From Kangiella sp. (GTDB taxonomy: Bacteria > Pseudomonadota > Gammaproteobacteria > Enterobacterales > Kangiellaceae), in the NCBI RefSeq assembly GCF_014762745.1, contig NZ_JABURJ010000101.1:1-34327 (forward strand): DNA of 34,327 nucleotides. The letters are read 5' to 3'. Numbering within the stretch: position 1 is the first letter of the stretch; every line of letters begins with the position of its first letter. The notes under the pieces were generated by a model. It had not been told where the DNA came from. It saw nothing but the letters and a program-made list of their open reading frames with translations, and did not search any database. Positions 1 through 34,327 of the stretch are shown here, piece by piece. The position numbers and the translations under genes were made by a program.

Positions 1-39
1 CCCTTAGAATATAGTGACTTAGAGGATGATTTTGGGTAG
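1..39 (+). CDS. Possible 3' end of an upstream gene (partial)
   Basis: Frame 1 is open from the window edge to a TAG at 37-39 and would encode the acidic tail PLEYSDLEDDFG. The charged composition is plausible for a protein C-terminus. The stretch is too short to identify, and 13 open codons can occur by chance. No terminator hairpin follows it. Confidence 0.3.
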   Translation, partial: PLEYSDLEDDFG

Positions 40-116
40 TCTAGCCAAGCTTTTTATACTTGTGGTAAGGTTATGCCACTCAAAGATTCTAACAAATTAA
101 CAATGGGGTTCCGATT

Positions 117-1802
117 TTGGATATCGTCGAAACAATTAATAATGCACTCTTATATATTGATGGGTTTCTAGGCTCAGCAGGATATTTTCCTTATTTATTA
201 ATAGGTGTGGGTGTTTTCTTCACACTGTATCTAGGTTTTCCACAAATTCGCTATTTTGGCCAGGCAACTCGAATTGTTCGTGGCAAATATGCAAAAGAAG
301 ACTCTCCTGGCGATACTTCGCACTTTCAGGCATTAACCACTGCCTTATCAGGTACTGTCGGTACCGGTAATATCGGTGGCGTTGCACTGGCGATTTTTAT
401 CGGTGGTCCTGCGGCCTTGTTCTGGATGTGGGTGACGGCATTCTTTGGTATGACGACCAAGTTTGTTGAGGTCACACTATCGCACAAGTACCGTGAAAAA
501 ACCGAAGATGGCACCATGGCGGGTGGCCCCATGTATTACATGGAAAAGAAATTGAACATGAAGTGGCTGGCAGTGATTTTTGCACTGGCAACCATTATCA
601 GTTCAATCGGTAGCGGTAACATGCCGCAGATTAACAACATCGCTCAGGTTATGAATACCACTTTTAATATCGAAGAGTGGGTAACAGGCGGTGTTTTGGC
701 TGTGCTATTAGCGCTAGTTATTATTGGCGGCATTAAGCGTATTGCCAAAGTGGCTGAGAAAATCGTGCCCTTTATGGCGGTTGTGTATGTTGTCGGTGCT
801 GTCTTGGTTATTGCCTATAACTACGAAAATATCATTCCTTCATTCCAGGCAATCTTCGGTAGTATTTTCTCAGGTTCGGCAGCGGTCGGCGGCTTTCTGG
901 GTGCAAGTTTTGCTTATGCCATGGATCGTGGCGTTAACCGTGGCCTATTCTCAAACGAAGCAGGTCAGGGTTCTGCGGCGATTGCTCACTCAGCGGCTAA
1001 AGGCAAAGAACCAGCCTCAGAGGGTATGGTGTCACTACTTGAGCCTTTCATTGATACCATCATTATCTGTACGTTAACTGGTCTGGTTATCCTGTCCTCG
1101 GGCGTCTGGAGCGAAAAGCATCATAACTCCTTCGATCGTACGGATATGGAATTTGTTGTTGGAAATTACACAGACGGCAATCCAGAAGACGTTAATAAGT
1201 TAATGATCCATCTGGACGAAAAGCGATCAGTTCCATCTGAAATTAAAAAGTTTACTGGAACAATCTCTCTACAAGATGGTAAGGCTATTTCTGACGGCTT
1301 CACACTCTTAAACGCAAGGTCTATTGCTGAAGATGTGATTTATATGGATAAGGATGGCAACCCTATAACTGGAGAAATTCCTGTTTCAAATGGAACATTG
1401 GAAGATTCCTCTATTGTTGTGGAGGGTAAGTCATTGATCCACTCAGCGGAGCTAACCGCAGTTGCATTTACTAAAGGTTATATGGGTGAAAGCGGTAAAT
1501 ATATCGTGTCTCTAGGCCTGCTGCTATTTGCCTTTACTACAGCGATTGCCTGGTCCTATTACGGTGACAGGGCAGCCATCTATCTGTTCGGTCCCAAGTC
1601 TGTATTGCCGTACCGTGTAGCCTTCGTTGCGTTATTCTTCCTGGGTGCTATTGTCGATTCAACGGTGGTCTGGACGCTGGCCTATGTGACTGTGGCTCTG
1701 ATGACCATTCCTAATCTGGTCGGTATTCTGCTACTCCATAAAGACATGAAGAATACGGTTAAAGACTACTGGGAACACTTTAAGACAGATCAAGCTGATT
1801 AG
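117..1802 (+). CDS. Alanine/glycine:cation symporter (AGCS family) with a large extra loop
   Basis: Inner-membrane carrier of the AGCS family, which imports alanine or glycine with Na+ or H+. The family core is clear: GTGNIGG at residues 82-88, the segment ending in [12 protein letters not shown], and NEAGQGSAA from residue 280. Most of the protein is hydrophobic, as expected for about 10-11 helices. At 561 residues it is roughly 100 longer than typical AGCS proteins. The excess is a hydrophilic block at about residues 335-440, between two membrane segments. The start is TTG at 117: an in-frame stop lies at 90-92, no in-frame ATG occurs nearby, and a GGGG at 105-108 gives fair ribosome-binding spacing. 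A rho-independent terminator follows at 1837-1885, so the gene is probably monocistronic. Family assignment is secure; the exact substrate is not. Confidence 0.93.
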
Positions 1803-1836
1803 GGCTAGACAAACTCTTTAGGTTTTTCCTATACTG

Positions 1837-1885
1837 ACTCTGGTCTGACCACGGCATTGCGCTGGTGGTCGCCAGAGTTTTTTTT
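1837..1885 (+). terminator. Rho-independent terminator after the AGCS gene
   Basis: A two-part stem, ACTCTGG/CCAGAGT outside and GACCAC/GTGGTC inside, is followed directly by a run of eight T. Confidence 0.9.
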
Positions 1886-1917
1886 GCCTGAAATTTATTA
1901 ATGACCTAGGAGAGACC

Positions 1918-3615
1918 ATGCAATACCAAGCCCCAGTTGAAGACATGATGTTCTTGATCAAGGATGTTTTTGATTTGGAAAACCGACTTAAAGGTATTGC
2001 TGACTTTTCGGAATTTGACGCGGAGCTCTATAACGCCATTCTGGAAGAGGCAGGTAAGTTTGCAACAAACGTGTTGCAGCCGATTAACCGTTCGGGTGAT
2101 GAAGAAGGTTGTCAGTATAACGACGGTGTTGTGACCACCCCGAAAGGATTCAAAGAAGCCTATCAGGCCTACGTAGAAGGAGGCTGGCAATCATTAACGG
2201 CTAACCCACAATATGGCGGGCAGGGTCTGCCAAAAGCATTACATGTCCTGGTCGAAGAGATGTTCTATTCGGCCAATACATCATTCTGTCTTTACGGCAG
2301 TCTTACTGCTGGTGCATACCACTTACTACAGGCTCACGCTGACGATGCAACCAAAGACAAATATCTTGCCAAGCTGATTAGCGGTGAGTGGTCTGGCTCC
2401 ATGTGCCTAACCGAAGCGCATGCTGGCTCGGATCTTGGTATTTTGAAGACTAAAGCCGAACCTCAGGAGGATGGCACCTACAAGCTATCTGGCTCAAAAA
2501 TATTCATTACTGGCGGCGAGCATGATATGGCGGATAATATTATCCACCTGGTGCTTGCCCGCCTGCCTGATGCACCTGCTGGCCCTAAAGGTATCAGTCT
2601 TTTCTTAGTCCCTAAATTTATGGTCAATGATGATGGCTTGCTCGGAAAACGCAATGGTATTCGCTGTGGCTCAATAGAGCACAAAATGGGCATTAAGGCA
2701 TCTTCCACCTGTGTCATGAATATGGATGACGCTACCGGCTTTCTTATCGGTGGCCCACATCAAGGCTTACGCTGCATGTTCACCATGATGAACCTTGAGC
2801 GCCTATCAATTGGCTTGCAGGGTATTGGCCTTGGCGAAATGTCTTATCAGCAGGCTTTTGATTATGCCAATGATCGTTTGCAGGGACGTGCTGAAGGTGT
2901 TGAGGGAACAGCTCCGATTATACGTCATGGCGATGTACAGCGTATGCTCAAAACCATGCAGGCTTATACTCAGGCAGGTCGTGCGCTGGCCGTCTGGTTA
3001 GGCGCATGGCTGGATGAGGCTTTCCATTCTGAAGATGAAGCTGTTGTCAGCAAAGCCCAAAATATGGCTGCGTTACTGACTCCAGTTGCCAAAGCTTTCT
3101 TTACCGATATCGGTTACGAAGTCTGCACCATCGGCCAGCAGGTGTTCGGTGGCCACGGTTATGTGCGCGAGTGGGGTATGGAGCAGCATGTTCGTGATGC
3201 GCGTATTGCTCAGATTTATGAAGGCACCAATGGTATTCAGGCGCTGGATCTTATTGGACGCAAGATTGTCGCTAACAAGGGTGCTTTCCTGGCTGAGCTG
3301 TTGACGGATATGCGCCAGGATATTGCAAATTTCAGTGACTCGGTGCAAAAGTCTCAGCTTGTAGCTCAGCTTACTGAGCTGGAAACATTATCGAAGCAGA
3401 TTGTTGAGCAATTTGCATCTGATCAGGACAAGCAGCAGTATATTGCCTGCGATTACCTGCATTATATGGCCTTGAGCTTATATGGATACCTATGGTTGAA
3501 AATGGCGCAGACAGGGCAGGAAGGAAAGCAGGAGTCTATGGAGTTTTTCTATAACCGTCTGTTGCCAAGAGCTTATGGGCTTAAAAAGAGTATTGAAAAC
3601 GAATTGGGGCTTTAA
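1918..3615 (+). CDS. Acyl-CoA dehydrogenase (DmdC/FadE-like, long form)
   Basis: FAD-dependent acyl-CoA dehydrogenase, which introduces the trans-2 double bond in beta-oxidation or a related acyl-CoA pathway. At 565 residues it belongs to the long subfamily. A short N-terminal extension (PVEDMMFLIKDVFDL) is followed by the N-terminal helical domain, the beta domain starting at MCLTEAHAGSDLG (M162), the C-terminal helical domain with YEGTNGIQ, and an extra C-terminal domain of about 110 residues typical of this subfamily. The catalytic base should be E435 in YEGT. A strong AGGAGAG at 1908-1914 precedes the ATG. The gene stands alone between two terminators. Subfamily members include 3-methylmercaptopropionyl-CoA dehydrogenase (DmdC), but many act on ordinary acyl-CoAs, so the substrate is left open. 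Confidence 0.93.
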   Translation: MQYQAPVEDMMFLIKDVFDLENRLKGIADFSEFDAELYNAILEEAGKFATNVLQPINRSGDEEGCQYNDGVVTTPKGFKEAYQAYVEGGWQSLTANPQYGGQGLPKALHVLVEEMFYSANTSFCLYGSLTAGAYHLLQAHADDATKDKYLAKLISGEWSGSMCLTEAHAGSDLGILKTKAEPQEDGTYKLSGSKIFITGGEHDMADNIIHLVLARLPDAPAGPKGISLFLVPKFMVNDDGLLGKRNGIRCGSIEHKMGIKASSTCVMNMDDATGFLIGGPHQGLRCMFTMMNLERLSIGLQGIGLGEMSYQQAFDYANDRLQGRAEGVEGTAPIIRHGDVQRMLKTMQAYTQAGRALAVWLGAWLDEAFHSEDEAVVSKAQNMAALLTPVAKAFFTDIGYEVCTIGQQVFGGHGYVREWGMEQHVRDARIAQIYEGTNGIQALDLIGRKIVANKGAFLAELLTDMRQDIANFSDSVQKSQLVAQLTELETLSKQIVEQFASDQDKQQYIACDYLHYMALSLYGYLWLKMAQTGQEGKQESMEFFYNRLLPRAYGLKKSIENELGL

Positions 3616-3626
3616 GCCCCTTTTTT
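3606..3626 (+). terminator. Terminator overlapping the acyl-CoA dehydrogenase stop codon
   Basis: GGGGC (3606-3610) pairs with GCCCC (3616-3620) and six T follow. The TAA stop sits in the loop. Confidence 0.85.
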
Positions 3627-3799
3627 ATGCTTGGCGTTTATCTGCGACTTACTAAGTGTCGATAAAATTAACAGTTATGGACTTGGCTGATTACTATTTG
3701 TTCAGCTAATGAGAACCATTAAAAAAATTGTAACTATATTATTCGATCTGCTTGAGTGATAAGAATAATTATGATGTTATTAGCGGCTGGGGCAAATTA

Positions 3800-3816
3800 A
3801 GGGTCAACAGACCCTA
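3800..3816 (+). repeat. Solo terminal-repeat copy of the fadD-upstream element, forming a hairpin
   Basis: AGGGTC-AACA-GACCCT forms a 6-bp hairpin followed by A. Fifteen bases (3802-3816, GGTCAACAGACCCTA) are identical to the right end of the MITE-like element at 13065-13327. No partner end lies in the preceding 180 bases. It sits 31 bp upstream of the NSS transporter start, much as the other copy sits just upstream of fadD. It is probably a remnant of one element end. Confidence 0.55.
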
Positions 3817-3847
3817 CTAATAACAGACATATAATTCGGTAAATCAT

Positions 3848-5248
3848 ATGGCAACAGATCGCGGTCAGTTTAATACTCGCATAGGTTTTATTCTCGCAGC
3901 TGCAGGTTCAGCAGTAGGTCTCGGCAATATTTGGAAGTTTCCATTTGAAGTAGGAGAAGGGGGCGGCGCAGCTTTCGTTGTCATTTATCTAGCCTTCTGT
4001 TTCCTGTTGTGCTTCCCGGTGATGGTGTCTGAAATCGCCATCGGCCGTAAAACCAATCTTAATCCCGTTGGTGCTTTTAAAAAGCTAGGTCACAAAAACT
4101 GGGCCTTTGTTGGCTTTATGGGCGTTATTGCCGGTGTCTTAATTCTTTCTTTCTATAATGTTGTTGCTGGTTGGGCTTTTGGCTATTTCCTTGAAATGAT
4201 TCAGGGCAATTTTGGCATTGGTGAAGAATTCGGCAGCTTTATCACAGACTGGCAGAAAATTGGTCTGTACGGTCTGGTTTTCATGGGTATAACAGCTTTT
4301 ATTGTGTCGCGTGGTATTCATGACGGAATTGAGCGTGCTGCAACCATTTTAATGCCAACGCTATTCTTAATGATTGTTGGCCTGATCGTTTATGCAATGA
4401 CGTTAGATGGCGCTGGTGTTGGTATTAAGTATTATCTGATTCCTGACTTTTCTGAGATTACTGGTGAAGTAGTTTACTCTGCATTAGGCCAGGCTTTCTT
4501 CTCGCTTTCTCTTGGTATGGGCGCTTTAATTACTTACGGTAGTTACGTATCAAAGAAGCAAGATATTGTTAAGTCTGCTGCCTTAATCACCCTGACTGAT
4601 GTTTCAATTGCATTCCTTGCCGGCCTGATGATCTTCCCATTTGTAGCCTATTTAACTCAGGGCACAATGGAAGGAGTAGATGGTGGCGCTGGTTTGATCT
4701 TCGCAACCTTGCCTGGTGTATTTGAAAGCTTTGGCCCGACATTGGGTGTGGTTGTCGGTTCTTTATTCTTCTTATTGCTATGCTTTGCAGCTTTAACTTC
4801 AACGGTTTCTTTGCTTGAGGTTCCTGTCTCTTATCTGGTTGATGAGAAGAAAATTAAAAGACCAGTAGCTGTATGGGGCATGGCAGCTTTGATTTTCTTG
4901 ATTGGCATTCCTTCTCTGTTAGGTAATGGCTCTGTCGAAAGCCTGACGCAGTTCATCCACATGAACAAAAATGCTGAATGGCAATACGTAACCTTCATGG
5001 ATTTCGTTGAAGCTATTGCCAGTGATACCTTCTTGCCATTGGGCGGTGCCCTGATTTCAATTTTCGTAGCTTATGTCTGGAAAAAGAACAACTTGAATGC
5101 AGAGATAGCGATTGGTCGTGAAGGTGGCTCGCAGTGGGTAGCAAAATATATTGATTTTGCGATTACCTTCTTCTGTCCAGTTGTTTTAGGTTTGATTACT
5201 GTTGTAACTATTTTAGATCGCTTCTTTGGCGTCGTAGTTATTGGTTAA
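3848..5248 (+). CDS. Sodium-dependent transporter, NSS (neurotransmitter:Na+ symporter) family
   Basis: Na+-driven amino-acid importer of the LeuT/MhsT fold in the inner membrane. Helix 1 carries the family signature GSAVGLGNIWKFP (residues 20-32), whose unwound part binds Na+ and substrate. It is followed by the GGGAF region and the SEIAIGRK loop. The 466 residues and about 11 hydrophobic segments fit bacterial NSS proteins. The start ATG follows RGQF-type N-termini seen in the family, but only a weak ribosome-binding site is visible. Only 21 bp separate it from the amidohydrolase gene, so it is probably the first gene of the run 3848-11812. The substrate cannot be read from the sequence; the neighbouring hydrolases suggest an amino acid released from a peptide or amide. 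Confidence 0.93.
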   Translation: MATDRGQFNTRIGFILAAAGSAVGLGNIWKFPFEVGEGGGAAFVVIYLAFCFLLCFPVMVSEIAIGRKTNLNPVGAFKKLGHKNWAFVGFMGVIAGVLILSFYNVVAGWAFGYFLEMIQGNFGIGEEFGSFITDWQKIGLYGLVFMGITAFIVSRGIHDGIERAATILMPTLFLMIVGLIVYAMTLDGAGVGIKYYLIPDFSEITGEVVYSALGQAFFSLSLGMGALITYGSYVSKKQDIVKSAALITLTDVSIAFLAGLMIFPFVAYLTQGTMEGVDGGAGLIFATLPGVFESFGPTLGVVVGSLFFLLLCFAALTSTVSLLEVPVSYLVDEKKIKRPVAVWGMAALIFLIGIPSLLGNGSVESLTQFIHMNKNAEWQYVTFMDFVEAIASDTFLPLGGALISIFVAYVWKKNNLNAEIAIGREGGSQWVAKYIDFAITFFCPVVLGLITVVTILDRFFGVVVIG

Positions 5249-5269
5249 TTTTAGTTTCGGGAGAGCATA

Positions 5270-6697
5270 ATGATTAAAGTTCCTGCAAAAACCCGGCTCA
5301 CTCTGGCAGCGCTGATTAGCGCTGCTTTTTTGTCTGCTTGCGACAAACCGCAAAAAGAAGATAAAAAAGATGTAGAGCCTAATACCGCATTTGAATCTAC
5401 TTATAAGGCGCATAGCTATCACCCGGTGCTGATCGAAAATGCAACGATTCTTACCGCTGCTGGCGATAAAATTGATAAGGGCTCTGTACTATTCAAAGAT
5501 GGTAAAATCGTTGCAGTTGGAACTGATGTTGAAACTCCTACCGATGATAATCTTGAAGTTATCGATGCAAATGGTAAATGGGTGACTCCGGGCTTAATTG
5601 ATGTCCACTCGCACTTGGGTGTTTATCCAGCTCCCGGAGTTGATTCGGCGGCAGATGGCAACGAAATGACCGCGCCCGTGACTGCGGAAGTTTGGGCTGA
5701 GCATTCAGTCTGGCCGCATGATCCTCAGTTTGAACTGGCGCTGGCTGGGGGTGTTACTTCTATGCAAATTCTACCGGGTTCAGCTAACTTGATTGGTGGT
5801 CGTACAGTCACTTTGAAAAATGTGCCTGCGCGTTCTGTTATGGAAATGAAGTTCCCGGGCGCTCCACACGGTTTGAAAATGGCCTGTGGTGAAAACCCTA
5901 AACGCGTTTATGGTAGCAAAGGTCGTTCACCAATGACACGTATGGCCAATATTGCAGGCTTCCGCGATGCCTGGATTAAAGCTGCTGATTATAAAAAACA
6001 GTGGGAAGATTATGAGAATGGCGAGGGCAATGGCAAGCCACCTAAACGCGACTTGCAAATGGAAACTCTTGCCGGTGTTTTAAAAGGTGAAATTTTGATT
6101 CATAACCATTGTTATCGTGCCGATGAAATGGCGTTGATGTTGGAGATTGCCGACGAGTTTGACTTCCTGATTTCTACTTTCCATCACGCAGTTGAGTCTT
6201 ACAAAATTGCAGATAAGTTAGCAGAAAACAATGTGTGCTCAGCTCTTTGGTCTGACTGGTGGGGCTTTAAACAGGAAGCCTTCGACATGGTTCCTGAGAA
6301 TGTTGCTCTAGTAGAAAAAGCTGGCGCTTGTGCCATTGTCCACTCCGATTCTCCAACTGGTATTCAGCATTTGAATAAAGATGCTGCCAAGTCCATGGCT
6401 TCTGGAAATGCTATGGGCATGGAGATCACTCCTGAAAAAGCGATTGAGTGGATTACCATTAATCCTGCTAAATCGATGGGTATTGGGGAGCAAACCGGTA
6501 GTCTTGAAGTCGGCAAAATGGCGGATGTCGTACTTTGGGACGGTAATCCTTTCAGCGTTTATAGCAAAGCTGAGAAAGTCTTTATTGATGGTGCGCTCAT
6601 GTATGACCGTCATGATGAAAAATATCAACCCGTCAGCGACTTCCAGCTAGGTCAATATGACTTCGATGTTGAAGCACAGGAGGAGGCAGCGCTATGA
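5270..6697 (+). CDS. Amidohydrolase lipoprotein (imidazolonepropionase-like), metal site intact
   Basis: Metal-dependent amidohydrolase with a TIM-barrel fold. An N-terminal signal ends in a lipobox, LSAC with C24, so it should be a lipoprotein. Asp follows the Cys (C24-D25); in E. coli Asp at +2 keeps lipoproteins in the inner membrane. Metal ligands are visible: H113 and H115 (VHSH), H278/H280 (HNH), H305/H306, and D360 (HSDS). The C-terminus has the usual GSLEVGKMADVVLWDG closing strand of the beta-sandwich. GGGAGAG precedes the ATG. The last four bases overlap the next gene (ATGA). It probably cleaves an amide or peptide bond in the periplasm; the substrate is unknown. The downstream paralogue lacks these ligands and may be its partner. 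Confidence 0.9.
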   Translation: MIKVPAKTRLTLAALISAAFLSACDKPQKEDKKDVEPNTAFESTYKAHSYHPVLIENATILTAAGDKIDKGSVLFKDGKIVAVGTDVETPTDDNLEVIDANGKWVTPGLIDVHSHLGVYPAPGVDSAADGNEMTAPVTAEVWAEHSVWPHDPQFELALAGGVTSMQILPGSANLIGGRTVTLKNVPARSVMEMKFPGAPHGLKMACGENPKRVYGSKGRSPMTRMANIAGFRDAWIKAADYKKQWEDYENGEGNGKPPKRDLQMETLAGVLKGEILIHNHCYRADEMALMLEIADEFDFLISTFHHAVESYKIADKLAENNVCSALWSDWWGFKQEAFDMVPENVALVEKAGACAIVHSDSPTGIQHLNKDAAKSMASGNAMGMEITPEKAIEWITINPAKSMGIGEQTGSLEVGKMADVVLWDGNPFSVYSKAEKVFIDGALMYDRHDEKYQPVSDFQLGQYDFDVEAQEEAAL

Positions 6698-7998
6698 GCT
6701 TATTATCGACAAAATCTTTAGCCAAGTCTGTTGCTGCTGCTCTTGGCGTAGCAAGTCTAATTGCAGGTATTTGCAGTGCTGAAACAACTTTAATTAAAGA
6801 TGCCAAAATTCATACTCTCTCATCACAGGGTGTTTTGCAGTCTGGAGATGTATTGTTTGAGGACGGTGTTATCAAAGCAGTTGGCGAAGATCTTAGCGTT
6901 GAAGCTGACACTGTTATTGACGGTGCAGGCAAGGTAGTTACGCCAGGTATCTTTGCCCAGATTACGCAAATTGGTCTGGTTGAGCTGGGTTCGCAGGAGC
7001 AAACAGCAGATGCGCGTACTGAACATGAAGAGCAGGGTGCTTCATTTAGCGTGGATAAGGTTTATAACCATAACTCGACGCTGGTCGCTGTTAATCGCTC
7101 AAATGGCGTCACTCGTACTTTGGTTGCGCCCCAAGTTGGCTCAACAGTGTTTGCCGGACAGGGCGCCATCATGTCTTTGAAAGATCAGTATCATCCACTG
7201 ATTGCAAAGGACGTTGCTATCTTCACAGCTTTTGGTGAATGGTCGGCGGAAGGTATGGGCGGTTCGCGTGCCAGTGTTTTGTTTGAGCTGAATAAGGCAT
7301 TTGATGAAGCAAGGCTTTATCAGAAAAATCGTACAGCCATTGAGCAGGGCGATTTTAGAGAACTGACTTATAGTATCGCCGATCTTGAAGCACTACAGGC
7401 TGTTATAAACCGTGAAATTCCTTTGCTGGTGAATACTCAGCGTGAAAGCGATATTTTAACCATGTTAGATTTTGCTAAAGAGCAAAATATCCGTATTGGT
7501 TTTGTGGGTGCTGCAGAAGCCTGGAAGGTTGCGGATCAGTTAGCAGAAGCTGATGCTTCTGTATTTGTAGATCCAATGGATAACTTACCGGATAGCTTCG
7601 AATCTTTGGGTAAGCGTTACGAAAACGCTGCGATTTTGTCAGAAGCAGGTGTTAAGGTCATGTTCTTAGGTCAGGGTTTCCTGGCGACCCATAATGCTTA
7701 TACAGTGCGTCATTCGGCGGGTAATGCTGTGGCTTATGGCATGGATTATGACAAAGCATTAGCAGCCATGATGTCTACTCCAGCCGGGTACTTTGGTGGC
7801 GACGAAACTTATGGTCAAATTGCCGAAGGTTACAAAGCCGAATTAGTGCTTTGGAATGGTGACCCACTTGAAGTGACAACACTTCCTGAACAGGTTTGGA
7901 TTGATGGTGAAGCTGTCAGCATGGAAAACCGTTCAACCAAGTTGCGTGATCGCTACAAAGATTTGGATACCGATAAAAATACCGGTTACAGAAAGTAA
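6694..7998 (+). CDS. Amidohydrolase-like protein lacking the metal ligands (probable pseudoenzyme)
   Basis: Secreted paralogue of the preceding amidohydrolase (434 residues), translationally coupled to it by a 4-bp overlap. The N-terminus looks like a Sec signal peptide ending near GICSAETT. Beta-sandwich and barrel landmarks align: DAKIHTLSSQGVLQSGDVLFEDG at the start (split here over residues about 32-55), VVTPG, and AEGYKAELVLWNGDP at the end. The catalytic sites do not. The HxH of the paralogue (H113/H115) is I90 and Q92 here, the paired His becomes GA in FVGAAEAWKVAD, and the HSDS aspartate site becomes LGQG. The protein therefore probably cannot bind the metal pair and may be a structural or regulatory partner. 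Annotation pipelines would call it an amidohydrolase on fold alone. Confidence 0.85.
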   Translation: MSLLSTKSLAKSVAAALGVASLIAGICSAETTLIKDAKIHTLSSQGVLQSGDVLFEDGVIKAVGEDLSVEADTVIDGAGKVVTPGIFAQITQIGLVELGSQEQTADARTEHEEQGASFSVDKVYNHNSTLVAVNRSNGVTRTLVAPQVGSTVFAGQGAIMSLKDQYHPLIAKDVAIFTAFGEWSAEGMGGSRASVLFELNKAFDEARLYQKNRTAIEQGDFRELTYSIADLEALQAVINREIPLLVNTQRESDILTMLDFAKEQNIRIGFVGAAEAWKVADQLAEADASVFVDPMDNLPDSFESLGKRYENAAILSEAGVKVMFLGQGFLATHNAYTVRHSAGNAVAYGMDYDKALAAMMSTPAGYFGGDETYGQIAEGYKAELVLWNGDPLEVTTLPEQVWIDGEAVSMENRSTKLRDRYKDLDTDKNTGYRK

Positions 7999-8054
7999 CT
8001 CTCTTAAAGTAATTCACTTAAAGTAACCGTATCAACAATTAAGTAGGAAAAAAT

Positions 8055-9515
8055 ATGGTTGATTCGTCGGACAGACAACCGAGTATGCTACAGGCCTTAG
8101 TGCCTGTAGTTTTTTTGATTGTACTGCTATTTTTCTCAGTCAAATTATTTGGCAGCGACTCGTCTTATGGGGCGAATCAGATTGCCCTGATTTTAAGTGC
8201 TGCAATTGCGGTTCTTATTGGCTTGTTCAATGGACAAACCTGGAAGGAACTTGAGGCGGGTATCGTTGATGGTATCAGTTTGGCGATGGGAGCCATGTTG
8301 ATCTTGTTAATGGTAGGTTCCTTAATTGGCACCTGGATTCTGGCAGGTACGGTGCCGACCATGATTTATTATGGCCTGCAGATCCTGTCGCCCGATTATT
8401 TCTATGTGGCAAGCTGTATTATCTGTGCCATTGTTGCTGTAAGTATTGGTAGCTCCTGGACTACTGCTGGTACAGTCGGTATAGGCCTGATTGGTATAGC
8501 ACAAGGGTTGGGGCTAGATCCTGCGATTACCGCTGGTGCTATCATTTCGGGAGCCTATTTTGGTGATAAAATGTCACCGCTATCTGACACCACTAACCTT
8601 GCTCCAGCAGTTACTGGTACGGATTTGTTCACCCATATCCGCCACATGGTCTGGACCACTACACCATCCTTAATTATCGCGTTAATACTGTTCACTTATT
8701 TCGGTTTAACCAGCGATATTCCGGCTGAAAACCTTGAGCTGGAATCCACCCTGGCCTTGCTTGATGCTAACTTCAATATCACCCTCTGGTCATTGATTCC
8801 GTTGGTGGCAGTTTTTGCCATGGCCATCAAAAAAGTGCCGGCAGTAGCTACCATCCTGATTGGTGCTTTATTAGGTGGCTTGTTTGCTATGCTGACTCAG
8901 GGCGATGTGATTGCTAAATTTGTTAATAACTCTGATTTGTCAGCGGCGATGCAATATGTCTCAGCAGTGTGGACTGCAATGTTCAGCGGCTTTTCGATTA
9001 GCACTGGCGATGAAATCTTTGATGGCCTGTTAAGTCGTGGCGGCATGACCAGCATGTTGAATACGGTTTGGCTGATTATTTGTGCCATGAGTTTTGGCGC
9101 AGCAATGGAGAAAACCGGTCTACTACATAAATTGGTCTACTCGATTATTGGTATGGCCAAGTCCACAGGTTCCTTAATCGGTTCAGTACTTCTGACCTGT
9201 ATCGGCATGAATGTCATTGCCGCCGATCAGTACATTGCGATTGTACTTCCTGGTCGCATGTATCGAGCGGAATTCAAACGTCGTGGATTAGATGCCAAAA
9301 ACCTGTCAAGAACGCTGGAAGATGCTGGCACCATCACTTCACCGCTGATTCCATGGAATACCTGCGGTGCTTATATGGCGGCCACGCTTGGCGTTGCTAC
9401 TGGTGCTTATTGGATTTATGCCTTCTTTAATCTGGTCAATCCGATAGTTTCCTTTATTTATGGCCTGTTGAACTTTAAAATAGCCAAGCATGACGAGGCT
9501 AACGACGCTATTTAA
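8055..9515 (+). CDS. nhaC: Na+/H+ antiporter of the NhaC family
   Basis: Inner-membrane Na+/H+ antiporter that would expel Na+ brought in by symporters. Of 486 residues most are hydrophobic. The family motif GDKMSPLSDTTNLAPA begins near D171, and SIGSSWTTAGTVG and MNVIAADQY are also typical of NhaC. GTAGGA lies before the ATG at 8055. It follows the amidohydrolase pair by 56 bp and its 3' end overlaps the next gene by 26 bp, which points to cotranscription. Some NhaC-like proteins exchange other substrates (for example malate/lactate with Na+), so transport specificity remains open. The pairing with an NSS Na+ symporter in one run makes a sodium cycle plausible. Confidence 0.87.
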   Translation: MVDSSDRQPSMLQALVPVVFLIVLLFFSVKLFGSDSSYGANQIALILSAAIAVLIGLFNGQTWKELEAGIVDGISLAMGAMLILLMVGSLIGTWILAGTVPTMIYYGLQILSPDYFYVASCIICAIVAVSIGSSWTTAGTVGIGLIGIAQGLGLDPAITAGAIISGAYFGDKMSPLSDTTNLAPAVTGTDLFTHIRHMVWTTTPSLIIALILFTYFGLTSDIPAENLELESTLALLDANFNITLWSLIPLVAVFAMAIKKVPAVATILIGALLGGLFAMLTQGDVIAKFVNNSDLSAAMQYVSAVWTAMFSGFSISTGDEIFDGLLSRGGMTSMLNTVWLIICAMSFGAAMEKTGLLHKLVYSIIGMAKSTGSLIGSVLLTCIGMNVIAADQYIAIVLPGRMYRAEFKRRGLDAKNLSRTLEDAGTITSPLIPWNTCGAYMAATLGVATGAYWIYAFFNLVNPIVSFIYGLLNFKIAKHDEANDAI

Positions 9516-10944
9516 ATATCGGTTATTTCAGTTCTGTGTATTATTACTCGCAGTTGTAGCCCTATTGTGGCTGGGACTGCGAGAAACCTCTCCAGACTAT
9601 CGTTGGGATACAGCAACCCTCAAACCTTTCAAGCAGTGGTATCAAATCAACTGGCATAACCAGGCTGTTGGTCGAGCCAGCGTTGAATTGAAAAAGAAGG
9701 ATCAACAGTTCACGGTGATTGAAAGTGATTATCTGGAAGGGCGTGTGCAGGGCCGTCGTTTTCAGTTTCGTTACATTCGTGAATTAGATTTTTCCAGTAG
9801 AGCTCCCTACGAACTTATTGGCGGAAGGCTTTATACAGAAGAGCCACAACTGACCGTCGAATCAACTTTTAGCAATGACGAACAGCTCCAGCTTAAAGAA
9901 AAGCGCAATGGCCAGCTTTATGAGAAGTCATTCACCCACGTCGAATACACTTTACAAGATTATTTCCGGATTCCCAGTTTAATTGAGCGTGGATCGATTC
10001 CCAGCGAGAGCTTTGAAAATAAGACCTTGAACACACAGACCTTCAAGGTTGAAACCAGTCGCTATCAGGTTCTAAAAAACAAAGCTTATCAATCCTATAT
10101 CGCTTTACAGCAACAGCATCCGAGTAATGAAGTGAGCTGGCATAGAATGGCGAAAGACGGTGTTTATAAGCTGCATGCTTTTGCCAATGGTATGGAGTAT
10201 GTGGCCAGTTCGCGTCGGGTAACACTTAACCCTGAAATGCAAAGCGATCTGTACCTGAATAGCGGCGTTGTAGTCGACAAACCCTTAGGTGCAGCAAATC
10301 AGATAAAGAGTTTAACCCTTAGTGTGCAGAATGGTGAGCTGGACTGGTTTGAGCATCATCCAGCGGTCACCATCAATGCGGCCAGGGACACCATTCAATT
10401 AAGTTCCGGTAGTAGATACAAAGCTTCGAGCAAAGATATGGAGCACTTTAAGGCTGGCAGACAGTCGCTGAACCCGATTGCGCGTACTCTTGCTTTGCAA
10501 GCCGTTGCTGATTTGGACAGTGACTGGCAGAAGGTGCAACAACTGGTGGGATATGTCTATGACTATCTCAATTACCAACCAGTGCCAGCCGGGTTTAATA
10601 TTGACGACATTCTGCAAAATAAAATTGGCGACTGCACCGAATACAGCCAGTTATTAATTGAAATGTTGTCGGCAGCAAACATAGCTGCGCGGGAGGTCAA
10701 TGGTCTGGTTTATCTGGGCGATCATGAAAAGCGCTTTGGTGGTCATGTCTGGGTTGAAGTCCTGATTGACGACCATTGGGTGGCGGTTGATCCAACCTGG
10801 AATTTGCTGGAAGTTACCAGTACCCATATTCCTGTAGCCATCAACCTGGACATTGAATCACTCGATACCAATCAACGATTTGCTTTTAAGCTCGAAGAAA
10901 TCCACTATAAGTCCAAAAGCAAAGAAGACTCTAAAAGGTTATAG
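9490..10944 (+). CDS. Membrane-anchored transglutaminase-like cysteine protease/peptidase domain protein
   Basis: 484 residues with one N-terminal membrane helix (about residues 12-30, [15 protein letters not shown]), then a periplasmic region of unknown fold, and a C-terminal transglutaminase-like domain. The catalytic triad is readable: C382 in GDCTEYS, H419 in GGHVWVE, D434 in VDPTWN. Bacterial members of this superfamily are usually proteases or amidases rather than cross-linking enzymes. The ATG at 9490 overlaps the nhaC end by 26 bp; no better start preserves the membrane helix, although the ribosome-binding site is weak. The next gene begins 2 bp after its stop. Role unknown; its position suggests peptide processing at the outer face of the inner membrane. 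Confidence 0.82.
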
Positions 10945-10945
10945 A

Positions 10946-11812
10946 ATGACAAAACAGTTTTACTCAATTTTAGGCAATTCACAGAAGCTTGATGGCGGTG
11001 CCATGTTTGGTAATGCGCCTAAGGCGTTATGGCAGCGATGGGTTGAGGTGGATGACCAAAACCGTATCGATTTGGTTTGCCGTGCCTTACTGGTCAAAGA
11101 TGGTGATAAAACCATACTCTTCGAGACCGGTATCGGTGCTTTTTTCGAGCCTAAGTTTAAAGATCGCTATGGTGTGCAGGAAGATGAGCATGTGCTACTG
11201 AAATCCTTGGCTGAGGCGGGCGTGAGCCATGAGGATATTGATATTCTGGTTTTATCGCACCTGCACTTTGACCATGCAGGAGGCCTGCTAAGCCAATGGC
11301 AGGATGGCAAAGAGCCTGAGTTACTGTTTCCAAATGCTGAATTTATTATCGGCAAGGAGGCCTGGGAACGTGCTAAAAATCCACATCCTCGCGACAAAGC
11401 TTCATTTATTCCTGGGCTTACGGATAGGCTCGAGCAAACGGGCCGCCTCCATCTGATTGAGGGTGAGCATAGTGATTTGCTCGGTGATGACTACCGATTC
11501 TTTGTTTCGAACGGCCATACCCCGGGTATGTTACTGACCGAGATTAGCACAGAGCAGGGGCCTGTGGTGTTTGCTGCAGATTTGATTCCAGGTGTTCCCT
11601 GGGTTCATTTACCAATTACCATGGGTTATGACCGTTTCCCGGAAAATCTGATTGAGGAAAAGAAGCTATTGCTGGATCGTCTTATCAAGGAAGAAGGCTA
11701 CCTTTACTTTACTCATGACCCAGAAACTTGCCTCGGAAAGGTCACAACCGACGAAAAAGGACGCTTTACTACCAAAGATAATCTAAAGGAAATTGTTAAC
11801 AGAGCGATGTAA
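10946..11812 (+). CDS. Metallo-beta-lactamase-fold hydrolase
   Basis: MBL-fold metallohydrolase of 288 residues, without a signal peptide, so cytoplasmic. The zinc-binding motif HLHFDH is at residues 105-110, with H191 (NGHTPG), D212 (AADLIPG) and H257 (FTHDPE) completing a dinuclear site. This order resembles lactonase-type and general MBL hydrolases rather than glyoxalase II. An open frame extends upstream to a TTG at 10853 inside the transglutaminase-like gene. The ATG at 10946 is better: AAAAGG lies 7 bases before it, it starts one base after the previous stop, and the protein then begins in the usual way for the family. Substrate unknown. It is the last gene of the 3848-11812 run. Confidence 0.87.
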
Positions 11813-12012
11813 CTCATTGTTTATATGTAGTCTTATTCTAAATTAGCAAAATTGCATAAAAAATCATCAATTGGGTTGAACTTTATTCATGACAGCTGTT
11901 CAAAATATATACGAAAAGCAATGAAGCAGTCTTGGCTAGATGCGAAATTGTGGATTTGTTTTTCTGGTTGTCATTGTCACTTCTCTTTTTATGAGTAATT
12001 ATTTCCTCATAA
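11813..12012 (+). other. Gap of 275 bp: no gene, possible 3' UTR or small RNA
   Basis: No convincing coding sequence. The 3' part holds a stem TTATGAG (11989-11995)/CTCATAA (12006-12012) directly abutting the terminator at 12013-12037, a tandem-hairpin end common in small RNAs. A short inverted repeat TTGAAC/GTTCAA spans 11876-11903. I see no good sigma-70 promoter, so a long 3' UTR of the upstream run is equally possible. Confidence 0.3.
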
Positions 12013-12037
12013 GGGCCATGTAAATGGCCCTTTTTTT
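12013..12037 (+). terminator. Rho-independent terminator before the alpha/beta hydrolase
   Basis: GGGCCAT, loop GTAA, ATGGCCC, then seven T. It lies about 200 bp after the MBL gene and 50 bp before the next start. Confidence 0.9.
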
Positions 12038-12087
12038 ATGCGCTATGGTATTCTTTGGCAAGATAAATTATGAAGAGTTAATCATCC

Positions 12088-12954
12088 ATGCACGTCAAAT
12101 TTGATCAAGAGTATCACTTTCAAATTCATCACAATAAAGTTGCTGTTCTCGAGTGGGGCGACCCCAAGGCTGAGCCAATTCTTTGTTTACATGGCTGGCT
12201 CGATAATGCGGCGACTTTTCATTATCTGGCGCCTTTTCTGGCTGACAAATATCGATTGATTGCTATTGAGTTTCCTGGTCACGGCCAGTCCGAGCACCTT
12301 TCGGAAGATGCTGACTATCAGTTTGTATCCGGTATTTCGATCATTGATGGCGCCTTGGATGTGCTGCATATCGACAAGTGTCATATTCTCGGTCACTCGA
12401 TGGGTGCCGCATTAGCCATGATATATGCAGGTGCCGTTCCTAATCGAGTGAAAAGCCTGATTTCAATTGATGCGCTTGGTCCCTTTATCTCAACACCTGA
12501 ACAAACCATAGAGCAACTGGCACAGGCAATCGAGCAACGCAAAGCCAAACGCAGTCAAAAGCGCTATTTTAATTCGATTGAAGAAGCAGCCAATGCGCGC
12601 GCTCAGGTCAGTGAGCTAAGCGCAGACACATTGTTACCGCTTATTGAACGTGGTGTGACCCTTTGTGACCGCGGTTATCAATGGTCAAGCGATGCTCGCT
12701 TAAAAAATGCCTCCTGGATTCGTATGACGGAGCCACAACTGGAAGCGTTGATGAACAATGTTGCCGCCGAAGTTCTCTTCATTCGTGGCAAGCAGGGTAT
12801 GTTGCAGGAAAAGCCGGCCATCGAAAAAAGGCTATCTTATCTGAAAAACTCAGAATGGATTGATCTCGATGGAGGCCATCATTTGCACATGGAGCACCCT
12901 GAAGAGGTGGCTCAGACTATTCTTAAGTTCTGGGCAAAATTTAATCAGAGCTAA
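12088..12954 (+). CDS. Alpha/beta hydrolase
   Basis: 288-residue cytoplasmic serine hydrolase of the alpha/beta fold. The oxyanion region LCLHGWLDNAATF is near residues 30-42. The nucleophile elbow GHSMGAA places S104, and H264 in DGGHHLHMEHPE is the catalytic histidine. The acid residue expected between them is not obvious, because the usual GxxD strand reads FIRGKQGML. The overall layout is like SERHL/MEST-type hydrolases of Proteobacteria, which have no settled substrate. A GAAGAG lies upstream of the ATG. It stands alone: a terminator lies upstream and 387 bp separate it from fadD. Confidence 0.88.
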   Translation: MHVKFDQEYHFQIHHNKVAVLEWGDPKAEPILCLHGWLDNAATFHYLAPFLADKYRLIAIEFPGHGQSEHLSEDADYQFVSGISIIDGALDVLHIDKCHILGHSMGAALAMIYAGAVPNRVKSLISIDALGPFISTPEQTIEQLAQAIEQRKAKRSQKRYFNSIEEAANARAQVSELSADTLLPLIERGVTLCDRGYQWSSDARLKNASWIRMTEPQLEALMNNVAAEVLFIRGKQGMLQEKPAIEKRLSYLKNSEWIDLDGGHHLHMEHPEEVAQTILKFWAKFNQS

Positions 12955-13064
12955 CACGGATAGATTAAAGTATCGGCTAAAATAGGCGAACGGGGCGTTA
13001 AAAGTTGCCTTATTCGATACAATCGGTTACTTTTCTTGCCCATAAATTTAATTAATTAAAGTTA

Positions 13065-13327
13065 GGGTCTGTTGGCCTTTGCTGTTCGTTTTTGCAGCTG
13101 TTTGATTGGTTTTTATACGAGGCATCGCGTGTGAGGTGTAGTTATTCTCCATCCACGCGCGATAACACTGTAGAAAAGCCAAACAAACGTTACCCTTCGG
13201 GTTCAACCAAAAGCGCTCTGCTCTTTGTTGCTCGCCATTACCTTAGAATGCTAGGCTACATGACGAGCGTCGCGATCAGAACGCTTTTGGTTTGAACAAA
13301 AATTGAAAATCAAAGGTCAACAGACCC
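13065..13327 (+). mobile_element. MITE-like element with 17-bp terminal inverted repeats and TA flanks
   Basis: The left end GGGTCTGTTGGCCTTTG (13065-13081) and the right end CAAAGGTCAACAGACCC (13311-13327) are inverted repeats with one mismatch. Each end is flanked by TA (13063-13064 and 13328-13329), as expected for a TA target duplication of Tc1/mariner-IS630 or some IS5-group elements. The 263-bp interior has no transposase. It contains a large imperfect palindrome: 13201-13220 pairs with 13277-13297 over about 20 bp with one bulge and one mismatch, and a nested GCTCG/CGAGC lies in the loop. An open frame at 13092-13295 resembles no family I know. It ends 14 bp before the fadD start. Confidence 0.72.
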
Positions 13328-13341
13328 TATTAGGAAGCTAT

Positions 13342-15000
13342 ATGGAAAAAATCTGGTTAAAGCAATACCCAAAAGCGGTTCAGGAAACCATCGACCCTGA
13401 TCAGTATTCTAGCCTTCTAGCCATGTTCGATGAAAGTGTCGAGAAGTTTGGTGATAGACCGGCAGTGACTAACTTGGGTGTCACCTTAACCTACCGTGAG
13501 CTTGACCAGAAAGCTCGTGACTTTGCTTCCTATCTGCAAAATGGGCTTGGATTGCAAAAGGGCGACAAGCTGGCGCTGATGATGCCAAACTTGCTGCAAT
13601 ATCCTGTCTGTTTATTTGGTGCATTCCGTGCCGGACTTGCTGTAGTTAATGTTAATCCACTTTATACGCCCCGTGAGCTTGAGCATCAGCTCAATGACAG
13701 CGAGGCTAATGCCATCGTCATTCTTGCCAATTTCGGTGATACTCTCGAGAAGGTGGTAGATAAAACTGCGCTAAAACACATCATTGTCACCCAGGTTGGT
13801 GATATGTGTCCTCAGCCTAAGCGTTTTATCGTCAATTTCGTGGTTAAGTACATCAAGAAGATGGTACCCAGCTTTAAGCTCGATCAGTCACATAGTTTCG
13901 TTGAAGCCATGCAAAAAGGTGCGGAGCAGAAGGTCAGCCCAGTTGAATTAACTTCAGATGATATTGCTTTTTTACAATATACAGGCGGCACAACGGGGGT
14001 TTCTAAGGGTGCGATATTGACTCATCGCAACATGGTTGCCAATGTGTTGCAGACTCACGCCTGGATGGGACCATTTCTGGATGAGGGGCAGGAGACCATC
14101 ATTACTGCGCTTCCCCTTTACCACATATTCTCTTTGTGTGTTAACTGTCTGCTGTTCGCTAAGGCGGGTGGTCATAATATCTATATTACTAATCCTCGTG
14201 ACATGAAGGATTTCTGTAAGACACTGAAGAAGTACCCATTCACCGCCATGACTGGCGTAAACACTTTGTTCAATGGCCTGTTAAATACACCAGCTTTCCG
14301 CGAATTAGATTTCAGCAAATTAAAGCTGTCAGTTGGCGGTGGCATGGCGGTTCAGAAGTCAGTAGCTGAGCGCTGGCAAGAGCTGACAAATACTCCATTG
14401 CTGGAAGGTTATGGACTGACAGAAACTTCGCCAGTGGTCAGTATGAACCCATTGGATCTCGAGTCTTATAATGGAACCATTGGCTTACCACTTCCCTCTA
14501 CTGATATTGAAATTCGAGATGAAGAGGGTAATGAAGTTGAAGTCGGCCAACCAGGGGAGCTTTGGGTCAAAGGCCCTCAAGTGATGCGAGGCTACCTCAA
14601 TCGTCCTAAAGAAACAGCTGAAGTGCTAAAAGACGATGGCTGGCTGGCAACCGGCGATATGGCTACTATTGATGAAAAGGGTTTTCTGCGTATTGTAGAT
14701 CGCAAGAAAGACATGATTCTGGTCTCAGGTTTTAACGTCTATCCAAACGAGATTGAAGACGTTGTAGCGCTTCATCCGGGCGTTTTGGAAGTTGCTGCCA
14801 TTGGCGAACCTGATGAAGTGAAAGGTGAGGTAGTGAAAGTTGTCGTCGTCAAAAAAGACAGCACCCTCACTGAAGATGACGTCATCAAGCATACTCGCGA
14901 ACATTTAACTGGCTACAAGATCCCTAAAGTGGTCGAGTTCCGAGAAGAGCTTCCAAAAAGTAATGTTGGTAAAATCCTTCGTAAAGAACTTCGTAAATAA
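13342..15000 (+). CDS. fadD: Long-chain fatty acid--CoA ligase FadD
   Basis: Activates long-chain fatty acids to acyl-CoA with ATP, at the inner face of the membrane, for beta-oxidation. The start [10 protein letters not shown] closely follows E. coli FadD (MKKVWLNRYP). The ATP/AMP motif [12 protein letters not shown] begins at Y213 and GYGLTETSP carries E361, the same numbering as the E. coli enzyme. The fatty-acyl-CoA signature region [11 protein letters not shown] and the C-terminal lysine region ([14 protein letters not shown]) are intact. The open frame extends back to 13303 inside the MITE-like element, but the ATG at 13342 with AGGA at 13332-13335 gives the family length (552 residues). 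The inserted element therefore separates the gene from any older promoter. rnd follows at 45 bp, as in E. coli. Confidence 0.96.
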
Positions 15001-15010
15001 CCCTTTCCCA

Positions 15011-15032
15011 TGGCGCTCATAGATGAGCGCCA
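15011..15032 (+). promoter_or_regulatory. Perfect hairpin abutting the rnd ribosome-binding site
   Basis: TGGCGCTCAT and ATGAGCGCCA form a perfect 10-bp stem with an AG loop. There is no T run, so it is not a typical terminator. The last stem base, A15032, is the first base of the AGGAG (15032-15036) that serves the UUG start of rnd at 15045. It could control translation of rnd or mark an RNA-processing site between fadD and rnd. Confidence 0.55.
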
Positions 15033-15044
15033 GGAGCACATTAA

Positions 15045-16199
15045 TTGGCACGATTTCACTTAGAACAACACCAGGACTCAGTTCATGTCGAAACTGTTTT
15101 CAACGCTGAGCGCTTGCAGGAACTTTGTCAGTCCTGGCAAACGCTTGACTTTATCGCAGTAGACACAGAGTTCGACCGAACTAATACCTATTTTCATCGG
15201 CTGGCGCTCATCCAAATATACGATGGAGAAGAGGTCTACCTTATTGATCCTCTTGCCTTTGACGATATTTCTGCCTTAACCGATATTTTTAAAACGACTT
15301 CAGTCGTTAAAGCATTCCATAGCTGTAGCGAAGATCTGGAGGCACTTTATCATCAATATGGTTTTGAGCTGAATCAGGTTTTTGATACGCAGATCGCCGC
15401 CTCTTTAGATGGCATTGGATTAAGTGTTGGTTATGGCAGTATTGTTGAGCATTTTCTGAGCCTGGTACTTGATAAGGAACACACGAAAACTGATTGGCTA
15501 CAGAGGCCATTGAGCCAAGAACAGAAAGTTTATGCCGCACAGGATGTTCAATATCTTTTGCCTGTCTACTACCGACTACGAGATAGCCTGCTGGAAAAAG
15601 GGCTTTTTGAGTGCGTCATCGAAGACGTTAATAGTATTTTCTCGGCTATCATTCAGGCCGATGATTATTCGGAAGCCTATTTGAAAGTGAAGGGCGCTTT
15701 CCGATTAAATCAGTTTCAATTGAATCGCTTGCAGAAGTTAGCTCAATGGCGAGAAACTCTTGCTCGCGACAATAATATTCCTAAAACCTTTGTCTTTCGC
15801 GACCATCATTTGATTGAAGTCTGTCAGAAAGAAAAGACGACAATTAGCGACTTGCTTTCGATGGGCTGTAACCGCGGCAGTATTCGTAAGTATGGCGCCG
15901 AACTGATTCGCCAGATTGAGCTGGCCGACCAGGTTAGCAAAACAGAATGGCCAGAGCCTTTGCAGCCCTTTCACAAGATCCCACAAAGCAAAAAAATGTT
16001 CAGCGCCTTAAAGGCTGAGGTTGAGAATGTCAGCCAGGAGCACAATATTCCCGCTGAAGCTTTATGTAATCGCCGTCTGATCGAGTATTATATCAAGATG
16101 ACGCTTGGCTATAAGGGGCGACCAAACCGTTTCTGGAACAGCTGGCGTCAAAGTCTGCTGGAACAGCCATTCAAGCAGGCGATGCAGGAATTCCTTTAA
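15045..16199 (+). CDS. rnd: Ribonuclease D
   Basis: 3'-to-5' exoribonuclease of the DEDD family that trims tRNA precursors and other small stable RNAs. The DEDDy residues are all present: D40 and E42 (VDTEF), D97 (CSEDLEAL), and Y163 with D167 (YAAQD). Two HRDC-like regions follow (about residues 210-290 and 300-380). The 384 residues match the E. coli protein (375). The start is TTG at 15045 with AGGAG 8 bases upstream; E. coli rnd is also known to start with UUG. A hairpin touches this ribosome-binding site. The fadD-rnd order is the same as in E. coli. Its likely substrates include the tRNA-Asp precursor encoded about 1 kb downstream. Confidence 0.95.
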   Translation: MARFHLEQHQDSVHVETVFNAERLQELCQSWQTLDFIAVDTEFDRTNTYFHRLALIQIYDGEEVYLIDPLAFDDISALTDIFKTTSVVKAFHSCSEDLEALYHQYGFELNQVFDTQIAASLDGIGLSVGYGSIVEHFLSLVLDKEHTKTDWLQRPLSQEQKVYAAQDVQYLLPVYYRLRDSLLEKGLFECVIEDVNSIFSAIIQADDYSEAYLKVKGAFRLNQFQLNRLQKLAQWRETLARDNNIPKTFVFRDHHLIEVCQKEKTTISDLLSMGCNRGSIRKYGAELIRQIELADQVSKTEWPEPLQPFHKIPQSKKMFSALKAEVENVSQEHNIPAEALCNRRLIEYYIKMTLGYKGRPNRFWNSWRQSLLEQPFKQAMQEFL

Positions 16200-16241
16200 A
16201 GCCATAGGCAAGAACCAAACAAAATTTTTGAGAACACCGTT

Positions 16242-16508
16242 ATGATGTGCAGTATTTATAAAAGCGCCAAGAAACCTGATACCTATTTATATATTCCTTA
16301 CGACAGCAAGTTTGAAGACCTGCCCGAAGGCCTTATTCAAGTGTGGGGAACGCCAGAGCTGGTGATGCACCTTGATCTGGCCAAGCGTGAAACCCTTGCT
16401 CTATGTGATATCCAGGAAGTTACACAAAAGCTCGAAGAAGAGGGGTATTTCTTACAGATGCCACCGAGCGAAGAAGAAATAGCCCTGCTTATAGCTGGCA
16501 AGAAGTAA
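16242..16508 (+). CDS. ycgL: YcgL domain protein
   Basis: 88-residue cytoplasmic protein of the YcgL family: CSIYKSAKKPDTYLYIPY at the start and GYFLQMPPSEEE near the end match the E. coli protein (FCVIYRSSKRDQTYLYV, GYYLQLPPPPED). No enzymatic function is established. Two ATG codons are adjacent (16242, 16245); GAGAA at 16230-16234 suits the first slightly better. The next gene starts 2 bp after the stop, so ycgL and ycgN are cotranscribed, probably with rnd. Confidence 0.92.
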   Translation: MMCSIYKSAKKPDTYLYIPYDSKFEDLPEGLIQVWGTPELVMHLDLAKRETLALCDIQEVTQKLEEEGYFLQMPPSEEEIALLIAGKK

Positions 16509-16510
16509 GC

Positions 16511-16963
16511 ATGACGTTTGATAAGTTTTGGCTCACCACAGCGTTGAAGGATATGACCCACGAACAGTGGGAATCCCTTTGCGATGGTTGTGCCAAATGC
16601 TGCTGTGTTCAGTTTATTGATGATGACGATGATCTTTTGATGCAGACCGACGTGTCCTGCCAACTGCTCGATACCAATACTCTCCACTGCAAAGACTATC
16701 AAAACAGAACCTCAAAAGTACCTGACTGCGTTCAATTGACCGCAGATACGATACAGGAATACTTCTGGTTACCAGATACCTGTGCTTATCGCTTGGTAGC
16801 GGAGGGCAAAGACTTGCCCAGTTGGCACTATTTACTATCAGGAGACAAAGAGCTGGTGCATAAGAAAGGGCATAGCATCAAAGGAAAAGTCATCTCCGAA
16901 ACCAAGCTAACAGCAGAAGAAGTAGAGGATAGAATTATCTCCTGGATCCCGCTATCCGATTGA
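16511..16963 (+). CDS. ycgN: YcgN family cysteine-cluster protein (UPF0260)
   Basis: 150-residue protein of the YcgN/YkgJ cysteine-cluster group. The motif SLCDGCAKCC near residues 22-31, further Cys at SCQLL, HCKDY and DCVQL, and the WLPDTCAYRLVAEGKDLPSW block are conserved with E. coli YcgN. Clustered cysteines suggest metal binding, possibly zinc or iron-sulfur, but the role is not known. It starts 2 bp after ycgL. No terminator hairpin follows immediately, and the tRNA promoter lies 68 bp downstream. Confidence 0.92.
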   Translation: MTFDKFWLTTALKDMTHEQWESLCDGCAKCCCVQFIDDDDDLLMQTDVSCQLLDTNTLHCKDYQNRTSKVPDCVQLTADTIQEYFWLPDTCAYRLVAEGKDLPSWHYLLSGDKELVHKKGHSIKGKVISETKLTAEEVEDRIISWIPLSD

Positions 16964-17030
16964 AAAACAACCAAATTGGCTAGCATTTAAGCGCATTTTT
17001 AAAAAGTTAAATATTTTTCTAAAAAAGTTG

Positions 17031-17059
17031 TTGACCTACCCTAAGAACGACAGTAATAT
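17031..17059 (+). promoter_or_regulatory. Strong sigma-70 promoter for tRNA-Asp with GC-rich discriminator
   Basis: TTGACC (17031-17036) and TAATAT (17054-17059) are separated by exactly 17 bp. An A/T-rich tract at about 16996-17029 upstream resembles an UP element. The bases after the -10 box are GCGCTCCG, a GC-rich discriminator of the kind linked to stringent control of stable-RNA promoters. The tRNA begins about 65 bases after the expected start of transcription. Confidence 0.85.
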
Positions 17060-17130
17060 GCGCTCCGTCGACCGATGAGGTCACCAGCGAAACACCTGTT
17101 AAGACTCGTAAGAGACCTAACAAATACTGC

Positions 17131-17207
17131 GGAGCGGTAGTTCAGCTGGTTAGAATACCGGCCTGTCACGCCGGGGGTCGCGGGTTCGAGTCCCGTCCGC
17201 TCCGCCA
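17131..17207 (+). tRNA. tRNA-Asp (anticodon GTC)
   Basis: 77-base gene with encoded CCA. The acceptor stem GGAGCGG (17131-17137) pairs with CCGCTCC (17197-17203), the discriminator base is G, and CCA is at 17205-17207. The anticodon loop CTGTCAC (17163-17169) carries GTC at 17165-17167 and is closed by CCGGC/GCCGG. The T-arm is normal (GGGTTCGAGTCCC). It is preceded by a strong promoter and followed by a terminator. Its last bases recur exactly downstream at 17417-17440. Confidence 0.98.
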
Positions 17208-17212
17208 CTATA
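17189..17212 (+). repeat. tRNA-Asp 3' end, copy 1 of a 24-bp direct repeat
   Basis: From the T-loop AG at 17189 through CCA to CTATA at 17212. It is identical over 24 bases to 17417-17440, giving a period of 228 bp. Confidence 0.95.
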
Positions 17213-17214
17213 TT

Positions 17215-17241
17215 AAAAAGCAGCCCTTGGCTGCTTTTTTT
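17215..17241 (+). terminator. Terminator directly after tRNA-Asp
   Basis: GCAGCC, loop CTT, GGCTGC, then seven T; A-rich on the upstream side. It lies between the tRNA and the structured unit, so the latter needs read-through or its own promoter. Confidence 0.88.
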
Positions 17242-17416
17242 GTGTCTGCTCTAAATAGGGATGAGAACCCGCGAGCGGGGTTCGACAAGCTTCAAGGATG
17301 AAGCGAATACTTGGAATGCAGGAGCAATTCCAAGTGAAAATCGTCTGGAACGATTTTGAACGTTGACGCTTTGCGGCAACGGCCACGAAGTGGTCAATTA
17401 CAGGGAAGTAATTGAT

Positions 17417-17440
17417 AGTCCCGTCCGCTCCGCCACTATA
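17417..17440 (+). repeat. tRNA-Asp 3' end, copy 2, at the end of the structured unit
   Basis: An exact 24-base copy of 17189-17212, including the 3' T-stem, the 3' acceptor strand, CCA and CTATA. No tRNA body precedes it; a 5' T-arm-like GCGGGGTTCGA lies 130 bases upstream at about 17275-17285. Confidence 0.95.
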
Positions 17441-17442
17441 CC

Positions 17443-17471
17443 AAAAGCCTGCTTTCGAGCAGGCTTTTTTT
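17443..17471. terminator. Terminator ending the structured unit; probably bidirectional
   Basis: GCCTGC, loop TTTCGA, GCAGGC, then seven T on the plus strand. The minus strand reads four T after the stem, so it can also end the convergent gene at 17497-17961. Confidence 0.88.
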
Positions 17472-17496
17472 ATGCTTGCATTTTTTTACGCTGACC

Positions 17497-17961
17497 TCAT
17501 GGTTCCACAGCCTGATGATCGTAGCTCACCACTCGTTTCACTACCCAGCTACCATCTTCACGCTCCCAAATGGTTATAAATTGAGATTTCTCAACCAAGT
17601 CACCGTCAACATAAAAGTTGTGCTTCCCGGTTTGTAGAGCGCCATATTCGCCTAGTGGATGTATCTCATTTGAGACTAACTGACGTGTAACCTCAAAGGG
17701 TTTGGAGCACTTATCTTGAAAAGACCTTACTTCTTTTTCATAAGAAGTGTTTAAGCCTGTCCTGTCATCATAAAACTCAATATTTTCACTAACAATTTCT
17801 TTCCAGACTTCTATGTTGCACTGATTGAATGCTATATCGAATAATTGGAAATCCATTGCCTGGATTTCCTTATTAAGCGCTTCATGTTCCTTTTGTGAGG
17901 CCTTGCCATAAGCCGCTGTTGATATAAAACAAATCACCAATGTAGTTATCAAAAGTTTCAT
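17497..17961 (-). CDS. Secreted DUF4440/SnoaL-like protein
   Basis: 154-residue protein with a clear signal peptide (MKLLITTLVICFISTAAYG) and a mature domain of the NTF2-like fold, DUF4440 type. The typical WKEIVSENIEFYDDRTG segment and the C-terminal strand FITIWEREDGSWVVKRVVSYD are present. The open frame extends 44 codons further, but the ATG at 17961 is chosen because it starts the signal peptide and has AAGGAA just upstream. NTF2-like domains bind small ligands or act as minor enzymes; no function can be assigned here. It is transcribed towards the tRNA-Asp locus. Confidence 0.82.
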   Translation of the reverse strand: MKLLITTLVICFISTAAYGKASQKEHEALNKEIQAMDFQLFDIAFNQCNIEVWKEIVSENIEFYDDRTGLNTSYEKEVRSFQDKCSKPFEVTRQLVSNEIHPLGEYGALQTGKHNFYVDGDLVEKSQFITIWEREDGSWVVKRVVSYDHQAVEP

Positions 17962-18093
17962 AGGATTCCTTGAACTGTATTTGTATGACTTATTATTGTA
18001 TGTGAGCTGACTTATGAAGAGTGTTAATAATTTGTAAGTAGAAGTTGAGAGTATGCATTGAGCAGAGCTTTTATACCTATTAATAGCAGACAC

Positions 18094-18117
18094 AAAAAAG
18101 GCGCTAGTTAAAGCGCC
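18094..18117 (-). terminator. Terminator of sppA (minus strand)
   Basis: On the minus strand GGCGCT, loop TTAACT, AGCGCC is followed by six T. It begins about 20 bp after the sppA stop. Confidence 0.88.
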
Positions 18118-18137
18118 TCTTTTGCTAACCTTGTAGG

Positions 18138-20015
18138 TTATTCACCGACACACATACAGTGCGCATAGACATGGTTTGGATCGTTGAAGTTGTTGAAGAT
18201 ATTGACGATCTTTTGGGCGCGTCCAAGAACGTGACCAATGATGTCTGTCTCGCCGTTACTAAGCTGGGCAATGACTGCATCAAGCTTACCTTCAGCTTTT
18301 GCATTTTCCAGCAAGTTTCGGATAAAGATTTCTTCAGCACTCAATTCACGCTTGATGAATTTTACGGCGTAATCATCACCAATATTTGCTAACTTAGCTG
18401 CCGACTCAATGGCGTCTTCAAGATCCCCCAGTTGATCAACCAGACCTAAGCGGTGTGCATCTTCACCTGACCATACGCGGCCCTGTGCGATTTGATCCAC
18501 TTCTTCTTTGGTCATGTTACGGCCTTTGCCAACAAGCGTCAGGAAGCGGTCATAACCATGCTCAATGTTACGCTGGATAAGCTGAGCAAACTCAGGAGAT
18601 ATGCCATCCATTGGATCGAAGGCTAATGTCCATTTAGTTGTGCCAACACCATCGCGGTATACGCCCAATTTATTCAATGGTTCTTCGAAAGTCGGAACCA
18701 TGCCGAAGATACCAATTGAACCTGTGATGGTAGTAGGGTGCGCCCAGATTTCATCCGAAGTGGCTGAAATCCAGTAACCACCAGAGGCTGCAACACCGCC
18801 CATTGAAGCAACCACGATTTTGCCTTCACTCTGTGCACGCTCCAGTTCATTACGAATCACTTCAGAAGCAAAGGCGCTGCCTCCTGGGCTATCAACGCGA
18901 AGAACGATCGCTTTCACTTTGTCATCAAGGCGAGCTTTCTGAATCAAGCGAGCAGTACTGTCACCACCGATAACACCTTCTTTGCGGCTGCCGTCAACGA
19001 TTTCACCTTTAGCAACGATTACAGCAACTGTGTCTTTATTCGTTGGAAGCTCAACCAATGGGCGAACAGCTTTCAGGTAGTTTTTATGGCCGATGGCTTT
19101 ATAAGAATCTTTGTCTTCATTCAAGCCAACCATATCAATCATGTACTGACGGAATTCGCCACGAGTCATCAGCTTATCAATGAAGCCTTCCTGAACTGCT
19201 AACTCACCACTGTCGCCATTAGTAGCTTCAAACTTGGCTAAGTAGTTTTCAACGAAGTCATCAAACTCTTCAACAGACATGTTACGTGATGCAGCCAGTT
19301 CCTGTTTCATGTGTTTCCACAGATCGCCCATCCATTCCATATTCGCTTCTTTAGCGGCTTCTGACATGTCGTCGCGAATGAAAGGCTCTACTGCTGATTT
19401 GAAGGTACCAACACGGAATACATGAACGTTAACGCCCAAGTTGTCTAATGCTGATTTAAAGTAGGTGTTATTGCCACCAAGACCTTCAAACATCAACATG
19501 CCGTATGGATTCATATAAACTTCATCAGCAACCGAAGCAAGATAGAACTGCCCCTGCATATAGTAATCACCAACCGCGATCACTTTTTTGCCGCTTTCTT
19601 TAAATTCATTAATCGCTTCGCGTAAATCCTGATATTTACTGATCCCTGCATAAACGCCCTGTAGGCTATTAACGTTAATCACCATCACGCTGATGCGATC
19701 ATCGTTTTTAGCGTACTCAATAGCATCGAGTAGGTCATAGATGGAGGTTTCGTTTGGTGCGATACCTTGCGCTTCCTGCATGGCGCGCTCGATTGGATCA
19801 AGATAGGTTTCCTGTTCAACGATAATGCCTTTAGGTGCAAGAATAAGCGCAGCGCCATCGTCAATCTTTGGCAGATCTGGGCCACTAGTGCAGCCGCGAA
19901 CGAACAATACGAAAATGGTTAATGCGATAAGGCCAATCATTAATCGGCCAGCCACATCGATAGTCTTCCATATACGGTAAAAGAATTTACCGATCATTGA
20001 GTTTGGTTGTGACAC
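18138..20015 (-). CDS. sppA: Signal peptide peptidase SppA (67K type)
   Basis: Membrane-anchored serine protease that degrades cleaved signal peptides on the periplasmic side. An N-terminal membrane helix (about residues 22-41) is followed by two tandem S49 domains. The Ser-Lys dyad is split between them as in E. coli: K206 (RVGTFKSAVEPF) in the first and S411 (GGVAASGGYW) in the second; the E. coli residues are K209 and S409. The length is 625 residues. The start is GTG at 20015, with AAAGG about 8 bases upstream; an ATG seven codons in is the alternative. The C-terminus ends in an unusual cysteine-bearing tail (AHCMCVGE). It is divergent from fadH. Confidence 0.95.
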   Translation of the reverse strand: MSQPNSMIGKFFYRIWKTIDVAGRLMIGLIALTIFVLFVRGCTSGPDLPKIDDGAALILAPKGIIVEQETYLDPIERAMQEAQGIAPNETSIYDLLDAIEYAKNDDRISVMVINVNSLQGVYAGISKYQDLREAINEFKESGKKVIAVGDYYMQGQFYLASVADEVYMNPYGMLMFEGLGGNNTYFKSALDNLGVNVHVFRVGTFKSAVEPFIRDDMSEAAKEANMEWMGDLWKHMKQELAASRNMSVEEFDDFVENYLAKFEATNGDSGELAVQEGFIDKLMTRGEFRQYMIDMVGLNEDKDSYKAIGHKNYLKAVRPLVELPTNKDTVAVIVAKGEIVDGSRKEGVIGGDSTARLIQKARLDDKVKAIVLRVDSPGGSAFASEVIRNELERAQSEGKIVVASMGGVAASGGYWISATSDEIWAHPTTITGSIGIFGMVPTFEEPLNKLGVYRDGVGTTKWTLAFDPMDGISPEFAQLIQRNIEHGYDRFLTLVGKGRNMTKEEVDQIAQGRVWSGEDAHRLGLVDQLGDLEDAIESAAKLANIGDDYAVKFIKRELSAEEIFIRNLLENAKAEGKLDAVIAQLSNGETDIIGHVLGRAQKIVNIFNNFNDPNHVYAHCMCVGE

Positions 20016-20084
20016 GTGAAAATACCTTTTCTAGTTAAAATAATTTGGAACGAACACATTCTATACAAATAGGCTGTTTTATGA

Positions 20085-22274
<2,190 letters not shown>

Positions 22275-22345
22275 GTAATATCTATAATGCATGCTTGCAT
22301 TGATGGAAATGCTTAAAAATAAAGATCTTGCGATATTTTATAAAA

Positions 22346-22374
22346 TTGACAATGCAAATTTGAAGTGATAGAAC
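22346..22374 (+). promoter_or_regulatory. Candidate promoter of the small-protein/PAS-GGDEF-EAL unit
   Basis: A perfect -35 box TTGACA (22346-22351) lies 17 bp from TAGAAC (22369-22374). The downstream start codon at 22409 leaves a leader of about 27 bases containing GGGG. An AATGCA/TGCATT hairpin at 22286-22301 after fadH lacks a T run and is a poor terminator. Confidence 0.5.
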
Positions 22375-22408
22375 TAACCTATACAAGGAATTATCTGGGG
22401 TTAGTTTT

Positions 22409-22576
22409 ATGACTTGGATGACCGATTATCTAGTATTTTTCTTTGAACCCGCTGTGGCAGTGGGTTCATTAGTCCTTTTGTCACTCTTCTTAATACCTCT
22501 ACGGAGTCAGCAATCGAGGTTAGTTTTAGCTCTTAATAAAGCGGTTAAGCATGCCGGTGAATCCAGTCGGAGCTAA
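22409..22576 (+). CDS. Small membrane protein, 55 residues, coupled to the c-di-GMP gene
   Basis: A short gene with a single hydrophobic helix at about residues 14-30 (PAVAVGSLVLLSLFLIP) followed by a basic segment (LRSQQSRLVLALNKAVKHAG). GGGG at 22397-22400 lies 8 bases before the ATG. The TAA ends 2 bp before the ATG of the PAS-GGDEF-EAL gene, so the two are probably translationally coupled. I do not recognise a family. Its position suggests a membrane partner or localisation factor for the adjacent cyclase/phosphodiesterase, which itself has no membrane helix; that is an inference. Confidence 0.62.
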   Translation: MTWMTDYLVFFFEPAVAVGSLVLLSLFLIPLRSQQSRLVLALNKAVKHAGESSRS

Positions 22577-22578
22577 CC

Positions 22579-24468
22579 ATGCATAAGCTACTCAATCGCC
22601 AGATCAAAAACTATCTCAATGGTGATAGCGATCGAGTGCCTGACGAATTTCTTAAAGCCATTGACCAGGCCTACAAAAGAGCCGAAGAAGAACGTCAATG
22701 GTATGAGAAGTCTCTGTCCTTAACTTCGGATGAGTCTCGCGGCCGTTTTAATCATTTGCAGAGCAAATTGACCGAGCTGGAGCAGGTCAAGCATGAGCTT
22801 GAGCAAAGTATCCGCAAGCTGAGAGTCACCATGGATGCAGGTTATGACGGTATAATTCAGATTAATTCTCAAGGTATTCCAACGGCCTATAATGATACGG
22901 CACTGCAAATGCTGAATATGTCTGCTTCTGAATTCCTCTCCTTAAACTTCTTCAAAATCAGTCGACTATTAGGCAAGAACATTCGTAACGCAGAAATCGT
23001 TATCAATCAGATCCACAAAGTACTGTTGAGACAGGAAGACAGCAGCAATATTTTAGTTGAGCATAATGATGGTCGATTTTTTGAATGTAAGGCTAAGGCG
23101 CTTGAACTTGACGGACAAACACAGGGATTGGTCTGGACCATTAAAGATATTACTGAGTTGAAGCTTAAAGAGCGGGAGGCTCGATATCTGGCCTATCATG
23201 ATGAACTTACTGGCCTGCCCAATAGAACCTTATTTTCAGAACGCCTTGAACATGCTCTCGAACTGGCGAAGCGCAAACAGGAATATCTGGCGGTTGTGTT
23301 TCTTGATTTGGATGAATTTAAAACAGTTAATGATACCTTTGGTCATGCGCAGGGCGATCTGCTTTTACAGAAAGTCGCCAAAAGGATACTGGTGGCATTA
23401 CGCGAACACGATACATTCGCTCGGTTAGGTGGCGATGAGTTTGTCATAATGCTTGAGGATGTTGAAGATCGCGAGGCGATTGTTAACGTGCTCGATAGGG
23501 TAAGGCATGCCCTAGATGCGCCGATTACATTGGGAACTAGTCAGATTTATATCACGCCATCACTGGGCGTTGCCATCTATCCCGAGGATGGCGATCAGGC
23601 TGAAGAGCTTCTGAAAAAAGCCGATATGGCCATGTATAACTCCAAAAAGCATGGTAAAAATACCTACAGCTTTTATTCCAACCATCTGGAAAAATACTCA
23701 AAGTATCGACTTTCCATGCGCACCTCTTTACGCCGTGCGCTACGAAACGATGAGTTTTATCTGGAATACCAGCCAAAATTCTCACTGACCGAAAAGTCTA
23801 TGTTAGGTGTTGAGGCGCTGATTCGTTGGAACAATAAAGACACTTTAATGAGTCCCGCTGAGTTTATCGGAGAGGCGGAATCGAATGGCATGATCATTCC
23901 TATCAGCCAATGGGTGCTGGAGCAGGTCTGTCGTGATATTGCTCAGTGGAAATGTGATAGCAACTATTGTTGCCCGGTTAGCGTAAACGTCAGTCCTCGT
24001 TATTTCCAGCATGGTCATCTGCTCGATGATCTGCAGAAGTTGGTTGAACAGTATGGTATCAGCCCAGGCTGTATTGAGATTGAGCTTACCGAACAGGCCT
24101 TTATCTCTGACTTTGAAAACGCACTGAAGCGAATGCAGGCGCTTAATGATATTGGTGTCAAAATTTCCATCGATGATTTCGGAACAGGTTATTCATCCTT
24201 TAATTACCTGATGAAACTACCCGTACACCAGCTTAAAATTGATACCAGCTTCATTCGCTCGCTTGAGGAGTCTGAAATTCAGCACTCGCTGCTTGCCGAA
24301 ATTATCAAGATTGCCCATATTTTTGGCTTGTCAGTTATTGCCGAAGGGGTAGAGGATGAACATATTGCGCAACTGCTGACTTCCTTTGACTGTGATCAGG
24401 CGCAAGGCTTCTGGCTTGGTGCGCCGATAGCTGCCGAGCAGATCTACCATCAATTCCTGGCTGCATAA
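22579..24468 (+). CDS. PAS-GGDEF-EAL protein (c-di-GMP cyclase/phosphodiesterase)
   Basis: Cytoplasmic 629-residue regulator of cyclic di-GMP. An N-terminal coiled-coil-like stretch (about residues 20-80) leads to a PAS domain (about 82-200), a GGDEF domain and an EAL domain. The cyclase motif GGDEF is intact at 284-288, with an RxxD inhibitory site (REHD) five residues before it. The phosphodiesterase motif is intact as EALIRW from E412, with DDFGTGYSSFNYL and VIAEGVED further on. Both activities are therefore possible, and which dominates cannot be told. There is no membrane segment, but a 55-residue membrane protein is encoded directly upstream with a 2-bp gap. Confidence 0.95.
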   Translation: MHKLLNRQIKNYLNGDSDRVPDEFLKAIDQAYKRAEEERQWYEKSLSLTSDESRGRFNHLQSKLTELEQVKHELEQSIRKLRVTMDAGYDGIIQINSQGIPTAYNDTALQMLNMSASEFLSLNFFKISRLLGKNIRNAEIVINQIHKVLLRQEDSSNILVEHNDGRFFECKAKALELDGQTQGLVWTIKDITELKLKEREARYLAYHDELTGLPNRTLFSERLEHALELAKRKQEYLAVVFLDLDEFKTVNDTFGHAQGDLLLQKVAKRILVALREHDTFARLGGDEFVIMLEDVEDREAIVNVLDRVRHALDAPITLGTSQIYITPSLGVAIYPEDGDQAEELLKKADMAMYNSKKHGKNTYSFYSNHLEKYSKYRLSMRTSLRRALRNDEFYLEYQPKFSLTEKSMLGVEALIRWNNKDTLMSPAEFIGEAESNGMIIPISQWVLEQVCRDIAQWKCDSNYCCPVSVNVSPRYFQHGHLLDDLQKLVEQYGISPGCIEIELTEQAFISDFENALKRMQALNDIGVKISIDDFGTGYSSFNYLMKLPVHQLKIDTSFIRSLEESEIQHSLLAEIIKIAHIFGLSVIAEGVEDEHIAQLLTSFDCDQAQGFWLGAPIAAEQIYHQFLAA

Positions 24469-24577
24469 GTCCACATTTTCTAACAATTCAACTCACAAGT
24501 GTACGCTGAACTATTGACCTTAGGCTCATTGTCAGCGAAGATGGCGGCATCTGGTCGGATCTGAATCAAGGCACTTC

Positions 24578-25273
24578 ATGTCAAATAATCTAGAGCACTC
24601 TGCAGAACACAATATTGCCCATCTAGACGTAGAATTAACGGAACACACTTACAGCATTGGCGAAGAAATTGCCAATGCCCTGACTCATGGCATTGGAGCT
24701 TTATTGAGCGTAGCTGCTATGACCATGATGATTATGACGTCAGTGCAATTGGGAGACGGCTGGAAGCTCGCCAGCTCCATTGTTTATGGTATCAGCCTGG
24801 TCATCCTGTTCACCTCTTCAACTCTTTACCATAGCTTTCAACCAGAGTCAGTTAAGAAAGTTTTCCAAACCTTTGATCATTGCGCCATTTATTTCTTAAT
24901 TGCCGGTACCTACACGCCATTTGTTCTGGTTAGTTTAAACGGTGTCTGGGGCTGGGTGCTTTTTGGTGTTATCTGGGGGCTGGCACTGTTCGGAGTGACC
25001 TTCAAGGTCATGTTTAAGCAGCGTTTTCCAAGAGTGTCCTTAATCACCTATATTCTGATGGGCTGGGTGATTGTGGTTGCCGCCGAAGAAATGCTTGAGA
25101 AGGTTGCTGAACCTGCGTTATGGCTCTTATTTGCTGGCGGTCTATCCTATACCTTTGGAACCATTTTCTACGCAGCAGATAAGAAAATTCCATACAACCA
25201 CGCTATCTGGCATCTCTTTGTGCTGGGCGGTGCTATCTGCCACTTTCTTGCCGTGTATCTTTATGTGATTTGA
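24578..25273 (+). CDS. Hemolysin III family / PAQR-like membrane protein
   Basis: 231-residue integral membrane protein of the hemolysin III (YqfA/TrhA) group, with about seven helices. The family features are EEIANALTHGIGA near residue 28, SSTLYHSF, FDHCAIYFLIAGTYTPF, and the C-terminal HAIWHLFVLGGAICH, whose histidines form the metal site in PAQR proteins. Despite the name, E. coli YqfA/TrhA is linked to membrane lipid homeostasis rather than haemolysis. A stand-alone gene between the two GGDEF genes, with gaps of about 110 and 93 bp. Confidence 0.92.
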   Translation: MSNNLEHSAEHNIAHLDVELTEHTYSIGEEIANALTHGIGALLSVAAMTMMIMTSVQLGDGWKLASSIVYGISLVILFTSSTLYHSFQPESVKKVFQTFDHCAIYFLIAGTYTPFVLVSLNGVWGWVLFGVIWGLALFGVTFKVMFKQRFPRVSLITYILMGWVIVVAAEEMLEKVAEPALWLLFAGGLSYTFGTIFYAADKKIPYNHAIWHLFVLGGAICHFLAVYLYVI

Positions 25274-25320
25274 TAAGACGGCTCGCAGCTGTCGAATAAT
25301 TGTACAATTTTTTATTGTCT

Positions 25321-25358
25321 ATCCATGCTCGATGAAGTAAATTAAACAAGGCATGGAT
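25321..25358 (+). promoter_or_regulatory. 8-bp inverted repeat next to the MASE1-GGDEF ribosome-binding site
   Basis: ATCCATGC (25321-25328) and GCATGGAT (25351-25358) are perfect inverted repeats with a 22-base loop. GGGGA directly after it is the ribosome-binding site of the ATG at 25367. It could be an operator or an mRNA hairpin. Confidence 0.4.
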
Positions 25359-25366
25359 GGGGATAT

Positions 25367-26827
25367 ATGTTAATAAGATCATATTTAACGCAATTACATC
25401 AAAAAACGCGTAATGAATTCAGGGAGGGAAAGCAGAGTACCAGCCTTTATTCTCTAATTTTTCTATTCTTTTCAGGGTTAGCATATTATGCCAGCGCGCG
25501 CTTTGGCATGAGCCTGTTTACCTTATTTCCAAGTAACATCAGTTTATTGTGGTTACCATCCGGTATCGGCTTTTTAATGTGTTTGCGTTGGGGCTGGAAA
25601 GCAGTCCCCCTGATTGTCATAGCTGCCTATTACGTCAATTTGCCAGGCATGGAAGTCAGCACGGTGACCAATCCAAAGCTGCACACCCTGATTTCAGCAT
25701 TAGCAGACGGAGCTGAAAGTTATATTGCGATGCTCCTGTTTGCCAGGTACTTACCCTCTGGTGTCATTAACCCTAAATCCTTATCTAAATTTATATTATG
25801 GGTCTGTATTATTCCGCCCGTAATTACAGCAGCTGTCATCACCACAAATTTATCAGTAGGTGGCTATCTAGCCGAATATCAGCTGGAAAAGTTTTTCATT
25901 AGCCTGCTGCTGGCAAACTCACTGGGGCTGATGATGGTTTATCAGGTTTATAACAGCCTGAAACTGGATCCGCTGCAATTTAAAAAGCCAGCAATAGGAC
26001 TTTGCTTTTCGGTTGCACTCATTGCTTTTATTTTTCTACTTGGGGTATGGCGTTACCCAGCAGTCATTTATCTGATCTTGCCAGTTTTGGTGATAATGAG
26101 TTTTGAGCTTAGGTTGCTCACTGTTGCTGCAATCAGTACTTTAACCTTTATCAGTTTAATCACTGTTACGCATTTTAACCGGGGGCCTTTTGTTGCTTTA
26201 ACCGACCAGGCCACAGCGTTTGAGCTGATGGCTTTTACTTTTGCCTGTGCGATTACAGTTTTTGGTCTCTCACTCCAGCAATATCAAATGAGACTGGCAA
26301 AAGAGTCGGGCGAACGCTGGAAGCTTGCTGCAGAGCATGATGTATTAACTGGCCTGCCAAATCGACGTGCCTTTATGCCAGCGCTGACGAAAGAGCATCA
26401 TCGTTCTGTGCGACTCGGGCATACCTATTGCGCAGTGATCTGGGATATTGATGACTTTAAGACTATTAACGATACTTATGGGCATGATTTTGGTGATCGT
26501 GTTTTGGTACGGTTAGCGCAAATTATGCGAGAAAGCTGTCGCGATATTGATTATTACGCCCGAATTGGCGGAGAAGAGTTTGCGGTTCTACTTCCCGAAA
26601 CCGACATTGAATCTGGCAAGAACGCCATGGAGCGTTTCAGGACTCAAGTTGCCGAAGAAGTATTCACAGCGCCTGATGGCTCTGAGCACTCGGTGACTAT
26701 CAGCATTGGCATTGCCTGTTTGAACGAGCGCCGAATCAATGAAACAGAGCTTTTGGCAGAAGCCGATAAAGCTTTGTATAAGTCCAAAGAGCAGGGTAAG
26801 AACCAGACAAATTCGTATAGTTGTTGA
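25367..26827 (+). CDS. MASE1-domain diguanylate cyclase
   Basis: Inner-membrane diguanylate cyclase of 486 residues. The N-terminal half (about residues 25-310) is a MASE1 sensor with about eight hydrophobic segments, and FPSNISLLWLPSGIGF is typical. The C-terminal domain has GGEEF at 401-405, an RxxD inhibitory site (RDID) five residues before it, and DIDDFKTINDTYGHDFGD. It should make c-di-GMP and be feedback-inhibited. GGGGA precedes the ATG at 25367 and an inverted repeat adjoins it. The signal sensed by MASE1 is unknown. Confidence 0.93.
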   Translation: MLIRSYLTQLHQKTRNEFREGKQSTSLYSLIFLFFSGLAYYASARFGMSLFTLFPSNISLLWLPSGIGFLMCLRWGWKAVPLIVIAAYYVNLPGMEVSTVTNPKLHTLISALADGAESYIAMLLFARYLPSGVINPKSLSKFILWVCIIPPVITAAVITTNLSVGGYLAEYQLEKFFISLLLANSLGLMMVYQVYNSLKLDPLQFKKPAIGLCFSVALIAFIFLLGVWRYPAVIYLILPVLVIMSFELRLLTVAAISTLTFISLITVTHFNRGPFVALTDQATAFELMAFTFACAITVFGLSLQQYQMRLAKESGERWKLAAEHDVLTGLPNRRAFMPALTKEHHRSVRLGHTYCAVIWDIDDFKTINDTYGHDFGDRVLVRLAQIMRESCRDIDYYARIGGEEFAVLLPETDIESGKNAMERFRTQVAEEVFTAPDGSEHSVTISIGIACLNERRINETELLAEADKALYKSKEQGKNQTNSYSC

Positions 26828-26937
26828 GTGAAGTCTATCCACATTAAAAACAGCTTTAACTGTAATTCAAATAATTTGTAGTCGTTCGGCTACATCTAAA
26901 CAGTTAATCCAGCCGATCCTTTTATCCCTTAGATCTT

Positions 26938-26972
26938 GTGGGCTGGTGATGAGTGTAGCGAATCCCAACCTA
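26938..26972 (+). repeat. Degenerate single arm of a REP-like palindrome
   Basis: GGGCTGGTGATGAGTGTAGC and the following AATCCCAACC resemble one arm of the palindrome at 30634-30721 (about 28 of 32 positions). No second arm is nearby. It lies in the 265-bp gap between the MASE1-GGDEF gene and the M2 peptidase gene, where I see no coding sequence. Confidence 0.6.
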
Positions 26973-27047
26973 CTGAGGGACACTGTGTTATGAAAAATCT
27001 CTTCTAAAGTAATTGTCCTTGCTGTCGTGAGGGATTCTGTGGGAAGG

Positions 27048-27071
27048 AAAAAAGGCGCCCGAAGGCGCCTT
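27048..27071 (-). terminator. Terminator of the M2 peptidase gene (minus strand)
   Basis: GGCGCC, loop TTCG on the minus strand, GGCGCC, followed by six T. It lies 22 bp beyond the stop codon. Confidence 0.9.
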
Positions 27072-27092
27072 ATGTCGTAACGGCATTAGTGA

Positions 27093-28970
27093 TTACCAAC
27101 CGCAGTTACGATCTTTGTTTTGCTCATCTAACCAGGTTTTCAATGGCGCATAGTACTCAAGTACTGCAGTCGCATCCATTTCACGCGACCCTGTCATAGC
27201 TTCTAAAGCATCTTGCCATGGACGGCTAGCACCCATTTCAAGCATCGCATTTAGCTTAGCGCCAACTTCTTTGTTGCCGTAGAAAGAGCAGCGGTGAAGT
27301 GGGCCTTCGTTACCAGCCATCTCACACATGTCGCGGAAGAATTGGAACTGGAGAATGTGTGCCAGGAAATAACGCGAGTACGGCGTGTTACCAGGGATGT
27401 GGTATTTCGCACCTGGATCGAAGTCAGCTTCAGTACGCTCAACAGCAGGCATGATACCTTGGTACTGAGTACGAAGATTCCACCAGCCCTGATTGTATTC
27501 ATCAGCAGTTACTTCGCCGTTGAATACCTGCCAGCGCCATTTATCAACCATCAAACCAAATGGAAGGAAAGCGACTTTATCTAATGCAGAACGCATCAAT
27601 AGCGCGATATCAGCACTTGCATCAGGCTCTTGATCAATCAAACCAATTTGCTTTAAGTAAGCAGGGGTGATGGAAAGGGCAACTGTATCGCCGATGGCTT
27701 CGTGGAAACCGTCATTTGCGCTACCTTTGTATAAGATTGGTTGATCTTTGTAAGCGCGCTGATAGTAGTTGTGGCCCAATTCGTGATGAACCGTCTGGAA
27801 GTCTTCAGAATTGATTTCCGTACACATCTTAATGCGGATATCTTCCTGATTATCAAGATTCCAGGCGCTGGCATGACACTGAACGTCTCGGTCACGAGGT
27901 TTTACGAATAGCGAACGTTCCCAGAAAGTATCAGGCAGTGGTGCGAAGCCTAAAGACGAGAAGAAGTTTTCGGCAGTTTTAACCATCTCTTTAACGGCTG
28001 CTTCTTTCTCGTTGTAAGTTACAACCTCATGGTCCACGCCATAATGTTTACGAAGAATCGGATCAAGGTCTACGCCCTTGGTAGCACCTTCCGGCTCAAC
28101 CAGGTCATAAATATTACCCCATTGCTGTGCCCACATATTGCCTAGCAAATGAGCGGGGATTGGCTTGTCCAGTGGGACAACTTCGTCACCATATTCTTCG
28201 TTCAGCTCTGCGCGAACGTGGCAGTGTAATGCTTCGTATAGTGGCTCAACCTGACCCCAGAGACGATCCATTTCTTGTGCAAAATCATCTGCAGGCATGT
28301 CGTATTTTGAACGCCACATTGCACCTGTGTCTTTATAGCCCAGCTCTTGTGAGCCTTCGTTGGCAATCTCAACCATTTCTTTATAAAGAGGGCGCATTTC
28401 CGGAGAAACGGTACGCCAACCAAGCCATGCTTCAAGCTGTTCCTGTGGATCACGCGACGAACGTAATACTTCGCTTAATTGACCCAAAGTGCGGCCATCA
28501 GGGCTTTTACCAGTGGCGTAAATGCTATCCAGTTTAGAAGTGATTTCAGCAAGCTTTTTAGTTTTTGCTTCATCGGAAGGAGCCGGCAGAGTTAAGCCAA
28601 GCTTGATCATTTCAAGTTTACGATTCAAATCATAAGGTAACTCAAGATCGTTAAACTTCTTAGCTTCGTTGGCCAGTTCAACACCCAGCTTGGTGTATTC
28701 TTCACCAACTTTAGCATTTAACTGAGTCGTATCGTAGGTCACAAAATTGGCATTAACCCATGCCACTCTTGCACCATATTCAGAGATTTCAGACAGTCGC
28801 TTTTCCGCGTCTGCGACAAATTTTTCAGCATCAGCAACCGTTACTTGTGTTTCGACCTGCTGAACCTCAGCAGTTTGTTGCTTATCAGCGCTTTCGTCAC
28901 TACAAGCCGACAAACCAAGCAGGGCACCGAATAAAACGGCACTACTGACGGCAGTTCTAATTTTCATCAT
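27093..28970 (-). CDS. M2 family peptidyl-dipeptidase (ACE homologue), lipoprotein
   Basis: Zinc peptidase related to angiotensin-converting enzyme, which releases C-terminal dipeptides. The signal ends in a lipobox LSAC with C23, followed by Ser, so an outer-membrane lipoprotein facing the periplasm is expected. The zinc site is complete: HELGH at 396-400 and E424 in GFHEAIGD, with the same 24-residue spacing as HEMGH and E411 in human ACE. The full length of 625 residues matches bacterial M2 enzymes. AAAGG lies 8 bases before the first of two adjacent ATG codons. It fits a peptide-eating lifestyle along with the AGCS and NSS transporters. It is divergent from nagZ. Confidence 0.95.
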   Translation of the reverse strand: MMKIRTAVSSAVLFGALLGLSACSDESADKQQTAEVQQVETQVTVADAEKFVADAEKRLSEISEYGARVAWVNANFVTYDTTQLNAKVGEEYTKLGVELANEAKKFNDLELPYDLNRKLEMIKLGLTLPAPSDEAKTKKLAEITSKLDSIYATGKSPDGRTLGQLSEVLRSSRDPQEQLEAWLGWRTVSPEMRPLYKEMVEIANEGSQELGYKDTGAMWRSKYDMPADDFAQEMDRLWGQVEPLYEALHCHVRAELNEEYGDEVVPLDKPIPAHLLGNMWAQQWGNIYDLVEPEGATKGVDLDPILRKHYGVDHEVVTYNEKEAAVKEMVKTAENFFSSLGFAPLPDTFWERSLFVKPRDRDVQCHASAWNLDNQEDIRIKMCTEINSEDFQTVHHELGHNYYQRAYKDQPILYKGSANDGFHEAIGDTVALSITPAYLKQIGLIDQEPDASADIALLMRSALDKVAFLPFGLMVDKWRWQVFNGEVTADEYNQGWWNLRTQYQGIMPAVERTEADFDPGAKYHIPGNTPYSRYFLAHILQFQFFRDMCEMAGNEGPLHRCSFYGNKEVGAKLNAMLEMGASRPWQDALEAMTGSREMDATAVLEYYAPLKTWLDEQNKDRNCGW

Positions 28971-29165
28971 AAGCTATACCTTTAACTCCACAGTATGTTT
29001 GTTGGTAATCATTGACGTAATATGATTGTATATTTTGAATAACCTAACAGCCCAACATTATATCGGTTTTTGCTAATTTTAGAAGCAAGCAGTGATTTTG
29101 TAGTCCGCAATCGGTTACCATTACACACAATTCAGCCTTAACCACCATCCAGGAGCTCCAATTCA

Positions 29166-30176
29166 ATGAGTATTGGCCCATTAATGCTTGATATTGAAGG
29201 TTTGCAAGTCAATTCCAGAGAAAAGGAATTGTTACAGAACCCTTTGCTTGGCGGCATTATTTTATTCAGTCGCAATTATCAGTCGCCACAGCAGGTTGCT
29301 GAGCTAACTCAGTCCATTCGTGAAATCGCCAACAGAGATATTCTGATTGCTGTGGACCACGAAGGCGGGCGCGTGCAGCGTTTTCGCGAAGGCTTTACTG
29401 CGGTTCCTGCTATGGGCACTATTTTGCTTGAAAACTCAGACCATGAGCAGGCTAAACGTAAAGCCTATCAATGGGGCGCCATGATCGCGATTGAAGTGCA
29501 GGCGGTTGGTATCGACTTTAGCTTTGCTCCAGTTTTAGACTTGAATAAAAATATCAGTCAGGTTATTGGCGATCGGGCTTTTTCGGGTAAGGTAGACGAA
29601 GTTATTGAACTAGGGCGTGAATTTATTCGTGGTATGAACGACTACGGTATGGCCGCCACAGCCAAGCATTTCCCTGGGCATGGCTCGGTTGAAGCCGACT
29701 CACACATTGATATTCCTGTCGATGAACGTCCGCGAGAGCAGATTATTGGTGAAGATATGCGCGTGTTTGCCGAATTGGCCAATGATTATCAGGCTGTCAT
29801 GCCTGCACACGTGATTTATCCGGCTTTTGACAAGCAGCCAGCAGGTTTTTCAACTATCTGGTTACAAGATATTTTGCGTGGGCAACTGGGTTTTGATGGC
29901 GTTATATTCAGCGATGACCTGAGTATGAAAGGCGCCGAAGTAGTCGGCGGCTACTATGAGCGTGCCGAAGCTGCTATCAATGCTGGCTGTGATATGGTGC
30001 TGGTGTGTAACCATCCTCAAGAAGGGCAGGAGCTTGCCGAGCAATTTGATTTTGATTGCGATCCAAAATCAGCGCAGCGGCTATTGAAAATGAAAGGTAA
30101 AGCACTCAATTACTCACTGACCAAAGTGCAAGGTAGCGATCAGTGGTTAGAGCTTAAAGATAACTTATTGGCGTAA
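29166..30176 (+). CDS. nagZ: Beta-N-acetylhexosaminidase NagZ (GH3)
   Basis: Cytoplasmic glycosidase of peptidoglycan recycling that removes GlcNAc from GlcNAc-anhydroMur-peptides. In bacteria with inducible AmpC its product helps control the beta-lactamase. The protein has 336 residues. KHFPGHG at 167-173 and the DSH dyad D178/H180 are present, and the nucleophile Asp lies in SDDLSMKGA (D250/D251). VDHEGGRVQRFREGF and PAHVIY are the expected substrate-site strands. AGGAG at 29151-29155 precedes the ATG by 10 bases. It is followed at 24 bp by a DUF2288 gene, probably cotranscribed. Confidence 0.96.
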   Translation: MSIGPLMLDIEGLQVNSREKELLQNPLLGGIILFSRNYQSPQQVAELTQSIREIANRDILIAVDHEGGRVQRFREGFTAVPAMGTILLENSDHEQAKRKAYQWGAMIAIEVQAVGIDFSFAPVLDLNKNISQVIGDRAFSGKVDEVIELGREFIRGMNDYGMAATAKHFPGHGSVEADSHIDIPVDERPREQIIGEDMRVFAELANDYQAVMPAHVIYPAFDKQPAGFSTIWLQDILRGQLGFDGVIFSDDLSMKGAEVVGGYYERAEAAINAGCDMVLVCNHPQEGQELAEQFDFDCDPKSAQRLLKMKGKALNYSLTKVQGSDQWLELKDNLLA

Positions 30177-30200
30177 AAGACGATCTGAATAGAAAAGACT

Positions 30201-30560
30201 ATGACTGAAGACAGCAAAATTGAACAACTGAAATCTGAACAAAAAACAGACAGTTTTACTGAACTGACACCAAGAGAAGAGCTGATTATGAAGCTCAATG
30301 GAGAAACCGCGGTGGTCGCCTGGAAAGAAATTGAACGCTTTTTCGCTAAAGGCAACTTGTTGCTGATAGAGCAGGGTGTAGACCTCATCAACTGCGCCGC
30401 AGATTTGTCACTCGACAATGCAGAAGCCATTAAGCCGCTGATTGATTCGGAAAAGATCCAACGCATGCCAATGGAATTTGTAAAAGAGCACTGCCAATCT
30501 GAAACTGAATTCTGGTCAGTCGTAGTCGCGCCTTATGTATTGGCTCAGTTGAAGAAGTAA
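30201..30560 (+). CDS. DUF2288 family protein
   Basis: 119-residue acidic cytoplasmic protein. The family block runs from LIMKLNGETAVVAWKEIERF (20 residues, about 29-48) through LLLIEQGVDLINCAADL to the C-terminal FWSVVVAPYVLAQLKK, which matches the WAVVVAPWVL ending of DUF2288 proteins. The first 25 residues are variable. No function is known. It starts 24 bp after nagZ. Confidence 0.82.
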   Translation: MTEDSKIEQLKSEQKTDSFTELTPREELIMKLNGETAVVAWKEIERFFAKGNLLLIEQGVDLINCAADLSLDNAEAIKPLIDSEKIQRMPMEFVKEHCQSETEFWSVVVAPYVLAQLKK

Positions 30561-30633
30561 CAGTAAAAGCGTGGACAGGCACACAGACCTGCCCCTTGCC
30601 CCTACCGAGTCTGGATGAGAATATACACAATTT

Positions 30634-30721
30634 GTAGGCTGGTGATGAGCGAAGCGAGTCCCAGCAAAGTCGTTCAAATTATCCAAAAAGCTGGGATTCG
30701 CTTCGCTCATCACCAGCCTAC
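30634..30721. repeat. REP-like palindrome with 32-bp arms
   Basis: Arm 30634-30665 (starting GTAGGCTGGTGATGAGCGAA) and arm 30690-30721 are inverted repeats with a single mismatch around a 24-base loop. It lies between the DUF2288 gene and the minus-strand gene at 30860. It has the form of a BIME/REP element; a degenerate single arm occurs at 26938-26972. No transposase is present. The remainder of this 299-bp gap holds the terminator of the minus-strand gene. Confidence 0.85.
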
Positions 30722-30788
30722 GGCATCGTTCAGAATAATATGAATCTAGGGTTGGTTAGCTTTGTGAGCGTAACCCATCTATAAAAAC

Positions 30789-30814
30789 AAAAAAGCCACT
30801 CAATCGAGTGGCTT
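30789..30814 (-). terminator. Terminator of the small periplasmic protein gene (minus strand)
   Basis: GCCACTC/GAGTGGC around loop GATT on the minus strand, followed by six T. Confidence 0.85.
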
Positions 30815-30859
30815 TGATATTTCCAGTTAGCAGGAGTCGCTTTCCGACTTTAGAAAACC

Positions 30860-31150
30860 CTACTGATGATGAATAACGGCGTGGATCACGCGGTCATATT
30901 CAAAATAAACAGTGAACCCGGCATAAATCCATTTGGTGATTGGTGGATCGCCCACAGGGCCTTGAATTGATTGTGGTGCGCCAAACTTCTGTTCAACGGC
31001 TGCTTTAGTGATACCACTTTTAGGAACTTCGATACCGGCATTTTTGCCTTGCTCTGCAACTGGGACCCGAACCTCGTCAGCGGTTGCTACCCCAAAAGCC
31101 ATGGTCACAGCTAAAGATAGGCTCATGGCTAACCCCTTTAATAGTTTCAT
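30860..31150 (-). CDS. Small periplasmic protein of unknown function
   Basis: 96 residues with a signal peptide (KLLKGLAMSLSLAVTMAFGV, cleavage near ATADE). The mature part has the layout KAAVEQKFGAPQSIQGPVG, then PPITKWIYAGFTVYFEYDRV, resembling the short SmpA/BamE-like fold in which a helix-turn with FGxP is followed by beta strands. Similar small proteins occur in other gammaproteobacteria without known function. It is divergent from lolC. There is no lipobox, so it should be soluble in the periplasm. Confidence 0.78.
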   Translation of the reverse strand: MKLLKGLAMSLSLAVTMAFGVATADEVRVPVAEQGKNAGIEVPKSGITKAAVEQKFGAPQSIQGPVGDPPITKWIYAGFTVYFEYDRVIHAVIHHQ

Positions 31151-31248
31151 CTTACGACTCCTTAATCGTTATTTTGCTTAGAATATCAAAAAAATAGGTT
31201 GCTGTGTCAATAATTTAGCGCACTAACTTAATAATTTTAACCGATAAC

Positions 31249-31277
31249 TTGACTCCAAATTGTGATCCATTCAATAT
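31249..31277 (+). promoter_or_regulatory. Possible lolCD promoter
   Basis: TTGACT (31249-31254) and CAATAT (31272-31277) are separated by 17 bp, 30 bp before the lolC start. The -10 match is weak. Confidence 0.33.
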
Positions 31278-31307
31278 GACGCCAACTTTGTTTGACCAGA
31301 TAAGCTG

Positions 31308-32552
31308 ATGCGACTGCCATTCTCGTTATTTGTAGGGTTGCGCTACACCAGAGCCAAGCGCCGTAACCACTTCATTTCTTTCATATCCTTAATATCCATG
31401 ATCGGCATTGCCCTTGGGGTAATGGTATTAATAACCGTCATGTCTGTTATGAACGGTTTTGAACGAGAACTCAGAGACCGTATTCTGGGCATGGCACCGC
31501 ATGTGCTGGTTCAAGGCCTGGGTGGCCCGATAGATGATTGGCAAGCGCTCGAAAAGAAGGTCAAAGAGCATCCTGAAGTGATTGGTGTATCACCTTATGT
31601 TCAGTCTGAGACCATGTTCCGTTTTCAGGGGCGCGAGAGTTTCGGCATGGTGCAGGGCATTTTACCGAATAAAATTGATGAAGTTTCTATCGTCAAAGAC
31701 AATATGCATACCGGTTCGTTTGATGATATCAAATCTGGTGAATACAACATTATTCTCGGTTCAAAAATTGCCAGAAGTCTCGGGCTCAATGTGGGCGACA
31801 AGGTTTCATTATTGATTTTAAAAGAAACCCGTGTATCTGTTGCGGGTCTGAGTATGCGTGCTAAACGCTTTACCGTAACCGGTATCTTTGAAACCCGTTC
31901 AGAAGCTGATAAGAGCCTGGCATTTGTGCACATGGATGATGCCGCACAGTTATTACGTCAGCAGGGTGTATCTGCATTGCAACTGAAAACCAGTAATGTG
32001 ATGAATGTGTATGACGTTAATTACCAGGTTAGTGAACTGCTCGATCATCAATATTTTGTGACTGACTGGACGCGCCAACATCAGACACTGTTTAATGCAA
32101 TTGATATGGAGAAGAAAATCATGTTTATTCTTCTAACATTTATCATTGCAGTTGCTGCATTTAATATCGTCACCTCGCTAGTCATGCTGGTGACCGAAAA
32201 ACAGGCCGACATCGCCATTCTAAGAACGCTCGGCGCAAGCCCTGGATCGATCCTTCGTATCTTTATGACCAGCGGTATTATCAATGGCCTTATTGGTACA
32301 TTGGCTGGCGTTATACTCGGTGTACTCCTAGCATTAAATCTTCCGGATATAGTTAACTGGGTAGAGAATACTTTTGGCGTCAGCGTCTTCCCGCAAGATG
32401 TTTACTTTGTAAACTTCCTGCCCACTGAGCTAATTGTTGACGACGTTATTAAAATTGGACTTTCAGCCTTTATAATCAGCATTTTGGCTACTTTATATCC
32501 CGCCTGGAAAGCATCAAAAACACAACCTGCGGAGGCTCTTCGTTATGAATAA
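31308..32552 (+). CDS. lolC: Lipoprotein-releasing ABC transporter permease LolC/LolE type
   Basis: Inner-membrane permease that extracts outer-membrane lipoproteins and passes them to LolA. It has 414 residues: one N-terminal helix (about 25-47), a large periplasmic domain, and three C-terminal helices with the FtsX-type region (VTSLVMLVTEKQADIAILRT, 20 residues). The start MRLPFSLFVGLRYTRAKR is typical of the family. It overlaps lolD by 8 bp. No lolE follows lolD, so this may be either LolC with a distant LolE or a single hybrid permease (LolF type). Confidence 0.9.
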   Translation: MRLPFSLFVGLRYTRAKRRNHFISFISLISMIGIALGVMVLITVMSVMNGFERELRDRILGMAPHVLVQGLGGPIDDWQALEKKVKEHPEVIGVSPYVQSETMFRFQGRESFGMVQGILPNKIDEVSIVKDNMHTGSFDDIKSGEYNIILGSKIARSLGLNVGDKVSLLILKETRVSVAGLSMRAKRFTVTGIFETRSEADKSLAFVHMDDAAQLLRQQGVSALQLKTSNVMNVYDVNYQVSELLDHQYFVTDWTRQHQTLFNAIDMEKKIMFILLTFIIAVAAFNIVTSLVMLVTEKQADIAILRTLGASPGSILRIFMTSGIINGLIGTLAGVILGVLLALNLPDIVNWVENTFGVSVFPQDVYFVNFLPTELIVDDVIKIGLSAFIISILATLYPAWKASKTQPAEALRYE

Positions 32553-33231
32553 TGAGCGTTTAATTGAAGTAACGAATTTGAGTCGTGTTTATGAAGATGG
32601 TGCCAGTAAGGTTACTGTTCTAGAGTCGCTTAACTTGTCGGTTACAAGAGGTGAACAGCTGGCTATCGTTGGTGCATCTGGTTCCGGAAAAAGTACCTTG
32701 CTACACTTGATTGGCGCGCTCGACAAACCGACAGAAGGTACTGTAGTCATTAATGACCAGGATGTGCATAAACTAAAGCCAAAAGCGCAGGGCGAATTCC
32801 GCAACATGAACATTGGATTTGTGTATCAGTTCCATCACTTATTGCCAGAGTTCACGGCACTTGAAAACGTCGGCATGCCACACATCATTCGCGGCACTAA
32901 TCGCGACCTTGCATACCGTAAAGCCGCAGCTCTCATTGAGCGCGTTGGACTGACCAATCGTGCAACCCACAAACCTTCTGAGTTATCGGGAGGAGAGCGT
33001 CAGCGTATCGCCTTTGCCCGAGCCTTGGCCAATGAACCTGTCTGTGTTTTGGCCGATGAGCCGACCGGTAACCTTGATCACGCAACGGCTCTGAAAGTTT
33101 ATGACTTGATGTGCGAAATTAATCAGGAAATGGGCACCACCTTCATAACCGTTACCCACGATCTTGAACTGGCCTCAAAAATGCAACGACAGTTAAAACT
33201 GGAAGATGGTCATTTAATGGCTATTGAGTAA
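32545..33231 (+). CDS. lolD: Lipoprotein-releasing system ATPase LolD
   Basis: Cytoplasmic ABC ATPase that powers lipoprotein release. Walker A GASGSGKST is at residues 43-51, the signature LSGGERQR starts at 147, Walker B VLADEPTGNLD includes D171/E172, and the switch histidine lies in VTHDLELA. The 228 residues match the family. VYQFHHLLPEFTALENV is the LolD-type Q-loop. It starts within lolC (8-bp overlap), so the subunits are translated together. A strong terminator follows. Confidence 0.95.
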   Translation: MNNERLIEVTNLSRVYEDGASKVTVLESLNLSVTRGEQLAIVGASGSGKSTLLHLIGALDKPTEGTVVINDQDVHKLKPKAQGEFRNMNIGFVYQFHHLLPEFTALENVGMPHIIRGTNRDLAYRKAAALIERVGLTNRATHKPSELSGGERQRIAFARALANEPVCVLADEPTGNLDHATALKVYDLMCEINQEMGTTFITVTHDLELASKMQRQLKLEDGHLMAIE

Positions 33232-33245
33232 GTCATTATAGAATT

Positions 33246-33284
33246 AAAAAAGCCGCTCTGGTTTATGCCATGAGCGGCTTTTTT
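33246..33284 (+). terminator. Terminator of lolCD
   Basis: AGCCGCTC (33251-33258)/GAGCGGCT (33272-33279) with flanking A and T runs; probably bidirectional. Confidence 0.9.
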
Positions 33285-33356
33285 ATGCATCGTTTCTGAC
33301 GAACCCTGCAAAAGCAATATCTCCCAAAGTCCTGTCATCTTTACGAAATAATAGGC

Positions 33357-33380
33357 GACCGAGGGGGGAGCTACTCGGTC
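33357..33380. other. GACCGAG/CTCGGTC hairpin in the gap after lolD
   Basis: A 7-bp perfect inverted repeat with a ten-base G-rich loop (GGGGGAGCTA) and no T run. It lies in the 449-bp gap 33232-33680, which otherwise holds the lolD terminator, the REP-like element at 33407-33530, and no credible gene. Confidence 0.4.
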
Positions 33381-33406
33381 CAAACGACAACGAACTACTC
33401 TAATTC

Positions 33407-33530
33407 TTGTCACTCCCGCGAAGGCGGGAGTCTATTCTTTTAATAGAAAACCTTGCGGATTCCGACCTTCGTGGGCCACCGTAGGAAGTGCACCAATGGC
33501 ATTCCCGCTGGTCTCTGTGGTGAATGACAA
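33407..33530. repeat. REP-like element bounded by TTGTCAYTC inverted ends
   Basis: The left part ACTCCCGC-GAAG-GCGGGAGT (33412-33431) is a perfect hairpin, followed by TCTATT/AATAGA. The outer ends TTGTCACTC (33407-33415) and GAATGACAA (33522-33530) are inverted repeats with one mismatch. The right arm appears interrupted: GGATTCCGACCTTCGTGGG near 33457-33475 would be the start of a GCGGGAATGACAA-type arm, but about 45 extra bases separate it from the end. Confidence 0.65.
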
Positions 33531-33680
33531 TACTCGATTTAGTAACAAGCCGGCTTAAGTGAACGATTTTTCGAATTTGGGATGTTTCTAGTTACTGTGT
33601 TTAACACTAATGGACATTTCTTAAAGAAACTATAGCCAATCTCGTACAGTGCCTAACCACCAGGTTTGGCATAATCCGGC

Positions 33681-34313
33681 TTAATCGTTGCGATGGTCGT
33701 TTGATTTCTCGCGGTAGTCTTCTGCTTTAGACTCAGACTCATCATCTTCATCATCTTTTTTTCCAAGCTGATCAAGATGCAGAGTATGAAGAAGTCTATC
33801 TTTCCAGCGAGCCTGACGTGCGCGCCATGCACGAACCACGTGATAGCGCCAGAATAGGCTGATAGTGTGATAGCCAATCAGGGAAAGGGTACCACCACAG
33901 ATTAAGCAACCGAGCAAAAACGGTTTCCAGATATGAATCAGCTCAGATTGAAGCCATTCAAAACTGAGCTCAAAGTTAAACTCATTAGGTGGAACGCCAA
34001 GAATCCAGGCACCGACTTTATAGGCAAAGTAGAACATGGGCACCATGGTGACTGGATTGGTAATCCAGCATAAAACAACGGAAATCGGTAGATTAACTCG
34101 GAAATAGATGGCTAGCGCAGCCGCAATGACCATTTGAAATGGAATGGGTAAAAAGCCACAAAACAAGCCCACCGCAAACGCCCCGGACGCACTGTAGCGG
34201 TTGAGGTGCCATAAGCCAGGATCATGAATCAGGTTACCGAAAACCTTCATATAGCGGCTTTCTTTAATCTTTTTATGATCAGGCAAATATTTTTTAAAAA
34301 TTTTGCGGGGCAT
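33681..34313 (-). CDS. DUF2062 family membrane protein
   Basis: 210-residue inner-membrane protein with three hydrophobic regions (about residues 43-72, 74-105, 128-150). The DUF2062 features GLFCGFLPIPFQM and CWITNPVTMVPMFYFAY are clear. The C-terminus is a charged tail (KKDDEDDESESKAED). Function unknown; in Pseudomonas-like genomes such genes are found near lol and comEC. The ATG at 34313 leaves only 14 bases to the window edge, so its promoter lies outside. Confidence 0.88.
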   Translation of the reverse strand: MPRKIFKKYLPDHKKIKESRYMKVFGNLIHDPGLWHLNRYSASGAFAVGLFCGFLPIPFQMVIAAALAIYFRVNLPISVVLCWITNPVTMVPMFYFAYKVGAWILGVPPNEFNFELSFEWLQSELIHIWKPFLLGCLICGGTLSLIGYHTISLFWRYHVVRAWRARQARWKDRLLHTLHLDQLGKKDDEDDESESKAEDYREKSNDHRND

Positions 34314-34327
34314 TAAAAATCACTTAA

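Follow-up and report, generated by a model that had tools for sequence, protein, structure and literature searches.

The window, a stretch of 34,327 nucleotides of Kangiella DNA, contains on its forward strand a tRNA-Asp (GTC) gene with an encoded CCA (17131–17207; ARAGORN; Rfam RF00005, 68.9 bits). This gene is preceded by the genes for an RNase D-like protein (15045–16199) and a CxxCxxCC protein (16511–16963, between the RNase D-like gene and the tRNA-Asp unit); behind the unit, on the reverse strand, come the genes for a DUF4440 protein (17497–18093) and the S49 peptidase SppA (18138–20015), the latter sharing 96% identity with its K. aquimarina counterpart. A consensus scan identified a candidate sigma-70-type promoter of the unit (TTGACC-17-TAATAT, 17031–17059, forward strand), followed by the GC-rich discriminator GCGCTCC, and the genus members compared have similar sequence before their tRNA-Asp. 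The same scan detected three promoter-like sites in 16900–17500, with 0.5 expected; a weaker-placed site (17282–17311) lies inside the unit.

Between the two terminators predicted by a pattern scan, T1 (17215–17241, stem 17215–17239) and T2 (17443–17471, stem 17443–17468), the forward strand carries seven hairpins. The 5' boundary of the unit, GGGATGAG, which is similar in units at other tRNAs, together with hairpin P0 (GAACCC..GGGTTC) occupies 17258–17283; in the minimum-energy fold, some of P0 is paired with the copied tRNA tail (see below) rather than with itself. Two extra hairpins, A (17289–17304) and B (17310–17334), each with AGGA in the loop (17295–17298 and 17320–17323, respectively), are followed by the four hairpins of the core: H1 (17337–17357; loop TCTGGAA, with CTGGA at 17345–17349), the palindrome of which is found repeatedly elsewhere in the genome; H2 (17361–17381), which lacks GGA here and is of the tandem G-A type in several relatives; H3 (17382–17394; loop GAA); and H4 (17395–17414; loop AGGGAA, 17402–17407). 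The account of the first-pass annotation, namely, seven hairpins between two terminators with GGA in the loops of four (A, B, H1, and H4), is confirmed, positions included. The segment 17417–17440 is identical to the 24 bp at 17189–17212 that comprise the 3' end of tRNA-Asp from the T-loop and the five next bases, CTATA; the unit therefore closes with a copy of the 3' end of its host tRNA, a feature that the first-pass annotation had overlooked and the hallmark of the tRNA-linked repeats (TLRs) of E. coli.

The region 17208–17475 folds at −101.8 kcal/mol, compared to a mean of −73.8 (sd 4.5) for 200 shuffled sequences (z −6.2). In the minimum-energy fold of 17258–17435, four of the six hairpin loops contain GGA, whereas none of 500 dinucleotide shuffles had four or more such loops (mean 0.4, maximum 2; length-based P = 3.5e-4), a test that is post hoc because the motif was picked after being seen. 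The fold of the opposite strand of this segment contains zero GGA loops. The plain motif ACANGGANGT by itself shows no enrichment, with 78 matches in the genome vs 76 for a reversed control. A plasmid search returned only short matches, covering at most 13% of the query.

Homology to RrB and distribution of the core

TLRs were first described in 1978 and occur in tRNA or rRNA operons, with one to five at a locus. E. coli K-12 has 22 of these elements, including RrA, RrB, and RrF (Rudd 1999, as cited in PMC8144298). Each E. coli TLR closes with an 18–19 bp copy of the 3' end of the tRNA or rRNA gene that precedes it, and RrA, RrB, and RrF are the TLRs of rrnA, rrnB, and rrnD, located between T1 and T2 (PMC8144298). 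The Kangiella unit shares with these three the order of a stable-RNA gene, T1, a four-hairpin core with GGA in the loops of H1 and H4, a copy of the 3' end of the host RNA, and T2. Unlike them, it has tRNA-Asp rather than 5S rRNA as its host and carries two extra GGA hairpins, and its expression and CsrA binding are predicted by analogy. With its location in a tRNA operon, where a single unit is present in the window, and its end copied from the upstream tRNA, it also resembles the tRNA-operon TLRs of E. coli. However, the 19 such TLRs score below 0.01 for CsrB-likeness (PMC8144298), whereas many tRNA-linked units in the present survey keep GGA loops.

For comparison across genomes, two covariance models were built. 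The first, R1, comes from an alignment (A1) of 11 Kangiella units located behind tRNA-Asp (8) and tRNA-Ser (3). The second, R2, has 11 rows, drawn from Kangiella as well as other genera, all of them R1 matches or R1 rows themselves and most with GGA, but no E. coli row; the H1 and H4 loops were masked because an unmasked model would find the GGA it contains. The E. coli K-12 RrB, downstream of rrfB, is matched by R1 at 50.9 bits and by the GGA-masked R2 at 50.8 bits (E 2.5e-8); Kangiella unit and RrB thus share a common sequence-structure core, and both lie between terminators. The match to E. coli tyrTV was weak (R1, 15.5 bits; R2, 12.7 bits, E 0.18). At E ≤ 1, R2 found no match in four further E. 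coli tRNA loci, which may or may not hold TLRs, nor in 858,586 bases from 71 unrelated loci, the majority from other phyla.

R1 matched 18 of the 20 Kangiella genomes and, in an order-level sample, 30 of 99 genomes and 17 of 54 genera. In a class-level sample of 369 gammaproteobacterial genomes, R2 matched 73, which represent 65 of the 272 genera sampled. In a phylum-level sample, 30 of 299 genomes were matched, 20 of these from one family outside Gammaproteobacteria, in which the three checked units with a tRNA in the locus sit behind tRNA-Gln or tRNA-Asp. We examined 74 R2 hits in 51 loci (49 from the class-level matches and two from E. coli), which were the best-scoring loci plus 20 chosen by hand: 36 hits are on the 3' side of a tRNA or tmRNA gene, 10 are on the 5' side, and 28 are unlinked, RrB being counted among the latter because 5S rRNA was left unscored in this test. 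Half of the 3'-linked hits (18/36, in 13 loci) end in 19 nt identical to the 3' terminus of the host tRNA.

The hosts are diverse. In Kangiella, units with the same core follow tRNA-Ser(GCT), Ser(GGA), Tyr, Glu, and Val, and in other genera, tRNA-Val, Lys, and Glu, and copy the 3' end of their own host. An own-tail copy of at least 11 nt is present at 11 of 17 scored loci, including the tRNA-Asp unit of G007, and shorter at the remaining six (L196, L200, L201, L208, L209, and L222); L207, which starts inside the host gene, was left out of the scoring. Locus L235 has 5S rRNA as the host and a 17-nt repeat, with no GGA loop in the unit, and in L289, four units follow one tRNA-Gln.

Several RNA families that could have accounted for the unit were compared with it. 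CsrB and RsmZ were rejected: neither model reaches its gathering threshold anywhere in the window, and 17205–17480 gives no match to them at E values up to 10. Across the whole genome, the CsrB model reached at most 11.8 bits, and the best RsmZ match, at 28.2 bits (E 1.4e-4), is under the cut-off of 44, with sub-cut-off signals also in 8 of 14 control genomes. The idea of CsrA titration by GGA hairpins is common to CsrB/CsrC, RsmX/Y/Z, and the Kangiella unit; unlike those RNAs, the unit has fewer sites, is linked to a tRNA promoter, and matches neither family model. TwoAYGGAY (RF01731), for which CsrA binding has been predicted (PMC4333381), similarly has GGA hairpin loops, with a different architecture; it yields 28 matches at E ≤ 0.1 in the genome and 0 in 14 control genomes, but membership of the unit was rejected, the unit itself being without an RF01731 match. 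The AaHKsRNA22 model (RF02902) scores 17.4 bits on the window, against a gathering score of 39.8; it also overlaps two weak R1 matches, L238 and L240, at 80.5 and 78.7 bits. Unlike the Kangiella unit, these two loci lack GGA loops, and AaHKsRNA22 may be a GGA-less branch of the RrB-type family. The CsrR1 and CsrR2 RNAs of Alcanivorax come from other loci, the hfq 5'UTR and the vicinity of a ferredoxin gene (PMC9788540).

Taken as a whole, the Kangiella tRNA-Asp unit is almost certainly a TLR of the RrB family, ordinary in kind and new in its place, behind tRNA-Asp of Kangiella. The first-pass annotation knew of no CsrA sponge attached to a tRNA gene; in suggesting that nothing of the kind had been described, it was wrong, given that TLRs, and CsrA-binding TLRs behind 5S rRNA, had already been published (PMC8144298). 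A literature search on tRNA-tied CsrA sponges, TLRs, rtT RNA, AaHKsRNA22, Kangiella and CsrA, and CsrA and extragenic repeats found the RrB paper to be the closest, within mainly non-subscription literature, so that earlier reports may exist.

Conservation of the GGA loops

The four helices are supported by covariation. In A1 (11 rows), 98.5% of the cells are paired, both partners vary in 10 of 26 pairs, and the covariation score is 0.250 vs 0.087 for shuffled alignments. In the larger alignment A5 (71 rows), both-side changes occur in 23 of 26 pairs, with a score of 0.455 vs 0.129 shuffled and at most 0.073 slid; A5 was fitted to the structure of the model, and the two pairs at the outer end of H4 are broken in 47 and 45 of the 71 rows. 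GGA is present in the H1 loop of 57 of the 71 distinct copies (5.4 expected) and in the H4 loop of 58 (4.5 expected), compared to 4 and 2, respectively, for a TCC control in the same sequences; the H2 and H3 loops contain GGA in 2 and 4 of the 71. All four bases occur in front of the triplet, both in H1 (G 37, T 12, C 4, A 4) and in H4 (G 25, A 21, C 6, T 6). With the preceding bases varying and the stems covarying, the GGA triplets thus outlast both the stems and their neighbours. The conservation may derive in part from common descent. Neither loop contains GGA in 8 of the 36 R2 hits located 3' of a tRNA or tmRNA.

The tRNA-Asp site was compared, with units judged by eye, across 20 Kangiella genomes including that of the window (G000). 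A unit is present behind tRNA-Asp in nine (G000, G001, G003, G004, G005, G007, G008, G010, and G018), with two tandem units in G007; decayed or truncated remnants are seen in three (G002, G012, and G017); and in eight (G006, G009, G011, G013–G016, and G019), the unit is absent from this site. The unit is therefore dispensable. A second tRNA-Asp copy in the genome of the window (G000b) also has no unit. Where the unit exists, reading by eye shows GGA in the H1 loop of all nine genomes and in the H4 loop of eight, the exception being G018 with AAAGAT. Thus, the pattern that the first-pass annotation had named as evidence against its proposal, with stems retained in relatives and GGA loops lost, is not seen at this site. 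Hairpins A and B are common only to G000 and G001 among the genus members compared. The order of T1 and T2 in G000 is reversed relative to G005 and G001, which would fit loss of units from a longer tandem array.

The genome of the window contains 40 core matches, and six sites were inspected by eye: that of tRNA-Asp; those behind tRNA-Val(GAC), tRNA-Arg(ACG), tmRNA, and csrA-tRNA-Ser(GCT); and three tandem units before tRNA-Ser(GGA). By this inspection, both H1 and H4 contain GGA in the units at tRNA-Asp, tRNA-Val, and tmRNA, and GGA is absent from these loops at the other three sites. The genome has one csrA match. In three Kangiella genomes, csrA is directly upstream of tRNA-Ser(GCT), followed by a TLR-type unit (L099 1501–2064, L035, L179, and L294) that has GGA loops in G003 and G012 and none in the genome of the window. 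A feedback interpretation of this csrA-tRNA-Ser-TLR order was rejected: the unit in the window's own genome has no GGA loop, and csrA is located beside serV in E. coli as well. The same genome and its relatives also contain dispersed elements that consist of two core units back to back (for example, L004, L005, L006, L008, L182, and L183); in L005, such an element adjoins a TwoAYGGAY match.

Possible mobility of the core and rival explanations

Units upstream of tRNA-Ser (L278, L270, L245, L259, L301, and L180) carry a copy of the 5' part of the tRNA, up to 37 nt long, that is interrupted in the anticodon or D loop, and are sometimes tandem; they look like 5' counterparts of TLRs. Inspection by eye places the core within the anticodon loop of the tRNA copies in L270 and L278, and within the D loop in L245, L259, and L301. 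In L309 (G532:C29:60300-61500), at about 370–680, two repeats at the edge of an array, called CRISPR-like from its repeat-spacer pattern, are interrupted within their hairpin by core-like units; each unit is followed by the repeat's own 3' half, and seven intact 35-nt repeats adjoin. The split tRNA copies and split CRISPR-like repeats suggest a mobile hairpin element. At L269 (1389–1577, reverse strand), a core unit and the beginning of a group II intron match (RF02001) overlap, possibly because the unit is inserted in the intron.

These observations bear on an explanation under which the core is a selfish, mobile hairpin repeat that spreads and lodges at structured-RNA genes, with the GGA loops serving the element, for example by letting some enzyme recognise its hairpins, and the host gaining nothing. 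In its favour are also the presence/absence polymorphism at one site across Kangiella, the range of hosts (tRNA-Asp, Ser, Glu, Tyr, Val, Lys, Gln, Arg, Pro, Thr, tmRNA, and 5S), the tandem units and numerous matches within one genome, several core-matching loci with no tRNA within about 1.5 kb, and the retention of GGA in unlinked copies at least as well as in linked ones (26/28 and 24/28). Against it stand the match of the loops to the CsrA motif and the reported binding of CsrA by RrB (PMC8144298), along with the flanks of unlinked copies, which pair no better than permuted ones (359 of 1000 permutations as high). The latter result, with that for 3'-linked copies (386 of 1000), also led us to reject general insertion of the core into hairpin loops; for the eight 5'-linked copies, flank pairing was borderline (58 of 1000). 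This test covered 72 of the 74 hits, with a hand-made class list slightly different from that of the linkage test. We regard the selfish explanation, the main rival, as unlikely, albeit of appreciable weight, and it is compatible with CsrA binding.

Two simpler explanations fare far worse. The hairpins and the second tRNA end could serve as a spacer for 3'-trailer processing or termination, protecting or timing the maturation of tRNA-Asp, with the GGA triplets incidental. The position of the unit after the tRNA and between terminators agrees with this, and competition of the copied tail for tRNA-processing enzymes is conceivable; nevertheless, the occurrence of tRNA-Asp genes with no such unit (eight of the 20 genomes, and G000b) and the retention of GGA loops far above chance make such a role quite improbable. 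Kangiella genomes do contain many dispersed palindromes, as would be expected if the unit consisted of chance or ordinary intergenic hairpins, but the family-wide covariation, the exact tail copies, and the homology to RrB leave hardly any room for this.

A putative CsrA-binding RNA from the tRNA-Asp operon

In E. coli, RrA, RrB, and RrF are read-through transcripts that bind both CsrA and Hfq; CsrA was the most enriched protein in an RrB pull-down, and a gel shift of RrB with CsrA was seen from 50 nM, with an affinity of about 100 nM, and was abolished when three GGAs were changed (PMC8144298). The same source describes the effects of RrB deletion and overexpression in vivo as modest, and the role of TLRs was "not fully understood" as of Stenum et al. 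2021 (PMC8144298). Because the Kangiella unit is homologous to RrB, whose CsrA binding is published, a co-transcribed CsrA-binding RNA is the best-supported reading, and this part of the first-pass proposal stands. The notion of a CsrB-like sponge is weakened by the RrB affinity of about 100 nM and its modest effects (PMC8144298), and by several sister units that lack GGA. All things considered, the unit is probably an RrB-family TLR that gives rise to a read-through CsrA-binding RNA acting as a modest decoy. Judging from RrB, the RNA would be quite likely to bind CsrA in vitro; that it is a physiologically important CsrA sponge appears doubtful.

By analogy with RrB, the sequence of events could be as follows. 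Transcription would start at the tRNA-Asp promoter, and a fraction of the polymerases would read through T1 and stop at T2, although T1 appears strong, which counts against read-through. Processing of the tRNA would free the 3' trailer as an RNA of about 180–230 nt, which could hold one or two CsrA dimers via its four GGA loops and would then decay, a short-lived, growth-rate-coupled, modest CsrA decoy, as has been suggested for RrA, RrB, and RrF; growth-rate control of the Kangiella RNA is plausible. Recombination between the direct repeats would alter the number of units. A functional RNA from the 3' trailer of a tRNA precursor has a parallel in 3'ETS-leuZ, a tRNA trailer sponge of RyhB and RybB (as cited in PMC8144298), which acts by base pairing with sRNAs, whereas the mode proposed here is CsrA binding.

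A broader scenario, which we put forward tentatively and hold to be possible rather than probable, is that the TLR/RrB core, an array of hairpins, is mobile among the stable-RNA genes of Gammaproteobacteria and bears a conserved pair of CsrA-type GGA loops, its copies being located at or in the T, D, and anticodon loops of tRNAs, behind 5S rRNA and tmRNA, and inside CRISPR-type repeats; that many tRNA operons thereby release growth-rate-coupled CsrA-binding RNAs; and that TLRs add a level of CsrA control throughout the class. Should the class-level result hold, it would usefully widen a poorly understood family, with one covariance model uniting RrB with tRNA-, tmRNA-, and 5S-linked units. The question whether TLRs serve CsrA then becomes answerable by gel shifts and CLIP data, and the units suggest a possible, simple means by which the cell could couple CsrA activity to tRNA synthesis.
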